A model generated the notes under the pieces. That model had not been told where the DNA came from. It was given only the letters and a program-made list of their open reading frames with translations, and ran no database searches. From positions 93,792-157,791 of the forward strand of contig JAFDWK010000010.1 of assembly GCA_018268515.1 (NCBI GenBank): 64,000 nucleotides of DNA. The letters are read 5' to 3'. Both the position numbers and the translations under genes were made by a program. This DNA is from Actinomycetota bacterium. Lineage in GTDB: Bacteria; Actinomycetota; Actinomycetes; Actinomycetales; Microbacteriaceae. This document shows positions 1 to 64,000 of this stretch, in pieces. Every line of letters starts with the position of its first letter. The stretch's first letter is position 1.

Positions 1-356
1 TCCAGCCCGGTGAGCTGGTGGTCGTACCAGGCGTCGTCCTCGGGCTCCTCGGCCTCGTCCTGGTCGATCCACAGGATCGCCTTGACCAGGCCCTCCGCCG
101 CGGTGCGGTCGTCGACGCCCTCGAAGAAGACGACGGAGCCGCCGTTCATCACCCGGTGCTCTCGGACGGTGATGGTCTTGCCGTGCCACGGAGATGCCTC
201 GGGCACCTGCAACGTGAACTCGGCGCCGGGCACGAAGCGGCCGGCCGGATCATCGGTGTACAGCTCCAGCTTGAGTGCGCCCTTGAGCCCGTGCGCCTTG
301 ACGAGACGCCCCACGCGCAGCTGGTTGCGTCCGGAGGGGCGATCTGTGACGGCCAC
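1..356 (-). CDS. rimM: 16S rRNA processing protein RimM (5' part, runs off the window start)
   Basis: RimM binds ribosomal protein S19 and the 30S head and assists 16S rRNA maturation. The first 118 residues are visible, reading VAVTDRPSGRNQLRVGRLVK at the start, then the RimM beta-barrel strand LVKAHGLKGALKLELYTDDP, and an acidic stretch before the linker to the PRC-barrel domain. The C-terminal domain lies outside the window. A GTG start at 356 is chosen because it follows the stop of the KH gene by two bases, which indicates translational coupling. The order rpsP-KH-rimM is the classic ribosome-maturation operon, normally continuing with trmD and rplS. Confidence 0.93.
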   Translation of the reverse strand, partial: MAVTDRPSGRNQLRVGRLVKAHGLKGALKLELYTDDPAGRFVPGAEFTLQVPEASPWHGKTITVREHRVMNGGSVVFFEGVDDRTAAEGLVKAILWIDQDEAEEPEDDAWYDHQLTGL

Positions 357-358
357 GC

Positions 359-589
359 TCAGTCGTCCGCGACGTCGACGCGCACGCGACGTCCGTCCGC
401 GAGCGCGGTGATCAGCGTGCGCAGGGCCTTGGCGGTGCGGCCGCCGCGCCCGATCACGCGCCCCCGGTCATCGGGGTGCACGTGCACCTCGAGGACGTCG
501 CCGCGGGGCGACGAGGTGGCGGTGATGGTGACATCCTCCGGGTGATCGACGATCCCCGAGACGATGTGCTCGAGCGCGGCAGCCAGCAC
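359..589 (-). CDS. khpA: KH-domain RNA-binding protein (KhpA/YlqC family)
   Basis: This is a 76-residue single-KH-domain protein, the usual length for the family. The RNA-binding GxxG loop is visible as GRGG at about residue 47 (motif VIGRGGRTAKALRTL). Such proteins bind RNA in the cytoplasm and sit between rpsP and rimM in most Gram-positive bacteria. The start is GTG at 589, six bases after the rpsP stop, and the stop is immediately followed by the rimM GTG. The family assignment is firm. The cellular role (ribosome maturation, sRNA binding) is known only from relatives. Confidence 0.9.
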   Translation of the reverse strand: MLAAALEHIVSGIVDHPEDVTITATSSPRGDVLEVHVHPDDRGRVIGRGGRTAKALRTLITALADGRRVRVDVADD

Positions 590-595
590 GACGGA

Positions 596-1027
596 TTACT
601 CCGCGTCGGCCGCAGCCTCGGCTGCGTCCTCGGCGGGGGCCTCGACGGGAGCCTCCTCGGCGGGAGTCTCCTTCTTCTCGGCCTTGGGCTTGATGACCGA
701 CTTCTTGGAAGCGTCGGCCTCGAAGGCGACCTTCTCGCCGGCGACCTTGAGGGTGGACTTCGCGTCCTTGTCGCCCTTGAAGATGCCCCAGTCGCCCGTG
801 ATCTTGAGGATGGCGGCGACCTGCTCGGTCGGCTGCGCGCCGACGGACAGCCAGTACTGCGCCCGCTCGGAGTCGACCTCGATGAACGAGGGCTCCTCGG
901 TCGGGTGATACTTGCCGATCTCCTCGATCACGCGACCGTCGCGCTTGGTGCGCGAGTCGGCGACGACGATGCGGTAATAGGGCGCACGGATCTTGCCCAG
1001 GCGCTTGAGACGAATCTTGACAGCCAC
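596..1027 (-). CDS. rpsP: 30S ribosomal protein S16
   Basis: S16 is an early-assembling protein of the small ribosomal subunit. The first 85 residues form the S16 fold ([60 protein letters not shown]). The protein is 143 residues, longer than the 80-90 of most bacteria, because of a C-terminal extension that becomes Ala/Glu/Pro-rich ([20 protein letters not shown]). Such tails are common in Actinobacteria. It starts with GTG and leads the KH-rimM operon. The 280 bases upstream, shared with the divergent ligase gene, should hold its promoter; AT-rich sequence near 1160-1175 is a candidate. Confidence 0.97.
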
Positions 1028-1307
1028 GATTCTCCTGAATGGTGTGGAAGCAGAATGCTTGAAAGAAAGGCGAACCGATCACCAGAAGCGTGGGGTGCAC
1101 ACCCGGTGGAAGCTCTACGGGGCGGATCGCGGCCGGATAGAGGGTCGAGCGGCGATCCAGCTGTCTATTCTGCCAGATCCGGCGTCCGCTGGCGAAACGG
1201 CGCCGGGCCGTGTCGCATCCGGCGTCTCGGAACGTCACGATTCCATGGTCTCGCCGCACGCCCGTGCGATCATGGGCCGACCATCTCCCGCACCGAATCG
1301 AGGCCTC

Positions 1308-2447
1308 ATGCCGATCGAGTTCGCCTCCTCGCCGCGTTCCACGGTGGGCCTGGAATGGGAGCTGATGCTCGCGGATCCGGCAACCGGCGATCTGGTCGGA
1401 CGAGCGCCGGAGCTGCTGCGCGACCTCGAAGGCGCCAGCGCCGGCGAGCGGCACACGGTGACGGGCGAGCTGCTGACGAACACCATCGAGGTGACCAGCG
1501 GCATCGGATCCACCGTGTCCGCGGCCGTGCAGGACATCGCCGCCGCGATCGCGTCGGTGCGCGCTGCGACGAACCCGGCCGGTATCGAGCTGCTCTCCGC
1601 GGGCAGCCACCCCTTCGCACAGTGGTATGACCAGCAGGTCACCGACAAGACGCGCTACCACTCGCTGATCGAGAAGACGCAGTGGTGGGGCCGGAACATG
1701 ATGATCTGGGGCATCCACGTGCACATCGGCGTGGAGGACAGGAACAAGGTACTGCCGATCATCGGCGCCTTGACCTCGTACCTGCCGCATCTTCAGGCGC
1801 TCGCCGCATCGAGCCCGTTCTGGGCGGGCGAGCGCACCGGGTACGCCTCCAATCGCGCGCTGGTGTTCCAGCAGCTGCCGACCGCCGGCCTGCCCTGGGC
1901 GCTGCCGGACTGGACCGCGTACGAGGGGTATCTCGATGACATGGTGCGCACGGGCGTGATGAGCGATGCGACCGAGGTGCGCTGGGACATCCGCCCCGCC
2001 CCACGCTGGGGCACGATCGAGGTGCGGGCGTGCGACGGGATGTCGACGCTGCGGGAGCTCGCCGCGGTCGCCGCGCTCACGCAGGTGCTGGTGGAGTCGT
2101 TGTCCCGCGATCTCGACGAGGGTCGGCCGCTCATAGTGCTGGCGCCCTGGTTCCACCGGGAGAACAAGTGGCGCGCGGCGCGCTACGGGCTCGACGCCGA
2201 GGTGATCGTGTCGCCGGACGGCACGCAGCGCTCCGTGCGGGACCATCTGGCTGAGGAGGTCGAACGGCTCTCCCCCATCGCCGCCGAGCTGCAGTGCTCC
2301 GCACCGTTCGGCGGGGTCTCCGACATCCTGCAGGACGGCGCCAGCTACGAGCGGCAGCTCGCGGTGGCCGAGGCCACCGGTGGCGATCTGCACGAGGTCG
2401 TCCACCACCTGATCCGCGAGTTCCGTTCCGGCCCCGAGACGGTGTGA
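1308..2447 (+). CDS. Glutamate-cysteine ligase-like carboxylate-amine ligase (YbdK/GCS2 family)
   Basis: This 379-residue protein belongs to the GCS2 family, which joins a carboxylate to an amine using ATP. Some members make gamma-glutamylcysteine, but many YbdK proteins have an unsettled substrate. Family landmarks are STVGLEWELMLADP at the N-terminus (acidic metal-binding residues), GIHVHIGVED near residue 145, and the WGTIEVRACDGMSTLRELAA segment. Start: ATG at 1308, chosen because homology begins at MPIEFASSPRSTVGLEWEL; an in-frame extension reaches further upstream but looks non-coding. It is a single gene, divergent from rpsP and convergent with the SorC regulator. Glutathione synthesis is not expected in this lineage, so a different dipeptide product is possible. 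Confidence 0.88.
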   Translation: MPIEFASSPRSTVGLEWELMLADPATGDLVGRAPELLRDLEGASAGERHTVTGELLTNTIEVTSGIGSTVSAAVQDIAAAIASVRAATNPAGIELLSAGSHPFAQWYDQQVTDKTRYHSLIEKTQWWGRNMMIWGIHVHIGVEDRNKVLPIIGALTSYLPHLQALAASSPFWAGERTGYASNRALVFQQLPTAGLPWALPDWTAYEGYLDDMVRTGVMSDATEVRWDIRPAPRWGTIEVRACDGMSTLRELAAVAALTQVLVESLSRDLDEGRPLIVLAPWFHRENKWRAARYGLDAEVIVSPDGTQRSVRDHLAEEVERLSPIAAELQCSAPFGGVSDILQDGASYERQLAVAEATGGDLHEVVHHLIREFRSGPETV

Positions 2448-2507
2448 CCCCCGATCGGAGGGCTGTGCGAGCCTCGTGGCGCGCTCCACGCAGAGAGCGG
2501 TGACCCG

Positions 2508-3470
2508 TCATCCCTCCACGAGCTGACGCGCGAGCCCCTCATCCAGCACGACGTCGGTGACCAGCCGCGCGCCGATCGCCGCCCGCAGCGAGGGCACCTT
2601 CTGGGCACCGGCCACGACGCAGAACCGTCGCGCCACGCGGCGCAGCCGGTCCAGTCCCGGGCCGCTCGCGCGGGCGTTCACCGCGATGTCCTTCCAGGTG
2701 CCGTCAGCGCGGAAGAACACGGTCGCGACATCGCCGATCGCTCGGTCCTCCCGGAGGCTCCGGTAGTCGTCGCGGCCCAGGTACCCGCCCACGTACACCC
2801 GGCTGGGCACCTCGGCGCTGGGCGAACCCACGCTGAAGACGGCGAGGTCCATCTTCGCCTGCAGGTCCAGCACCCGCAGCGTGCTGCGCTCGCGCCACAT
2901 CGCCTCGCGCGTGCGGGGGTCGTCGAAGAACGCGGGCACCGGGAACTGCTGCACCTGGGCGCCGAACGCGGATCCGAACCGCTGCAGGATCTCGCTGGAG
3001 TACTCCACGCCGCTGGTGAGGGTGTTGCCGGCGCCGTTGAGCTGCACGATCGTGGTGCCGCGCGTCTCCTTCTGGCCGAGCTCGCGGCTGACGGCGCTGA
3101 TGGTCGAGCCCCAGGCGAGCCCGACGATCATGTTCGAGTCGATGATCTGGGTGAGCAGCCGCCCGGCCGTGAGCGCGACCCGCTCCAGACGCTCGACCTC
3201 GGTCACGCTCTCCGGCATCGGCACCACATGCGCCGTCACGTGCAGGCGGTCGTGCAGCTCCTGCTCGAGTTCGCCCGCGTGCTCGAGCGGGGAGTTGATC
3301 CGGATGTCCACCAGCCCGACCTCGCGCGCGTACGCGAGCAGCCGCGACACCGATGACCGCGAGGTGTCCAGCTCCTCCGCGATGACGTCCATCGTCTTGT
3401 CCTGCAGGTAGTACAGCCGGGCTGCCGTCAGGGCCGCCACGACCTTGGCCTGGCGCTTCCGTTCATCCAT
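2508..3470 (-). CDS. SorC-family sugar-binding transcriptional regulator, probable glp regulator
   Basis: The protein has 320 residues. An N-terminal helix-turn-helix (about residues 10-50; MDVIAEELDTSRSSVSRLLA) is followed by a SorC/DeoR-type sugar-phosphate-binding domain containing VGLAWGSTISAVSRELG, VQLNGAGNTLTSGVEYSSE and a C-terminal KVPSLRAAIGARLVTDVVLD. Proteins of this type bind phosphorylated sugars and release their operator. The gene is divergent from glpD with a 105-base shared intergenic region that contains a dyad, so control of the glycerol genes and of itself is the natural inference. Start: ATG 3470, preceded by AAGGGCCGAA. The effector (glycerol-3-phosphate?) is not known. 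Confidence 0.88.
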   Translation of the reverse strand: MDERKRQAKVVAALTAARLYYLQDKTMDVIAEELDTSRSSVSRLLAYAREVGLVDIRINSPLEHAGELEQELHDRLHVTAHVVPMPESVTEVERLERVALTAGRLLTQIIDSNMIVGLAWGSTISAVSRELGQKETRGTTIVQLNGAGNTLTSGVEYSSEILQRFGSAFGAQVQQFPVPAFFDDPRTREAMWRERSTLRVLDLQAKMDLAVFSVGSPSAEVPSRVYVGGYLGRDDYRSLREDRAIGDVATVFFRADGTWKDIAVNARASGPGLDRLRRVARRFCVVAGAQKVPSLRAAIGARLVTDVVLDEGLARQLVEG

Positions 3471-3502
3471 TTCGGCCCTTCCGAGATCGATCCGACCGAT
3501 TC

Positions 3503-3517
3503 TTGCACATTCGTGCA
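3503..3517. promoter_or_regulatory. Candidate operator/-35 between the SorC regulator and glpD
   Basis: The hyphenated dyad TGCAC-ATTC-GTGCA lies midway between the two divergent start codons. On the plus strand it overlaps a possible -35 hexamer TTGCAC (3503-3508), with only a poor -10 (GCATAC) further on. It is a plausible binding site for the SorC regulator; function is inferred from position and symmetry only. Confidence 0.4.
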
Positions 3518-3575
3518 CGTTGCTTGCGCATACGGGCGGCTGGGGGAATGCTGTGAGAAATCCGGGAAGGAGACG

Positions 3576-5288
3576 ATGATGACCGACCACATCCACAACG
3601 CCGCGGAGCGACCCGAGGTGACCGAGGTGCGCGAGGCGGGCCGCACCACCGTTCTGGTGATCGGCGGCGGGATCAACGGCATCTCGACCTTCCGGGATCT
3701 CGCACTGCAGGGTGTCGACGTCGTCCTCGTCGAGCGCGGCGACTTCGCCTCCGGCGCTTCCTCGGCCTCGAGCCACATGATCCACGGCGGCATCCGCTAC
3801 CTCGAGAACGGCGAGTTCCGGCTCGTGAAGGAGTCCGTCACCGAGCGCAACGGCCTGATCAAGATCGCCCCGCACTACGTGAAGCCGCTCGAGACGACGA
3901 TCCCGATCTACTCCACGTTCTCCGGGATCCTGTCCGCGCCGCTGAGGTTCCTGACGCACAAGTCCGGCAAACCGCAGGAGCGCGGCGCCTTCCTGATCAA
4001 GATGGGGCTCACCATCTACGACACGTTCTCGCGTGACGGCGGCACGGTGCCGCGGCACAAGTTCCTCGGGCGCAAGAAGTCCCTGGCGGAGCTGCCCGCG
4101 ATGGATCCGAAGATCAAGTACACCGCGACCTACTACGACGCGTCGATGCACGATCCGGAGCGCCTGGCTCTGGACGTCCTGCAGGACGGCCGCGCGGCGC
4201 ACCCCGGCGCGCACGCCCTGAACTACGTCGAGGCCATCGGCCACGACGGTGAGGCGGTGCTCGTGCGCGACCGCGAGAGCGGCACCGAGTTCGCGATCGC
4301 CGCCGATGTGGTGGTGAACACCTCCGGGCCGTGGACCGACCTCACCAACGAGGCCATGGGCGAGCTGACCCGGTTCATGGGCGGCACCAAGGGCTCGCAC
4401 ATCGTGCTGGACAACCCCGAGCTGCTCGCCGCGACCCGTGGCCGCGAGATCTTCTTCGAGCACTCCGACGGCCGCATCGTGCTGATCTACCCGCTCAAGG
4501 GCAAGGTCATGGTCGGCACCACAGACATCGACGCCGATCCCCGCGAGGTGCCGCTGTGCACCGAGCAGGAGATCGACTACTTCTTCGACCTCGTGCACCA
4601 CGTGTTCCCGACGATCGATGTGAACCGCGACCAGATCGTATACCGGTTCAGCGGGATCCGCCCGCTTCCCCGCCATGAGGACACCGCGCCCGGCTTCGTC
4701 TCGCGCGACTACCGCGTCGAGGTCGACGACAGCCGCGCGGTCCCGCACCTCAGCCTGGTCGGCGGCAAGTGGACGACCTTCCGTGCACTCGGCGAGACGC
4801 TGTCCGACCGGATCCTCGAGCTGCTCGGCCGCACCCGGGTCGTCTCGACGCTCGGCCGCGCGATCGGCGGCGGCAAAGACTACCCGCAGGGCGATGGCGC
4901 ACGCTCCGCCTGGATCTCTCAGCACCTGCCCGGGGCCGGCGAGCGGGCGGAGTCGCTGCTCACGCGCTACGGCACCCGCGCCGCCGAGGTGTGGCGGTAC
5001 GTCGAGCAGGGCCCCGACGCCGCCCTCGCCGGCGGTCAGCTCTCGACGCGCGAACTCGAGTGGATGGTGCACAACGAGCTGATCGTGCGCCTCGAGGACG
5101 TGATCCTGCGCCGCACCAGCCTCGCCTTCACCGGCGACGTCACCGAGGAGATCCTCGAGGAGGTCGCCGAGGCGCTCGCGCCCCTGCTCGGATGGGATCG
5201 CGCCCGCACCGCGCGCGAGATCGAGCTGACCCGCGACCTGCTGAACGCCCGGCACGGCCTGTCCCTCGTCGCCCGTACCCGCGGGTAG
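3576..5288 (+). CDS. glpD: Glycerol-3-phosphate dehydrogenase (aerobic, FAD-dependent)
   Basis: GlpD oxidises sn-glycerol-3-phosphate to dihydroxyacetone phosphate at the membrane and passes electrons to quinone. The 570-residue protein has the FAD-binding Rossmann motif VIGGGINGISTFRDLALQG near residue 30, the family motif SGASSASSHMIHGGIRYLEN, and the C-terminal helical domain (LSTRELEWMVHNELIVRLED). Start: ATG 3576, placed after a strong ribosome-binding site GGGAAGGAG; a second ATG follows at 3579. It is the first gene of glpD-glpF-glpK and lies opposite the SorC regulator. Confidence 0.96.
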   Translation: MMTDHIHNAAERPEVTEVREAGRTTVLVIGGGINGISTFRDLALQGVDVVLVERGDFASGASSASSHMIHGGIRYLENGEFRLVKESVTERNGLIKIAPHYVKPLETTIPIYSTFSGILSAPLRFLTHKSGKPQERGAFLIKMGLTIYDTFSRDGGTVPRHKFLGRKKSLAELPAMDPKIKYTATYYDASMHDPERLALDVLQDGRAAHPGAHALNYVEAIGHDGEAVLVRDRESGTEFAIAADVVVNTSGPWTDLTNEAMGELTRFMGGTKGSHIVLDNPELLAATRGREIFFEHSDGRIVLIYPLKGKVMVGTTDIDADPREVPLCTEQEIDYFFDLVHHVFPTIDVNRDQIVYRFSGIRPLPRHEDTAPGFVSRDYRVEVDDSRAVPHLSLVGGKWTTFRALGETLSDRILELLGRTRVVSTLGRAIGGGKDYPQGDGARSAWISQHLPGAGERAESLLTRYGTRAAEVWRYVEQGPDAALAGGQLSTRELEWMVHNELIVRLEDVILRRTSLAFTGDVTEEILEEVAEALAPLLGWDRARTAREIELTRDLLNARHGLSLVARTRG

Positions 5289-5374
5289 CGAGGATCCCCG
5301 CCGCCCTCATCGGCGTCCACCCATAACACCGCACCGGCAGAGGGGCCGATGCTCTGCGAAAGGTCAATGGAGAC

Positions 5375-6130
5375 ATGACTGAGGTCAACCTCGGACTCTA
5401 CTTCCTGTCCGAACTCGTCGGTACGGCGATGCTGCTCCTACTCGGTTGCGGTGTCGTCGCCAACGTCGCCCTCGCGAAGAACAAGGGCTTCAACGGCGGC
5501 TTCCTGATGGTCAACTGGGGATGGGGTCTGGCGGTCTTCGCCGGTGTGCTCGTCTCCACCTATTCGGGCGCGATCCTGAACCCGGCGGTGGGACTCGGCC
5601 TGCTGGTCGCGAACAAGATCAGCTTCACCCAGTTCCTGGTCGCCACCGGAGCCGAGCTGCTCGGTGCCATCATCGGCGCCATGCTCTGCTGGCTCGCGTA
5701 CAAGCAGCACTTCGACGAGGAGCCCGACCCGGCCAACAAGCTCGGCGTCTTCTCGACGGGCCCCGCGATCCGCTCCTACGGCTGGAACCTGATCACCGAG
5801 ATCATCGGCACGTTCGTCCTCGTCTTCACCGTGCTGGCATTCGCCGACTCCGGAGACATCAAGGTCGGAACCCCCGGAGGCCTCGGCCCGCTCACGGCCC
5901 TGCCCGTAGCCCTCATCGTGGTCGCGATCGGCGCCTCCCTCGGTGGCCCGACCGGATACGCCATCAACCCCGCCCGTGACCTCGGCCCCCGCATCGCGCA
6001 CGCGATCCTTCCGATCAAGGGCAAGGGTTCGAGCGACTGGGCCTACTCGTGGGTGCCTGTCGTCGGCCCGCTGATCGGCGGTGCGATCGCCGCGCTCGCC
6101 GCGAACGTCCTGCTGCACTTCGTCCACTGA
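5375..6130 (+). CDS. glpF: Glycerol uptake facilitator (aquaglyceroporin)
   Basis: This 251-residue MIP-family channel admits glycerol by facilitated diffusion. Both half-helix NPA motifs are present at residues 69-71 (AILNPAVGL) and 198-200 ([11 protein letters not shown]). The Asp after NPAR is the residue that separates glycerol channels from strict aquaporins. About six hydrophobic segments are visible. Start: ATG 5375 with GGAGAC just upstream. It sits 86 bases after glpD and 31 bases before glpK, consistent with a single operon supplying substrate to the kinase. Confidence 0.95.
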
Positions 6131-6161
6131 CCCGAAACCGCGATTCAAAGGAGAACAGCAC

Positions 6162-7676
6162 ATGGCTGACTACATCATCGCCATCGACCAGGGCACGACC
6201 TCCAGCCGCGCCATCATCTTCGATCGGAAGGGCAGCATCATCGCCACCGGTCAGAAGGAGCACGAGCAGATCCTGCCGCAGGCCGGCTGGGTCGAGCACG
6301 ACGCGTCCGAGATCTGGGCGAACGTCCAGGAGGTCATCGGCCTCGCTCTCAGCCGCGCGCACCTGACCCGCCACGACATCGCTGCGGTCGGCATCACCAA
6401 CCAGCGCGAGACCGCGGTGGTCTGGGACAAGACCACCGGCAAGCCGGTGTACAACGCGATCGTGTGGCAGGACACCCGCACCCAGCCCATCGTCGACCGT
6501 CTCGCCGCCGACGGCGGCGTCGAGCGGTTCAAGCCGATCGTCGGCCTGCCGCTGGCGACCTACTTCTCCGGCACCAAGATCGCCTGGATCCTGGAGAACG
6601 TCGAGGGCGCGCGCGCCAAGGCAGAGGCCGGGGACCTGCTGTTCGGCACCACGGACAGCTGGGTGCTGTGGAACCTCACCGGCGGGGTGAACGGCGGCGT
6701 GCACGCAACCGACGTCACCAACGCCTCGCGCACCATGTTCATGGACCTCGAGACGCTGCAGTGGCGCGACGACATCCTCGAGGCCTTCGGGGTCCCGAAG
6801 TCGATGATGCCGTCGATCCGCTCCTCCTCCGAGGTGTACGGCGCCGCGGAGAGCTCCTCGCTGCTGCGGGAGACCCCGATCGCCGGCATCCTGGGCGATC
6901 AGCAGGCGGCGACCTTCGGTCAGGCGGCGTTCAACTCCGGCGAGAGCAAGAACACCTACGGCACGGGCTGCTTCCTGATCTTCAACACGGGTGAGGAGAT
7001 CGTCCACTCGAAGAACGGGCTGCTCACCACCGTCGGCTACAAGCTCGGCGACGGCCCGACCCACTATGCGCTGGAGGGCTCGATCGCGGTCACCGGGTCC
7101 CTCATCCAGTGGCTGCGCGACCAGCTCGGCATCATCGACTCCGCCCCCGAGGTGGAGGAGCTGGCCCGGCAGGTCGAGGACAACGGCGGCGTGTACATCG
7201 TGCCGGCGTTCTCGGGCCTGTTCGCGCCGTACTGGCGTCCGGACGCCCGCGGCGCGATCGTGGGTCTCACCCGCTACGCGAACAAGAACCACATCGCGCG
7301 TGCGGCCCTGGAGGCCGTGGCCTTCCAGACCCGCGACGTGCTCGACGCGGTCAACGCCGACGCCGGGGTGGACCTCACCGAGCTCAAGGTCGACGGCGGC
7401 ATGGTCGCGAACGATGCGCTCATGCAGTTCCAGGCCGACGTGCTCGGCGTGCCGGTGGTCCGCCCGGTGGTCGCCGAGACGACCGCACTCGGCGCCGCCT
7501 ACGCGGCCGGACTCGCCGTCGGGTTCTGGAGCGGCCTGGACGACCTCTCCGCCAACTGGCAGGAGGACCGCCGCTGGGAGCCGAGCATGGACGCCGCCGA
7601 GCGCGACCGCCAGCTGCGGCTGTGGCGAAAGGCCGTCACCAAGTCGATGGACTGGGTCGACGACGACGTGAAGTGA
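6162..7676 (+). CDS. glpK: Glycerol kinase
   Basis: GlpK phosphorylates cytoplasmic glycerol to sn-glycerol-3-phosphate, trapping it in the cell and feeding GlpD. The 504-residue length is typical. The FGGY-family ATPase signature [13 protein letters not shown] is at residues 9-21, the substrate-binding [20 protein letters not shown] at about 80, and the C-terminal signature [18 protein letters not shown] at about 405. Start: ATG 6162, preceded by AAAGGAGAACAGC. It is the last gene of the operon, followed at once by a strong terminator. Confidence 0.97.
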
Positions 7677-7688
7677 CCTGAACGCCAG

Positions 7689-7719
7689 GGCGGGCCCGGA
7701 GGATTCCTCCGGGCCCGCC
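7689..7719 (+). terminator. Intrinsic terminator of glpDFK
   Basis: There is a perfect 14-bp inverted repeat, GGCGGGCCCGGAGG at 7689-7702 pairing with 7706-7719, with a three-base loop (ATT) and a pyrimidine-rich TTCTTCGC tail. It begins 12 bases after the glpK stop. Because ffh converges from the other side, it could serve both directions. Confidence 0.9.
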
Positions 7720-7734
7720 TTCTTCGCGTCACGC

Positions 7735-7806
7735 GCGAGACATCATCTCTCGCATGAGACACACCTGCTGACGTGGTGTCTCGTGCAGGATGTGGTTTCT
7801 CGGGGC
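7735..7806. repeat. Intergenic cluster of CGAGA-type repeat units
   Basis: Read on the minus strand, the stretch contains two near-identical units beginning CGAGAAACCACATC and CGAGACACCACGTC, then inverted partners GTGTCTC and TCTCG. The stretch therefore combines direct and inverted repeats. It lies between the glpK terminator and the ffh stop and encodes nothing obvious. It resembles a small extragenic repeat; whether it recurs elsewhere in the genome cannot be seen here. Confidence 0.5.
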
Positions 7807-7820
7807 AGGCTGCGATCAGG

Positions 7821-9371
7821 TCAGTTCTTGCCGAAGAGCTTCTGGATCTCGGCCATGTCGGCCTCGGTCGGCGCCTTCTGACCGCCCAGGCCGAACCCGG
7901 ATCCGGTCGCGGTCTGGCCGTTCGGCAGCCCCGCGTTCTCGGCGGCGCGCTTGGCAGGGTTGCCCGACCGGGATCCGGATCCCCTGCCCTTCTTCCCGCG
8001 CTTCGCGGAGGCACCGGGGCGCCCCATACCGGGGACCGGCCCCATGCCAGGGATGTTCGGGGTGCCACCGCGGGCGACCGTCTTCATCATCTTCGCGGCC
8101 TGCTCGAAACGCTGCACGAGCTGGTTCACGTCGGTGACCGTCATGCCCGATCCGCGCGCGATGCGCAACCGCCGCGAGCCGTTGAGCACCTTGGGGTTGC
8201 GGCGCTCCCCCGGCGTCATCGAGCGGATGATCGCCTCGGTGCGGTCGATCTCGCGCTCGTCGAAGTCCTCGAGCTGCTGCTTCATCTGGCCCATGCCCGG
8301 GAGCATCCCGAGCATCTTCTTCATCGAGCCCATCTTCTTCAGCTGCTGCATCTGCTCGAGGAAGTCTTCGAGGGTGAAGGTCTCGGTGGCGAGCTTCTCC
8401 GCGACCTTGAGCGCCTCGGCTTCATCGAACGCGCTCTGCGCCTGCTCGATGAGCGTGAGGATGTCGCCGAGGTCGAGGATGCGGCTCGCCATGCGGTCGG
8501 GATGGAACGGCTCGAGGTCGTCGAGCCCCTCGCCCGTCGAGGCGAACATGATCGGGCGACCGGTGACCGAGGCGACCGAGAGCGCAGCGCCGCCGCGGGC
8601 GTCGCCGTCGAGCTTGGAGAGCACCACGCCGGTGAAGTCGACGCCGTCCTGGAACGCCTTGGCCGTGTTCACGGCATCCTGACCGATCATCGCGTCGATG
8701 ACGAACAGCACCTCGTCGGGATCCACCGCGCGGCGGATGTCCGAAGCCTGCTTCATGAGCTCGGCATCGACGCCGAGGCGTCCGGCGGTGTCGATGATGA
8801 CGATGTCGTGCTGCTGCCGGCGCGCGTGCTCGACGCCGTCACGCGACACCCGCACGGGATCGCCGACGCCGTTGCCCGGCTCGGGGGCGTAGATGGTCGC
8901 GCCGGCCTGCTCGGCGACGACGGTGAGCTGGGTCACCGCGTTCGGGCGCTGCAGGTCTGCGGCGACGAGCAAGGGGGTGTGCCCCTCGCCCTGCAGCTGT
9001 TTCGCGAGCTTTCCGGCGAAGGTCGTCTTCCCGGATCCCTGGAGGCCGGCGAGCATGATGACGGTCGGCGGGTTCTTCGCGAACTCGAGCCGGCGCTGCT
9101 CGCCGCCGAGGATCGCGATGAGCTCCTCGTTGACGATCTGCACGACCTGCTGCGCCGGGTTCAGCGCCTTGTTCACCTCGTCGCCGAGCGCGCGCTCGCG
9201 CACCTTCGCGGTGAAGTCCTTGACGACCGGCAGGGCGACGTCGGCGTCGAGCAGCGCCCGCCGGATCTCGCGGACGGTGCCGTCGACGTCGGCGGCGGAC
9301 AGCTTGCCCTTCGTGCGCAGGTTGCGGAAGGTCTCGGTGAGCCGATCGGAGAGCGTGCCAAATGTAGCCAT
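7821..9371 (-). CDS. ffh: Signal recognition particle protein Ffh
   Basis: Ffh binds 4.5S RNA and signal sequences and delivers ribosome-nascent chains to FtsY at the membrane. The 516-residue protein shows the N domain (1-90), the G domain with P-loop GLQGSGKTTFAGKL at about 108, DTAGRLGVDAELM and SKLDGDARGGAALS, and a methionine-rich M domain (KKMGSMKKMLGMLPGMGQMK). The tail is Gly/Pro/Met-rich and basic. Start: ATG 9371 (MATFGTLSDRLTETF). Its partner ftsY is about 3 kb away on the same strand. Confidence 0.97.
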   Translation of the reverse strand: MATFGTLSDRLTETFRNLRTKGKLSAADVDGTVREIRRALLDADVALPVVKDFTAKVRERALGDEVNKALNPAQQVVQIVNEELIAILGGEQRRLEFAKNPPTVIMLAGLQGSGKTTFAGKLAKQLQGEGHTPLLVAADLQRPNAVTQLTVVAEQAGATIYAPEPGNGVGDPVRVSRDGVEHARRQQHDIVIIDTAGRLGVDAELMKQASDIRRAVDPDEVLFVIDAMIGQDAVNTAKAFQDGVDFTGVVLSKLDGDARGGAALSVASVTGRPIMFASTGEGLDDLEPFHPDRMASRILDLGDILTLIEQAQSAFDEAEALKVAEKLATETFTLEDFLEQMQQLKKMGSMKKMLGMLPGMGQMKQQLEDFDEREIDRTEAIIRSMTPGERRNPKVLNGSRRLRIARGSGMTVTDVNQLVQRFEQAAKMMKTVARGGTPNIPGMGPVPGMGRPGASAKRGKKGRGSGSRSGNPAKRAAENAGLPNGQTATGSGFGLGGQKAPTEADMAEIQKLFGKN

Positions 9372-9415
9372 GGTGCTCAAGATTCTACGCGAGCGGATCC
9401 CCCGCCCGCGGCGCA

Positions 9416-10003
9416 TCAGCCCCAGTGCAGATCGGTGATCCGCGGCAGCGCGTGCTGCAGCTGCGCGAGCGGCGAGCCGTGACCGGCGCCGCCCTCCGCC
9501 CAGACGCGCAGCGACGAGAGCACCACGACCGCGTAGGCCGCGCCGAGCACGTCGGCCCGGATGCGTTCGACGCCCGCGCCGCGTGCGGCCTCGGCCAGGG
9601 CCGCGGCCAGCCGCCCCTGTCGCAGGGCGGACTCGCGCAGCAGCTCCTCGACGAGCCCCATGGCCTGCGCGTTGCCGAACGCGAGGGCCAGCGGATCCGG
9701 CTCCATCCCCTCCAGGATGGCCGCGAGCACCGTCTCGATCCCGGCCGCGTCGACTCCCGCGCCCGGAACAGCGAGCGCCGCCATCGCACGGTCGAGACGC
9801 TCGTCGAACCCCGACCAGAGCACATCGCTCTTGGACGAGAAGTAGTTGAAGAAGCTGGAACGGCTCACGCCGGCGCGCTGCGCGATGCCGGCGATCGAGG
9901 TGCCCTCGTACCCGGATTCCAGGAACAGCTCGCAGGCCGCCTCGGCGATCGTCTCGCGCGAGGAGACCCGGGGGCGGCCGACGCCGCGGGCAGGGGTGGT
10001 CAC
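9416..10003 (-). CDS. TetR-family transcriptional regulator
   Basis: The 195-residue protein has a TetR DNA-binding helix-turn-helix at about residues 12-58 ([40 protein letters not shown]) and an all-helical C-terminal ligand domain without a recognisable ligand signature. Start: GTG 10003 ([14 protein letters not shown]); an in-frame extension to 10099 would run into the lipB promoter region and is unlikely. It is divergent from lipB with an 85-base gap, so it may regulate itself, lipBA, or targets elsewhere. Neither the effector nor the target can be read from the sequence. Confidence 0.88.
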
Positions 10004-10088
10004 CCGGACACCGTATCGCGACGCGCCCACCCCGCCGTTCACCCCTATTATTGAACCGCATACAACAACTCGATCAGAAGGATCGGTC

Positions 10089-10730
10089 ATGCTCGACATC
10101 CAGACGGCGGGCCTCGCCCCCGACTTCGTCCCCTACCTCGACGGCTGGGAGCTGCAGCGCCGGGTCCACGCCGACGTCGTCGCCGGCACCCGCCCGGACA
10201 CGCTGCTGCTCCTCGAGCACGAGGCTGTGTACACCGCGGGCAAGCGCACCGAGCCTCAGGAGCGCCCGCAGGACGGCACCCCCGTGGTCGATGTGGACCG
10301 CGGCGGCAAGATCACCTGGCACGGCCCGGGCCAGCTCGTCGGCTATCCGATCGTCCGTCTCCCGGAGCCCATGGACGTGGTCGCCCATGTCCGAAGGCTG
10401 GAGCGGCTGCTGATCGATGTGCTGCGCCCCCTGGGCGTGGACGGATACCAGGTCGAGGGCCGCAGCGGCGTGTGGGTGCGCCGGCCGCTCAGCGAGGACA
10501 AGGTCGCGGCGATCGGCGTGCGCGTGCAGCAGGGCGTGACCATGCACGGGTTCGCGATCAATTGCGACAACACCCTCGCCGGCTTCCGCGGCATCATCCC
10601 CTGCGGCATCACCGACGCCGGCGTCACGACCGTCAGCGAGGTGATCGGCCGCGAGGTCTCCCCCGCCGACATCATCGATGCGGTCGCTGCCGCGTTCACC
10701 GCCGAGTACGCGGCTGAGGTCGCCGCGTGA
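10089..10730 (+). CDS. lipB: Octanoyltransferase LipB
   Basis: LipB moves octanoate from acyl carrier protein to the lipoyl domains of 2-oxoacid dehydrogenases and the glycine cleavage H protein. The 213-residue sequence carries the family motif [19 protein letters not shown] at about 80 and the catalytic Cys in [18 protein letters not shown] near 180. A conserved Lys occurs in KVAAIGVRV. Start: ATG 10089, preceded by AGAAGGATCGGTC. Its stop overlaps the lipA start (GTGA), so the two steps of lipoate synthesis are translationally coupled. Confidence 0.96.
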
Positions 10731-11716
10731 GCGCCGCTCCCGAGGGCCGCAAGCTCCTGCGCCTGGAGATCCGCAACGCGGAGACGCCGATCGAGCGCAA
10801 GCCCGAGTGGATCAAGACCAAGGCGAGGATGGGCCCGGAGTACAAGGCCCTGCACTCGCTCGTGAAGGACGAGGGCCTGCACACGGTCTGCCAGGAGGCC
10901 GGCTGCCCCAACATCTTCGAGTGCTGGGAGGACAAGGAAGCGACGTTCCTCATCGGCGGGTCGCAGTGCACGCGCCGCTGCGACTTCTGCCAGATCGATA
11001 CCGGCAAACCCGACGCGTACGACACGGACGAACCGCGCCGTGTGGCCGAGAGCGTGCAGCAGATGGGATTGCGCTACGCCACGGTCACCAGCGTCGCCCG
11101 CGACGACCTCCCCGACACCGGCGCCTGGCTGAACGCCGAGACCGTGCGCAAGATCCACGAGCTCAACCCGAACACCGGTGTCGAGCTGCTGGCGAACGAG
11201 CACAACGCGGATCCGGCGTTCCTGGGGCAGATCTTCGACGCGCGTCCCGAGGTGTTCGCGCACAACGTGGAGACTGTGCCTCGCATCTTCAAGCGGATCC
11301 GGCCGGCGTTCAAGTACGAGCGTTCGCTGAATGTGATCACGCAGGGCCACGAGGCGGGGCTCATCACGAAGTCGAACCTCATCCTCGGTATGGGCGAGGA
11401 GCCGGAGGAGGTCGTGCACGCGCTGCAGGACCTGCACGACGCGGGCTGCGACATCATCACGATCACGCAGTACCTGCGCCCCACGCCCCGTCACCTTCCG
11501 GTGTCGCGCTGGGTGAAGCCCGACGAGTTCGTCGCGTTCAAGGAGGAGGCGGAGCGGATCGGGTTCCTCGGTGTGCTCGCGGGGCCCCTGGTGCGCTCCT
11601 CGTACCGCGCCGGCCGTCTGTGGGCGCAGTCCATGGTGTCGAAGGGTCGCGGGATCCCGCCGCATCTGGCGCACATCGCCGAGAGCGCGGACCTCGGCTT
11701 CGCCCAGGCTGTCTGA
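10727..11716 (+). CDS. lipA: Lipoyl synthase LipA
   Basis: LipA inserts two sulfur atoms into the octanoyl chain using radical SAM chemistry. Both iron-sulfur cluster motifs are present in the 329-residue protein: the auxiliary cluster [12 protein letters not shown] at about residue 57 and the radical [11 protein letters not shown] at about 84. The C-terminal segment [14 protein letters not shown], containing the Ser ligand motif RSSYRA, is intact. The GTG start at 10727 overlaps the lipB stop by four bases. Confidence 0.97.
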
Positions 11717-11728
11717 CCTGCCGTTCCG

Positions 11729-11838
11729 AGGTCGTTGAGCGAGCCCGGAGCTCCCGCGAGGAGCGGGACGCGGCCCCCCCTCGGGGAGGCCGCGTCCCGT
11801 GCCGGCCGGCTTGGGCCGGTCCTGAGCCTGCCGAAGGG
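11729..11838. repeat. Dispersed extragenic repeat copy
   Basis: Two arms of a repeat family flank the terminator hairpin: GAGGTCGTTGAGCGAGCC at 11729-11746 and CCTGAGCCTGCCGAAGGG at 11821-11838. Related arms recur at 39837-39861, 47029-47070 and 61891-61914 in this window. The family is non-coding except at the 39.8 kb copy, where it is read as the end of LeuC. Confidence 0.6.
11765..11798. terminator. Bidirectional terminator-like hairpin between lipA and the DUF2004-like gene
   Basis: An 11-bp perfect inverted repeat (GGGACGCGGCC, 11765-11775, with 11788-11798) encloses a C-rich 12-base loop. It lies between two convergent genes and has no clear U tract in either direction. Confidence 0.6.
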
Positions 11839-11869
11839 CGCTCGACGATCCCCCGGGATGAGCCCTGCG

Positions 11870-12370
11870 TCAGTCGGCGCTCATGACCGACAGCACCGAG
11901 CCGTCGGATCCGAAGTTCACCAGCAGCACGTCGTCATCGCCGTCGGCATCGAGCGTGTACTCGAGCACCGCGAACGGCTCGCTGCCACCGTGCTCGTCCA
12001 CGAGCAGCGTCATGCTCATCAGCCGCAGCGAGCGGATGATGTCGACGGCCGCGTCGCCGCTCACGTCGACCAGGTAGTCGTTCAGCTCATCGCCGTAGGC
12101 CTCCTGCTGCTGCAGGATGTACTCCGTGACCTCGCTCGTGCGGTCGTCAACCTCGGAGAGCATCCCGCGACGCGCCTTGTCGTCGATGTCCTCGAGCCCC
12201 GAGACGAATGCGGCGGCGATGTCGAGCGACTCGCCGGAGACGTCCTCCTGGTCGGGCGCCGTCAGATCGACGGTCAGGGCGTGGTCGCCGAACTCCACCG
12301 TCTCGGACCAGAAGATCGATCCGTCCGGTCCCGAGGACAGCAGTCCGAAGAAGTCGTGTTCGATCGCCAT
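11870..12370 (-). CDS. Conserved hypothetical protein, DUF2004-like
   Basis: The protein is acidic, 166 residues long, and has no signal peptide or membrane segment. It opens with MAIEHDFFGLLSSGPDGSIF and contains ALTVDLTAPDQEDVSGESLD, a helical middle part and C-terminal strands (VLEYTLDADGDDDVLLVNFG). The layout resembles DUF2004 proteins, whose function is unknown. Start: ATG 12370. It is a single gene convergent with lipA and upstream of nothing on its strand until ffh's divergent neighbourhood. The family call is tentative. Confidence 0.7.
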   Translation of the reverse strand: MAIEHDFFGLLSSGPDGSIFWSETVEFGDHALTVDLTAPDQEDVSGESLDIAAAFVSGLEDIDDKARRGMLSEVDDRTSEVTEYILQQQEAYGDELNDYLVDVSGDAAVDIIRSLRLMSMTLLVDEHGGSEPFAVLEYTLDADGDDDVLLVNFGSDGSVLSVMSAD

Positions 12371-12449
12371 AGGGCTATAAAACCAGCCTTGCGCGCAGGG
12401 CGGTAGTCCGTCGCGCGCGTGCCGTCCGCCGGTTCGGCGTCACCACGGT

Positions 12450-13325
12450 TCAGGACCCGACGAGCGCCTGCACGAACACGTGCGGCGTGAAGCCGGTGAG
12501 GTCGTCGATGCCCTCGCCCTGGCCGAGCAGCTTCACCGGGATGCCGGTGCGCTCCTGCACCGCCAGCACGAAACCGCCCTTCGCCGAGCCGTCGAGCTTG
12601 GTGAGCACGAGCCCGGTGACCCCCGCGTGCTCGAGGAACGCCTCCGCCTGCAGGACGCCGTTCTGACCGGTCGTCGCGTCGAGCACGAGCAGCACCTCGC
12701 TGATCGGCGCCTGCTTCTCCACGACGCGGCGGATCTTGCTCAGCTCATCCATCAGCCCGCCCTTGGTGTGCAGGCGCCCCGCGGTGTCGATGATCACGAT
12801 CTCGGTGCCCTCGCGCTTGGCGTAGTCCACGGTCTGGAACGCGACCGACGCCGGATCCTGACCGTGCTGCTGCGGGCGCACGATCGCGGCTCCCGCACGC
12901 TGCGCCCACGTCGCCAGCTGCTCGACCGCGGCGGCGCGGAACGTGTCCGCGGCACCGACGACGACGGAGCGCTGGTAGCCGCGCAGGAACTTGGTGAACT
13001 TGCCGATCGTGGTGGTCTTGCCGACCCCGTTCACGCCGACCACGAGCACCACGGCCGGCCGCTCGGTGAGCTTCAGCGTGGTGTCGAACTTCGCGAAGTG
13101 CTCCTCGAGCGTCTCCCGGAGCATCCGCTGCAGGTCTTTCGGATCCGTCGTGCGGTATCTGTCGACCTTGGCGCGCAGCTCATCGACCAGGCGTTCGGTG
13201 ATGTCGGGGCCGAAATCGGCCGTGAGCAGCGCCGCCTCGAGGTCGTCCCAGGTGTCCTCGTCGATCGTGGGCTTGACGAACATGCCGCGCAGCGCACGAC
13301 CGAGGGACCAGGACTTCTCCGCCAT
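12450..13325 (-). CDS. ftsY: Signal recognition particle receptor FtsY
   Basis: FtsY is the membrane-associated GTPase that receives Ffh-ribosome complexes. The 291-residue protein consists of the NG domain only: P-loop GVNGVGKTTTIGKFTKFLRG at about 100, DTAGRLHTKGGLMDEL, and TKLDGSAKGGFVLAV. It lacks the long acidic A domain found in proteobacteria, so membrane contact probably uses the N-terminal amphipathic helix. It lies 78 bases after smc on the same strand, the usual smc-ftsY pairing. Confidence 0.97.
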   Translation of the reverse strand: MAEKSWSLGRALRGMFVKPTIDEDTWDDLEAALLTADFGPDITERLVDELRAKVDRYRTTDPKDLQRMLRETLEEHFAKFDTTLKLTERPAVVLVVGVNGVGKTTTIGKFTKFLRGYQRSVVVGAADTFRAAAVEQLATWAQRAGAAIVRPQQHGQDPASVAFQTVDYAKREGTEIVIIDTAGRLHTKGGLMDELSKIRRVVEKQAPISEVLLVLDATTGQNGVLQAEAFLEHAGVTGLVLTKLDGSAKGGFVLAVQERTGIPVKLLGQGEGIDDLTGFTPHVFVQALVGS

Positions 13326-13403
13326 GCCTCCAGCCTACGGGGAGCGGCCCGGCGGATCCGGCGTGTTCGCCGACGGCACGCGGTCGGCCGTCGATGCGCA
13401 GGC

Positions 13404-16400
13404 TCAGACCGCCGCCGCGCGATCCCCGACGCGCTGGCCGACGACCGCCGAGACGCCGTCCTGGCGCATGGAGACGCCGTAGAGCGCGTCGGCGATCTCC
13501 ATGGTGCGCTTCTGGTGCGTGATCACGAGCAGCTGCGAGCTGGCGCGGAGCTGCTCGAACACCGTGAGCAGACGCCCGAGGTTGGCGTCGTCGAGCGCCG
13601 CCTCCACCTCGTCCAGGATGTAGAACGGACTGGGCCGGGCCTTGAAGATCGCCACGAGAAGCGCGACTGCGGCGAGCGATCGCTCCCCGCCGGAGAGCAG
13701 CGAGAGCCGCTCGATCTTCTTGCCGACCGGGCGCACCGCGACCTCGATGCCGGTGTTCAGCAGGTCATCGGGGTTCGTCAGGGAGATGCTGCCGGCCCCG
13801 CCCGGGAACAGCAGCGGGAACACCTCGCCGAAGGCCTGCCGGGTGTCCTCGAATGCCGACGCGAAGATCGTCTGCATGCGCTCGTCGAGCTCGGTGATGA
13901 TCGTGAGCAGATCCTGGCGGGTCTTGGTGAGGTCCGCGAGCTGCTCGGTGAGGAACGCGTGCCGCTGCTCGAGCGCCGCGAACTCCTCGAGCGCGAGCGG
14001 GTTCACGCGTCCCAGCTGGGCGAGCTTGCGCTCCGCCTCCTGCAGGCGGCGCTGCTGGATGCGCCGGTCGAAGGGGATCCCGCTCACGGAGTGCGCGGGA
14101 GTGCCGTCCTCCGTCGAACGGCGCTCGCCCGCTTCGGCCGATGCCGCGCGCTCGTCGCCCGCTTCACGCTCTTCCTCGGCGACCGCGGCGGCGCGCAGCT
14201 CTCGCGGGTCGGGCGCCACATCCGGATCGTGCGGAACCAGCTGATCCGGTCCATATTCCGCAACGAGAATATCTTCGTCCAGGGCGAGCTCCGACTGCAC
14301 CCTCTCGAGCAGGCTGGACAGGTGCAGCTTCTTCTCGTGGATCTGCAGTTCGAGCCCGTGCACGCTCTCGGTGAGCCCGGCGAGCCGCTCGCGGATCGAC
14401 GAGTCCTGTCGTCGCAGCTCGCCGAGTTCCGCGTTCTGCGCCGAACGCGCTGCCTCGGCGGCGGCCAGCGCGAGACGTGCCTCGGCGACGGAGCGATCGA
14501 CCGAATCCAGGATCCGCGGCAGTTCCGCGGCGACGCCCGACGCGGTCTCGCGCTGCGCGCGCCGGATCACCGCCCGCCGGGCGGACTCTGCGGCCGCCTC
14601 CCGCTCCCGCTCGCGCTGCCGTTCGAGGGACGCCACCCGGGCCTCGGCGGCGCGCACGCGCTCACGCATGGTCTCCACGCCGAGGCGAGCCTCGACCTCG
14701 GCCTCGCGTGCGGTCTCCAATGCCTCCAGCAGGCCGTCACGGGCCGACGCATCGAGCACGGGCCGCGGCACGGCCTCCGCCTCTGCGAGTGTGGTCTTCG
14801 CCGCGTCCGCATTCCGCTCCGCCTCCGCGACGGCCGATTGCGCCTGCGCGATGCCGGCTTCGAGGCGCTCGCATTCGGCGATCGCGGACTCGTGCTGCAC
14901 GGTCACCCGGTTGACCTGCTCGGTGTGCGCGGCGAGTGCGGCATCGTGCTCACGCAGGGTGCGCAGCGCCTCACGGGACACGCGTCGCGCGATCTCGAGA
15001 GCCTCGGTCGCGTCCTCGCGGGCCTCGCGCAGGGAATCGACGACGACGCGGACCTCATCGAGACGCTCGACCGCGGCGTCGCGTTCGGCGACGAGCTCGA
15101 GCCGGGAGCGCTCGCCGCCGGATCCGGTGTGCAGGGTGTGGGCGGTGAGCACCTCGCCGGCACGGGTGACGATCGTGAGCGGCACCCCGGCGGCGGCGAC
15201 GGCCGCCGCGTGCGCGGACCGTGCCGCGGCGAGGTCTTCCACCACCACGACGTGCGAGAGGATGCCGAGGATGCCGGACGGTGCGGTCACGACCTGGGTC
15301 GCCGGCGTCGCCCCGGCGATCCCGGCGTCGGAGACCGCGATCGAGGCACCCGCTGCGATGACGATCTCGTACGCGCCCGCCGTGCCGTCGTCGCCGGCCA
15401 GGGCGAAGGCCGTGGCGGCGTCGTCCACGAGCACGCCCTCCGCGAGCGGGCCGAGCACGGCGGCGATCGCCGTCTCGAATCCGGGCGTGACCTGCACGGC
15501 GTCGCCGACGAGACCGCGCACGCCCGCGTGGCCGGCGGCGACGATCTCTGCGGCGCCACCGGTGACGGCGATGGCGCTGCCGAGGGCGGCGGCCTTCGCG
15601 GTGAGCGCCTCGGACTCGCGTTCGGCGGCGTGCAGCCTTTCGCGCAGTTCGCCGAGTGCGGTCTCGGCCGCGACGGCCCGGTTCTGCGCGCGCTCGTATG
15701 CCTCTGCATGCTCGGCGGCGGTGCCTTCAGGGGCGTCGCCCTCCTCGATCCGCTCCCGTGCCTCCGCGGCCTGGCGGCGACGCTGATGGGCGGCTTCGAG
15801 GGCGTTGGCCTGACGGAGCCCGGCGCCGCGGACGGCGGCCAGGGCGGACGCCGCCGCCTCCGCCTGCCCCCGCAGCGTCGTGAGGCGCATGTCGTGCGCG
15901 GAGACCAGCGCGCTCTGCTCGGCGATGTCGACATCCAGCGCGTCGAGCTCCGCGCGCGCGTTCGAGACCTCGCGGCTCGCCTCGTGCGCCGCGTCCTGAG
16001 AGCGGCCGATCCCCGAGGAGATCTCCGCGACCTCGTCCTTCGCCTCATCGATCGCGGCCTGCGTCACCGTCACCGCCGTCACCGCGGCATCGTCCTCGTC
16101 GGATCCGAGCAGTGCGAGCCGCTGGTTGGCGAGCGTGAAGAGTCCGCGCATGCGCTCCTGCACCTGCTCCAGCCCGAACGCGACCCGGCGCGCCTCGTCG
16201 ACCGCGGCGGAGTTCTGCAGCGCCTCGAGCCGAGCGATCTCGGCGCGCACCGCATCGGCCTGCTCGCTCAGCACCACGCGCTCGGCGTGGCGCTCATGCT
16301 CGTTGCGGGTGTGGTCGGCGAGCGCCGTGCGCAGCGTCACCACATCGTCCGCGAAGATCCGCGCCTTGGCGTCGCGCACGACCGCGGCGATGGTCTGCGC

Positions 16401-17042
16401 CTCGCGGGCGATCTCGGCCTGACGCCCGAGCGGCTTCAGCTGACGACGGATCTCTCCGGCCAGATCGCTGAGCCGGGTCAGGTTGGTCTCCATGGCGTCG
16501 AGCTTGCGAAGGGTCTTCTCCTTGCGGCGCCGGTGCTTGAGGATGCCCGCGGCCTCCTCGATGAACCCGCGGCGGTCCTCCGGCGAGGCCTGCAGCACCG
16601 TGTCGAGGCGGCCCTGGCCGACGATGACGTGCATCTCCCGGCCGAGGCCCGAGTCGCTCAGGAGCTCCTGCACATCGAGCAGCCGGCAGCCCTCGCCGTT
16701 GATCGCGTAGTCGCTGGATCCGTTGCGGAACAGCGTGCGACTGATGGTGACCTCGGCGTACTCGATCGGCAGCGCTCCGTCGCTGTTGTCGATCGTGAGC
16801 TGCACCTCCGCGCGCCCGAGCGGCCCGCGCGTCGACGTGCCGGCGAAGATGACGTCCTCCATCTTGCCGCCGCGCAGGGTCTTGGCGCCCTGCTCCCCCA
16901 TCACCCAGGCGAGCGCGTCGACGACGTTGGACTTGCCGGATCCGTTCGGCCCGACGATGCAGGTCACGCCCGGCTCGAAGGCGAACGTCGTCGGCTGCGC
17001 GAAGGACTTGAACCCCTTGAGGGTCAGGCTCTTCAGGTGCAT
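13404..17042 (-). CDS. smc: Chromosome segregation protein SMC
   Basis: SMC is the ATPase of the condensin-like complex that organises and segregates the chromosome. The 1212-residue protein has the N-terminal P-loop GPNGSGKSNVVDAL at residues 31-44, two long coiled-coil arms rich in Ala/Glu/Arg, a central hinge (about 500-650; HAGVRGLVGDAVQVTPGFET), the signature LSLLSGGERSLAAVALL, and Walker B YILDEVEAALDDANLGRLL. An unusual acidic linker of about 60 residues rich in Glu/Ala/Ser interrupts the C-terminal arm near 950. Start: ATG 17042 (MHLKSLTLKGFKSFA); a GTG two codons upstream is also possible. Confidence 0.96.
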   Translation of the reverse strand: MHLKSLTLKGFKSFAQPTTFAFEPGVTCIVGPNGSGKSNVVDALAWVMGEQGAKTLRGGKMEDVIFAGTSTRGPLGRAEVQLTIDNSDGALPIEYAEVTISRTLFRNGSSDYAINGEGCRLLDVQELLSDSGLGREMHVIVGQGRLDTVLQASPEDRRGFIEEAAGILKHRRRKEKTLRKLDAMETNLTRLSDLAGEIRRQLKPLGRQAEIAREAQTIAAVVRDAKARIFADDVVTLRTALADHTRNEHERHAERVVLSEQADAVRAEIARLEALQNSAAVDEARRVAFGLEQVQERMRGLFTLANQRLALLGSDEDDAAVTAVTVTQAAIDEAKDEVAEISSGIGRSQDAAHEASREVSNARAELDALDVDIAEQSALVSAHDMRLTTLRGQAEAAASALAAVRGAGLRQANALEAAHQRRRQAAEARERIEEGDAPEGTAAEHAEAYERAQNRAVAAETALGELRERLHAAERESEALTAKAAALGSAIAVTGGAAEIVAAGHAGVRGLVGDAVQVTPGFETAIAAVLGPLAEGVLVDDAATAFALAGDDGTAGAYEIVIAAGASIAVSDAGIAGATPATQVVTAPSGILGILSHVVVVEDLAAARSAHAAAVAAAGVPLTIVTRAGEVLTAHTLHTGSGGERSRLELVAERDAAVERLDEVRVVVDSLREAREDATEALEIARRVSREALRTLREHDAALAAHTEQVNRVTVQHESAIAECERLEAGIAQAQSAVAEAERNADAAKTTLAEAEAVPRPVLDASARDGLLEALETAREAEVEARLGVETMRERVRAAEARVASLERQREREREAAAESARRAVIRRAQRETASGVAAELPRILDSVDRSVAEARLALAAAEAARSAQNAELGELRRQDSSIRERLAGLTESVHGLELQIHEKKLHLSSLLERVQSELALDEDILVAEYGPDQLVPHDPDVAPDPRELRAAAVAEEEREAGDERAASAEAGERRSTEDGTPAHSVSGIPFDRRIQQRRLQEAERKLAQLGRVNPLALEEFAALEQRHAFLTEQLADLTKTRQDLLTIITELDERMQTIFASAFEDTRQAFGEVFPLLFPGGAGSISLTNPDDLLNTGIEVAVRPVGKKIERLSLLSGGERSLAAVALLVAIFKARPSPFYILDEVEAALDDANLGRLLTVFEQLRASSQLLVITHQKRTMEIADALYGVSMRQDGVSAVVGQRVGDRAAAV

Positions 17043-17146
17043 GGGCACGCTCGGCGATCGGCGGAGTTCACGGCGTCTACGCTATCGCGGCGGCTCCTGC
17101 GCCCGTGCGGGAAACGCCCGAGGTCCAGGCATTTCTGGGAATGCGC

Positions 17147-17176
17147 TTGACGACCGCTGTGAAATCCCGCTAGCGT
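17147..17176 (+). promoter_or_regulatory. Housekeeping promoter for the leader ORF/GNAT operon
   Basis: A TTGACG -35 hexamer (17147-17152) and a TAGCGT -10 (17171-17176) are separated by 18 bases. The predicted start of transcription is near 17183, about 335 bases before the first full-size gene, so a long 5' leader is made. Confidence 0.65.
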
Positions 17177-17210
17177 GGCAAACCCTGAGCCGAGAGAGGA
17201 GGTTGCCGAC

Positions 17211-17300
17211 ATGATGATTCGCACTGATGTCACCCCATTCCGCGGGATCGATGCGTCTTCGGCGACTTCCGCCGGCCTCCGCGCGCGCCACGCCGCGTAG
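17211..17300 (+). CDS. Putative 29-residue leader peptide upstream of the GNAT operon
   Basis: This is a short ORF of 29 codons plus TAG that starts MMIRTDVTPFRGI and ends LRARHAA. It has one of the best ribosome-binding sites in the window (GAGAGGAGG at 17193-17201, about 9 bases from the ATG) and lies about 28 bases from the predicted transcription start. It has four Arg codons, three of them near its end or middle, and no run of a single amino acid. A small hairpin CCGGCC-TGA-GGCCGG (17321-17335) follows. It resembles a regulatory leader ORF. The peptide is unlike anything I recognise, so a chance ORF remains possible. Confidence 0.5.
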   Translation: MMIRTDVTPFRGIDASSATSAGLRARHAA

Positions 17301-17517
17301 CAGGCGCATCCTCCCTCGTCCCGGCCTGAGGCCGGTCTGACGCCTCGCGCGTCCGCGATCCGATCCGCGTTCCTCGCGTCGATCTCCGATCGCCTGCCCG
17401 ATCCGAGCACCATGCCCGGATCCGCTCCCACACCCGTGACACGTCTCGGCGTCCCACCGGACGACCCTGCCGTGGAGCGAAACCGCCTTCCGGCATGACC
17501 AACGAAAGCGAATCACC
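17301..17517 (+). other. Untranslated leader between the leader ORF and the first operon gene
   Basis: These 217 bases carry no further convincing ORF. A 6-bp hairpin lies at 17321-17335, and the stretch is rich in GATC/GATCCG-type words that could fold locally. No known riboswitch class was recognised. It separates the leader ORF from the GTG start at 17518. Confidence 0.45.
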
Positions 17518-17796
17518 GTGAACACCGCATTGCACGCTTCGCCTCCCACCGAGTCGACGCAGAGCGCTCACTCCGAGCGCGACCTGTCCATCCAGCTCCC
17601 CCGCGAGGAGGAGCTGCGCAACCTGTCGTTCGTGCAGCGCGTGGCGCTGCGCGTCGCCCTGCACCTCATCGTGCGGTCACGGCCTGCGACACCGGATCAG
17701 GCCCGCACGGCACTGGCCGAGGCCCGACGCCTGCGACTGCTGCAGGAGTACGAGACCGGCCGTCTGGCCCAGGCCCCGACCCGGCAGGTGCTCTGA
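17518..17796 (+). CDS. Small hypothetical protein coupled to a GNAT acetyltransferase
   Basis: This is a 92-residue soluble protein of unknown function. The N-terminal 25 residues are Ser/Thr/His-rich and probably disordered; the rest is predicted helical and basic (LRNLSFVQRVALRVALHLIV, LAEARRLRLLQEYETGRLAQ). Start: GTG 17518, with a weak ribosome-binding site (GAAAGCGAA). Its stop overlaps the ATG of the acetyltransferase (TGATG), so the two are translationally coupled and probably work together. I do not recognise the family. Confidence 0.72.
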   Translation: MNTALHASPPTESTQSAHSERDLSIQLPREEELRNLSFVQRVALRVALHLIVRSRPATPDQARTALAEARRLRLLQEYETGRLAQAPTRQVL

Positions 17797-18902
17797 TGAC
17801 CGGCGCTCGAACCGACGACCCGTTCATCACCCTCCCCGCCGATGCGACCCTGCGTCCGCTCGTGCTCCCCGCACGGGCGGATGCGGGGGCGCCCGGCCCC
17901 TTCCGCGACTACGCGGACGTGCGCAATCGAACCCTCGCAGCAGCGTCCGGCCGCGACGACGACAGCTTCACCCCGGGCGAACTGCTACCACTGCTCACCC
18001 CGGACGCCTACACCCACCGGCGCCAGTGGCGGATCATCCTCGGGGAGCGCACGATCGGGATCGCCCTCCTGAACATCTCCCGCGACGGCGGCGGCGACAC
18101 TGCCACGATGGCGATCAACGTGCTCCCCGAGGAGCAGGGCCGAGGCATCGCCACCGCCGTCGCCGCCCATCTGGAGCGGCTCGCCCACGCCGACGGCGTG
18201 CGCACCCTGCAGGTGTGGACGGAGCACCTTCCTTCGGATGCCCCTGTGCTGGATCCGCCGACCGGTTTCGGCAGCGTCCCGCGCGATCACACCGCGCGCT
18301 TCCTGCTGGCGCAGGGGTGGACTCTGGAGCAGGTGGACCGCGTCAGCGAGTACCGCTGGGGCGAGGACGAGCATCTCCCGGCGCTGCGGGCCGCCGCCGA
18401 GGAGGCCGCGTCCGGATACCGCGTCGTGCAATGGCTGCTGCCGACCCCGGGCGAGCGGCTCGACGGCTATGCGTGGATGAAGTCCCGCATGTCGACCGAC
18501 GCCCCGGACGCGGCCATGGACTCCCCCGAGGAGACCTGGGACGCGGATCGCGTCCGTGAGCAGGACACCCGCTGGCTGGACATGGGCCACACCGTGCAGG
18601 TGACCGCGGCCGAGCACATCGCGACCGGTGAGCTGTGCGCGTACAACGAGCTCTCGCTCAAGGGCGCCGACGACAGCGTCACCCAGCAGAACGACACCTT
18701 CGCACTCGCCGCGCATCGCGGCCACCGGCTCGGTCTGCTGGTGAAGACCGCGGGTCTGTTGGCCTGGCATGAGCGCTTCCCGCGCTCGACGCGCGTCGTC
18801 ACGTACAACGCCGAGGAGAACCGCCCGATGCTGTCGATCAACGAGCAGCTCGGCTTCGTCCCGATCGCCTACGGCGGGGCCTGGAAGAAGGTGCTGGACT
18901 GA
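17796..18902 (+). CDS. GNAT-family N-acetyltransferase with two GNAT domains
   Basis: The 368-residue protein contains two acetyltransferase-like halves. The first has a clear acetyl-CoA pyrophosphate-binding loop INVLPEEQGRGIATAVAAHL at about residues 105-125. The second contains QNDTFALAAHRGHRLGLLVK, a degenerate but recognisable loop, and ends with NEENRPMLSINEQLGFVPI-like strands (VVTYNAEENRPMLSINEQLG). This two-domain layout resembles mycothiol synthase MshD and related actinobacterial enzymes. The sequence is not close enough to call it MshD, so the substrate is unknown. It is co-transcribed with the 92-residue protein. Confidence 0.83.
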   Translation: MTGARTDDPFITLPADATLRPLVLPARADAGAPGPFRDYADVRNRTLAAASGRDDDSFTPGELLPLLTPDAYTHRRQWRIILGERTIGIALLNISRDGGGDTATMAINVLPEEQGRGIATAVAAHLERLAHADGVRTLQVWTEHLPSDAPVLDPPTGFGSVPRDHTARFLLAQGWTLEQVDRVSEYRWGEDEHLPALRAAAEEAASGYRVVQWLLPTPGERLDGYAWMKSRMSTDAPDAAMDSPEETWDADRVREQDTRWLDMGHTVQVTAAEHIATGELCAYNELSLKGADDSVTQQNDTFALAAHRGHRLGLLVKTAGLLAWHERFPRSTRVVTYNAEENRPMLSINEQLGFVPIAYGGAWKKVLD

Positions 18903-18916
18903 TCCCTCCCCCAGGA

Positions 18917-18932
18917 TCATCCCGGAGGATGA
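18917..18932. promoter_or_regulatory. Small dyad upstream of the ABC exporter
   Basis: TCATCC-CGGA-GGATGA is a perfect 6-bp inverted repeat in the 96-base gap between the GNAT gene and the ABC transporter. Position suits an operator or the terminator stem of the GNAT operon; the sequence does not decide between them. Confidence 0.3.
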
Positions 18933-18998
18933 CGCCTGGCCCGGATCCTCACTCCGGCGGCCGATGATCCGCCCGGCGGTGACGACGAGGCTGGAGGC

Positions 18999-19694
18999 AT
19001 GAGCACAGCAGTCATCGAAGCCCACGGTCTGATCAAGTCGTTCGGCCCTACCCGCGCCCTCGCCGGCGTCGACCTCGGCATCTCCGCCGGGGAGTCCGTC
19101 GCGATCATGGGAGCCTCCGGATCCGGCAAGACGACCCTGCTCCATGTGCTCGCCGGCATCACCAGGCCCGATGCGGGTCGCGTGCAGTTCACGCCTCCGG
19201 CCGGCGGGCCGATCGAGGTGAGCGCGCTGGGCGAATCAGCGCGATCGCGACTGCGCCGCGAGTCGTTCGGGTTCGTGTTCCAGCAGGGACTGCTGATGCC
19301 GGAGCTCACCGCGGTGGAGAACGTCGCGCTCGCCGCGATGATCACCGGGATCCCGCGTGCGGAGGCGACGCAGCGCGCGGCGGGCTGGCTCGCGGCGCTG
19401 GGCCTGCAGGGCATGGAGGATCGCCGGATCGGCGAGCTCTCCGGCGGTCAGGCGCAGCGGGTCGCGATCGCCCGCGCGCAGGTCACCGGCGCGGGCATCG
19501 TGTTCGCGGACGAGCCGACCGGCGCGCTGGATTCCGCGACCTCCTCCGAGGTCATGGATGCGCTGCTCTGGTCGACCACGGGCCAGGGCCGCACGCTCGT
19601 CGTCGTGACGCACGACCCGCAGGTCGCCGCGCGCTGCTCGCGGACGATCGCCGTCCGCGACGGCCGTGTGCTCGGCGCGGCGGTCGCCGCGTGA
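18999..19694 (+). CDS. ABC transporter ATP-binding protein (MacB/LolD type)
   Basis: This 231-residue ATPase energises the FtsX-like permease encoded next. Walker A is GASGSGKTTLLHVLAG (about residues 37-52), the Q loop VFQQGLLMPEL, the signature LSGGQAQRVAIARAQ at about 148, Walker B IVFADEPTGALDSAT, and the H loop VVVTHDPQ. This subfamily (LolD/MacB/FtsE-like) drives extrusion of lipoproteins, peptides or drugs, or signals to the cell wall. The substrate is not evident. Its stop overlaps the permease GTG by four bases. Confidence 0.9.
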   Translation: MSTAVIEAHGLIKSFGPTRALAGVDLGISAGESVAIMGASGSGKTTLLHVLAGITRPDAGRVQFTPPAGGPIEVSALGESARSRLRRESFGFVFQQGLLMPELTAVENVALAAMITGIPRAEATQRAAGWLAALGLQGMEDRRIGELSGGQAQRVAIARAQVTGAGIVFADEPTGALDSATSSEVMDALLWSTTGQGRTLVVVTHDPQVAARCSRTIAVRDGRVLGAAVAA

Positions 19695-21007
19695 ACGCCG
19701 CGACGCTGCGGCTGCTGCTGCGTCCCGCACCGGGATCCGCCGGGGTCGTGGTGATCCCCATGGTCGCCTTCGCGGTGGTTTCGGCCCTCGTGCTGACGGT
19801 GGTCGGCGGAGCCCAGGCGTTCTGGCAGTGGACCGACGAGTACGCCCTGATCTATCAGATCCTCGCGGCGGTCGCCCTCGTGCTGCTGGTGCTGCCTCTT
19901 GCCGCGCTGGGCGGCGCTGCGGCGCGGCTGTCCGCCCGGCGCCGGGACGAGCGGCTGTCGACGCTGCGCCTGCTCGGCGTCACCGGGTTCGGCGTCGGCA
20001 TGGTCGCCGTGGTCGAATCGACCCTGATCGCGGCCGCCGGGGTGCTCGGCGGAGTGGTGCTGGCGCTGGGCCTCGCGCCGATCGTCGGACTCATCCCGTT
20101 CCGCGGCGTGCCCCTGGGCGTCGCCGTGCTGCTGCCGCCCTGGATCATGGCCGCGATCGCCGCCGGAACCGTCCTGCTCGCGACCCTGAGCGCGGTGGTC
20201 GGACTGCGCCGCGTCGTGATCTCGCCGCTCGGCGTGCGCACGCGGACCACGCCCCCGACGCCGCACTGGGTGCGCGCCCTCATCGCCGTCGTCCTGGTCG
20301 CCGCCGGATTCACCGCCGGATTCGTGGTGCCGGGCATCGGCGGCGCGATCGCGATGATCACCGCCTTGGTCGCGATCTTCGGGGTCGGTCTGCTGGTGCT
20401 GAACCTCATCGGTCCCTGGGTACTGAAGATCGGGGCGCGGATGCAGCTGCGCCGGGCGAAGACCCCGCAGCGCCTGCTCGCCGCGCGCATCGTGCTCGAC
20501 GACGCGAAGGGCGCCTGGCGCCAGGTGAGCGGCGTGGCGATGGCGAGCTTCATGGCCGTCTTCGCAGGGACCGGCGTCGCCCTCATGGACGTGCTGAGCG
20601 CGAGCGATCCCACGGCACAGGATCTGGCGCTGCTCACCGACATGCGCACCGGCCTCATCATCACGCTGGTCGCGTCGTTCCTCATGGTCGGATGCTCGGT
20701 GGCCGTGACGCAGGCCTCCGACATCCTCGATCAGCGGGACCTGCACCGCAGCCTGCACTATCTGGGTGTCCCGGCGGCCACCGTCGATTCCGCACGACGG
20801 CGCGCCGTGATGTCCCCGTTGCTGATCACCGCGCTGGGGTCCGCCCTCTGCGCGGCCGTCCTCATCTTCCCGCTGCTCGGGATCGCGCTCATCACGGCGC
20901 CGCTCTCCGTCGCGACGATCGCAGCAGTCCTGGCCGCCGGCATCGCGCTCGTGTGGATCGCGACCCGGCTCACCCGGCCGCTCCTGATGCGCGCCTTCGC
21001 GGGCTGA
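19691..21007 (+). CDS. FtsX-like ABC transporter permease
   Basis: The 438-residue membrane protein is predicted to have about eight to ten hydrophobic helices, including AILAAVALVLLVLPLAALGG-like and IAVVLVAAGFTAGFVVPGIG segments. The region LSARRRDERLSTLRLLGVTG, after the second helix, is the cytoplasmic coupling segment typical of FtsX permeases, and a similar SLHYLGVPAATVDSARRRAV motif occurs in the second half. It starts GTG at 19691 inside the end of the ATPase gene. The pair forms a complete exporter, since these permeases act as dimers. Confidence 0.85.
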   Translation: MNAATLRLLLRPAPGSAGVVVIPMVAFAVVSALVLTVVGGAQAFWQWTDEYALIYQILAAVALVLLVLPLAALGGAAARLSARRRDERLSTLRLLGVTGFGVGMVAVVESTLIAAAGVLGGVVLALGLAPIVGLIPFRGVPLGVAVLLPPWIMAAIAAGTVLLATLSAVVGLRRVVISPLGVRTRTTPPTPHWVRALIAVVLVAAGFTAGFVVPGIGGAIAMITALVAIFGVGLLVLNLIGPWVLKIGARMQLRRAKTPQRLLAARIVLDDAKGAWRQVSGVAMASFMAVFAGTGVALMDVLSASDPTAQDLALLTDMRTGLIITLVASFLMVGCSVAVTQASDILDQRDLHRSLHYLGVPAATVDSARRRAVMSPLLITALGSALCAAVLIFPLLGIALITAPLSVATIAAVLAAGIALVWIATRLTRPLLMRAFAG

Positions 21008-21111
21008 GTGCGTCGTCGGCTCCGAGTCCCACGGCTCGGAGCCACCGGAGGATGGTCCGAACACGCCCAGCGCCGCGGTGGCGCCTCTGGTGCGCACTAG
21101 TCTCGGGGGGT

Positions 21112-21492
21112 ATGAACGCAGCAGACGTCTTGAGGGGCCTGATGATCGCGATCGACGAGCATCGCTGGGACGATCTTGCACAGTACCTGCACCCCGAGTT
21201 CCGTTGCCTGCTCGTGCACACGGGCGAGGTGTTCACGCGAGACGCGTGGATCCGGTTCAACGCCGGCTATCCGGGCTTCGAACGACTGGTCGTCGAGGAT
21301 CTGGTCGGGGAGGACGACGCGTCGGCCTGCCGGTCGCATGTCACAAGCCGCGCGGACGAGGGCGTCCTGAACTTCGCATGCGCGAGTTTCGCGCGTCTGC
21401 GCGACGGTGTGATCGTGGAGCTGACAGAGGTGTGGACAGACATGGAGCGGCAGGCACCGGCGGGGACCCGCGTTGACCGCACCGCCGTCTGA
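21112..21492 (+). CDS. Nuclear transport factor 2-like (SnoaL-like) protein
   Basis: The protein has 126 residues with the cone-shaped NTF2 fold pattern: an N-terminal helix (LRGLMIAIDEHRWDDLAQYL), HPEFRCLLVHTGEVFTRDAW, then strands ending FARLRDGVIVELTEVWTDME. The family includes small ligand-binding proteins and isomerases. No catalytic pair is obvious here. Start: ATG 21112, with GGGGGG immediately upstream. It lies 104 bases after the ABC permease and converges with mutM, whose stop is six bases away. Confidence 0.75.
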   Translation: MNAADVLRGLMIAIDEHRWDDLAQYLHPEFRCLLVHTGEVFTRDAWIRFNAGYPGFERLVVEDLVGEDDASACRSHVTSRADEGVLNFACASFARLRDGVIVELTEVWTDMERQAPAGTRVDRTAV

Positions 21493-21498
21493 GATCCA

Positions 21499-22404
21499 TC
21501 AGCGCCTCCGCTGACACCTCGGGCAGAAGTGGCTGGAGCGGTTCATGAACGCGTCGCGGCGGATCGGACCGCCGCAGCGCGGGCACGGTTGCCCCGTGCG
21601 TCCGTAGGCGTTCAGGGAGTGCGCGAAATAGCCGGCCTCGCCGTTGACGTTGACGTACTGGGCGTCGAAGCTCGTGCCGCCCTCGGCCAGCGCCTTCTCC
21701 AGGACTGCCCGCACCTCGGCCAGCAGGCGGTTCACGGCCACGGTCGACAGCGCGGACGCGGGGGTCTCGGGGTGGATCCGGGCCGCCCAGAGCGACTCGT
21801 CGGCGTAGATGTTGCCGACACCGCTGATCAGGCCCTGGTCCAGCAGCACGCGCTTGATTGCGCTCGATCGCGTGCGCAGAGCTCCGCGGAACGCCCCGTC
21901 CTGGAACGCCTCGTCCATGGGATCGCGTGCGATGTGCGACACCTGCGAGGGGATCAGCGGCTCGGCGCTCCCCCATCCGGCGGCACGCGCATCGGCGGTG
22001 GGCACGAGGGCGTCCACGGCGAGGGATCCGAAGGTGCGCTGATCGGCGAAGACGACGGCGAGCTCGCCGTGCTGCGGGTGCTCGATGAACAGCCGGATCC
22101 GCTCGTGCCGCTCGGCCTCGGCATCGGGACGGCGCAGCAGCAGTTGCCCCGACATGCCGAGATGCCCGACGAGCGCCGACCGGCCGTCGGATCCGGCTGT
22201 CGCGAGGGGCATCCAGAGGAATTTGCCGCGGCGCGCCACGGTCACGACCTCGGATCCCTCGAGCCGCGCAACGAGATCGGCGGCGCCCGCGGCGTGCCGG
22301 GTCAGCGCGCGCTCGTCGTGCACGGCCACCGAGACGATGCGCGCCCCGGTCATCGCCGGAGCAAGGCCGGAGCGGACGACCTCGACCTCGGGAAGCTCAG
22401 GCAC
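21499..22404 (-). CDS. mutM: Formamidopyrimidine-DNA glycosylase
   Basis: MutM (Fpg) removes 8-oxoguanine and ring-opened purines and nicks the resulting abasic site. Its catalytic N-terminal Pro follows the initiator (MPELPEVEVVRSGLAP), the beta-loop Lys is in RRGKFLWMPL near residue 60, the helix-two-turn-helix is DQGLISGVGNIYADESLWAA, and the C-terminal zinc finger has the Cys pairs CPRC (PCPRCGGPIRR) and CPRCQRRR. The length, 301 residues, is normal. The GTG start at 22404 overlaps the end of rnc by eight bases, the common rnc-mutM arrangement. Confidence 0.96.
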   Translation of the reverse strand: MPELPEVEVVRSGLAPAMTGARIVSVAVHDERALTRHAAGAADLVARLEGSEVVTVARRGKFLWMPLATAGSDGRSALVGHLGMSGQLLLRRPDAEAERHERIRLFIEHPQHGELAVVFADQRTFGSLAVDALVPTADARAAGWGSAEPLIPSQVSHIARDPMDEAFQDGAFRGALRTRSSAIKRVLLDQGLISGVGNIYADESLWAARIHPETPASALSTVAVNRLLAEVRAVLEKALAEGGTSFDAQYVNVNGEAGYFAHSLNAYGRTGQPCPRCGGPIRRDAFMNRSSHFCPRCQRRR

Positions 22405-23089
22405 GGTCGCTGAGCACGTGCCAGGCGGCGAGGGCCGCGGCCATCTCGGCCGTCTTCTTGCTGGTGCCGGTGCCCGTGGTCGCGAGCTCTCCCGTGGTCA
22501 CGGTCGCGGTGAAGCGCCGGTCGTGGTCGGGACCGCTCGAGACGACCTCGTACGCGGGCGCACTGAGCCCGAGCCGCGCGGACAGCTCCTGCAGCGCGGT
22601 CTTCGGATCCATCGCCGCGCCGTACCGCTCGGGGTCGGCGAGCAGCGGCTCGATGAGCCGCAGTACGAGCGCGGTCGCCGCCTCGGGCCCAGCGGACAGG
22701 TAGGTGGCCCCGAACACGGCCTCCATGGTGTCCGCGAGGATCGAGTCCTTGTCGCGGCCGCCGGTGCGCTCCTCGCCGTTTCCGAGCAGGATGTGCGCGC
22801 CGAGGCCGATGCCACGGGCGACCTCCGCCAGGGCGACCGTCGACACCACGCTCGCGCGCCGCTTCGCCAGCGACCCCTCGTCGAGGTCGGGAAGCGTCGT
22901 GTAGAGCATGACCGTCACGGCCTGGCCGAGCACGGAGTCGCCGAGGAATTCGAGACGCTCGTTGTGCGGGATGCCGCCGTTCTCGTAGGCGTACGAACGA
23001 TGCGTGAGCGCAAGCCGAAGCAGCTCGGGGTCGATATCGACTCCGAGCTGCTCAGGAAGACGGCGCGTCCCTACGGGGACTTCTGCCAT
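22397..23089 (-). CDS. rnc: Ribonuclease III
   Basis: RNase III cuts double-stranded RNA and matures rRNA. The 230-residue protein has the signature HNERLEFLGDSVLG at about 45, the second catalytic acidic cluster ADTMEAVFGATYLSAG at about 120, and a C-terminal dsRNA-binding domain ending KKTAEMAAALAAWHVL. Start: ATG 23089, 14 bases after the rpmF stop. It lies in the operon YceD-like protein-rpmF-rnc-mutM. Confidence 0.96.
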   Translation of the reverse strand: MAEVPVGTRRLPEQLGVDIDPELLRLALTHRSYAYENGGIPHNERLEFLGDSVLGQAVTVMLYTTLPDLDEGSLAKRRASVVSTVALAEVARGIGLGAHILLGNGEERTGGRDKDSILADTMEAVFGATYLSAGPEAATALVLRLIEPLLADPERYGAAMDPKTALQELSARLGLSAPAYEVVSSGPDHDRRFTATVTTGELATTGTGTSKKTAEMAAALAAWHVLSDRA

Positions 23090-23103
23090 GATCGACGGAT
23101 CGA

Positions 23104-23313
23104 TCAGACGTCGGCGACCTTGCGGCCCTTGTACTCGAGGAACAGCTCGGTGCCCTGCGAGTCCGTGACGACCTTCGCCTGGTGGGGGCGGCTGTAGACG
23201 ACCTTGCCGTTCTCGATGGTCTTGACGAGGGCAGGAGCCTCCGCCTTCCACTGCGCGCGACGCGAGCGGGTGTTCGAACGGGAGACCTTGCGCTTCGGGG
23301 GGTTACCGGCCAT
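23104..23313 (-). CDS. rpmF: 50S ribosomal protein L32
   Basis: L32 is a small, basic protein of the large ribosomal subunit. The 69-residue sequence starts [20 protein letters not shown], the family signature. It lacks the four Cys residues of zinc-binding L32 proteins, so it is the zinc-independent form (C-minus type), as is usual in this lineage. It sits between the DUF177 gene and rnc, the widely conserved yceD-rpmF pairing. Confidence 0.96.
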
Positions 23314-23345
23314 GATTTGCTACTTTCTGTGGTCTGGGCGTGCAG

Positions 23346-23894
23346 CTATTCCGCTGCCCGCTCTTCGACGGTGCCGTCGTGGTCTGTGATCTGCTGGAGC
23401 GCGGCCCATCGAGGATCGACGGGAGCGTCCTGCTCTTTCCCGGCGCTTCCGGTCAGCCGCTCGCCGGTCTCGGGGTCGAGTCCAGGGCAATCCGGCTGAC
23501 ACACCGGCTGAAACGGGAGCGCCAAAACCACCGCGTCCCTGACCAGAGTTTCAAGATCCACGTGGTCGTCTTGAACCTCGAAGTCGTTCGCTTCCTCTCC
23601 AGGGTACGCGAAAAGCTCCTGAAACTCGACTTCGACAGGCTCCTCGATCGGATTCAGGCATCGTCCGCACTCTCCGCGGTACGTCGTGTCGATGTCGCCG
23701 GTGACGAGGATCCCCTCGTGCACCGACTCGAGACGGATGTCGAGATCGAGCTGTTCGCCCTGGTCGACCGAGACGAGGCCTTCGCCCCAGCGCTCGGTCA
23801 GCGGGATGGTGAGGCGGTGCTCGCGCATCTCGCCGGGTCGGCGGACGATGTCGCGCACGGGCAGCACGAAAGGTCCATTGAGACGGGTTTTCAC
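23346..23894 (-). CDS. YceD-like protein (DUF177)
   Basis: The 182-residue protein belongs to the DUF177 family, linked in other organisms to 23S rRNA accumulation. The characteristic Cys pair motif is present as YRGECGRCLNPIEEPVEVEF near residue 72, and a second Cys pair VCQPDCPGLDPETGERL lies near the C-terminus; together they suggest a zinc site. Start: GTG 23894 (MKTRLNGPFVLPVRDI). The gene precedes rpmF by 32 bases, as in most bacteria. Confidence 0.9.
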   Translation of the reverse strand: MKTRLNGPFVLPVRDIVRRPGEMREHRLTIPLTERWGEGLVSVDQGEQLDLDIRLESVHEGILVTGDIDTTYRGECGRCLNPIEEPVEVEFQELFAYPGEEANDFEVQDDHVDLETLVRDAVVLALPFQPVCQPDCPGLDPETGERLTGSAGKEQDAPVDPRWAALQQITDHDGTVEERAAE

Positions 23895-23933
23895 CGGATC
23901 AGTCTACCGGCCCGATCCGGACGAAGGCCGGGT

Positions 23934-24431
23934 TCAGAGCCCCCGCGCGCCGGTGTCCAGGAACCGGGCGACCGCCGGCGGCACGAACGGGGAGACGTCG
24001 CCGCCCAGCGCGGCGACCTGGCGCACGAGCGAGCTCGAGACCAGGGCGTGCGCAGGATCCGGCAGCAGGAACACCGTCTCGATGTCTGCGAGGTGACGGT
24101 TGACGATCGCCATCGGAGACTCGTACGCCACGTCGACCTGCGAACGGATGCCCTTGACCAGCACGCCGGCGTTCACATCGCGCGCGTAGTCGACGAGCAG
24201 GCCCATGCTCCAGGAGCCGACGATCACCGTCCCCTTGACGCCGGCCTCGGCGATGGACTCCTCCAGCAGCGCGAGGCGCTGGGCGACCGGCAGCATCGCC
24301 TGCTTGTCGGGGTTGTGCACGACGAGCACGTGCAGCTCGTCGTAGAGGGCGGCGGCACGTCGGATGACGTCCAGGTGGCCGAGGGTCGGCGGGTCGAAGG
24401 AACCGGGGACGACGGCGATCCGTGCGCTCAC
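23934..24431 (-). CDS. coaD: Phosphopantetheine adenylyltransferase
   Basis: CoaD makes dephospho-CoA from 4'-phosphopantetheine and ATP, the penultimate step of coenzyme A synthesis. The 165-residue protein has the nucleotidyltransferase motif [19 protein letters not shown] at residues 8-26, [20 protein letters not shown] at about 90, and [20 protein letters not shown] in the C-terminal part. The start is GTG at 24431. It lies downstream of recG on the same strand. Confidence 0.96.
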
Positions 24432-24520
24432 TTCGTCTCCTCCGATCGCTCAGTGCATCGCATGCATCCACCCTAGCGGCGCGGATCTCTGCGCCAGCCG
24501 AGCGGCCGCATCGGGCGTGC

Positions 24521-26698
24521 TCAGTTCTTGGCCAGCGCCGCACGATCGTCGATGCTGAGCCGCTGCGCCATCGCCTCGCGGAGTCCTTCGTGCTGCTGCA
24601 GCGCGGGATCCGCCTCGATGATCTCCTCAGCGATCGCGCGGGCCTGCGCGATCAGATCCGAGTCCTTGATCACCCGCAGCAGCTTGAGCGACGACTTCGC
24701 CCCGGACTGGCGTGCGCCGAGCACGTCGCCCTCGCCGCGCAGGTCGAGGTCGACCTCGGCCAGCACGAAGCCGTCGAGCGTCGCCGCGACCGCGTCGACG
24801 CGGTCGCGGGCCGGCGTCCCCTGCTCGGCCTCGGTGACCAGCAGGCACAGGCCGGGAACCCCGCCGCGACCGATGCGGCCGCGCAGCTGGTGCAGCTGGG
24901 AGACGCCGAACCGGTCGGCCTCGAGCACGATCATCGTCGAGGCGTTCGGCACGTCGACGCCCACCTCGATCACCGTCGTCGCGACGAGCAGATCGATCTC
25001 GCCGCGCGCGAAGGACTGCATGATCGCGTCCTTCTCATCCGCAGCCATGCGGCCGTGCAGACCGGCGACCCGCACCGTTCCCAGCTTCGGGTGCGTGGCG
25101 AGGGCGGCCAGCAGCTGCACGACCCCCCAGCGCGGTCCGCGGCTGGACTCCTCCTCGTCCGCGAAGTGCTCCTGATCCGCCTCCTCCGCCCCGTCGTCGG
25201 TGTCGATCGCGGCGCAGACGGCGAACACCTGGCGCCCCTTCTCGATCTCCTCCGCGGCGCGCTCCCAGACCCGTGTGAACCAGCCGGGGTGGTCGGCGAG
25301 CGGGGCGACGAACGTCTCGATGCCCGCGCGCCCGCTCGGCATCGTGCGGATCACCGAGGTGTCGAGGTCGCCGAACACCGTCATCGCGACCGTGCGCGGA
25401 ATCGGCGTGGCGGTGAGCACGAGCGCATGCGGGCTCGTGCCCTTGGCGCGCAGGGCCTCGCGCTGCTCGACGCCGAACCGGTGCTGCTCGTCGACGACGA
25501 CGAGGCCGAGGTCGGCGAAGGTCGTCTTCTCCCCCAGCAGCGCGTGCGTGCCGACCACGATGAGCGCCTGCCCGGCGGCCACCCGCAGCGCGGCCTTACG
25601 ACGCTCCGGCGCGGACATCTGCCCGGTGAGCAGCGTCGGCATCACGAGCGGGGCGAGCTTCGGTCCGAGCATCTTCGTGATCGAGCGCAGATGCTGCGCG
25701 GCCAGCACCTCGGTCGGCGCGATGAGCGCCGCCTGGCCGCCCGACTCGGCGACCTGCAGCATGGCGCGCAGCGCGACCAGCGTCTTGCCGGATCCGACCT
25801 CCCCCTGCACGAGCCGGTTCATCGGCGCCCCGCCGATGAGGTCCGCGGCGATCGTCTCGCCCACCGTCTGCTGATCGGGGGTGAGCTCGAACGGCAGCGC
25901 TGCATCGAAGCGCTCCAGCAGCCCGCCGGGCTTCGCGGGTCGCGAGGTGGCGTCGAGCATGCGCACGAGATAGCGCTGCTGCATGAGGGCGGTCTGCAGG
26001 GTGAGCGCCTCGTGCATGCGCAGCGTGCGGATCGCGGGGCCGATCTCATCCTTGTTGCTCGGCCGGTGGATCCGCTCCAGGGCCGCACGCGCATCGAGCA
26101 GACCGTCCTCCCGGCGCACACCGTCGGGAATCGGCTCGGGCACAGGCCCGAGATCGTCCAGGACCGTGCCGACCATCTTCTCGATCTGCCAGGTGGTGAG
26201 CGCCGCCGTGGCCGGGTAGATCGGCAGCGGCGTGGACACCAGCACGTCGGCCTGGGTGCGCGCGCGCAGCTCGTCGTCGAACATCTCGTACTGCGGATGC
26301 GCGAACTGGGTGACCCCCCGGTAGTCGCCGACCTTGCCCGTGAAGACGCCGCGGCGGCCGACACGCAGCTCCTTCTCCCGCCATTCGAGCTGACCGCGGA
26401 ACTTGGCGAAGAAGGTGAGCACCATCCGGCCGACGCCGTCGCCGATGTCGACCGTCATCATCGCGCCGCGTCGGTTCTTCATGTCGCGCACACTCACCGA
26501 CATGACCTCGGCGACGATCGTCACCGTCTCGCCCTTCGGCAGGTCGAGGATCGGTGTGAGCTCGCCGCGGTTGGCATAGCGGCGCGGATAGTGCGAGAGC
26601 AGATCCCAGACTGCGCTCATGCCGAACGCCTTCTGCAGCGCCTTCGCGTTCCCGTCGCCGACCGCGACGGCGAGCGGCGTGTCGAGGCGGAGCGGCAT
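24521..26698 (-). CDS. recG: ATP-dependent DNA helicase RecG
   Basis: RecG remodels stalled replication forks and branched DNA. The 725-residue protein has an N-terminal wedge/OB domain (about 50-170; SHYPRRYANRGELTPILDLP), Walker A GEVGSGKTLVALRAMLQVAE at about 305, the DEQH box VVDEQHRFGVEQREAL, helicase motif VLTATPIPRTVAMTVFGDLD, and motif VI QLRGRIGRGGVPGLC. An acidic insert (DTDDGAEEADQEHFADEEES) of about 30 residues in the second helicase lobe is slightly unusual. Start: ATG 26698 (MPLRLDTPLAVAVG). Confidence 0.97.
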   Translation of the reverse strand: MPLRLDTPLAVAVGDGNAKALQKAFGMSAVWDLLSHYPRRYANRGELTPILDLPKGETVTIVAEVMSVSVRDMKNRRGAMMTVDIGDGVGRMVLTFFAKFRGQLEWREKELRVGRRGVFTGKVGDYRGVTQFAHPQYEMFDDELRARTQADVLVSTPLPIYPATAALTTWQIEKMVGTVLDDLGPVPEPIPDGVRREDGLLDARAALERIHRPSNKDEIGPAIRTLRMHEALTLQTALMQQRYLVRMLDATSRPAKPGGLLERFDAALPFELTPDQQTVGETIAADLIGGAPMNRLVQGEVGSGKTLVALRAMLQVAESGGQAALIAPTEVLAAQHLRSITKMLGPKLAPLVMPTLLTGQMSAPERRKAALRVAAGQALIVVGTHALLGEKTTFADLGLVVVDEQHRFGVEQREALRAKGTSPHALVLTATPIPRTVAMTVFGDLDTSVIRTMPSGRAGIETFVAPLADHPGWFTRVWERAAEEIEKGRQVFAVCAAIDTDDGAEEADQEHFADEEESSRGPRWGVVQLLAALATHPKLGTVRVAGLHGRMAADEKDAIMQSFARGEIDLLVATTVIEVGVDVPNASTMIVLEADRFGVSQLHQLRGRIGRGGVPGLCLLVTEAEQGTPARDRVDAVAATLDGFVLAEVDLDLRGEGDVLGARQSGAKSSLKLLRVIKDSDLIAQARAIAEEIIEADPALQQHEGLREAMAQRLSIDDRAALAKN

Positions 26699-26768
26699 GC
26701 TCAGAAGTCTAGAACGGGCCCCGGACAGCGCGGCACGACGGCCGTCGGCGGGCCCGGCGGATCCGCGG

Positions 26769-27569
26769 TCAGCCGCGGAGGAAACCCAATGCGGCCTCGC
26801 GGAACACCTGGGATCCCGGCGCAGTGAAGTGGTGCCGCCCCGGGATCTCGAAGAATCTGCCCTGCGGCGCTGCGTCGGCCAGCCGCCGTGACCCGTCGAT
26901 GATCGGATCCTCGGATCCGGTCGCGAACAGGATCGGCTGCCCGGGTGCGGTCGCGGGATCCGGGTCGATGGTGCGGGCCTCCCCGCGCATGCCGAGTGCG
27001 AGCGCGAGCATGACGTCGAGGTCGTTGCCGGGCACGCGCTCGGTCAGCGCGATGTAGTCGCGCGTGGCCTGATCGGTGACCGGCGTGCCGTCGGCGATGT
27101 AGGCGCGCACCTCTGCGACATCGAGCCGCTCCAGCGGGCGTCCGTCCGGGATCCCACCCAGGACCGCCCTCGGGATCCGGTCTCCGAGGTCGCGCAGCAC
27201 CTCCCAGCCCACGCGGGCACCCAGCGAATAGCCCACGTAGAGAGCCTCGTCGACCAGATAGGTGTCGAGCACCTGCTCGATGTCGGCAGCGAGCGTGCGC
27301 ATCGTGTAGTCGTCCGGCTGGCGCGGCTTCTCGCTCGCGCCGTGTCCGCGCTGGTCGATCCCGAGAACGCGGTACCCCTCGCGCTCGAGCATGCTGGCCC
27401 AGCCCGTGAGCACCCAGTTGTCGCGGGTGCTCGAGGCGAAGCCGTGCACGAGGAGCACCACGGGTGCGTCCGGATCGCCCCAGGTGTAGGTCGCGAGCCC
27501 GGTGCCCTCCCCCGCCTCGATGAGCTGCGGGCGCGGCATGGTGATCAGGTCTGCAAGATGTTCGGCCAC
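26769..27569 (-). CDS. Alpha/beta-fold hydrolase
   Basis: The enzyme has 266 residues and an alpha/beta hydrolase fold. The oxyanion region is LLVHGFASSTRDNWVLTG, the nucleophile elbow GYSLG (in ALYVGYSLGARVGWEVL), the acid is probably Asp in ATGSEDPIIDGSRRLADAAP, and the His is in EIPGRHHFTAPG. The substrate cannot be inferred; esterase or epoxide-hydrolase-like roles are both possible. Start: GTG 27569, preceded by GGGAGGGG; ATG 27539 is the alternative. It is divergent from rsmD. Confidence 0.82.
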   Translation of the reverse strand: MAEHLADLITMPRPQLIEAGEGTGLATYTWGDPDAPVVLLVHGFASSTRDNWVLTGWASMLEREGYRVLGIDQRGHGASEKPRQPDDYTMRTLAADIEQVLDTYLVDEALYVGYSLGARVGWEVLRDLGDRIPRAVLGGIPDGRPLERLDVAEVRAYIADGTPVTDQATRDYIALTERVPGNDLDVMLALALGMRGEARTIDPDPATAPGQPILFATGSEDPIIDGSRRLADAAPQGRFFEIPGRHHFTAPGSQVFREAALGFLRG

Positions 27570-27707
27570 GCTCCCATCTTGCCCCTCCCGCGGCGCGCGC
27601 GGGCGAACCCGCGCGCGTGCCACCGCGGGATACCGGGATCCGGTGGGCCCGCGTTCGGCGCGAGACCGCTGCCGGCCGGCGAACGGCGCGGCGCATAGGG
27701 TGAGCAG

Positions 27708-28289
27708 GTGACGAGAATCATCGCCGGATCGGCGGGCGGCATCCGCCTGGACGTGCCGGGGCACGGCACCCGCCCCACGAGCGACCGCGTGCGCGAATCG
27801 CTCTTCGGTGCGCTCGAGTCGATGGAGGCGATCGTCGACGCCCGGGTGCTGGACCTGTACGCCGGATCCGGCGCGCTCGGGCTGGAGGCGCTCAGCCGCG
27901 GCGCCCGCAGCGTCGTGCTCGTGGAACGCGGGCGCCCCGCGGTGGGCGTGATCCGGCGCAACGTCGCCGCGGTCGTCAGGGGGCTGGCGGGCGATGTCTC
28001 GCCGGGGTCACGGGCGAGCGTGCAGGAAGCCCCCGTGCACGCGTTCCTGGTGCGGGCCACGGGGCCGTTCGACCTGGTCTTCACCGATCCGCCGTACGAC
28101 CTGTCCGACGAGGACATGACGGCGGATCTGGTGGCGCTCGCACCGCTGCTCTCCCCCGACGCGATCGTGGTCATCGAGCGTGCGAAGCGCTCCGCACCGC
28201 CGGATCTCGCGGGCGCCGGTCTCGCGCTCATCCGAGAGAAGGTGTACGGCGACACCGCCCTGTGGTGGGCGGAGCCGGCCGCGACCTGA
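27708..28289 (+). CDS. rsmD: 16S rRNA (guanine(966)-N(2))-methyltransferase RsmD
   Basis: RsmD methylates G966 of 16S rRNA. The 193-residue protein begins TRIIAGSAGGIRLDVPG, followed by the conserved GTRPTSDRVRESLFGAL, the SAM-binding loop VLDLYAGSGALGLEALSRGA at about 50, and the catalytic FTDPPYDL (DPPY motif) at about 125. Start: GTG 27708 with AGGGTGAGCAG upstream. It converges with thiL, the stops being three bases apart. Confidence 0.95.
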   Translation: MTRIIAGSAGGIRLDVPGHGTRPTSDRVRESLFGALESMEAIVDARVLDLYAGSGALGLEALSRGARSVVLVERGRPAVGVIRRNVAAVVRGLAGDVSPGSRASVQEAPVHAFLVRATGPFDLVFTDPPYDLSDEDMTADLVALAPLLSPDAIVVIERAKRSAPPDLAGAGLALIREKVYGDTALWWAEPAAT

Positions 28290-28292
28290 CGA

Positions 28293-29327
28293 TCAGCGCG
28301 CGACGTCGGCGCCGGCGTCGCGGTACGGGTCCCAGCCGAGCGGCCCCACCGCCTCGCCATCGCACAGCACCGGGGCGTCGGGCACGGCCGCGAGGACGGC
28401 TCCGATCCGGCGGAAGCCCGGCGGCAGCGTCCCTGCGGGGAACGTCGCGAGCAGCGCATGATCCTCGCCGCCGCCCAGTGCGCGGCGCGGGTGCGCACCG
28501 AGCGCCGCCTGCTCCAGGGCGATCGTCACGCCCGAGGCCTCGGCCATCCGCCCGGCGTCCAGGGCGAGGCCGTCGGAGACGTCCATCATCGCCGTCGCAC
28601 CGGCGATCGCGGCGACCGGCCCCAGCCCGATCGGCGGCACCGGACGCAGCTGCGCCGCGATCGCATCGGCCTCGCCCGCGGCCAGCGCGGCGGCGTCGAC
28701 GGGGATCGCCGCCCCGTCGGGGTGGAAGCGCCGGAACAGCACGGACAGGCCGTGCGCGGCGTGGCCCATCTCCCCGGCGAGTGCGACCTCGTCACCCACC
28801 CGTGCTCCGGCCCGCGTGACCGCCGCGCGGCCCTCCAGGTCGCCCAAGGCGGTGACCGCGATCATGAGGGTCGCCGAGACCGTCAGGTCGCCGCCGACCA
28901 CCGCGCAGCCGGGCGCCAGCGCGGCGCAGGCGTCGCGGAAGCCGTCGGCGAGGGCCGACACGAACGACAGCCGTCGGTCCTTCGGCACCGCGAGCGCCAC
29001 GAGCAGCGCGGTGGGCCGCGCCCCCATCGCCGCGACGTCGGCGAGGTTGACCGCCGCCGACTTCCAGCCCAGGTCGTAGCCGCTGGACCACGCCGCGCGG
29101 AAGTCGGGCCCCTCGACGAGCGTGTCGGTGGTCGCGACGACGGATCCGGATGGCGCCGCGATCACGGCCGCGTCGTCACCCGGTCCGAGCAGCGCGTCCG
29201 CCCCCGCGGGGGTGCGCGCCAGGATCGTGCGCAGTACGCGGCCCTCGCTCACCTCGCCGATCGTCGGGTCGTCGGATCCGGATCCGTCCGCGGCCGCGTC
29301 GGATCCCGGAGCTGAAAGGTCCACCAT
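28293..29327 (-). CDS. thiL: Thiamine-monophosphate kinase
   Basis: ThiL phosphorylates thiamine monophosphate to the active cofactor thiamine diphosphate. The 344-residue protein has the AIRS/PurM fold with the N-terminal GPGDDAAVI metal/ATP loop at about residue 45, TTDTLVEGPDF, GYDLGWKSAAVNLADVAAMG at about 85, VVGGDLTVS, MMDVSDGLALDAGRMAEASG and GGGEDHALLATFP. The first 20 residues are an acidic low-complexity extension. Start: ATG 29327, only 23 bases from the divergent lipoprotein gene. Confidence 0.94.
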   Translation of the reverse strand: MVDLSAPGSDAAADGSGSDDPTIGEVSEGRVLRTILARTPAGADALLGPGDDAAVIAAPSGSVVATTDTLVEGPDFRAAWSSGYDLGWKSAAVNLADVAAMGARPTALLVALAVPKDRRLSFVSALADGFRDACAALAPGCAVVGGDLTVSATLMIAVTALGDLEGRAAVTRAGARVGDEVALAGEMGHAAHGLSVLFRRFHPDGAAIPVDAAALAAGEADAIAAQLRPVPPIGLGPVAAIAGATAMMDVSDGLALDAGRMAEASGVTIALEQAALGAHPRRALGGGEDHALLATFPAGTLPPGFRRIGAVLAAVPDAPVLCDGEAVGPLGWDPYRDAGADVAR

Positions 29328-29350
29328 GCTCTCAACGGTAGCCTGGAGGG

Positions 29351-29878
29351 ATGCCCCGTCGTCTCGCCGTCGCCACCGTCCTCGTGCTCGCGGCGGGGCT
29401 GCTGGCGGGATGCAGCTCGACCGTGCACCTGAACCCCGCGGACGACGCGAACGACCCGCGCTGCGCCGATGTGACGGTGCGGCTGACGAACGTGCCGTCG
29501 ATCGACGGGCACGACCGGCGCTGGACCGACGCCCAGTCGACAGCGGCCTGGGGCGATCCGGCGGTCGTGCTGCTCACCTGCGGTCTGCCCGAGGCGGAGC
29601 CGACGAGCACCCTGCAGTGCATCTCGCTGCAGGGCATCGACTGGCTCGTGGACGATTCGAAGAGTCCGTATCTGACGCTCACCACCTACGGGCGCAAGCC
29701 CGCCGTGCAGCTGTACATCAACAGCAAGCCCGACGAGCCGAACAAGGGCGTGAGCGCCAACGACGTCATCGGCAACAAGAGCCTCGCCGCGGCGATCGCC
29801 ACGATCCCCGCCACGCACCAGTGCACGGCGCGGCCCGGCGCGGACACAGCCACGCCCGCTCCGACCCCGACGAACTGA
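29351..29878 (+). CDS. DUF3515-type lipoprotein
   Basis: This 175-residue lipoprotein has a 21-residue signal peptide ending in the lipobox LLAGC (Cys 21), so it is anchored to the outer face of the membrane. The mature part has several Cys residues (RCADVTVRL, LLTCGLPEAE, LQCISLQGIDW, HQCTARPG) that may form disulfides, and a Thr/Pro/Ala-rich tail. It matches the actinobacterial DUF3515 family, whose genes are usually found beside thiL and ddl. Function is unknown. Here about 5 kb of accessory genes separate it from ddl. Confidence 0.82.
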   Translation: MPRRLAVATVLVLAAGLLAGCSSTVHLNPADDANDPRCADVTVRLTNVPSIDGHDRRWTDAQSTAAWGDPAVVLLTCGLPEAEPTSTLQCISLQGIDWLVDDSKSPYLTLTTYGRKPAVQLYINSKPDEPNKGVSANDVIGNKSLAAAIATIPATHQCTARPGADTATPAPTPTN

Positions 29879-29900
29879 CGCGCCCTCACCGACTCCCGCG

Positions 29901-30476
29901 TCAGGCCGCGCTCTCGTGCTCCACGCGGATGAGCGTCGAGTCGGCCTGAGCAGTCGGCTGCGGATCCACGTCGTCCCAGGGACGTTGCAGCAGGATCTCC
30001 GCGATCGCCGGGATCCAGATGAGCGTGGCCAGCTGAATCGTCAGCCATGCGTCGTGCGGTGTGGTCATGCCGACCACGAACGCGGCGGCGACCGGCACGC
30101 CGATCAGCAGGATCAGCGAAGGGATCCCCGCGAGCAGCCGCACCCAGCGCCGGCTCCGACGGGAGAACAGGAACCCGGCGCCGATGAAGGCGCCGAGCAG
30201 CGGCAGCGTGGCCGGATCCGCCAGCATCGCGATAGGCGCAAGCGCCAGCCACGCCGCTCCCCGCGTCCGGCCTGCGATCCGCCGCGCGAACGCCCATCCG
30301 AGGAGCGCCCCCATGCCGGTGCCCGGTATCAGGATGAACACGAACGTCCCCAGCCAGTGGAACTCCGACTCGAACCCCGCCAGCTGCGCCATCATCCCGC
30401 GCATCGACGCGGCCCAGGCGAGACCTCCGACCGCGCCGATCGCGATCGTCGTCGCCGTCCGTGACGTGCCGGTCAT
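29901..30476 (-). CDS. Hypothetical membrane protein downstream of the multicopper oxidase
   Basis: The 191-residue protein has five or six predicted transmembrane helices (for example FVFILIPGTGMGALLGWAFA, WLALAPIAMLADPATLPLLG, SLILLIGVPVAAAFVVGM) and an acidic C-terminal tail. I do not recognise the family. It starts at ATG 30476, 37 bases after the multicopper oxidase stop, and is probably the last gene of that operon. A role in copper handling or oxidase assembly is only a guess from context. Confidence 0.72.
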   Translation of the reverse strand: MTGTSRTATTIAIGAVGGLAWAASMRGMMAQLAGFESEFHWLGTFVFILIPGTGMGALLGWAFARRIAGRTRGAAWLALAPIAMLADPATLPLLGAFIGAGFLFSRRSRRWVRLLAGIPSLILLIGVPVAAAFVVGMTTPHDAWLTIQLATLIWIPAIAEILLQRPWDDVDPQPTAQADSTLIRVEHESAA

Positions 30477-30513
30477 GTCCCTGTCCTTTCTTCTCGTCCC
30501 GGATCCGCTCGGA

Positions 30514-31971
30514 TCATTCGGGGCGATTCGCAGACGAGCCGTCCATCAGAAACGGCGTGGTCACGCCCGCATAGGCGAGATGCGCGATCAGCCCGTCCAC
30601 CGCGTGCGGCAGGTCGTGGCAGTGATCGGCCCAGATGCCGGGGTTGTCGGCGACGAACGCGATCTCATACGACTCCCCGGGCTGCACGCCGATCGTGTCG
30701 GCCCACCACGGCGCCCCGGTGGCGACGCGGCCGTCACGGGACAGCACCGCCACATGGTGGCCGTGCAGATGCATCGGGTGAACCTCGGAACTGTCGTTGC
30801 GGATCCGCATCCGCACGACGTCCCCCTCCGCGACCTCGAACATCGGCACGTCGGGGTACATCCGGCCGTTGATCGTCCAGAACCAGCCCGGCCGGCCGTC
30901 GATGAAGCCGACGCGGCGGCCGATGATGTAGTCGAAGGTGCGGTTGGCGCGCTGCGGGTCGAAACCGAGGGGCGCCGGCGTGCCGTAGGCGAGCAGGTCG
31001 AGCGCCTCAGAGGGCTGCTCGGCGCGTACGGGCGTCGTCGCCGGGTCACCGAGGATCACGCTGAGCGCCCCGCCCGTATGCAATCGGACCGCGCCCGTCT
31101 CCGGCGCGGTGAGGACGATGTCGGCGCGTCCTCCCGCGGGCACGACGACCATGCGTCCCGACACGTCCCCAGGCTCGTGCCACTCGCGTCCGTCGACCGC
31201 GACCACGCGGAACGAGGCGGCCGACCATACCGACGCGGATCCGTTGTCGGTGTTGACGACGCGCACCCGCGCCGTCGCGCCCGGCGCCGCCGTCACAGGC
31301 AGATCCGCCACCTCGCCGTTCAGGGTGTGCTGACCGTCGTAGAGGTGCAGCACGGCGACGACGTCGGTCGTGACCATCGGCGCGGGATCCGCATCCGATT
31401 CGATCACCACCGCACCGAGGAGGCCTCCGACGACCTGCTCATGCGAGACCTGGTGCGAGTGGTACCAGTACGTGCCGGGGTGCGTCGCGACGAACCGGTA
31501 CAGGAACGTCTCCCCCGGTCGCACCGCGTTCTGGGTGACCCCGGCGACGCCGTCGGCCGCGCACGGCACCTCCACGCCGTGCCAGTGCAGGGTGGCGCCG
31601 TCGGAGACCGTCTCGTTGACGAGCTCCACCTCGACGAGCTGCCCCTGCCGAGCGCGCAGCACGGGTCCGGGCGACGCGCCGTTCACCGTGAAGCCGTCCA
31701 CCGTGCGCCCGCCGCGGATCCTGATGTGCTCCCGGCGGGCCGTGAGCCGCACACGCACGTCGGCGGCCCGATGCGGGTCGGCGGTGAGCGTCTCGACGCT
31801 GACCGGGCCGCCTGCCAGGCCCCGCATCCCGCCCATCGGGTGACCACCCATCGTCAGGACCGAGTGCTCCCCGATCAATGTGCGACTCCACAGCACCGCC
31901 CCCAGGCCCGCGACGGCCGTCGAGGCCGCGCCGATCACGAAGCCTCGCAGCACGCTACGCCTGGACGGCAT
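30514..31971 (-). CDS. Multicopper oxidase with Tat signal
   Basis: This is a 485-residue laccase-like enzyme that oxidises substrates (or Cu+) and reduces oxygen to water outside the cytoplasm. All four copper-binding motifs are visible: HWHGVEV at 129-135, HSHQVSH at 171-177, HPMHLHGHH at about 398, and HCHDLPH at 450-456. The residue ten after the type 1 Cys is Leu, not Met, which in laccases goes with a higher redox potential. The N-terminus SRRSVLRGFVIGAAS is a twin-arginine signal. The start overlaps the upstream membrane-protein gene by 17 bases, so the two are coupled. Confidence 0.92.
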   Translation of the reverse strand: MPSRRSVLRGFVIGAASTAVAGLGAVLWSRTLIGEHSVLTMGGHPMGGMRGLAGGPVSVETLTADPHRAADVRVRLTARREHIRIRGGRTVDGFTVNGASPGPVLRARQGQLVEVELVNETVSDGATLHWHGVEVPCAADGVAGVTQNAVRPGETFLYRFVATHPGTYWYHSHQVSHEQVVGGLLGAVVIESDADPAPMVTTDVVAVLHLYDGQHTLNGEVADLPVTAAPGATARVRVVNTDNGSASVWSAASFRVVAVDGREWHEPGDVSGRMVVVPAGGRADIVLTAPETGAVRLHTGGALSVILGDPATTPVRAEQPSEALDLLAYGTPAPLGFDPQRANRTFDYIIGRRVGFIDGRPGWFWTINGRMYPDVPMFEVAEGDVVRMRIRNDSSEVHPMHLHGHHVAVLSRDGRVATGAPWWADTIGVQPGESYEIAFVADNPGIWADHCHDLPHAVDGLIAHLAYAGVTTPFLMDGSSANRPE

Positions 31972-32476
31972 CCCTGGGCTCGGTTCCCGCAGAGGCCGCT
32001 GTCGCCGCCGTCCCCGCGGCGGTCGGCACGGTCTCGTGCCGGGGCGGGGTCCGTCGCGCCTTCAGTGCCGTCACGATCGCGACCAGCAGGATCGCCAGCG
32101 CGTTCACGCCGTGCAGGATGCCGAGGTACGGCAGGTCGAACATGGAGAACGCGATCACGATCTGCAGCGCCACCAGCCCCACGACGAGCAGCGCCCACAG
32201 CTTCGGCCCCCTTCCCCGTACGAAGAACGACGCGATGAACAGCAGCAGCGCGATCACCGGCAGCACCATCATGCCGTTCATCGCATGCACCGCTTCGCCC
32301 TCGACCCCGACGAACGTCGTCGTCCCGCCCTGCGCGCTCTCCACGAACGCCTTGTCGATCACCCCACCGCTGTCGACCAGATGATCCTCACCGACCTTCG
32401 CGAAGGCGATCGCCGCAACCTGCACGACCACGCCCGCGGCGACCAGCCAGGCGAGCACGAGATACACCCTGCGCAT
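31955..32476 (-). CDS. Membrane protein, possibly DUF6220-like
   Basis: The 173-residue protein has four predicted transmembrane helices (VYLVLAWLVAAGVVVQVAAI, MVLPVIALLLFIASFFV, LWALLVVGLVALQIVIAFSM, NALAILLVAIVTAL) and His residues next to helices (AVHAMNGMM, GILHGVNAL) that could bind heme or copper. The four-helix, His-containing layout resembles DUF6220. An Ala/Thr-rich tail overlaps the oxidase gene. Start: ATG 32476, after GGGGGCGGGAATC; an in-frame extension to 32545 would cross the palindromic operator-like region. It is the first gene of the multicopper oxidase operon. Confidence 0.72.
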   Translation of the reverse strand: MRRVYLVLAWLVAAGVVVQVAAIAFAKVGEDHLVDSGGVIDKAFVESAQGGTTTFVGVEGEAVHAMNGMMVLPVIALLLFIASFFVRGRGPKLWALLVVGLVALQIVIAFSMFDLPYLGILHGVNALAILLVAIVTALKARRTPPRHETVPTAAGTAATAASAGTEPRDAVQA

Positions 32477-32534
32477 GATTCCCGCCCCCTTCCACACGCC
32501 GCATCGTGCGGCATGCTCCCGTTCTACCAGCGGC

Positions 32535-32570
32535 CGATCCGGCATGCCGGATCGTTTCCGCGCGGGAAAC
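32535..32570. promoter_or_regulatory. 20-bp perfect palindrome plus second dyad between LysR and the oxidase operon
   Basis: CGATCCGGCATGCCGGATCG (32535-32554) is a perfect palindrome and is followed at once by GTTTCC-GCGCG-GGAAAC (32554-32570). They lie 59 bases before the ATG of the oxidase operon and 21 bases after the LysR stop. They could be an operator for the operon or a tandem terminator for the LysR gene; no U tract favours the operator reading. Confidence 0.45.
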
Positions 32571-32590
32571 AGGCCCGGCCGCGGGGCGGA

Positions 32591-33514
32591 TCAACGCGGG
32601 CGGGAATGCGCCGCGCGGGTGATCGTCTCCGTGAAGTCCACGAACAGCGCGACCATGGCGAGAAGCTCCGGCCTCGCGTCGGTGGACCTATGGTGCATGT
32701 AGTACCAGCACGCCGGCACGCCGTCCAGAGCGACCGCTCGCAGGGCGGGAGGGAGCGCGGCGGCCAGGGCTGCGGGAATCACCGTGATCCCCGCTCCGGT
32801 GAGCAGCTGCCCCGCGACGTCGGAGGTCCGTGATGCGGCCAGGCGCACCAGGGAAGCCTGCGCGAGCGGACGGACATCGGCCAGCACGAACGGATCCATG
32901 TAGCTCGCCGGCAGCTCCGGCGTGTACAGCAGCGGCTGGTGGGCGTACTCTGCCACCGGCACGCTGTGCCGATAGGTGTACGGATGGCCTGTGGGGACAA
33001 GACCTACGCGCCTCAGTTCCCCGAGCCGTGTCGAGGTCACGCCCGGAGTCTCGGAGACCCCGAAGGTGAGCACCGCATCCACCGCTCCCTCGACCAGATC
33101 CGGATCCAGACGTCCGAAAAGGGTGGGCACGAGAACGACGCCCACGCCGGCATGGGCATGCGACAGAGCGAGTTCGAGCGTTGCGAGCGCGGCCGGCATG
33201 AGCGGGGCGACCGCGTCCACCCCGGCGGGAACCGCCACCCGCAGGCGCGTCGTGGGCTCGGCGACGGCTGCGAGCTGAGCGGCCTGCGCGGCTTCCAGCA
33301 CCCGCGGCGCGAACTGGACGAACCGGCGTCCCGCGGCGGTGAGCCCGATGACGCCGCCCGAATCGCGCTCGATGAGCGGGATGCCGAGCTCCGTCTCCAG
33401 TCGCTGCACCCGCTTGCTGATCGCGGAGATCGTCACGCCGAGCTCGGCCGCCGCCCGGCCGAAATGCCGGTGCTGGACCACCGAGAGGAACGCGGTCAAC
33501 GCATTGATGTCCAC
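32591..33514 (-). CDS. LysR-family transcriptional regulator
   Basis: The protein has 307 residues, the normal length of a LysR regulator. A winged helix-turn-helix (residues 1-60; LTAFLSVVQHRHFGRAAAEL, GVTISAISKRVQRLETELGI) is followed by a two-lobed effector domain beginning TTRLRVAVPAGVDAVAPLMP. Start: GTG 33514 with GGGAGGATGC upstream. It is divergent from the FAD monooxygenase with a 124-base intergenic region that holds a 14-bp direct repeat, the textbook arrangement for a LysR activator and its target. The inducer is unknown, likely the monooxygenase substrate. Confidence 0.9.
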   Translation of the reverse strand: MDINALTAFLSVVQHRHFGRAAAELGVTISAISKRVQRLETELGIPLIERDSGGVIGLTAAGRRFVQFAPRVLEAAQAAQLAAVAEPTTRLRVAVPAGVDAVAPLMPAALATLELALSHAHAGVGVVLVPTLFGRLDPDLVEGAVDAVLTFGVSETPGVTSTRLGELRRVGLVPTGHPYTYRHSVPVAEYAHQPLLYTPELPASYMDPFVLADVRPLAQASLVRLAASRTSDVAGQLLTGAGITVIPAALAAALPPALRAVALDGVPACWYYMHHRSTDARPELLAMVALFVDFTETITRAAHSRPR

Positions 33515-33535
33515 CGCATCCTCCCTCGGAGAGTG

Positions 33536-33572
33536 TTCCGCAGAGCGCCAGAATGCCCTTCCGCGGAGCGCC
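33536..33572. promoter_or_regulatory. Direct repeat, candidate LysR binding sites
   Basis: TTCCGCAGAGCGCC (33536-33549) and TTCCGCGGAGCGCC (33559-33572) differ at one base and start 23 bases apart, about two helical turns. They lie between the divergent start codons, upstream of the candidate monooxygenase promoter. Assignment to the LysR protein is inferred from position. Confidence 0.45.
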
Positions 33573-33602
33573 GCACAAGACGACGACGGCGAACCCGATC
33601 GG

Positions 33603-33632
33603 TTGACGTGCGGCGACCCGTCGTCACAGACT
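33603..33632 (+). promoter_or_regulatory. Candidate promoter of the FAD monooxygenase (leaderless)
   Basis: TTGACG at 33603-33608 is followed, after 18 bases, by a weak -10 CAGACT at 33627-33632. Transcription would then begin at or next to the ATG at 33639, giving a leaderless mRNA. That fits the absence of any ribosome-binding site before this gene. Confidence 0.4.
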
Positions 33633-33638
33633 GGCGCC

Positions 33639-34841
33639 ATGGTCACCGAGTCGCGCACGTCACGACCAGAAGTCGCGATCGTCGGCGCGGGACCGGTCGG
33701 TCTGCTGCTGGCCGGAGAGCTGGCCGGCAGCGGGATCCGGGTGATCGTGCTGGAACGCTCCGAAGCCGCTTCCGACGCGCCCCGCGCGAACGGCGTCGTC
33801 GGGCGATCCGCTGTCGATCTCGCGCGCCGCGGTGTGCTGAAGGATACGCGTCTCCGCGTCCTCGCAGTGCCGCGCTTCTCCTTCGGCCCGCTCGTGCTGC
33901 GCCTGGGCCTGCGCGGGCCGCTGCACATCCTGCCTGTACCGCAGCGCCGGCTCGAGCAGCTGCTGGAGACGCGTGCCACACGCCTCGGCGCCGAGATCCT
34001 GCGCGGACACGAGGTCACTACGGTCGCACAGAGTGAGGACGCGGCGAGGCTCGAGATCCGCCACGACGGCTCGGCACTCACGATGACGGCCGACTATGCG
34101 ATCGGCTGCGACGGCGCACACAGCCTCGTACGCCACGCCGCCGGCATCGCGTTCCCCGGCCTGACCGATGACGACATCTCCCGGATCGCCCGCGTGACCA
34201 TCCCGCGCGGACGGATCTCACGCACCCGGGGCGGCTTCGACATCCCCGGCGTCGGGCCGGTCTCGGCGATGCACCCGCAGCGCATGCCGGGCGGGTCGTT
34301 CTCGATCGCCCCGGCCGCGGCCCTGGACAGGACGGCCCCGCGCGACCTCTATCTGATCAGCACGCGCGAGACCCGCGGCGACACCGCCGCGCAGGATCCC
34401 CTGCCTGTCGAGGAGCTCCGCGCGAGCCTGCGCCGTGTCCTCGGCACGGATCTGCCCTTCGCCGACGCCTCGAACGCACGCAGCGTGGTGGGCAACTGCA
34501 GACTCGCGACCGCCTACCGGAGCGGCAGGCTGCTGCTCGCCGGCGACGCCGCACACGTCTTCAACGCCGGCGGCGCCAGCCTCAACGTCGGGTTCCAGGA
34601 TGCGTTCGCCCTGTCTGCGGCCCTGACCGCGGTCCTGCGCCAGTGTGCCGCGGAGACCGAGCTGGACGCGTACGCCGACACCCGGCACGCGGCGGGCGAA
34701 CGCGCGATCGACCACACCCGGATCCAGGCGGCGCTCAGCGCGGACGACGAGAACGCGCGCGCCCTGAACACCGTGATCACGGCGCTGCTCTCCCGCCGTT
34801 CCGGCGCGCGCACGCTCGCACGACTGCTCGAAGAAGGTTAG
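33639..34841 (+). CDS. FAD-dependent monooxygenase (aromatic hydroxylase type)
   Basis: The 400-residue flavoprotein is of the PHBH/polyketide-hydroxylase family, which hydroxylates aromatic rings using NAD(P)H and O2. The FAD-binding GxGxxG motif is VAIVGAGPVGLLLAGELAGS at residues 11-30, the DG motif AIGCDGAHSLVRHAAG at about 150, and the second FAD motif LLLAGDAAHVFNAGGASLNV at about 300. It lacks the C-terminal thioredoxin-like domain of longer family members. Start: ATG 33639, no ribosome-binding site (see the promoter entry). It is divergent from the LysR regulator; substrate unknown. Confidence 0.88.
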   Translation: MVTESRTSRPEVAIVGAGPVGLLLAGELAGSGIRVIVLERSEAASDAPRANGVVGRSAVDLARRGVLKDTRLRVLAVPRFSFGPLVLRLGLRGPLHILPVPQRRLEQLLETRATRLGAEILRGHEVTTVAQSEDAARLEIRHDGSALTMTADYAIGCDGAHSLVRHAAGIAFPGLTDDDISRIARVTIPRGRISRTRGGFDIPGVGPVSAMHPQRMPGGSFSIAPAAALDRTAPRDLYLISTRETRGDTAAQDPLPVEELRASLRRVLGTDLPFADASNARSVVGNCRLATAYRSGRLLLAGDAAHVFNAGGASLNVGFQDAFALSAALTAVLRQCAAETELDAYADTRHAAGERAIDHTRIQAALSADDENARALNTVITALLSRRSGARTLARLLEEG

Positions 34842-34859
34842 ACGCCCTCCCCGGGCGTC
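34841..34859. terminator. Hairpin between convergent monooxygenase and ddl
   Basis: A 7-bp stem GACGCCC/GGGCGTC with a five-base loop TCCCC starts on the last base of the monooxygenase stop codon. It can act for both converging genes; no U tract follows. Confidence 0.5.
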
Positions 34860-34899
34860 GGCCGACCAGGGAAGGCCGCCCCTCAGGCCCGCACCGCGA

Positions 34900-35982
34900 T
34901 CAGCTGCGCACACCCGCCTCGATCAGCTCCGTGATGAGGTCGCGGTAGCTGAGCCCCGACGCGATCCAGCACTTCGGGAACATGGAGATCGGCGTGAAGC
35001 CGGGCATCGTGTTCAGCTCGTTCACCACGAGCGTTCCGTCGGCGGCGAGGAACATGTCGACCCGCGCGAGTCCGCGGCCGTCGACCGCCTCGAACGCCTG
35101 AACGCCGGTCTGCTGGATCGCGGCGATCTCGGCATCGGTGAGCTCGGCCGGGCAGACCACCTCCACGCCGTCGCCGCCCAGGTACTTGCCCTCGAAGTCG
35201 TAGAAGCCCCGCGAGGTCAGCACGATCTCGCCCGGCACCGATGCGCGCGGCCCCTCGGCGCCCTCGAGGATCGCGACCTCGATCTCGCGCCCGACGACGC
35301 CGGTCTCCACGAGCACCTTGTCGTCCTCAGCGAGGGCGATGCGCATCGCCTCGTCGAACTCGGCGGGATCGGACACCTTGGACACGCCGACGCTGGAGCC
35401 GGCACGGGCCGGCTTCACGAACAGCGGGGATCCGAGCTCGGCTGCCGCGGCGCGGACACCCTGCGGATCCTCCGCCCACTGCCGCGCGCGCACGGTGATC
35501 CAGGGGGCGACGGCGATGCCGGCGGCCTGCAGCGCGACCTTCATGAAGTGCTTGTCCATGCAGAGCGCGGAATCCAGCACCCCGCCGCCTGCGTACGGCA
35601 CCTCGAGCGTGTCGAAGTAGCCCTGCAGCGTGCCGTCCTCGCCATGCGGACCGTGCAGCAGCGGCAGCACCACGTCGATCGGGCCGAGGTCGTGCACCGC
35701 GCCGTCGGCGCGGGTCACCCGCAGTGTGCGGATCCCTCCGGGCTCGGGCCACTGGATGCGGGTGCCGTTGTCGACCACTTCCGGCAGGTGCGCCGCGTCG
35801 AGCGGGAACTTCTCGGGGTCGTCGTCCTCGAGCACGAACGCGCCGGACCGGGTGATCCCGACAGGGATGACGTCATAGCGCTCCCGGTCAAGGGCGCGCA
35901 GCACCCCGCCCGCCGTTGCGGAGCTGATCGAGTGCTCGCTGGAGCGCCCTCCGAAGAGCACCACCACCGTCTGCTTGTCCAT
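34900..35982 (-). CDS. ddl: D-alanine--D-alanine ligase
   Basis: Ddl joins two D-alanines for the peptidoglycan stem peptide. The 360-residue ATP-grasp enzyme begins VVVLFGGRSSEHSISSATAG, has HGPHGEDGTLQGYFDTLEVP at about 110, PLFVKPARAGSSVGVSKVSD near 185, and the metal-binding end LVVNELNTMPGFTPISMFPK. The start at 35982 lies 95 bases inside the 3' end of gpsA, in a different frame. This is a long overlap but both ends are well supported. Last gene of the murA-plsC-gpsA-ddl run. Confidence 0.96.
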   Translation of the reverse strand: MDKQTVVVLFGGRSSEHSISSATAGGVLRALDRERYDVIPVGITRSGAFVLEDDDPEKFPLDAAHLPEVVDNGTRIQWPEPGGIRTLRVTRADGAVHDLGPIDVVLPLLHGPHGEDGTLQGYFDTLEVPYAGGGVLDSALCMDKHFMKVALQAAGIAVAPWITVRARQWAEDPQGVRAAAAELGSPLFVKPARAGSSVGVSKVSDPAEFDEAMRIALAEDDKVLVETGVVGREIEVAILEGAEGPRASVPGEIVLTSRGFYDFEGKYLGGDGVEVVCPAELTDAEIAAIQQTGVQAFEAVDGRGLARVDMFLAADGTLVVNELNTMPGFTPISMFPKCWIASGLSYRDLITELIEAGVRS

Positions 35983-37036
35983 TGCCCGTCCCTTCCCCCT
36001 GCGGGGTGTCGTCGTCGGTGGTCAGATGGGGGGCGATGTCGCGCGGATCCATGGCGCCGTCCAGCACCATCTTCACCTGCTCGACGATCGGCATCTCCAC
36101 GCCGGCGGCGCGGGCCAGCTGCAGGATCGGCGCGACGGACGCGAGTCCCTCGGCCGTCTGCTGCATCTGCTTGACCACGTCCTGGAAGCTGTATCCCTGA
36201 CCGAGCAGGCGCCCGGCCGTGTTGTTGCGGCTGAGCGGCGACTGGCACGTCGCGATCAGGTCGCCGAGGCCGGCGAGACCCTGAAGGGTGCCCGGCTGCG
36301 CGCCGTTCGCCACCGCGAAATCGGTCATCTCGACCAGCCCGCGGGTGATGATCGACGCCTTGGTGTTCTCGCCGTACCCGACGCCGTCGACGATGCCGAT
36401 CGCCACGGCGATGAGGTTCTTCAGCACGCCGCCGAACTCCGTGCCGATCACGTCGGTGTTCACGAAGCTGCGGAAGTAGCGGTTGCGCGCGGTGCGCGCG
36501 ACGATGTCGGCCGTCTCCTGGCTGTTCGACGCGATCACGGCGGCCGTCGGCTGCTCGCGGGCGATCTCGAGAGCCAGGTTCGGCCCGCTCGCCACCGCGA
36601 TGCGATCGGGATCGCAGCGCAGCTCCTCCTCGATCACCTGGCTCATCCGCAGCCCGGTGCGCTTCTCGACGCCCTTCATGAGGCTGACCACGGGGACGTC
36701 CGAGTCCCGCAGCAGCGGGCGCAGTGCCTTGAGGTTCTCCCGCAGGGTCTGACTCGGGACCGAGAGGTACACCTGCTCGGCACTCTGGACCGCCTCCACG
36801 AGATGGTGCGTGGCGGTCATCGAACGCGGCAGGTTGATGCCGGCGAGGTACTGGGAGTTGCGCTTGGCCTCGGCGATCTCGTGGGCCAGCTCCTGCCGGC
36901 GCGCCCACATCGTCACCTGTGCGCCGCCATCGGCGAGGATCTTGCCGAAGGTGGTCCCCCAGCTGCCGGCCCCGATCACCGTGACGCGCGGACCGAGCGG
37001 GATCGACGCGGTGCGCGGTGCAGTCCTAGGAGTCAA
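35888..37036 (-). CDS. gpsA: Glycerol-3-phosphate dehydrogenase (NAD(P)+), biosynthetic
   Basis: GpsA reduces dihydroxyacetone phosphate to sn-glycerol-3-phosphate for phospholipid synthesis, the opposite direction from GlpD in this window. The 382-residue protein has the Rossmann motif RVTVIGAGSWGTTFGKILAD at about 17-36, VSLMKGVEKRTGLRMSQV at about 117, and the catalytic Lys in GGVLKNLIAVAIGIVDGVGY. The conserved fold ends near GAMDPRDIAPHL; the last 40 or so residues are a low-complexity basic tail read from the overlap with ddl. The start overlaps plsC by 11 bases. Confidence 0.95.
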   Translation of the reverse strand: MTPRTAPRTASIPLGPRVTVIGAGSWGTTFGKILADGGAQVTMWARRQELAHEIAEAKRNSQYLAGINLPRSMTATHHLVEAVQSAEQVYLSVPSQTLRENLKALRPLLRDSDVPVVSLMKGVEKRTGLRMSQVIEEELRCDPDRIAVASGPNLALEIAREQPTAAVIASNSQETADIVARTARNRYFRSFVNTDVIGTEFGGVLKNLIAVAIGIVDGVGYGENTKASIITRGLVEMTDFAVANGAQPGTLQGLAGLGDLIATCQSPLSRNNTAGRLLGQGYSFQDVVKQMQQTAEGLASVAPILQLARAAGVEMPIVEQVKMVLDGAMDPRDIAPHLTTDDDTPQGEGTGNGQADGGGALRRALQRALDQLRNGGRGAARP

Positions 37037-37778
37037 GACGCCCCGTCTCCCTCTGTCCGTGCTCGGCCGGGTTCCAGCGCTGGGCGGGGGCCTTCTCGCC
37101 GCGGAGGTCCTCCAGGAGGGCCGTGATCGCGGTCATGAGCCGATCCGTGGCCTCCACGAGCGCGGCGTTCTCGCCGGCGCGGTCGTACAGGTCGGAGATG
37201 TCGACCGGATCCCCGATCACGACGTCGATCTTCTTGCGCGGCGGCCAGAGGCTGAGCCCCTTCTGGTACCGGCCCATGATGTTCTGCGTGCCCCACTGCG
37301 CCATCGGGATCAGCGGGATCCGGCCGGCGAGGGCGAGCCGGACGGCGCCCGACTTGCCGCGCATGGGCCACAGATCCGGGTCGCGCGTGAGCGTTCCCTC
37401 GGGATACACGATCACGCCCCGGCCGTGCTCCACGAGCTCGTTCGACTGCGCGATCGTCTGCTTCGCGGCCGCGACCGAGGTCGCCCGGGCGACGGGGATC
37501 ATTCCCGTGCCGCGCAGCGCCCAGCCCAGCACGGGCACCCGGAACAGGCTCTCCTTCGCCATGAAGCGCGGTGCGCGCCCGAGCCGCCAGATCGTGACCG
37601 CGACGATGAGCGGGTCGAACTCCGAGTAGTGGTTCGGCGCCATCACGAAAGCGCCCGAGCGGGGCAGCTTGTCCTCACCGCGGATGCGGATCTTGGCGAG
37701 GAACGAGACGAACGGCACCACGAAGACCGCCAGGAACCAGAACAGGCTCGGGCGGGTCTTCTCGGCGGTCGCGCGCAT
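37026..37778 (-). CDS. plsC: 1-acyl-sn-glycerol-3-phosphate acyltransferase
   Basis: PlsC acylates lysophosphatidic acid to phosphatidic acid at the inner face of the membrane. The 250-residue protein has an N-terminal hydrophobic segment (LFWFLAVFVVPFVSFLA), the catalytic HX4D box NHYSEFDP at about 50-57, and the glycerophosphate-binding YPEGTLTRD at about 125. It follows murA's start by two bases on the opposite side (its own start is at 37778, murA stops at 37780) and precedes gpsA, which makes its backbone precursor. Confidence 0.92.
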   Translation of the reverse strand: MRATAEKTRPSLFWFLAVFVVPFVSFLAKIRIRGEDKLPRSGAFVMAPNHYSEFDPLIVAVTIWRLGRAPRFMAKESLFRVPVLGWALRGTGMIPVARATSVAAAKQTIAQSNELVEHGRGVIVYPEGTLTRDPDLWPMRGKSGAVRLALAGRIPLIPMAQWGTQNIMGRYQKGLSLWPPRKKIDVVIGDPVDISDLYDRAGENAALVEATDRLMTAITALLEDLRGEKAPAQRWNPAEHGQRETGRLDS

Positions 37779-37779
37779 C

Positions 37780-39138
37780 TCAGCCGATCACGTCGAAGTC
37801 GGCGCCGAGCGCGGTGAGCTTGTCGAGGAACTTCTCGTAGCCGCGGCTGAGGATGTCCACCCCCGACACGCGCGACTCTCCGGTCGCGGTGAGCGCCGCG
37901 ATCACGTGGCTGTAGCCGCCGCGCAGGTCCGGCACGACGATGTCGGCACCGTGCAGCGGAGTCGGCCCGGTGATGACCGCCGCCTGCTCGAGGTCGCGGC
38001 GGGCGACGCGACGCGGGCCGTCCTGCAGACCGTGCGGGTGCACCACGATGTCCGCACCCATCTTCACCAGGGCCTGCGTGAAGCCCATCCGGTTCTCATA
38101 CACGGTCTCGTGCACGACCGAACGGCCCTCGGCCTGGGTGAGCGCGACGACGAGCGGCTGCTGCCAGTCCGTCATGAAGCCGGGGTGCACGTCCGTCTCG
38201 ACGATCACCGGCTTCAGCGCACCGTCGCGGCGGAACAGGATCCCGTCCTCACGGACGTCGAACCAGCCGCCCGCCTTGCGGAAGACGTTGAGGAAGGTCA
38301 GCATCTCCTGCTGCTTCGCCCCGCCGACGAAGATCTCGCCGTCGGTCGCGAGCGCAGCGCACGCCCAGGACGCGGCCTCGTTGCGGTCGAAGATCGAGCG
38401 GTGGTCGTAGCCGCGCAGCGTGTCCACGCCCTCGATGAGGATGACGCGGTTGGGCTCGTAGGAGATGATCGCGCCCATCTTCTGCAGCACCGCGATGAGA
38501 TCCATGATCTCGGGCTCGATGGCCGCGTTGCGCAGCTCGGTCTGACCCTGTGCGCGCACGGCGGTGAGCAGCACCTGCTCGGTCGCCCCCACGCTCGGGT
38601 AGGGCAGGTGGATGCTCGCGCCCTTGAGCCCGTTCGGGGCCGAGAGACGGATGCCGCTGGGCAGCTTCTCGACGACGGCGCCGAACTTGCGCAGCGCGTC
38701 GAGGTGGAAGTCGATGGGACGGTCGCCGATGCGGCAGCCGCCGAGATCGGGGATGAACGCCTGACCGAGGCGGTGCAGCAGGGGGCCGCAGAACAGGATC
38801 GGGATCCGCGAGGCGCCGGCGTGCGCATCGATCTCCTCGAAGTGCGCCGACTCGACCTCGCTCGGGTCGAAGACCAGGGCGCCGGGCTCGTCGCCCTCGC
38901 TCACCCGCACACCGTGCACCTCGAGCAGGGACCGCACCACCGCGACATCGCTGAGATCGGGGACGTCGCGCAGTGTGCTCGCGGTCTCACCGAGAAGGGT
39001 GGCGACCATGGCCTTGGTCGCCAGGTTCTTCGCGCCCTTCACGTCCACCCGGCCGTACAGGGGCCGTCCGCCGCGGATCGCCAGGACGTCGCCGGTGGGC
39101 TTCGGCCCGGTCTTCGTATCGTGCAGCGGTGTCGTCAT
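37780..39138 (-). CDS. murA: UDP-N-acetylglucosamine 1-carboxyvinyltransferase
   Basis: MurA transfers enolpyruvate to UDP-GlcNAc, the first committed step of peptidoglycan synthesis. The 452-residue protein has the Lys-Asn pair of the substrate site in DVKGAKNLATKAMVATLL, and the catalytic loop LGGCRIGDRPIDFH with Cys retained, unlike mycobacterial MurA, which has Asp. By family knowledge a Cys enzyme is fosfomycin-sensitive. The active-site Asp is in GFMTDWQQPLV. Start: ATG 39138 with AAGAGGCCCTGA upstream. It begins the murA-plsC-gpsA-ddl run. Confidence 0.95.
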   Translation of the reverse strand: MTTPLHDTKTGPKPTGDVLAIRGGRPLYGRVDVKGAKNLATKAMVATLLGETASTLRDVPDLSDVAVVRSLLEVHGVRVSEGDEPGALVFDPSEVESAHFEEIDAHAGASRIPILFCGPLLHRLGQAFIPDLGGCRIGDRPIDFHLDALRKFGAVVEKLPSGIRLSAPNGLKGASIHLPYPSVGATEQVLLTAVRAQGQTELRNAAIEPEIMDLIAVLQKMGAIISYEPNRVILIEGVDTLRGYDHRSIFDRNEAASWACAALATDGEIFVGGAKQQEMLTFLNVFRKAGGWFDVREDGILFRRDGALKPVIVETDVHPGFMTDWQQPLVVALTQAEGRSVVHETVYENRMGFTQALVKMGADIVVHPHGLQDGPRRVARRDLEQAAVITGPTPLHGADIVVPDLRGGYSHVIAALTATGESRVSGVDILSRGYEKFLDKLTALGADFDVIG

Positions 39139-39213
39139 TCAGGGCCTCTTCTTGTGGAACGGGCGCGGCCGGAGCCGCCGGGCGGGTGCCCTAGGCTCAC
39201 GGCCGCGTCCGAT

Positions 39214-39810
39214 TCAGAGAACAGGAAGCGTGCGTGGCCGCCACGACTCGCGGCGGGCCTCGAACTGCGCGATCTTGTCTTCATTGCGCAGGGTGAGCCC
39301 GATGTCATCGAGCCCTTCGAGGAGCCGCCACCTAGTGTAATCGTCGATCCCGATGGAGGTCTGGAAGTCGCCGATCGTGGCGGTGCGAGCCTCCAGGTCG
39401 ACGGTGATCTCCCGGCCCGGATCCTCGTCGATCTTCGCCCAGATCCGCTCGATGTCGGCCTCATCGACGGTCGCGGCGAGCAGTCCCTGCTTGCCGGAGT
39501 TGCCCCGGAAGATGTCGGCGAAGCGCGGGCTCAGCACCACGCGGAAGCCGTAGTCGCGCAGCGCCCAGACGGCGTGCTCGCGACTGGATCCGGTGCCGAA
39601 ATCGGGCCCGGCGACGAGCACCGAGGCCTTCCGGAACGGCTCCTGGTTCAGCACGAACTCCGGATCCTGCCGCCAGGCGTGGAACAGCGCATCGTCGAAG
39701 CCGGTCTTGGTGACGCGCTTCAGGAAGACCGCGGGGATGATCTGATCGGTGTCGACGTTGGAGCGCTTCAGCGGGGCGGCGACGCCGGTGTGGGTGGTGA
39801 ACTTCTCCAT
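39214..39810 (-). CDS. leuD: 3-isopropylmalate dehydratase small subunit
   Basis: LeuD is the swivelling subunit of isopropylmalate isomerase in leucine synthesis. The 198-residue protein shows [20 protein letters not shown] at about 14, [20 protein letters not shown] at about 70, and the normal C-terminal end. Start: ATG 39810, two bases past the leuC stop codon, so it is translationally coupled to leuC. Confidence 0.97.
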
Positions 39811-39812
39811 GA

Positions 39813-41276
39813 TCAGTTGGTCCCTTCTTCTGCGCCGGTCGCTGAGCCTGTCGAAGCGTCCAGATCGCTCGGGATCGACAGCGTGCCGCGCACGGCCGTC
39901 GCCGCGGCGACGAGGGGCGACACGAGGTGCGTGCGCCCGCCCTTGCCCTGCCGGCCCTCGAAGTTGCGGTTGCTCGTCGACGCGCAGCGCTCGCCCGGAG
40001 CCAGCTGGTCGGGGTTCATGCCCAGGCACATCGAGCACCCGGCGAAGCGCCACTCGGCGCCGAAGTCGGTGAAGACCTTGTCCAGGCCCTCGGCCTCCGC
40101 CTCCAGGCGGACACGGGCGGATCCGGGGACCACCATCACGCGCACGCCGTCGGCCTTCTTCTTGCCCTTGATGACCGATGCGAAGGCGCGCAGATCCTCG
40201 ATCCGGCTGTTCGTGCAGGAGCCCATGAAGACGGCGTCGACCTTCACATCCTTGAGCGGAGTGCCCGGGGTCAGATCCATGTACTCCAGTGCGCGTTCGG
40301 CGGCGCTGCGCTCGTTCGGGTCGGCGATCTCGGCGGGATCCGGGACCGTGGACGACAGCGAGCTGCCCTGGCCCGGGTTGGTGCCCCAGGTGACGAACGG
40401 CTCGAGCGTGTCGGCGTCGATGAACACCTCGGCGTCGAAGGTCGCGCCTTCGTCGGTCGGCAACGTGCGCCAGTACGCGACGGCGTCCTCCCAGTCCTGG
40501 CCCTGCGGCGCGTGCGGCTTGCCCTGCACGTAGGCGAAGGTCGTCTCGTCCGGGGCGACCATTCCCGCGCGGGCGCCCGCCTCGATCGACATGTTGCAGA
40601 TCGTCATGCGCCCCTCCATGGAGAGGGCGCGGATGGCGCTGCCGCGGTACTCGAGCACGTAGCCCTGCCCGCCGCCGGTGCCGATCTTGGCGATCACGGC
40701 GAGGATGATGTCCTTCGCGGTGACGCCCGGGCGGAGCGTCCCCTCGACGTTGATCGCCATGGTCTTGAACGGCTTCAGCGGAAGCGTCTGCGTGGCCATC
40801 ACGTGCTCGACCTCGCTCGTGCCGATGCCGAACGCCATCGCCCCGAACGCGCCGTGCGTGGACGTGTGCGAGTCGCCGCAGACCACGGTGATGCCCGGCA
40901 TCGTCAGGCCGAGCTGAGGTCCGACGACGTGCACGATGCCCTGCTCGGCGTCGCCCAGCGAGTGCAGGCGCACGCCGAACTCCTCGGCGTTGCGGCGCAG
41001 CGTCTCGATCTGGGTGCGGCTGGTGAGGTCGGCGATGGGCTTGTCGATCGCCAGGGTCGGGGTGTTGTGATCCTCGGTGGCGATGGTCAGGTCGAGGCGG
41101 CGCAGCGGGCGTCCCTCCGACCGCAGCCCGTCGAAGGCCTGGGGACTGGTGACCTCGTGCACGAGGTGCAGGTCGATGTAGATGAGGTCCGGTTCGCCGT
41201 CGGCGCCCTTGACGACCAGGTGGTCGTCCCAGAGCTTCTCCGCCAGCGTGCGGGGCCGGGGGGATGCGTCGTTCAT
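39813..41276 (-). CDS. leuC: 3-isopropylmalate dehydratase large subunit
   Basis: LeuC carries the [4Fe-4S] cluster and interconverts 2- and 3-isopropylmalate with LeuD. The 487-residue protein has [20 protein letters not shown] at about 132, [17 protein letters not shown] (first cluster Cys) and the second pair in [20 protein letters not shown]. The family fold ends at [14 protein letters not shown]; the last 15 residues ([14 protein letters not shown]) are extra and are encoded by a dispersed repeat. Start: ATG 41276, with AGGAG upstream. A leucine leader and switchable hairpin precede it. Confidence 0.96.
39837..39861. repeat. Dispersed repeat arm inside the leuC 3' end
   Basis: GGTCGCTGAGCCTGTCGAAG belongs to the same family as the copies near 11.8 kb and 61.9 kb. 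Here it is translated in frame as part of the LeuC C-terminal tail (TGSATG region). Confidence 0.55.
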
Positions 41277-41323
41277 GCGTTGCTTCTCCTGGGTAGTGGT
41301 GCGGCCGTGTCCCATGAAGACAG

Positions 41324-41370
41324 GGCGAGACTCCGCGGCGAGGAAGGCCTAGATCGAGGTCTCGCCGCGG
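41324..41370 (-). promoter_or_regulatory. Leucine attenuator: mutually exclusive hairpins before leuCD
   Basis: Two overlapping pairings are possible. A perfect 10-bp stem joins 41361-41370 to 41333-41342 (CCGCGGCGAG/CTCGCCGCGG). An 8-bp stem joins 41359-41366 to 41324-41331 (GGCGAGAC/GTCTCGCC). They share bases 41361-41366 and cannot form together. The 5' arms lie inside the leader-peptide coding sequence just after its Leu codons, so ribosome stalling there would choose between them. There is no U-run, so control of leuC translation or of a later terminator is likelier than classical Rho-independent attenuation. Confidence 0.7.
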
Positions 41371-41396
41371 CTGCTAAGGAGAAGCACCGCCTGCAT
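41349..41396 (-). CDS. leuL: Leucine leader peptide of leuCD
   Basis: This is a 15-residue peptide, [15 protein letters not shown], with three consecutive Leu codons (CTT CTC CTT) preceding the arms of the switchable hairpins. Its ATG lies directly at the transcription start predicted from a TAAACT -10 box, so it would be translated without a ribosome-binding site. The related peptide before leuA (MRAGGLLLLSCRDESRF) has the same Leu run followed by Ser-(Ser/Cys)-Arg. Leader peptides of this kind are known for leucine genes of Actinobacteria. Confidence 0.85.
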
Positions 41397-41403
41397 GCGG
41401 ACG

Positions 41404-41409
41404 AGTTTA
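41404..41409 (-). promoter_or_regulatory. -10 box of the leuL-leuCD transcript
   Basis: TAAACT on the minus strand ends eight bases before the leader-peptide ATG. No good -35 is visible, because that position falls in the terC terminator hairpin. Confidence 0.5.
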
Positions 41410-41417
41410 CCCCCGGT

Positions 41418-41444
41418 CAGGGTGGGTGTTTCCCACCCACCCTG
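41418..41444 (-). terminator. Terminator hairpin after terC
   Basis: An 11-bp perfect stem (CAGGGTGGGTG/CACCCACCCTG) with a five-base loop begins 13 bases after the terC stop. It separates terC from the leucine transcript. There is no U tract, as often in high-GC bacteria. Confidence 0.75.
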
Positions 41445-41456
41445 GGCGCTCGCGGG

Positions 41457-42458
41457 TCACTGTGCGAGGGCGCGCTCGCGGCGCTTCTCGCGCCCCGAGG
41501 CGATCAGGCTCGCCCCGGTGGCGCCGAGCATCGCGACGACGATCACGGTCAGCGACAGCCAGATCGGCACGTCCGGCGCCCACTCGATGGGCTTGCCGCC
41601 GTTGATGAAGGGCACGCTGTTCTCGTGCATCGCGTGCAGCACGAGCTTGACGCCGATGAACGCGAGGATCACCGCGATGCCGTAGTGCAGGTACCGCAGC
41701 CGGTCGAGCAGGTCGCCGAGCAGGAAGTAGAGCTGCCGCAGCCCCATGAGCGCGAAGATGTTCGCGGTGAAGACCAGGAAGCTGTTCTGCGTGATGCTGA
41801 AGATCGCCGGGATCGAGTCGATCGCGAACATCAGATCCGTGACCCCGATCGTGACGAACACGATGATCATCGGGGTCCACACCCGCTTGCCGTCGACCAT
41901 GGTGCGCAGCTTCGGGCCGTCGAACTCGTCGCTGACGGGGATGATCCGGCGCACCAGGCGCACCGCGAAGCCCTCCTTCGCGGCGGTCTCATCCTCCTGC
42001 TCCGTCTCCGGCATCGCCTGGCGGATCGCCGTCCAGATCAGGAAGGCGCCGAAGAGATAGAACACCGGCGCGAAGTTCTCGATGATCGTGACGCCCAGCA
42101 CGATGAAGATCCCGCGCAGCACGAGGGCGATGATGATGCCGACCATCAGCACCTCCTGCTGCAGCTTCCGCGGCACCGAGAACTGAGCCATGATCAGCAC
42201 GAAGACGAAGAGGTTGTCGATCGAGAGGCTGTACTCGAGCGCCCAGCCGGTGAGGAACTCGCCGGCGTGCCCTGCACCCGCGACGACGAGCAGGAGTCCG
42301 GCGAAGCCGAGGGCGAGGACGACGTAGAACACCACCCAGAGGGTGGACTCCCTGGTGGAGGGGATGTGCGGGCGCCAGCGCACGATCAGCAGGTCGCCGA
42401 TCAGGATCAGCAGCAGGACAGCGAGCGAGACGATTTCGAACCAGACGGGGACGTCCAC
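41457..42458 (-). CDS. TerC-family membrane protein, probable Mn2+ exporter
   Basis: The 333-residue integral membrane protein has about nine hydrophobic helices and the TerC signature acidic residues in the membrane: ALEYSLSIDNLFVFVLIMAQ at about 73-92 and GVTDLMFAIDSIPAIFSITQ at about 205-224. TerC relatives such as Bacillus YkoY and YceF export manganese, some of them supplying exported metalloenzymes. The Mn2+ riboswitch immediately upstream supports that role here; tellurite resistance, the historical name, is not implied. Start: GTG 42458, with the AAAGG ribosome-binding site adjoining the riboswitch closing stem. Confidence 0.92.
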   Translation of the reverse strand: MDVPVWFEIVSLAVLLLILIGDLLIVRWRPHIPSTRESTLWVVFYVVLALGFAGLLLVVAGAGHAGEFLTGWALEYSLSIDNLFVFVLIMAQFSVPRKLQQEVLMVGIIIALVLRGIFIVLGVTIIENFAPVFYLFGAFLIWTAIRQAMPETEQEDETAAKEGFAVRLVRRIIPVSDEFDGPKLRTMVDGKRVWTPMIIVFVTIGVTDLMFAIDSIPAIFSITQNSFLVFTANIFALMGLRQLYFLLGDLLDRLRYLHYGIAVILAFIGVKLVLHAMHENSVPFINGGKPIEWAPDVPIWLSLTVIVVAMLGATGASLIASGREKRRERALAQ

Positions 42459-42465
42459 GAGGGCC

Positions 42466-42590
42466 TTTCGAAGGGTCGGTCAAAGACTGAAAGTCTCTCC
42501 CCGCTCGAAAGCGTCACGCGCCCGGAAGCCCGGCAGCGGGCCTCGTGATGACGATCGCGTGAAGTCGGGATACTCCCCTTCGCGGGCTCC
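42466..42590 (-). ncRNA. yybP-ykoY manganese riboswitch
   Basis: The class landmarks occur in order on the minus strand. The 5' side of the closing stem is CGAAGGG (42576-42582) and runs into the conserved GGGGAGTA. Next come CATCACGAGGCCCGC (end of one arm), a GC-rich hairpin with GCCGGGCTTCCGGGC, and the second conserved loop GAGAGACTTTC. The closing strand CCCTTCG (42469-42475) pairs perfectly with the 5' side. The ribosome-binding site AAAGG follows at once, eight bases before the GTG of terC, so translation is the probable point of control. The class is known to bind Mn2+ and turn gene expression on. A -10 box TAGACT lies at 42591-42596. Confidence 0.88.
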
Positions 42591-42596
42591 AGTCTA

Positions 42597-42848
42597 TGGC
42601 AATGCGAGATACGGAGGTGCGTCCGCGCCTGGGGAAGCACTGTGCGGCGGAGTGAGGGCGGCGACCGGTTGCTTGCCCCGTCGCCTGTCGCGTGTTGCCG
42701 TTTCGGAGCGCTCGAAGGGGCCATTGGAGACAGGTGAGCGAGGCTTGTTCGTCCTCCACAGGCGGGCTCATGGACGAGTTTGTCCCCCATTTGGAAAAGG
42801 CGGCTGATCTGGGGTTCGAATGTCGGTGGCCCGGAGCAGGATGGGGTC
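42597..42848. other. Intergenic region between the riboswitch promoter and the HNH gene
   Basis: These 252 bases carry no convincing gene. The last 40 bases (GGTTCGAATGTCGG then AGGATGGGGTC before the ATG) look like a promoter with little or no leader for the HNH gene. The rest shows no clear structure. Confidence 0.4.
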
Positions 42849-44405
42849 ATGAGCACGTTGGATGCGATCGCAGCGCTGATCCCGACCCTGACCGGGCGGA
42901 TCCGCGCGGGATCGAGCACGTCCGACGTGCAGGCGGTGATCGAGGTCCTCGGTGATGCGGAAGCGGTCGCCACCTTTCAGGAGGCCGGGGATCTTGGCCG
43001 GCTTGTGGAGCAGATCCAGGTGATCTGCGCCGGGGTGATCGCGCGGCGCTCGAGGCGGGAGGCAGGGCATTCCGGGTTGGCGCAGTCGCGCGGGCACCGG
43101 TCGGCGGCGTCACTGATCCAGGAGCTCGGCGGGATGACGAAGGGGGAAGCGGCCCGGCGGGTGCGGGTCGGGGAGTCGCTGCTCGATGACGGACCCGACC
43201 GCGACACCTCGGGGCTTGGTGGCGACGGCCCATCCAGCGGCGACGGCGACGCCTCTGATGGCGGAGGTTCGCCCGACGGCGGACGTTCGTCTGACCGCGG
43301 GGATGCCCCGGAGGATGATTCGTCCGGCCTGCCCCCGGTGGAGGCGCCGAGCGTGCGGGAGTGGCGGGAGGTGCTGCGCACCGCGCTGCGATCCGGGCAG
43401 CTCACCACCACCCAGTTCGACGCCATCCAACGGGGGCTCGGTGATCCGCCCGACGGCGCCGCAGCGGCATGGGTGCTCGCGGCGGAGCAGCTCGTCGAGG
43501 AGGCGTCCCGACGCACCGTGGAAGAGCTCGCGGCGTCGTCGAGGACGATCCGGGACATTCTGGATCCGGAGGGGGCCGAGACGCGTTCCCTTGCCCGGTA
43601 CGAACGCCGCTCGTTCCGCACCTGGCTCGACCAGGACGGCATCCGCCACGCCAACGCGGTATTCGACGACGAGGGCGGCGCGTATCTCGACAGCATCTTC
43701 GCCGCCGCGCTGCGTCCGCGCCGTGGCGGACCCCGGTTCGTCGACGCCGACGAGAAGGCTCAGGCCGCGGATCTGACCGCGGACACCCGCAGCAACGACC
43801 AGCTCGCCTACGACCTCCTGCTGGACTTGATCCGCGCCGGCGCCCTCGCCGACCCCGCGGCGGTGTTCGGCACCCGACAAGCCGGGCTGCGGCTCGTGCA
43901 GACGGTCGATCAAGACGGTGCGGTCGGCCCGGTCACGGTCACGGTCACCGAGGACGGTCTCGCATCGGTGCCGGCATCGGTTGCCGAACGGCGGGTCTGT
44001 GAGGCCGGAACCGTGTCCTTCACCGTCGACTCCTGCGGGAACCCCCTGGATGCGGGGAGGGAATCCCGCCTCTTCACCCCGCGGCAGCGGGTCGGACTCG
44101 CGATCCGCGACGGCGGTTGCCGATGGCCGGGCTGCGACCGTCCCGCCTCCTACGCCGAAGCCCATCACATCGACGAATGGACCCGCGATGCGGGCCGCAC
44201 CGACATCGACCGGGGCATCCTGCTCTGCCGATTCCACCATATGGAACTTCACCACGGCGGCTGGGCGATCACCCGCGACGGCAAAGAAGACTTCGTCCTG
44301 CACCACCGCGACGGGCACCAGGTCGTGCTGCACCCGCGCCTCGCCCTGCGCTGCGCATGGGGAGACATCGCGCCACCACCGAGACGATTCCGCCCCGCCG
44401 CCTGA
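42849..44405 (+). CDS. DUF222 / HNH endonuclease domain protein
   Basis: This 518-residue protein has an N-terminal DUF222 helical domain (about 30-330), broken by an acidic low-complexity stretch rich in Asp/Gly/Ser (about 115-160), and a C-terminal HNH nuclease domain. The HNH motif at 424-464 has Cys pairs and catalytic His residues in CRWPGCDRPASYAEAHHIDE and LLCRFHHMELH. The family (related to mycobacterial 13E12-repeat proteins) occurs in many copies in Actinobacteria with unknown role and may be mobile. Start: ATG 42849; an in-frame extension exists to 42780. The last codons are duplicated in the 70-bp repeat downstream. Confidence 0.9.
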   Translation: MSTLDAIAALIPTLTGRIRAGSSTSDVQAVIEVLGDAEAVATFQEAGDLGRLVEQIQVICAGVIARRSRREAGHSGLAQSRGHRSAASLIQELGGMTKGEAARRVRVGESLLDDGPDRDTSGLGGDGPSSGDGDASDGGGSPDGGRSSDRGDAPEDDSSGLPPVEAPSVREWREVLRTALRSGQLTTTQFDAIQRGLGDPPDGAAAAWVLAAEQLVEEASRRTVEELAASSRTIRDILDPEGAETRSLARYERRSFRTWLDQDGIRHANAVFDDEGGAYLDSIFAAALRPRRGGPRFVDADEKAQAADLTADTRSNDQLAYDLLLDLIRAGALADPAAVFGTRQAGLRLVQTVDQDGAVGPVTVTVTEDGLASVPASVAERRVCEAGTVSFTVDSCGNPLDAGRESRLFTPRQRVGLAIRDGGCRWPGCDRPASYAEAHHIDEWTRDAGRTDIDRGILLCRFHHMELHHGGWAITRDGKEDFVLHHRDGHQVVLHPRLALRCAWGDIAPPPRRFRPAA

Positions 44406-44520
44406 ACCCGCCCTCCACGGGAGACGGTCTGGCAGGACCGGAGCGTGCCGACAGCCACTCCGCCCCGCCGCCTGAACCCGCCTCCACAGGGAGACGGTCA
44501 GGCAGAACCGGAGCGTGCCG
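44391..44520. repeat. 70-bp tandem duplication at the 3' end of the HNH gene
   Basis: Two copies start at 44391 and 44461 and share about 60 bases with few differences (CGCCCCGCCGCCTGAACCCG at the head, GAGCGTGCCG at the tail). The first copy includes the stop codon and last codons of the HNH gene. Each unit can form a small hairpin (CGGTC-TGGCAG-GACCG in the first). Confidence 0.8.
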
Positions 44521-44741
44521 GCACTGATTCGTCGGCCACCACCGCGCCCATCGGGACCACAGCCGGGGCGATCCCGGAATCCGTACCGCTGACCGACCCG
44601 GCCATCCCGTCAATGCCCTGGCCTTTCCCTCAATGTCACGGCCGGGTCGGCAGCCCGTCGATCACAGGCGCTGCACAGAAGCTGCACAGCTGTGGAGCGG
44701 CCGCGCCGCGCAGCACCCGCGAACTCGGCACCAGCCGGACG
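44521..44741. other. Intergenic region between the HNH repeat and uppS
   Basis: These 221 bases, between two convergent genes, show no ORF with coding character. A copy of GGAATCC-type and CAGGCGCTGCACAG words is present but no perfect terminator stem was found. Confidence 0.3.
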
Positions 44742-45551
44742 TCAGGAACCGGCGAGCGCGTCCGGAACGTCCACAGCACCGCCGAACCGTCGGTCACGGG
44801 AGAGATAGATCCCGATCGCCCGCCACAGCTCCTCGCGGGAGAAATCGGGCCAGAGCGTGTCGAGGAAGACCATCTCGGCGTAGGCCGACTGCCAGAGCAG
44901 GAAATTGGACGTGCGCTGCTCCCCCGAGCTGCGCAGGAACAGGTCCACATCGGGCATGTCCGGGATGTACAGGTGCCGCCGGATCGCCTTCTCGGTGATC
45001 GCGCTCGGCCGCATCCGGCCGGCCTTCACCTCCTCGGCGATCGACCGCATCGCGTCCACGAGTTCGATGCGACCGCCGTAGTTGATGCACATCGTGAGCG
45101 TGAGCACGTCGTTGCCGCGCGTCAGCTCCGAGGCGTACTCGAGCTCCTTGATGACCGAACCCCACAGCCGCGGCTTGCGTCCCGCCCACCGGATCCGCAC
45201 GCCCCACTCGTTGAGCTGGTCGCGACGCCGGTGCAGTACATCGCGGTTGTAGCCCATCAGGAAGCGCACCTCCTCCGGAGAGCGCGCCCAGTTCTCCGTC
45301 GAGAACGCGTAGACGCTGAGGTGCTTGACCCCGGCCTGGATCGCTCCGGCCACGACGTCGAGCAGCACCTCCTCGCCCGCCTTGTGCCCCTCGATGCGGT
45401 TCAGTCCGCGGCGGTTCGCCCATCGGCCGTTGCCGTCCATGACGATCGCGACATGATTCGGCACGGCGGGGAACACGGGCGGCTGCGCCCCGGTCCAGTC
45501 CAGCGGGCGGTACGCGACCGCATCCTTGTGCGTATACGGCTTGGGGCTCAC
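44742..45551 (-). CDS. uppS: Isoprenyl transferase (undecaprenyl diphosphate synthase type)
   Basis: This 269-residue cis-prenyltransferase builds the polyprenyl carrier lipid for cell-wall synthesis. The catalytic Asp is in [15 protein letters not shown] (about 43), followed by [36 protein letters not shown], and the C-terminal [20 protein letters not shown]. Start: GTG 45551, overlapping the recO stop (GTGA). A longer in-frame start exists upstream but would overlap recO extensively. Chain length (decaprenyl versus undecaprenyl) cannot be fixed from sequence. Confidence 0.94.
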
Positions 45552-46276
45552 CGGCTTCCTTCCACGAGTGAGAGCGAGCGGATCCCCCGCTCGAGATGCC
45601 ATTGGGCGTACGCGGCGATGACACCGGATGCGGCGGCGGTGTCGCGACCGGATGCGGAGTCCACGCGCTCCCAGTCCCCCGCCATCAGTGCGCGGAGGAC
45701 GTCGATCGCCGTGGCGGAGATGCGCGGGCTGCCGACCGGTGCGCACTCATCGCAGACGATCCCGCCCATCTGAGCGACGAAGACCGTGTGCGATCCTGCC
45801 CTCGCGCAGCGGGCGCAGTCGGTGAACGACGGCGCCCAGCCCGACAAGGCCATGACGCGCAGCAGATACGAGTCCAGGATGCTCCGTGCGGCATGCTCGC
45901 CACGGGCGAGGGCGCGCAGACCGCCCACGAGCAGCAGGTACTGCTCGGGCGTCGCCTCGGCGTCGTTCAGCCGGTCGGCCGTCTCCACCATCGCGTTGGC
46001 AGCCGTATAGCGGTCGTAGTGCAGTGCGATGTCGGCGCCGTAGGAGCCGAGCGACTCGGCCTGCTGCACGATGTCGAGAGAGCGTCCCTGGTACAGCTGC
46101 ACGTCGGCGACCATGAACGGTTCGAGCCGCGAGCCGAACTTCGACGAGGTGCGACGCACGCCCTTCGCCACCGCCCTGACCTTGCCGTGCCCGCGCGAGA
46201 GCATCGTGACGATCCGGTCCGCCTCACCGAGCTTGTGGGTGCGCAGGATCACCGCTTCGTCTCGGTAGGTGGGCAT
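45548..46276 (-). CDS. recO: DNA repair protein RecO
   Basis: RecO loads RecA onto SSB-coated DNA together with RecR. The 242-residue protein has the N-terminal OB fold ([20 protein letters not shown]), [20 protein letters not shown] at about 35, and a zinc-finger Cys set [13 protein letters not shown] with IVCDECAP at about 153-180. It is translationally coupled to uppS, a standard actinobacterial pairing. It lies divergent from the TRIC-family gene with a 35-base gap. Confidence 0.94.
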
Positions 46277-46311
46277 TCCTCGATCATCCCACTCCCGAGG
46301 ACAATGGAGCT

Positions 46312-46998
46312 GTGACCGAACCGACCTTCACCATCCCGCTGTGGGCCGATCTCCTGGGCGTGGGCCTGGGCGGCGTGCAGGGCGCCATGTTCGCGAGCGG
46401 TTTCCGAGGCGAGCGTCGCCTCGATCTGCTCGGCGTCGCGATCATCGGGATCATGATCGGCATGGGCGGCGGTCTCATCCGCGACACCCTCCTCGGCCAG
46501 CCGCCGGCCACCCTGCAGAGCAACTGGTATCTGCTCACCGCCGGTGGCGCGGCCCTGTTCGGCATGCTGCTGGCCGGCGTCTTCCAGCGCCTGAACGCCG
46601 TGGTCGTCGGCCTCGACGCCGTCGTGATCGGCATGTTCGGCGCGTTCGGCACGAGCAAGGCCATCGCCTTCGGGATGCCCGAGGTGCCCGCCGTGTTCAT
46701 CGGCGTCTGCGCGGCCGCCGGCGGCGGCGTGCTCCGCGACGTGCTGATGGGCCTTCCGGTCTCGATCATGCACGTCGGATCCCTCTACGCGGTCGCCGCC
46801 GGCGCCGGCTGCGCCTTCATCGTCGTCGCGCACGCTCTCGGCATGGGCATCGTGCTCGCAGCGATCATCGGCATCGTCCTCACCGCGGTCATCCGGGTGC
46901 TCGCCGTGGTCTTCGACCTGTCGCTGCCCGAGCAGCGCGCGCTCCACCGCCGCCGGGTCGCTGCGGAGACCGGGATGATCCCGATCATCCGGCCCTGA
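46312..46998 (+). CDS. TRIC-family cation channel protein (UPF0126)
   Basis: The 228-residue membrane protein has seven predicted helices and the repeated glycine-rich motif of the family: [12 protein letters not shown] in the first half (about 55) and [12 protein letters not shown] in the second (about 140). Prokaryotic TRIC proteins form trimeric potassium-permeable channels; the inverted-repeat fold agrees with what is seen here. Start: GTG 46312, with GGAGC close upstream. It is a single gene, convergent with leuA. Confidence 0.87.
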
Positions 46999-47028
46999 GT
47001 CCGAGGACCGGGGCTGCGAGAGCGCCCC

Positions 47029-47070
47029 GTTTCGTCTCGGTCGCGCTCCGCGCGCCCTGGCTCAACGACC
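47029..47070. repeat. Dispersed extragenic repeat copy
   Basis: GTTTCGTCTCGGTCGC followed by GGCTCAACGACC is the complement-side arm of the repeat family seen near 11.7 kb (GGTCGTTGAGC). It lies just after the TRIC-like gene. Confidence 0.5.
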
Positions 47071-47124
47071 CCGGAACGAGTCCCGCTCGCACGTCCTCGC
47101 TCCCCGGCGCCGGGTGCGAGACAC

Positions 47125-47171
47125 GTCTGCGCCCCGGGCTCGGCAGGTTCTGCCGGGCACGGGGCGCAGAC
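47125..47171. terminator. Bidirectional terminator between the TRIC-like gene and leuA
   Basis: A 12-bp outer stem (GTCTGCGCCCCG/CGGGGCGCAGAC) encloses an inner 6-bp hairpin (CGGCAG-GTT-CTGCCG). It sits between two convergent genes, 77 bases from the leuA stop. Confidence 0.75.
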
Positions 47172-47248
47172 GCAGTCACGCGGACGGATGCGCCGCGGAC
47201 GATTCCTCCGCACACGGGGTGACGGTACGGAGAAGCTTCGGAGGCCGC

Positions 47249-49036
<1,788 letters not shown>

Positions 49037-49064
49037 TCAGAAAGTGAGCGGGCCAACGCGAACA

Positions 49065-49104
49065 CCGCGACGAGTGGGGCCCTCAGAAACGGGACTCGTC
49101 GCGG
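49065..49104 (-). promoter_or_regulatory. Leucine attenuator hairpin before leuA
   Basis: A perfect 11-bp inverted repeat (CCGCGACGAGT at 49065-49075, ACTCGTCGCGG at 49094-49104) overlaps the 3' half of the leader-peptide coding sequence. The upstream arm begins right after the four Leu codons. Downstream bases near 49041-49055 (TGAGCGGGCC) can pair with GGCCCTCA at 49078-49085 as an alternative, with one bulge. Confidence 0.65.
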
Positions 49105-49136
49105 CAGCTAAGAAGGAGCAGACCGCCTGCGCGCAT
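49083..49136 (-). CDS. leuL: Leucine leader peptide of leuA
   Basis: This 17-residue peptide, MRAGGLLLLSCRDESRF, has four consecutive Leu codons (CTG CTC CTT CTT). Its ATG sits seven bases after a TAGCAT -10 box, so translation would be leaderless, just as for the leuCD leader. It ends within the arm of the attenuator hairpin. Confidence 0.87.
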   Translation of the reverse strand: MRAGGLLLLSCRDESRF

Positions 49137-49142
49137 GCCGCC

Positions 49143-49148
49143 ATGCTA
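49143..49148 (-). promoter_or_regulatory. -10 box of the leuL-leuA transcript
   Basis: TAGCAT on the minus strand is positioned so that transcription would start at or within a base of the leader ATG at 49136. No strong -35 is seen. Confidence 0.5.
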
Positions 49149-49258
49149 GCACGGTGACATAGGGGCATCGGGGCGATGACGGACCTGCGAGAATCGATGC
49201 ACGCGGATCCGCACGCATACGAGCGGATCCGAGACGCCCGAGAATCGAGGAGCAGCTC

Positions 49259-50680
49259 GTGCAGTACATCTCCACCCGCGGTGGCGGGGAGCCGAAGACC
49301 TACAGCGAGGCGCTGCTGGAGGGGCTGGCCGTCGATGGCGGCCTGCTCGTTCCCGAGCGACTGCCCGCCGTCGACGCGGCGACCCTCGAGTCGTGGCGCG
49401 GGCTCGGGTACGCGCAGCTGGCGACCGAGGTGCTGGGGCTGTTCGCCACAGACATCCCCCGGGACGACCTGGCGGCGCTGTGTGCGGCCGCCTACTCTCC
49501 CTCGGTCTTCGCGGCGCCCGTGCCGCTCACCCCGATCGGCGACGGGATCACGCTCGTCGGGCTCTCCGAGGGGCCGACGCTCGCGTTCAAGGACATGGCG
49601 ATGCAGTTCCTCGGCCAGGCGCTCGAGTACGCGCTGGCGCGCACCGGCGGCGTGCTGAACATCGTGGGCGCCACCTCGGGCGACACCGGATCCGCCGCCG
49701 AGCACGCGTTGCGCGGCAAAGACCGGATCAGCGTCTTCATGCTCTCGCCGCAGGGCCGGATGAGCCCCTTCCAGCGCGCGCAGATGTACTCCCTGCAGGA
49801 CGAGAACGTGCACAACATCGCCGTCGACGGCGTGTTCGACGACTGCCAGAACCTGGTCAAGGATCTCGCCGGCGACCTCGACTTCAAGAACTCGCAGCAC
49901 CTCGGTGCGGTCAACTCGATCAACCTCGCCCGCATCACCGCGCAGGTCGTCTACTACTTCTGGGCATGGCTGCGCGCGACGGACGGCCTCGACGCGGCGG
50001 ACCGCGACGGCTTCGAGGTGTCGTTCGCGGTGCCGTCCGGGAACTTCGGCAACATCCTCTCCGGCTTCTTCGCCCGCGGCATGGGCCTGCCGATCCGCCG
50101 GCTCGTGCTCGCCGCGAACGAGAACAACGTCCTGGACGAGTTCTTCCGCACCGGCATCTACCGCCCCCGCAGCGCCGCGCAGACCCTCGCCACGTCGAGT
50201 CCGTCGATGGACATCTCCAAGGCGTCGAACCTGGAGCGCTTCATCTTCGACCTCGTCGGGCGCGACCCGCAGCGCGTGGTCGCCGCCTGGGACGACCTCG
50301 CCCGCACCGGCGCCTTCGACTTCACCGCGGATCTGCCGCGCTTCGCCGACGAGTTCGGGATCTCCAGCGGCACCAGCACGCACGCCGACCGGCTCGCCAC
50401 CATCCGCGCCGTGCACGCGGAGAGCGGCACGATCATCGATCCGCACACGGCGGACGGCGTGAAGGTCGCGCGCTCCTTCGTGGAAGGCGGCGTGCCGATG
50501 CTCGTGCTCGAGACCGCCAAGCCGGAGAAGTTCGGCGAGACGATCACCGAGGCGCTCGGGATCGAGCTGCCGCTGTCGGAGGAGCTGCAGGCGCTGCTCG
50601 CCGCCCCGCAGCGCGTCACCGAGATCGCGAACGACGAGGCCGCGCTGCGCACGATCATCGAGACCAGCGCCCTGCACTGA
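49259..50680 (+). CDS. thrC: Threonine synthase
   Basis: ThrC converts O-phosphohomoserine to threonine using PLP. The 473-residue protein is the long (yeast/E. coli-like) form: N-terminal MQYISTRGGGEPKTYSEALL, the PLP Lys in GPTLAFKDMAMQFLGQALEY at about 108, VGATSGDTGSAAEHALRGKD at about 140, and FAVPSGNFGNILSGFFARGM at about 260. The start is GTG at 49259 with GAGGAGCAG upstream. It is divergent from leuA and not linked to other threonine genes in this window. Confidence 0.95.
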   Translation: MQYISTRGGGEPKTYSEALLEGLAVDGGLLVPERLPAVDAATLESWRGLGYAQLATEVLGLFATDIPRDDLAALCAAAYSPSVFAAPVPLTPIGDGITLVGLSEGPTLAFKDMAMQFLGQALEYALARTGGVLNIVGATSGDTGSAAEHALRGKDRISVFMLSPQGRMSPFQRAQMYSLQDENVHNIAVDGVFDDCQNLVKDLAGDLDFKNSQHLGAVNSINLARITAQVVYYFWAWLRATDGLDAADRDGFEVSFAVPSGNFGNILSGFFARGMGLPIRRLVLAANENNVLDEFFRTGIYRPRSAAQTLATSSPSMDISKASNLERFIFDLVGRDPQRVVAAWDDLARTGAFDFTADLPRFADEFGISSGTSTHADRLATIRAVHAESGTIIDPHTADGVKVARSFVEGGVPMLVLETAKPEKFGETITEALGIELPLSEELQALLAAPQRVTEIANDEAALRTIIETSALH

Positions 50681-50823
50681 GCCGGCGATCCGGTCCCGCC
50701 GCGCGCGGCACCCCGGTGCTCGGACAGGATGTCCCGTCTCGATCAGAGCCCCTCGCAAGGGCAGGACCAGGCCGTGTCCACCGGTCGTTCGGCGACGGCG
50801 GCCGGCCGGATAGTCTGACTGGC

Positions 50824-52611
50824 ATGACGGCTCGACTGCGCGCGCGGCTGCTCGCCCTGCTCGGCGTGCTCGCGCTCCTGCTGACCCCGCTGCTTACGGC
50901 GCCGGCGGCGCTCGCCGACACGAACGACTTCTCCTACGCGTCCTGGGATGCGCAGTACCTGCTCGGCCGCGACACCGACGGCCGCGCGACGCTGGCGGTG
51001 ACCGAGACGCTGGTCGCGGACTTCCCCGCGTTCGATCAGAACCACGGCATCATCCGAGGCCTGCCGACCGGGTACGACGGCGCCCCGCTCGGGCTGCATG
51101 TCGTCTCCGTCACGGACGGCGCCGGCGCGAACCTGCGCTACGACGACAGTGAGACCGACAACGGCGAGCGGCAGCTGAAGATCGGCGATCCGGACGTCTT
51201 CGTGCACGGGCGCACCACCTACGTGATCCGCTACACGATGCGCGACGTCGTCCACCGTCCGAACGACCGGCCGATCGACGAGTGGTACTGGAATCTGCTG
51301 CCGCTGAACTCCACCCAGCCGATCGCGCACTTCACCGCCGCGCTCGCGTTCGACCCGCAGGTCGACGCCGCCATGCTCGGCGCACCGTCCTGTTACACAG
51401 GGCCCGCCGGATCCACGACGCCATGCACGCTGGTGGCCGCCCCGGGCGGATCCTTCACGGTGACGCAGGACGGCATCCCGGCCGGATCCGGCGTCACGGT
51501 GGCGTTCCCGATGAAGGAGGGCACGTTCGCGCAGGCGCCGGCGCGCATCCCGGACCCGATGACGGATGTCGCGCCGTACCCCCTCGCCGGAGTCGGGGCC
51601 GTGCTCGCGATCGGTGGCCCGATCCTCGGCATCGCGCTGCTGCGCCGGAGGGGCCGCCACAGCGGACGCGGGATCGTCGTGGCGCAGTACGACGTGCCCG
51701 ACGCACTCCCGCCCGTCCTCGCCGCCGAGATCGAGGGACGCCGACCCGTCGCGGACGCGGCGGAGATGGTGCACCTCGCCGTCCGCAAGGCGATCCGCAT
51801 CTCCGACGGCGAGAGCAAGCCCGTCCTCGAGCTGCTGGATCCGTCGATCGCCCCCGATGCCCTCGACGCGGAGGCGCTGTATGCGCTGTTCCCGGGCAGT
51901 CCCGCAGGCACCACCCTCTACCTCGAGGTGCCGAACGATCCGCTCGTCACGCGGCTGAAGACCCTCTCCGGATCCGCCCGCGCCGCGGCCTTCGAGCGCG
52001 GACTGCTCGCACGCCGCAGGTCCATGCTCGCGATCTCCCTCGGCGCCGTCGGACTCGCGGCGGGTCTCGGCGCGACCGCGCTGGCCGCGCCGGGAATGGC
52101 CGTGGGGCGCCCCGCGGCGATCGCGGCCTTCGTCGTCGCGATCGTCGCATCCGCGATCGCGCTCATCGCCCTTCTCGCGTCGCTGCCGCGCCGTGCGGTG
52201 CTCACCCCGCAGGGCGCCGAGACGCGCGAGTACCTGCTCGGGGCGCGCGAGTACATCCGACTGGCGGAGGCGGACCGGATCCGGATGCTGCAGTCGTATC
52301 GGGGCGCCGAGCGCCGCCAGGACGGCAGCGTCGACGTCGTCGTGCTGTACGAGCGGCTGCTGCCCTACGCGATGCTGTTCGGCATGGAGCGCGAATGGGG
52401 ACAGGTGCTCACGGTGCAGTACGAGCAGGACGGCATCACGCCGAGCTGGTACTACGGGTACACCGGCGCGAGCTTCGCGGGGTCGCTGAGCGGAATGAAC
52501 AGCGCGCTCAGCCCGACCCCTACACCGAGCACGTCGTCGAGCTCCAGCGGGTCGTTCGGCGGCGGCTTCTCCGGCGGCGGAGGCGGCGGCGGATCCTCCG
52601 GAGGCTGGTGA
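50824..52611 (+). CDS. DUF2207 domain membrane protein
   Basis: The 595-residue protein has an N-terminal signal peptide (about 31 residues, ending APAALADT), a large extracellular DUF2207 beta-domain (about 32-250; WDAQYLLGRDTDGRATLAVT), a transmembrane helix, a cytoplasmic region with a helix pair near 410-455, and a glycine-rich tail ending GGGGSSGGW. DUF2207 proteins are widespread in Actinobacteria and unassigned; the Gly/Ser tail is a family trait. Start: ATG 50824 after CTGGC. It is a single gene. Confidence 0.85.
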   Translation: MTARLRARLLALLGVLALLLTPLLTAPAALADTNDFSYASWDAQYLLGRDTDGRATLAVTETLVADFPAFDQNHGIIRGLPTGYDGAPLGLHVVSVTDGAGANLRYDDSETDNGERQLKIGDPDVFVHGRTTYVIRYTMRDVVHRPNDRPIDEWYWNLLPLNSTQPIAHFTAALAFDPQVDAAMLGAPSCYTGPAGSTTPCTLVAAPGGSFTVTQDGIPAGSGVTVAFPMKEGTFAQAPARIPDPMTDVAPYPLAGVGAVLAIGGPILGIALLRRRGRHSGRGIVVAQYDVPDALPPVLAAEIEGRRPVADAAEMVHLAVRKAIRISDGESKPVLELLDPSIAPDALDAEALYALFPGSPAGTTLYLEVPNDPLVTRLKTLSGSARAAAFERGLLARRRSMLAISLGAVGLAAGLGATALAAPGMAVGRPAAIAAFVVAIVASAIALIALLASLPRRAVLTPQGAETREYLLGAREYIRLAEADRIRMLQSYRGAERRQDGSVDVVVLYERLLPYAMLFGMEREWGQVLTVQYEQDGITPSWYYGYTGASFAGSLSGMNSALSPTPTPSTSSSSSGSFGGGFSGGGGGGGSSGGW

Positions 52612-52694
52612 CGCCCGCTCGGCGGTCGCGTCGTGCGGTCACCCGCCCGTCGTGACGGCATGCTGCGACCAGCGAGCGGATGGCGCCGGCGGAT

Positions 52695-53636
52695 TCAGGT
52701 GATCAGGGCGAGCTTGCCGCCCGGATGCCCTTCGGCGAGGAATCGTGTGGCCTCGACGGCTTCGGCGAGCGGGTAGGTGCCGGCGAGGGGCACCTCGAGC
52801 AGTCCCTCGTCGGCGAGGCGCACCAGTTCCCCGCGGATCCGGTCCCGGAACACCGCGCTGGACGGCTGGGAGCCGGCGATGGCGGCGAAGCCGTGCGCGG
52901 CGGCCAGCGCCGGTGCAGCGATCGTGACGATCCGGGAGCGGTCAGAGACGAGCTGCACCGACACCTCGACGGCCTCATCCGTGCCCACCGCATCGAGCGC
53001 CGTGTGCACGGGAATCCCGAGCGCACGCACGCGGTCCGTGAGCCCCGCGCCATACCGCACCGGGATCCCGCCGAAGCGCCGCACCCGGTCCGCACCCGCC
53101 TCGCCCGTGGTGCCGATCACCGCCACGCCGCGCATCGCCGCCAGCTGCAGCACCAAGACGCCGACCGCGCCGGACGCGCCGTGCAGGAGGATCGTCTCCC
53201 CCGCTGTCGCCCGCACCCGCTCGAGCATCTCGGCCGCGGTGGTGCCCGCCAGCAGCAGGTTCGCCGCCTCGGCGTGCGAGAGCGGCCGGGGCTTGCGGAA
53301 CGCCTTCCCGGCGGGGATGGTGAGCGCGGTGGCGTAGCCGCCCTGCACCCGGAAGGCGATCACCTCATCGCCCACCTCGGCGCGCCCGGATCCGATCACC
53401 GTCCCGGATCCGATCGCGAGGATCTCTCCGGAGACCTCATAGCCGATCGACACAGGGAACTCGACGCCGGAGCGCGCGGTGGCGACGTGCTTGCGGTCGG
53501 CGGGGTTCATCCCCGCGGCGCGCACCCGGATCGTGACCTCCCCCGGTGCCGGATCCGGTGCGGCCGTGTCCGTGAGCCGCCAGGTCTCGGGCGCACCCGG
53601 GCCCGGGGCGATCCAGTGCCGCACGGCCGTGCCCAT
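52695..53636 (-). CDS. Zinc-independent alcohol dehydrogenase/quinone oxidoreductase-like protein
   Basis: The 313-residue protein is of the medium-chain dehydrogenase/reductase superfamily. An N-terminal GroES-like domain (VTIRVRAAGMNPADRKHVAT, EVSGEILAIGSGTVIGSGRA) is followed by a Rossmann domain with ILLHGASGAVGVLVLQLAAM at about 150. The catalytic-zinc ligands of alcohol dehydrogenases are absent, so it is a quinone-oxidoreductase-type NADPH enzyme. Substrate unknown. It is the last gene of the hrcA-era run, starting one base after the era stop. Confidence 0.85.
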   Translation of the reverse strand: MGTAVRHWIAPGPGAPETWRLTDTAAPDPAPGEVTIRVRAAGMNPADRKHVATARSGVEFPVSIGYEVSGEILAIGSGTVIGSGRAEVGDEVIAFRVQGGYATALTIPAGKAFRKPRPLSHAEAANLLLAGTTAAEMLERVRATAGETILLHGASGAVGVLVLQLAAMRGVAVIGTTGEAGADRVRRFGGIPVRYGAGLTDRVRALGIPVHTALDAVGTDEAVEVSVQLVSDRSRIVTIAAPALAAAHGFAAIAGSQPSSAVFRDRIRGELVRLADEGLLEVPLAGTYPLAEAVEATRFLAEGHPGGKLALIT

Positions 53637-53637
53637 C

Positions 53638-54576
53638 TCAGAACCCGAGCCGGCCCAGCTGCTTCGGGTCGCGCTGCCACTCCTTGGCGACCTTGACGTG
53701 CAGTCCGAGGAACACCCGCGTGCCGAGCAGCTCTTCGATCCCGGCGCGGGCCGTCGCCCCGACCTCTCGGAGCCGGGCGCCCTTGCGTCCGATGATGATG
53801 GCCTTCTGGCTGTCCCGCTCGACGACGATCGACGCGTGCACGTCGGTGAGGTCGGAGTCCTCGCGCGGCGCGATGTCGTCGACGACGACGGCGATCGAGT
53901 GCGGCAGCTCGTCGCGGACGCCTTCGAGCGCGGCCTCGCGGATCATCTCCGCGATCCGGTCCTCGGTGGACTCGTCGGTGACCACATCGTCCTCGTAGAG
54001 CGACGGGCCCTCCGGCATGAGCGCGAGCACCTCGTCGGCGAGCACGTCCAGCTGCACTTTGCCTGCTGGAGTGAGAGGGGTGAGGGCCGAGAGCGGGATC
54101 ACGGCGGCCCAGTCCTCGCGCAGGGAGTCGACCTCCATGAGACGCTCGGTGATCTCGTCGCGCTGTGCCACGTCGACCTTGGTGACGATCGCGATCTTCT
54201 TCGCCCGCGGGTAGCCGTCCAGCGACGCGGCGATCCGGCGGTCCCCGGGGCCGACCTTCTCCGTCGCCGGCACGCAGAACCCGATCACGTCGACATCGCC
54301 GAGCACCTGCTCCACCAGGTCGTTCAGGCGTTCGCCGAGCAGGGTGCGCGGCCGATGGATGCCCGGGGTGTCCACGATCACGAGCTGCCCGTCGGGGCGG
54401 TTCACGATGCCCCGGATCGCCCGCCGGGTGGTCTGCGGCTTCGCGCTGGTGATCGCGATCTTCTCGCCGACCAGCGCGTTGGTGAGGGTGGACTTGCCGA
54501 CATTCGGCCGGCCCACGAACGTCACGAAGCCGCTGCGGTGCACGGGCTCCGATCCGGTGGCGCGCTCATCGCTCAT
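53638..54576 (-). CDS. era: GTPase Era
   Basis: Era binds the 3' end of 16S rRNA and couples 30S assembly to growth. The 312-residue protein has the P-loop FVGRPNVGKSTLTNALVGEK at about 20, switch II VDTPGIHRPRTLLGERLNDL, the guanine-specificity motif TKVD (N replaced by T, a known variant), and a C-terminal KH domain with IIIGRKGARLREVGATARAG. The start overlaps the upstream CNNM gene by 11 bases. The ybeY-CNNM-era order is standard in this phylum. Confidence 0.96.
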   Translation of the reverse strand: MSDERATGSEPVHRSGFVTFVGRPNVGKSTLTNALVGEKIAITSAKPQTTRRAIRGIVNRPDGQLVIVDTPGIHRPRTLLGERLNDLVEQVLGDVDVIGFCVPATEKVGPGDRRIAASLDGYPRAKKIAIVTKVDVAQRDEITERLMEVDSLREDWAAVIPLSALTPLTPAGKVQLDVLADEVLALMPEGPSLYEDDVVTDESTEDRIAEMIREAALEGVRDELPHSIAVVVDDIAPREDSDLTDVHASIVVERDSQKAIIIGRKGARLREVGATARAGIEELLGTRVFLGLHVKVAKEWQRDPKQLGRLGF

Positions 54577-55864
54577 CGTGGTTCTCCTTCTCCTGATCCT
54601 CCGCGAGCGGCTCCTCGGCCCGCTCGACGAAGACGTGTTCCAGGCCGCGCCCGCGGCCCCGCGAGGCGCCGCCGGTGAGGAGCAGCCCGCGTACGACGGC
54701 CGTCGCGCCGGGAGTGGGGATCCGGCCGAGCTCCTTGCCCAGGAGCCCGCCGATCGAATCCACGTCGTCGTCTTCGAGCTCGACCCCGAACAGCTCTCCG
54801 ACGTCTTCGAGGCTCATCCTGCCGCTCACGCGGTAGCGTCCCGGCTCCAGCTCGACCACCTCGGCGCTCGGGCGGTCGTACTCGTCCGCGATCTCGCCGA
54901 CGAGCTCCTCGATGAGGTCTTCCATGGTCACCAGGCCCGCGATGCCTCCGTGCTCGTCGATCACGATGCACACGTGCACGGCCTCGCGCTTCATCTGCTG
55001 CAGCAGGGTCTCGGCGCGCATCGACTCCGGGACGAACACGGCCGGTCGGGCGAGCCGGCGCACCGGGGCTGCCCGCCAGCTGTTGTCGTCGCGGTAGGCG
55101 TACAGCACCAGGTCCTTCAGGTACAGGACGCCGACCACGTCGTCGGCCTCGTCGTCGACCACCGGGATCCGGGAGTTCCCGCACTTCAGGAACAGGTCCA
55201 TCGCCTCGGAGGTCGTGGCCGTCGCATCGATGCTGACCATGTCGGTGCGCGGCACCATGACCGCCCGCACGAACTGATCGGTGAAGTCGAACACCGAGTG
55301 GATGAGCTCGCGGTCGTCGGCCTCGATGAGGTCGTGCGAGGCGGCCTCGTCGACCATGCTGAGCAGCTGCTCCTCGCTCGCGAAAGTGCTCCGTCCGGTG
55401 CCGGGCGTGACCCGGCTGCCGAACACGGCGAGCCCCTGGGCGATCGGTCCGAGGATCACCCGGACGGCGCGGATCGTCGGGGCGCACGCCCGCAGCATCG
55501 CGTCGGCGTGCTGTCGCCCGAACGAGCGCGGGCTCGCCCCGACGAGCACGAACGTCGTCCCGGTCATGATGATCACGGCGACGAGCATCGCCCACCAGAT
55601 CTGGTCCCCGAACAGCAGCACGAGCGCGACCGTGACCAGCACGGCGGCCGCCGTCTCCACGAACACGCGCATGAAGGCGACGGCGTTCGCGTGCGGGTCC
55701 GGAGCCGCCGCGATCCTCGCGAGCGCGGACGCGTTGCGCCCCTCGGATCCCATCTCCTCGAGATCCGCACGAGAGGTCACGGACAGGGCGGCATCGATCG
55801 CCGCCATGAGGCCGCCGAACGCGACGAGCAGGATCGCTCCGGCGAGCAGCAGGATCGGGGTCAT
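54566..55864 (-). CDS. CNNM/CorC-family membrane protein with CBS pair
   Basis: The 432-residue protein (hemolysin C/CorC family) has an N-terminal CNNM transmembrane domain of three or four helices (ILLLAGAILLVAFGGLMAAI, VFVETAAAVLVTVALVLLFG), two CBS domains (about 205-330; VMVPRTDMVSIDATATTSEA, VHVCIVIDEHGGIAGLVTME) and a C-terminal CorC/HlyC transporter-associated domain (YRVSGRMSLEDVGELFGVEL). Relatives export or regulate Mg2+. Start: ATG 55864, overlapping the ybeY stop (ATGA). The haemolysin name is historical. Confidence 0.9.
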   Translation of the reverse strand: MTPILLLAGAILLVAFGGLMAAIDAALSVTSRADLEEMGSEGRNASALARIAAAPDPHANAVAFMRVFVETAAAVLVTVALVLLFGDQIWWAMLVAVIIMTGTTFVLVGASPRSFGRQHADAMLRACAPTIRAVRVILGPIAQGLAVFGSRVTPGTGRSTFASEEQLLSMVDEAASHDLIEADDRELIHSVFDFTDQFVRAVMVPRTDMVSIDATATTSEAMDLFLKCGNSRIPVVDDEADDVVGVLYLKDLVLYAYRDDNSWRAAPVRRLARPAVFVPESMRAETLLQQMKREAVHVCIVIDEHGGIAGLVTMEDLIEELVGEIADEYDRPSAEVVELEPGRYRVSGRMSLEDVGELFGVELEDDDVDSIGGLLGKELGRIPTPGATAVVRGLLLTGGASRGRGRGLEHVFVERAEEPLAEDQEKENHDER

Positions 55865-56325
55865 CGACCGCGGGAGCGCTCGTCGGAGCCGAAGCCGGCG
55901 ATGAGCTCGCGCTGCAGGCCGAACATCTCCTTCTCGTCCTCGGGTTCGGCGTGGTCGAAGCCGAGCAGGTGCAGCAGTCCGTGGGTGGTGAGCAGGATCA
56001 GCTCGTCCATGAGCGTGTGCTTGGCCGTCGCCGCCTGAGCCTCGGCGACCTGGGGGCACAGCACGATGTCGCCGAGCAGTCCGGGCGGCGTCGGCCGGTC
56101 GAGGGTCCCGGGACGCAGCTCGTCCATCGGGAAGCTCAGCACGTCGGTGGGGCCGGGCTCGTCCATCCACTGCACGTGCAGCGCCTCCATGGCCCCCTCG
56201 TCGACCAGCACGATGGCGACGTCGGCGTCCGCACTGACGTTCAGCTCGGCCAGGTTGCGCTCGGTGAGGCGCAGCAGCACGGTCTCATCGATCGCGATGG
56301 CCGACTCGTTGTTGATCTCGATCAT
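55861..56325 (-). CDS. ybeY: rRNA maturation endoribonuclease YbeY
   Basis: YbeY is a zinc-dependent single-strand endoribonuclease for 16S rRNA 3' maturation and ribosome quality control. The 154-residue protein has the zinc motif in LLTTHGLLHLLGFDHAEPED at about 112-131 (HGxLHLxGxDH), and the preceding GPTDVLSFPMDE signature at about 58. Start: ATG 56325, overlapping the phoH stop by four bases; it also overlaps the downstream CNNM gene. Confidence 0.96.
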   Translation of the reverse strand: MIEINNESAIAIDETVLLRLTERNLAELNVSADADVAIVLVDEGAMEALHVQWMDEPGPTDVLSFPMDELRPGTLDRPTPPGLLGDIVLCPQVAEAQAATAKHTLMDELILLTTHGLLHLLGFDHAEPEDEKEMFGLQRELIAGFGSDERSRGR

Positions 56326-58481
56326 TTCAGGCCTCGTTTCGGCATGCGGTCTCGGGGGCCGGGGCGCTGCATCCCGGCTCGGCGCTCGGCGCGGTTGGCG
56401 AACTCCGATGCCTGCTCGCGCTCGGCCCGGGCGGCCGTGCGCTGCTCGTCGTACTCCGTGTACGCGTCCACGATGCGCCCGACCAGCGAGTGACGCACGA
56501 CGTCGTCGCTGGTGAGCCGGGAGAAGTGGATGTCGTCGATGTCCTTCAGCACCCGGGTCACGACGCGCAGCCCGGAAGCGCCCTGCGGCAGGTCGATCTG
56601 GGTGATGTCGCCCGTGACCACCATGCGCGTGCCGAACCCGAGCCGGGTGAGGAACATCTTCATCTGCTCCGGCGTGGTGTTCTGCGCCTCGTCGAGCACG
56701 ACGAAAGAGTCGTTCAGCGTGTTGTGGGTGACGAGGAAGTCATCCGTGACGTACAGCGAATCCTCCGCGGCGACCTGGATGCAGACCGTCTCCGCCTCGC
56801 ACTCGGGTGTGATGTCGTGGACATAGCGTTGCGGACGCCCTGTCTTGGTGGCCTGATAGATGACGCGCTTGCGAGTCAGCCGGAACGGCACGATCCCCTC
56901 TGGAAGACGAATGTCCATGACGAACGCGTCGTGCTGGTGTCCCACCGGACGCCCGTTCGCATATCCGGGAGCACGCCCCTCGGCGACTCGCGTCCGAACG
57001 TACGCGACTCCACCGAGGGAGCGAACGAGCTGCGTGACATCGTCACGCAACCGCGGCGAGATCGTCGTGTACTGGACCCGACACGTACGTCCGCGCTGCA
57101 TCACGGGGCCGCCATCCGTGTCGAGCAGCCCTTGCAGCACCGCGAGCCTGACATCGACAGAGTTGCGGAGATACTGCTGCGGGATGAACTTCGTCGATGA
57201 AGTAGTGCCGTCCAGCTCCAGTTCCCTGATGGCGACCGTCACGGGGTTGGTGACAATGACTCCGCCGCGCCCTCCTCCGGCACGCCGGAGCACATAGTCA
57301 TACCCGTCCTTATGCGTCACTTCCACACTGGGGAGGCTCTGCTGGAGGCGTTCGACAAGCTCAACGTCGGCCGTGGAGAAGCTCGGGGTGGTCTTGCAGG
57401 TGATGGATCCATCCCCCAGCAGAAGTCCGAGAGCATACGGATCCATGGGCACAGGTTGTTCGATCATCTGGACCGGCCGCGCCACGGGCAGCTCGAACCG
57501 ATGGAAGTGATTCTGCCAAAGCCGACCGATCATGTCGCTGGTCTGCAGCACACGAGACTTCCCGCGGCGCTTGTCATCGCGGGTCGTCACCGTCCACAGA
57601 TGCTCTCCGCAGCACAGCGTGGATGCCCCGTCCTGAGAGGTGACGCGATAGACAGGTTTGCGCCCCTGCGGAAAGACGCCGAGGACCGGCGTGGGCTCAC
57701 CATTCGATCCGATCACGAGGTCGCCGACCTCGAGGGAGCCGATCGTCACGAACCCAGACGGCGTCAGCACCTGCGCATCAAGCGGTTGGGCTCGGCCGCG
57801 CATGTACGCCAGGGGGGCGACCTCGATCGTGCCGCTCGCCATCAGGCGGGGCACGATCTCCGGATCCATCATCTCGTTCAGGGCGTCGTAGAGCGGGCGC
57901 AGGTACGGATCGATCTTGTCGGTGAGGGTGCCGGGGAGGAACCCGAGCCGCTCCCCCGCCTCGACGGCCGGACGGGTCAGGATGATCCGCTCGACCTCCT
58001 TGCGCTGCAGCGCCTGCACGGCCTTCGCCATCGCGAGATAGGTCTTGCCCGTGCCGGCGGGGCCGATCCCGAACACGATGGTGTTCTCATCGATCGCGTC
58101 GACGTACTCCTTCTGGCCGAGCGTCTTCGGCCGGATCACCCGTCCGCGCGTGGACAGGATCGCCTCGCCGAGCACCTCGCTCGGGCGCACGCCCTCCCGC
58201 TCCAGCATGCGTGCAGACTGGGCGACGTCGCTGGGCGCGAGCGCATGCCCCGAACGGGTCAGCTCGATCAGCTCGTCGACGAGCTTCCGCGCCGCACGCA
58301 CCGCGGCGGGCTCGCCGGTGAGGGTCACCTCGTTGCCGCGCACCAGCACGTCGACGGCCGGATGCTCCTTCTCGAGCATGCGCAGCAGACGATCCTGGGG
58401 GCCGAGCAGCTGCACCATCGCGACCCCGTCCACTTCGATGCGGGCCGAGGTCGTGGATTCGGCCGTGTCGTCAGAAGCCAA
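56322..58481 (-). CDS. phoH: PhoH-family ATPase containing an intein
   Basis: PhoH-like proteins are cytoplasmic P-loop ATPases linked to YbeY and RNA metabolism. The 719-residue precursor has an N-terminal KH-like segment (LLGPQDRLLRMLEKEHPAVD), Walker A FGIGPAGTGKTYLAMAKAVQ at about 137, and Walker B VVLDEAQNTTPEQMKMFLTR after the intein. Residues 231-587 are an intein inserted between APLAYMRGR and TLNDSF. Removing it leaves a 362-residue PhoH of normal length. Start: TTG 58481, chosen for its GAGGAG ribosome-binding site; an ATG at 58514 would overlap the HIT gene and has none. Confidence 0.93.
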   Translation of the reverse strand: MASDDTAESTTSARIEVDGVAMVQLLGPQDRLLRMLEKEHPAVDVLVRGNEVTLTGEPAAVRAARKLVDELIELTRSGHALAPSDVAQSARMLEREGVRPSEVLGEAILSTRGRVIRPKTLGQKEYVDAIDENTIVFGIGPAGTGKTYLAMAKAVQALQRKEVERIILTRPAVEAGERLGFLPGTLTDKIDPYLRPLYDALNEMMDPEIVPRLMASGTIEVAPLAYMRGRAQPLDAQVLTPSGFVTIGSLEVGDLVIGSNGEPTPVLGVFPQGRKPVYRVTSQDGASTLCCGEHLWTVTTRDDKRRGKSRVLQTSDMIGRLWQNHFHRFELPVARPVQMIEQPVPMDPYALGLLLGDGSITCKTTPSFSTADVELVERLQQSLPSVEVTHKDGYDYVLRRAGGGRGGVIVTNPVTVAIRELELDGTTSSTKFIPQQYLRNSVDVRLAVLQGLLDTDGGPVMQRGRTCRVQYTTISPRLRDDVTQLVRSLGGVAYVRTRVAEGRAPGYANGRPVGHQHDAFVMDIRLPEGIVPFRLTRKRVIYQATKTGRPQRYVHDITPECEAETVCIQVAAEDSLYVTDDFLVTHNTLNDSFVVLDEAQNTTPEQMKMFLTRLGFGTRMVVTGDITQIDLPQGASGLRVVTRVLKDIDDIHFSRLTSDDVVRHSLVGRIVDAYTEYDEQRTAARAEREQASEFANRAERRAGMQRPGPRDRMPKRGLK
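56721..57791 (-). mobile_element. PhoH intein, class 3, with LAGLIDADG homing endonuclease
   Basis: The 357-residue in-frame element begins Ala-Gln-Pro (block A: AQPLDAQVLTPSGFVTIGSL) and ends DFLVTHN before Thr+1. The usual first Cys/Ser is replaced by Ala. Instead it has the class 3 triplet: Trp 66 in block B (CGEHLWTV), Cys 337 in block F (AETVCIQVAAEDSLYVTDDF), and Thr as the first C-extein residue. The endonuclease domain (about 118-260) has both motifs with acidic residues: YALGLLLGDGSI and LQGLLDTDGG. His 356-Asn 357 completes the C-terminal splice site. All needed residues are present, so splicing and homing activity are plausible. Confidence 0.93.
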
Positions 58482-58818
58482 CGAGCTTGTTCTCCTCGAG
58501 ATTGCCGAGCACATGGGCGTGCACGTGGAACACGGACTGCGCGACGCTCGCGCCGTTGTTGAAGATGAGACGGTATTCGCCGTTCGCGTGCTCGTCGGCG
58601 ATCTCCTTGGCCGCGGCGACCATCTTCGCCATGAGCCCGGGGTCCCCGGCCGCGAGCTCGGTGACGTCGCGGAACCGCTCGGACTTGGGGATCACGAGCA
58701 CGTGCAGGGGCGCCTGCGGGTTGATGTCCCGGATCGCGAAGACGTCATCGGTCTCCAGCAGGATCTCGCCGGGGATCTCCCCGTTCAGGATGCGCGTGAA
58801 GATCGAGGGTTCGCTCAT
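58471..58818 (-). CDS. HIT-family protein (HinT-like)
   Basis: The 115-residue histidine-triad nucleotide-binding hydrolase carries the HxHxHxx motif as VFHVHAHVLG at about 96-105, preceded by FRDVTELAAGDPGLMAKMVA. The start MSEPSIFTRILNGEIPGEIL with the C-terminal Gly-Phe is typical of HinT, which removes AMP from phosphoramidates. It lies between rsmE and phoH, overlapping the phoH start by about 11 bases. Confidence 0.92.
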   Translation of the reverse strand: MSEPSIFTRILNGEIPGEILLETDDVFAIRDINPQAPLHVLVIPKSERFRDVTELAAGDPGLMAKMVAAAKEIADEHANGEYRLIFNNGASVAQSVFHVHAHVLGNLEENKLVGF

Positions 58819-58842
58819 GGGGCCAGTCTACTGAGCGTGCCG

Positions 58843-59571
58843 CTACCAGCGCCCGCGCGCCACGTTCAGCACGGCGATCGCGGCGGGCCCGGCGGTGGAC
58901 GTGCGCAGCACCGTGTCGCCGAGGAGCACGCGCTCCGCACCTGCAGCGACGAGGCGCTCGAGCTCCTCGGGCGCGATCCCGCCCTCCGGCCCCACCACGA
59001 GCACGATGTCGCGCTCGCCCGGCACGATCCCGGACAGGCGCGTCGGGGCCGTCGGATCGAGGATCAGCACGCGCTGAGTCGCCGCCCGGCGTGCCAGATC
59101 CGCCGTGCTCTCGACGTCCGCGACCTCGGGGATCCAGGACCGGTGCGCCTGCTTCGCGGCCTCCCGGACGATCGTCGCCCAGCGCTCCCTGCCCTTCGCA
59201 GCCTTGGCGCCGTCCCAGCGGGAGACGCTGCGAGCGGCCTGCCACGGCACGATCCCGTCGACGCCGAGCTCGCACGCGGCCTGCACCGCGAGCTCGTCGC
59301 GGTCGCCCTTCGCGAGCGCCTGCACGAGCAGGATCCCGGGATCCGGCCGCGGGTCCTCCCGGCGGGTCAGGATCCGCACCTCGACGAGACCGGGCGCGGC
59401 GGAGGCGACCTCGCCCTCCAGCCAGACGCCTGCACCGTCGCCGAGCGTGATCGGCTCGCCGATCCGCACCCGCCGCACCACCGCCGCGTGCTTGGCCTCG
59501 GCGCCGGTCAGGGTGAGCACGGAGCCGGTCGCGGCCGAGGTCGCCTCGGGCGTCACGAAGTGCAGCGCCAT
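58843..59571 (-). CDS. rsmE: 16S rRNA (uracil(1498)-N(3))-methyltransferase RsmE
   Basis: RsmE is a SPOUT-class enzyme that methylates U1498 in the decoding region. The 242-residue protein has an N-terminal PUA-like domain (GSVLTLTGAEAKHAAVVRRV), the AKGDRDELAVQAACELGVDG linker, and the C-terminal knot motif VLVVGPEGGIAPEELERLVA with LGDTVLRTSTAGPAAIAVLN. It is located between dnaJ and the HIT gene. Confidence 0.94.
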   Translation of the reverse strand: MALHFVTPEATSAATGSVLTLTGAEAKHAAVVRRVRIGEPITLGDGAGVWLEGEVASAAPGLVEVRILTRREDPRPDPGILLVQALAKGDRDELAVQAACELGVDGIVPWQAARSVSRWDGAKAAKGRERWATIVREAAKQAHRSWIPEVADVESTADLARRAATQRVLILDPTAPTRLSGIVPGERDIVLVVGPEGGIAPEELERLVAAGAERVLLGDTVLRTSTAGPAAIAVLNVARGRW

Positions 59572-59577
59572 CGCGGT

Positions 59578-60687
59578 TCAGCCCCGGAAGCGGTCACGCA
59601 GCTTGGAGAACAGTCCCTGGTGGAACTCGGCGAGCCGCGGCGCGGGCGCCTTGGTGCGCGTGGCGAAGTCCTCGATGAGCTGGCGCTGCTTGTGGTCGAG
59701 CTTGGTCGGGGTGAGCACCTGCACGCCCACCCGCAGGTCGCCGCGCTGCGTGCCGCGCAGCGGCGTGACGCCGCGGCCCTTGATCGTCAGCACATCGCCG
59801 GACTGCAGCCCCTGACGGATTTCCAGTTCGACCGGGCCGTCCAGCGACTCGATCGACGTGGTGGTGCCGAGGATCGCGTCGCTCATGGCCACCTCGAGCG
59901 TCGCCAGCAGGTCGTCGCCCTCGCGGCTGAACCGCGGATGCGGCGTCACGGTGACCTCGACGTACAGGTCGCCGTGCGGGCCGCCGGCCCGGCCGACCTC
60001 ACCGGATCCGGGCAGCTGCAGGCGCAGGCCGGTCTCGACGCCCGCGGGGATGTCCAGTCCGACGGTGCGGCGCGAGCGCACGCGCCCCTGACCGTTGCAG
60101 GTCTGGCATGGGAACGGGATGGTGGTGCCGTAGCCCTCGCAGGAGCCGCACGGCGCGGTCGTGATGACGTTGCCGAGGAGGCTGCGCACCTGCTGCTGCA
60201 CGTGACCGGATCCCCCGCAGATGTCGCAGGTGACGGGCGAGGTGCCCTCCTGGCAGCAGGATCCCTGACAGGTCTCGCAGAGCACCGCGGTGTCCACCTC
60301 GATGTCCCGGTGCACCCCGAACACGACGTCGCCGAGGTCGAGGGTGACCCGCACGAGGGCGTCCTGACCGCGCTCCCGGCGGGAACGCGGGCGGGCGGAG
60401 CGCGCCCCGCCGCCGCCGAAGAACGTCTCGAAGATGTCCCCGAAGCCGCCGAATCCGCCGAATCCGCCGTTGCCGTTCTGGTCGCCGCCCATGTCGTAGC
60501 GGCGACGCGAGTCGGCATCGCTCAGCACGTCGTAGGCGTGCGTGACGAGCTTGAACCGCTCCGCCGCCTCCTCCGAGGGGTTCACGTCGGGATGCAGCTG
60601 CCGCGCGAGCCGCCGGTACGCCTTCTTGATCTCATCCTCGCTCGCATCGCGCGAGACGCCGAGGACCTCGTAGTGATCCGTCACCAT
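59578..60687 (-). CDS. dnaJ: Chaperone protein DnaJ
   Basis: DnaJ stimulates DnaK ATPase and delivers unfolded substrates. The 369-residue protein has the J domain with HPD ([20 protein letters not shown], about 33), a Gly/Phe-rich region, and the zinc-binding cysteine repeats [28 protein letters not shown] and CQTCNGQG. The first repeat has CC in place of the usual Gly, a small oddity. It follows hrcA in a heat-shock operon, as in other Actinobacteria where this DnaJ is separate from dnaK. Confidence 0.95.
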
Positions 60688-60799
60688 CGCCTTTCCGGGC
60701 CGCCGAACGGCGGCGTGTGTGTTCTGCGGCCACTCGACTGGCCTGGGCCAGACGAAAGACCAGGAAGATGTGAAACGTCGCCGGTGGTGGACTTTCGCA

Positions 60800-61834
60800 T
60801 CAGCGGCCGGTCTCGTCCTCTTCGAGCAACCGCGACAGGTAGCGGGCCACGGCCCGCGCGGCGGCGAGGTTGCTCGAGTAGTCCATACGTGTCGGCCCCA
60901 TCACGCCGACACGGGCCGTGCCGCCGTGCGTGAGATAGTCGCTCGCGACGATCGACGCCTCACCGAGGCCGAACGCCGCGTTCTCCGTGCCGATGCTCGC
61001 GGCGAGCCCGTGCTCGTCCACGCGCATCTCGCTCATCAGCCGCAGCAGCGTGACCTGCTCCTCGATGGCCTCGAGGAGGGGGTGGATGCTGCCACGGAAG
61101 TCATGCTCTCGCCGGGCCAGGGTCGCTGCCCCCGCCATCACCAGACGCTCCTGCCGGAACTCGGCGAGCTCCTCGGCCACGGCGCGCAGCAGCGCGGCAC
61201 GGGCGGCGTCGACGCGCGGCCCGAGCGAGGCATCGCCCGCGGCGTCGACGCGCTCGGCGCCGTGGCGCACCGAGCGTCCGGTCAGCAGCTCCGTGACGCC
61301 GGTGCGCAGCACGGCGAGCTCGGACTCGTCCAGTTCGACGGGCAGCGGGACGATCCGCTGCGACACGCCGCCGGCGTCGGTGACGAGCACGATCAGCAGC
61401 CGGCTGGGCGCGAGGGCCACGAGCTCGACATGCGTGATGTGGGCCCGCGCGAACGACGGGTACTGTGCGAGCGCCACTTGACCGGTGAGCCGGGTGAGCA
61501 CCCGCACGGTGCGCACCATGAGGTCGTCGAGGTCGGCGGGGTCTGCGAGGAAAGCCGTGATCGCACTGCGCTGCGCCGCCGACAGCGGCCGCACCTGGGC
61601 CAAGTGGTCGACGAAGACGCGATACCCCTTGTCCGTGGGCACCCGCCCGGACGAGGTGTGCGGCGCCGCGATGAGGTCCTCATCCTCGAGCTGCGCCATG
61701 TCATTGCGGATCGTCGCGGCGGACACGCCGAACGCGTGCCGGTCCACGATCGACTTGCTGCCGACCGGCTCGTTCGTCTCGACGTAGTCCTCGACGATGG
61801 CACGGAGCACCTGGAGTCCGCGTTCCGAGACCAT
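60800..61834 (-). CDS. hrcA: Heat-inducible transcription repressor HrcA
   Basis: HrcA binds CIRCE operators and represses class I heat-shock genes. The 344-residue protein has the N-terminal winged helix ([40 protein letters not shown]), the GAF-like middle domain and the conserved C-terminal [20 protein letters not shown]. It is autoregulated through the CIRCE element just upstream and is co-transcribed with dnaJ and the genes that follow. Confidence 0.95.
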
Positions 61835-61849
61835 CGCTCCTCCTCACCG

Positions 61850-61876
61850 CTGGCACTCGTGGATCCTGAGTGCCAA
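61850..61876. promoter_or_regulatory. CIRCE operator of the hrcA-dnaJ operon
   Basis: TTGGCACTC-AGGATCCAC-GAGTGCCAG read on the minus strand matches the CIRCE layout (GCACTC, nine-base spacer, GAGTGC). It overlaps the end of a TAGGAT -10 hexamer at 61876-61881, so bound HrcA would block transcription. Consensus inner bases TTAGCACTC become TTGGCACTC. Confidence 0.88.
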
Positions 61877-61890
61877 TCCTATCCTGCCTG

Positions 61891-61914
61891 CCCTTCGGAC
61901 GGGCTCAGCGAGCG
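61891..61914. repeat. Dispersed extragenic repeat copy
   Basis: CCCTTCGGACGGGCTCAGCG is the reverse complement of the CTGAGCC(T/C)GTC(C)GAAGGG arm seen at 11.8 and 39.8 kb. It lies just upstream of the hrcA promoter and after the hemW stop. Confidence 0.5.
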
Positions 61915-61924
61915 CGGAGGACCC

Positions 61925-63160
61925 TCAGTCGGTCAGCGCCCGCACCACCGCATCGGCGAGCAGCCGTCCGCGCAGCGTGAGCGCGAGCGTGCCGCGCAGG
62001 GCCGCGGCGGGTTCGACGAGTCCGTCCGCGATGAGCCCGGCGACCCTGGTCCTCGCGTCGGCCGCGATCGCGTCGAGCGGCATCCCCTCGGCCATCCGGG
62101 AGCGCAGCAGGATCCGCTCGAGCTGGGCGGCCTCGGCATCGGGGCGCTCCGTGGCCGCGGCCGGCGACTCCCCCGTCGCGAGCCGCTGCGCGTATGCGGC
62201 CGGATGCTTCACGTTCCACCAGCGCAGCCCCGCGACGTGGCTGTGTGCACCGGGCCCGAAGCCCCACCAGTCGGTGCCCCGCCAGTAGGCCATGTTGTGC
62301 CGGGAGCGCTGATCCGCACGATCGGCGTCGCCCGACCGGCGGGCCCAGTTGCTCACCTCGTACCACTCGAAGCCGGCTTCGCCCAGCAGGCCGTCGGCCA
62401 GCTCGTACATGTCCGCCTGCAGGTCGTCGTCGGGCGCGGGCACCTCGCCGCGGCGGATCTGCCGGGCGAGCTTGGTGCCGTCCTCGATGATGAGCGCGTA
62501 TGCCGAGACGTGATCCGGATCCAGGTCGATCGCTGTCGTCAGCGACGAGCGCCAGTCCTCCAGAGATTCGCCCGGGGCCCCGTAGATGAGGTCGACGCTG
62601 ACCGCGAGACCCGCGGCACGCGCCGCCTCGACGGCGGTGCGCACGTTCTCCGGCCGATGCGTGCGGTCCAGCGCCGCCAGCACGTGTGGCACGGCCGACT
62701 GCATGCCGATCGACATGCGTGTGACGCCCGCGTGCGCGAGCTCCTGCGCGACCGCCGGGGTGACCGTGTCGGGGTTCGCCTCGACCGTGACCTCGGCACC
62801 GTCGACGATCCCGAACGCGTCGATCGCCGCACCGAGCATGCGCCCGAGGTCACCCGCCGGCAGCAGCGTGGGCGTGCCGCCTCCGAAGAACACCGTGCTC
62901 AGCGGGCGCAGCGGACCGCGCCCGCTGAGCACGTCCCGTGCGAGCTCGATCTCGCCGATCAGGGTGTCGGCGTAGGCGTCCTGGCGCGCCCCGCGCAGTT
63001 CGGACGCGGTGTACGTGTTGAAGTCGCAGTATCCGCAGCGCACCCGGCAGAACGGCACGTGCAGATAGGCGGAGAACGCGATGCCGGGATCGATCCGCAG
63101 ATCGGCGGGCAGCCGCCCGTCCGCCGGCGCCGGATCCCCGAGCGGGAGCGGGCCGGCCAT
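61925..63160 (-). CDS. hemW: Radical SAM heme chaperone HemW
   Basis: The 411-residue radical SAM protein, formerly annotated as oxygen-independent coproporphyrinogen oxidase, binds heme and SAM. The cluster motif is HVPFCRVRCGYCDFNTYT at about 33 (CxxxCxxC), followed by STVFFGGGTPTLLPAGDLGR, VTVEANPDTVTPAVAQELAH and DLIYGAPGESLEDWRSSLT. Catalytic HemN needs an extra N-terminal region that is missing here, so the chaperone role is preferred. Start: ATG 63160. It lies between the DUF1990 gene and hrcA. Confidence 0.92.
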   Translation of the reverse strand: MAGPLPLGDPAPADGRLPADLRIDPGIAFSAYLHVPFCRVRCGYCDFNTYTASELRGARQDAYADTLIGEIELARDVLSGRGPLRPLSTVFFGGGTPTLLPAGDLGRMLGAAIDAFGIVDGAEVTVEANPDTVTPAVAQELAHAGVTRMSIGMQSAVPHVLAALDRTHRPENVRTAVEAARAAGLAVSVDLIYGAPGESLEDWRSSLTTAIDLDPDHVSAYALIIEDGTKLARQIRRGEVPAPDDDLQADMYELADGLLGEAGFEWYEVSNWARRSGDADRADQRSRHNMAYWRGTDWWGFGPGAHSHVAGLRWWNVKHPAAYAQRLATGESPAAATERPDAEAAQLERILLRSRMAEGMPLDAIAADARTRVAGLIADGLVEPAAALRGTLALTLRGRLLADAVVRALTD

Positions 63161-63173
63161 CAGCAGCGGGCCA

Positions 63174-63824
63174 TCAGACGGGCGTCGCGTACAGCGGGGA
63201 GATCGCGCGCAGATACCGGGCGAAGAGCTCCCGACGACGCCGCTTCACGAGGTACGGGAACGTGCGGTACAGGAAGCTGTTCGGGCGGTCGAAGGCGCGC
63301 ACGGTGAACCACACCTCGTCGGCGTCGTTCCACTCGATGTCGAACGACTCCTCACCGCTCACGACGGATCCGGCGACCGTGCCGAGCACGAAGCCGATCC
63401 GGTGCGTCTGCTCGGTCACCGAGATCACCCGCAGCTCGGCGTCGGCGCGCATGCCCGCCACCCGGCCGTGCAGCTTGAGCGTCATCCCGGGGCCGGCCCA
63501 CGGCGTGCCGTCCTCGTCGTAGCGCGGCTCCGCCTCGGTGCGGCTCGGTGCGATCGGCGCGCCCTCGGCATCGAAGCTGACGCCGGCGTACCCGGGGCTC
63601 GACGCGGGGCGCACGTCGGTGAGCTGCAGCCCCGCCGCGCGCTGCGCCGTCCAGCCCAGCAGTGCATCGCCGGCGGTGCGGAACCGCTCTTCGCCGCTGC
63701 CGAGCCGCCAGGACTCCTCCGCGGGCAGGCTCCGCTCCGGCGGATACTGCATCAGGTCGGGCGCGTGGGTCGCCCCCACGGCGGCATAGTCCACCGTTCC
63801 TTCTCGGAATGTCCCGCGACGCAT
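63174..63824 (-). CDS. DUF1990 family protein
   Basis: The 216-residue soluble protein has no transmembrane segment. Family landmarks include VDYAAVGATHAPDLMQYPPE, LHGRVAGMRADAELRVISVT, and the end FPYLVKRRRRELFARYLRAI. The DUF1990 family is common in Actinobacteria and has no assigned function; plant relatives resemble lipid-binding folds. Start: ATG 63824; GTG 63833 is an alternative. It sits 13 bases upstream of hemW and about 80 bases downstream of lepA. Confidence 0.83.
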   Translation of the reverse strand: MRRGTFREGTVDYAAVGATHAPDLMQYPPERSLPAEESWRLGSGEERFRTAGDALLGWTAQRAAGLQLTDVRPASSPGYAGVSFDAEGAPIAPSRTEAEPRYDEDGTPWAGPGMTLKLHGRVAGMRADAELRVISVTEQTHRIGFVLGTVAGSVVSGEESFDIEWNDADEVWFTVRAFDRPNSFLYRTFPYLVKRRRRELFARYLRAISPLYATPV

Positions 63825-63900
63825 GTCAACCACCCTACTTGCTGGCCTCAGCGCCTCACCCAGGTTCTCCCAAGGGTGAGGTGCTTCCGCGCGCGTGCGC

Positions 63901-64000
63901 CTACTTCTTGTCCTTGCCCTCGACGTCTCCGCTCAGTGCGGCGATGAACGCCTCCTGAGGGACCTCCACCCGGCCCACCATCTTCATGCGCTTCTTGCCC
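63901..64000 (-). CDS. lepA: Elongation factor 4 (LepA), C-terminal fragment
   Basis: Only the last 32 codons are in the window; they read [20 protein letters not shown] followed by [12 protein letters not shown] and a TAG stop. This is the conserved C-terminal signature of LepA, the ribosome back-translocase GTPase. lepA-hemW adjacency is widespread in Gram-positive bacteria. The rest of the gene lies beyond 64000. Confidence 0.9.

Follow-up and report, generated by a model that had tools for sequence, protein, structure and literature searches.

Organization of the interrupted phoH gene

The window is the whole 64,000-nucleotide stretch of DNA that was analyzed, and its minus strand carries a phoH gene interrupted by an intein (Table 1). 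Pfam places phoH upstream of ybeY, a CorC/CNNM-like gene, and a gene for a GTPase with a KH domain, which we take to be Era-like, and downstream of genes for a HIT protein, an RNA methyltransferase domain protein, and DnaJ. The start of the phoH ORF was set at the first ATG listed, and the true start is uncertain. The insert (56721–57791) is 1071 bases, or 357 codons, in frame. It occupies ORF residues 242–598, is flanked by ...EVAPLAYMRGR and TLNDSFVVLDEAQN..., and interrupts PhoH precisely at the MRGR/TLNDSF junction, a point that lies between Walker A and Walker B. The sequence-only reading had given these coordinates and the flanks APLAYMRGR and TLNDSF, and both are exact. It had also expected a PhoH of normal length after intein removal, and this was confirmed. 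PhoH minus the insert is 373 residues counted from the listed ATG and 362 residues counted from the position that matches the TTG start listed for the intein-free relative L061, whose PhoH is also 362 residues.

Table 1. Features of the interrupted phoH gene in the window.
Feature	Positions	Strand	Evidence or remark
phoH ORF with intein, 730 aa	56322..58514	-	PF02562 (PhoH), 6.1e-89, in two stretches
N-extein: PhoH N-terminal part, Walker A (GPAGTGKT), ending ...APLAYMRGR	57792..58514	-	Intein-free relative aligns to PDB 3b85_A
C-extein: TLNDSF..., Walker B region VVLDEAQN, through stop codon	56322..56720	-	
Class 3 intein (very probable assignment), 357 aa	56721..57791	-	Flanks, Pfam, PDB sequences, empty sites, alignment, model
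Hint N-terminal part, residues 1–75, blocks A and B	57567..57791	-	phmmer match to gp41-1 intein residues 3–72
Block B His64	57600..57602	-	50/50 aligned inteins
Block B Trp66, W of WCT	57594..57596	-	50/50 aligned inteins
LAGLIDADG motif 1, PYALGLLLGDGSIT, Asp127	57399..57440	-	Asp127 in 29/30 PhoH-site inteins
LAGLIDADG motif 2, RLAVLQGLLDTDGGP, Asp226	57105..57149	-	Asp226 in 29/30 PhoH-site inteins
Block F Cys337, C of WCT, proposed first nucleophile	56781..56783	-	50/50 aligned inteins
Block G Thr355, T of WCT (G:5 in the available text of PMC5050341)	56727..56729	-	50/50 aligned inteins
Penultimate His356 and terminal Asn357	56721..56726	-	50/50 aligned inteins
Thr+1 in C-extein, predicted second nucleophile	56718..56720	-	T in 29/30, S in 1/30 PhoH-site inteins

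An N-extein DNA probe matched 364 of the 366 genomes of the window's genus, and the 29 intein-free loci closest to it by identity (L061–L089; 84–93%) were read. RGR↓TLN (arrow, insertion point) is uninterrupted in all 29. L061 PhoH also aligns to the solved PhoH structure 3b85 with no gap at the insertion site, and relatives of the insert occur in other hosts, such as DnaB and a DEAD-box helicase. A reading of the insert as an ordinary additional domain of PhoH is vanishingly improbable and is refuted by the empty sites.

Anatomy and class assignment

The intein is a Hint splicing domain that encloses a two-motif LAGLIDADG endonuclease. Searches of PDB sequences matched gp41-1 (3.6e-13), PI-SceI (1.3e-9), and the M. 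smegmatis DnaB intein 6bs8 (8.3e-7). The profile search suggested from the sequence alone was borne out in part: LAGLIDADG_3 (PF14528) covers intein residues 213–277 at 8.1e-11, whereas the Pfam Hint-type models match weakly, under their cut-offs. A PF14890 (Intein_splicing) search of the window's own genome did not report the phoH locus. The structure was modeled with AlphaFold2 from an alignment of 49 sequences (mean pLDDT 93.8, pTM 0.91), and this model was used in place of a single-sequence prediction with a pLDDT of 30.9. The Hint N-terminal part has a pLDDT of 93–98 by ten-residue block. Foldseek comparison to the PDB ranked PI-SceI chains at the top (E 9.9e-20) and the class 3 structures 6bs8, 6riy, and 6rix at 17–25 (E ~1e-6). 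The model and its matches to solved inteins identify the Hint fold. PI-SceI, the yeast VMA intein, has the same two-domain architecture and is 16–18% identical to the window intein; it is a eukaryotic class 1 intein with Cys1.

The intein was aligned with relatives that are 34–75% identical to it. The 50 rows consist of 30 PhoH-site inteins and 20 inteins at other sites, and the latter include 17 of 25 non-PhoH loci; the 8 loci left out have the same His-Leu-Trp, Cys, and Thr-His-Asn (28/28 loci). Judged from the sequences, the matches and the alignment are not chance. The signature residues are invariant in the 50 rows and Ala1 is present in 48, with Ser1 in 2 of the 30 PhoH-site inteins. These two, L091 and L104, begin with Ser rather than Ala, and L104 also has Ser+1. 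Ser1 is said to be kept in some class 3 inteins, as Tori and Perler reportedly noted in 2011.

The available text of PMC5050341 places the Trp-Cys-Thr triplet at B:12, F:4, and G:5, and that of PMC6195587 gives Trp67, Cys118, and Thr137 followed by His138 and Asn139. The window intein lacks Cys or Ser at position 1 and has Trp in block B, Cys at F:4, and Thr at G:5. The M. chimaera DnaB1 intein has a Cys124-His65-Thr143 triad with Trp67 (PMC7664689, in excerpt), and Cys337-His64-Thr355 with Trp66 is, as aligned, the same arrangement. Full-length similarity extends to DnaB, helicase, and phage relatives with the same triplet. We conclude that the element, which is full-length, belongs with little room for doubt to the actinobacterial PhoH (RGR↓T) family of class 3 inteins. 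The sequence-only reading of a class 3 intein in PhoH without an N-terminal Cys or Ser was therefore borne out, with Ala1, Trp66, and Cys337 where it placed them. It was wrong in counting Thr+1 as the signature threonine, because the literature puts that residue at G:5, which is Thr355 inside the intein. Thr+1 is the predicted second nucleophile, so the T+1 mutant in the proposed splicing test would probe a later step and not the class signature.

A class 1 or class 2 splicing route is extremely improbable. Class 1 requires Cys or Ser at position 1, where the window intein has Ala. Class 2 inteins likewise begin with Ala, but the available text of PMC4031507 describes them as attacking through Cys+1 and carrying Asp at F:4 together with Ser at G:6. 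The window intein instead has Thr+1, Cys337 at F:4, and His356 at G:6, and Trp66 and Thr355 are also present.

The two LAGLIDADG motifs carry the acidic residues Asp127 and Asp226. Pairwise dN/dS in the endonuclease part is 0.12–0.24 against six relatives, with dS near saturation. Among related loci, L120, L116, L027, and L031 have decayed or shortened endonuclease parts with splicing residues intact; both Asp127 and Asp226 are lost in L120, and L116 is shortened. The M. smegmatis DnaBi1 and M. chimaera DnaB1 inteins (6bs8, 6rix, 6riy) share the Hint fold, the His-Trp spacing, Cys at F:4, and the Thr-His-Asn end with the window intein, and they differ in their DnaB site (the P-loop for DnaBi1) and Ser+1. 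DnaBi1 no longer contains an endonuclease, and its B:7 residue is Asp (PMC6195587, in excerpt), whereas the window intein has Cys61 at this position, three residues before the catalytic His. Position B:7 is Cys in 19, Ser in 10, and Thr in 1 of the 30 PhoH-site inteins.

Distribution and probable horizontal gain

Thirty inteins were found at the PhoH RGR↓T site, the window's and those of 29 other loci, 25 of which come from 11 actinobacterial families. A class-wide search with a cut-off of 1e-40 gave matches in 29 of 394 genomes, and 25 of them, counting the window's, are at this site. Three of the other class matches (L117–L119) have a helicase flank of the type found in L012, and L093 has an intein at GAGK↓T in a large protein with no Pfam name. 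A contig search returned 28 relatives, three of them at the same PhoH site (Ornithinimicrobium sp. F0845, a Quadrisphaera MAG, and a Nocardioides MAG). The flank of the other 25 ends in GK, followed by Thr+1 in 24 and Ser+1 in one. Pfam identifies the host as DnaB in L009 and as a DEAD-box helicase in L012, which is presumably RecG from its flank. Related class 3 inteins interrupt helicase genes of Streptomyces and relatives at GSGK↓T (L012–L014, L117–L119). The PhoH-site set of 30 also takes in the genus genome G183 and Nonomuraea gerenzanensis.

Class 3 inteins in PhoH had been seen before. The available text of PMC6195587 shows those of M. fortuitum and M. xenopi in a 2018 figure, and that of PMC7360933 mentions an intein in M. 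smegmatis PhoH. These mycobacterial PhoH inteins (PMC6195587, in excerpt) share host protein and class with the window's and come from different species. The identical RGR↓T site is seen in four genomes of family f11, with 59–63% intein identity. The f11 genomes are likely mycobacterial: the four tested all match the PE family PF00934 (106, 2, 3, and 6 matches) and three other genomes have none, in a test in which the E. coli control also gave a match. Their inteins fit the published mycobacterial PhoH inteins. The combination of class 3 intein and PhoH is thus not new, as the sequence-only reading had thought it might be, given the mycobacterial reports (PMC6195587, in excerpt) and the 29 further loci. 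The phrase 'phoh intein' was not found in the open-licence literature searched.

Phage ATPase and helicase class 3 inteins are of similar length to the window intein and 31–43% identical in the 80 viral loci kept of 579, among the matches listed. A crude motif test found Trp-Cys-Thr in 77 of the 80, and 73 of the 80 lie at GK↓T/S, again among the matches listed, whereas the window intein lies at RGR↓T. Scoring followed a simple rule tolerant of misplaced starts, under which 55 of the 73 are exact and 18 fall within 12 residues, and many, not all, of these viral GK↓T/S sites are recognizable Walker A motifs. With 73 of the 80 listed viral loci at GK↓T/S, RGR↓T is an off-P-loop site. Off-P-loop class 3 sites are known in TerL1-c, -d, and -e (PMC5050341, in excerpt), so RGR↓T is not a new kind of site. 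The RGR↓T and GK↓T/S sites are, in sequence, similar in minimal context: a Gly, a basic residue, and then Thr+1. In the PhoH of a viral contig (L191, IMGVR_UViG_3300005253_001115), a class 3 intein interrupts Walker A (GTGK↓TYLAM), the MRGRT site is uninterrupted, and PF02562 matches the C-part at 5.9e-56. Derivation of the RGR↓T site from an L191-like Walker A site by retargeting is speculation. The gene annotated as PhoH in phage GX15bay (H10; MK557849; L090 1029–3851), which lies between terminase and portal genes, was considered as a candidate phage PhoH bearing such an intein and was rejected. Pfam finds intein parts and no PhoH, the PHROGs matches fall on the intein region, and the annotation is unsupported.

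A DNA search for an intein donor in phages gave no match. The best phage protein match among the matches listed is 42.8%, with one record in the 60–80% identity band of the phage protein search, and the last 37 intein residues gave only short matches to phage among the matches listed (10 of 82). The sole record above 60% in one search is the 11.85-Mb replicon of Nonomuraea gerenzanensis, a plasmid according to PLSDB.

Within the genus the distribution is sporadic. The full-length intein is present in 2 of 366 genomes, the window's and G183, and the two inteins are 75% identical. Twenty other genus genomes have matches at 30–38% only, mostly to residues 3–133. The copy of this kind that was read lies in the window's own genome, which has a second class 3-like intein at the P-loop of a DnaB (DnaB_C by Pfam; contig C39, L003 826–3432) with the junctions AMGK↓ALALD...PTHN↓S and HQW and RCVQV blocks; similar matches occur in 20 other genus genomes and G183. 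The window's own genome also has a short class 1-type intein with a Cys start, an ISHN end, and Cys+1 (contig C13, L001 685–2763, minus strand), which interrupts an apparent CxxxCxxC cluster in a protein presumed to be a radical SAM enzyme.

The host PhoH protein is 98% identical to that of an intein-free relative, whereas the nearest intein is 75% identical. The intein has a G+C content of 63.6% against 69.0 and 68.4% for the exteins and a GC3 of 0.77 against 0.91 and 0.93. Of 1259 overlapping stretches of 1071 bases in the window, only 5 have as little G+C. An extein tree that included 10 of the 29 intein-free loci grouped the window with five intein-free relatives (96/98 support) and placed G183 outside this clade, and the intein tree paired the window with G183 (100/99). 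The exteins have 9 changes private to the window relative to 12 close relatives over 930 bases. Two of these, at −1 and +14, are next to the insertion point; they are suggestive of a co-conversion tract and too few to claim one. Taken together, the trees, the 98% extein identity, the low G+C, and the −1 and +14 changes favor horizontal gain, and the element is probably a sporadic mobile element acquired in this way. Two gains within the genus are the simplest form of horizontal gain and are favored. A single ancient gain with many later losses is a possible alternative, because the two genus carriers have sister inteins. The grouping of the f11, f26, and four of the five f24 inteins in the intein tree matches that in the extein tree, so residence over long periods occurs as well.

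Proposed splicing and homing, and a possible switch

Splicing chemistry, splicing activity, and endonuclease activity are predicted here by analogy with known class 3 inteins. The Hint domain would fold after translation. Cys337 (F:4), in the Cys337-His64-Thr355 triad and packed against Trp66, would attack the Arg(−1)-Ala1 bond and take the N-extein, which would then be transferred to Thr+1. Asn357 would cyclize with the help of His356 to free the intein, and the ester would shift to a peptide bond to give continuous PhoH. At the DNA level, the central LAGLIDADG endonuclease would carry the element, by homing, into phoH alleles that lack it.

Poor or absent splicing would make the main phoH a natural near-null allele covered by a second PhoH-domain protein. 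The same genome does have a second PhoH-like stretch (contig C79, 36% identity, in a 469-residue frame), which is consistent with such cover. We consider a near-null phoH very doubtful against intact catalytic positions, a frame that is open throughout, exteins conserved at 98% to an intein-free relative, and an intein under purifying selection (dN/dS 0.165 with G183). Conditional splicing as a PhoH switch, for example through oxidation of active-site cysteines, is unlikely, and several observations bear on it. The gene adjoins ybeY, the CorC-like gene, and the presumed Era-like gene, and Cys337 would be the obligatory nucleophile, with Cys61 at B:7 a cysteine shared by 19 of the 30 PhoH-site inteins. 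In the class 3 intein of M. smegmatis DnaB, splicing has been shown to depend on oxidation of active-site cysteines (PMC6195587, in excerpt). The position of DnaB Cys48, counted back from the block B Trp, is Val47 in the window intein, so that disulfide is not conserved. Two other cysteines, Cys60 and Cys331, occur in 10 and 1 of the 30 PhoH-site inteins, respectively, which speaks against a switch. The specific proposal that the intein is kept as a switch, in which oxidation of or metal binding by Cys337 and Cys61 pauses PhoH under stress while the endonuclease keeps mobility, is quite unlikely. If it were true, a phoH-ybeY-era type gene cluster would be tied to redox state.

No known mechanism is altered by the class 3 PhoH intein of the window. 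It adds a clean, full-length, endonuclease-bearing example to a group whose members have been reported without detailed study in the accessible portions of the literature. With 2 carriers among 366 genomes and close empty alleles, homing, gain, and loss are directly testable in one genus.
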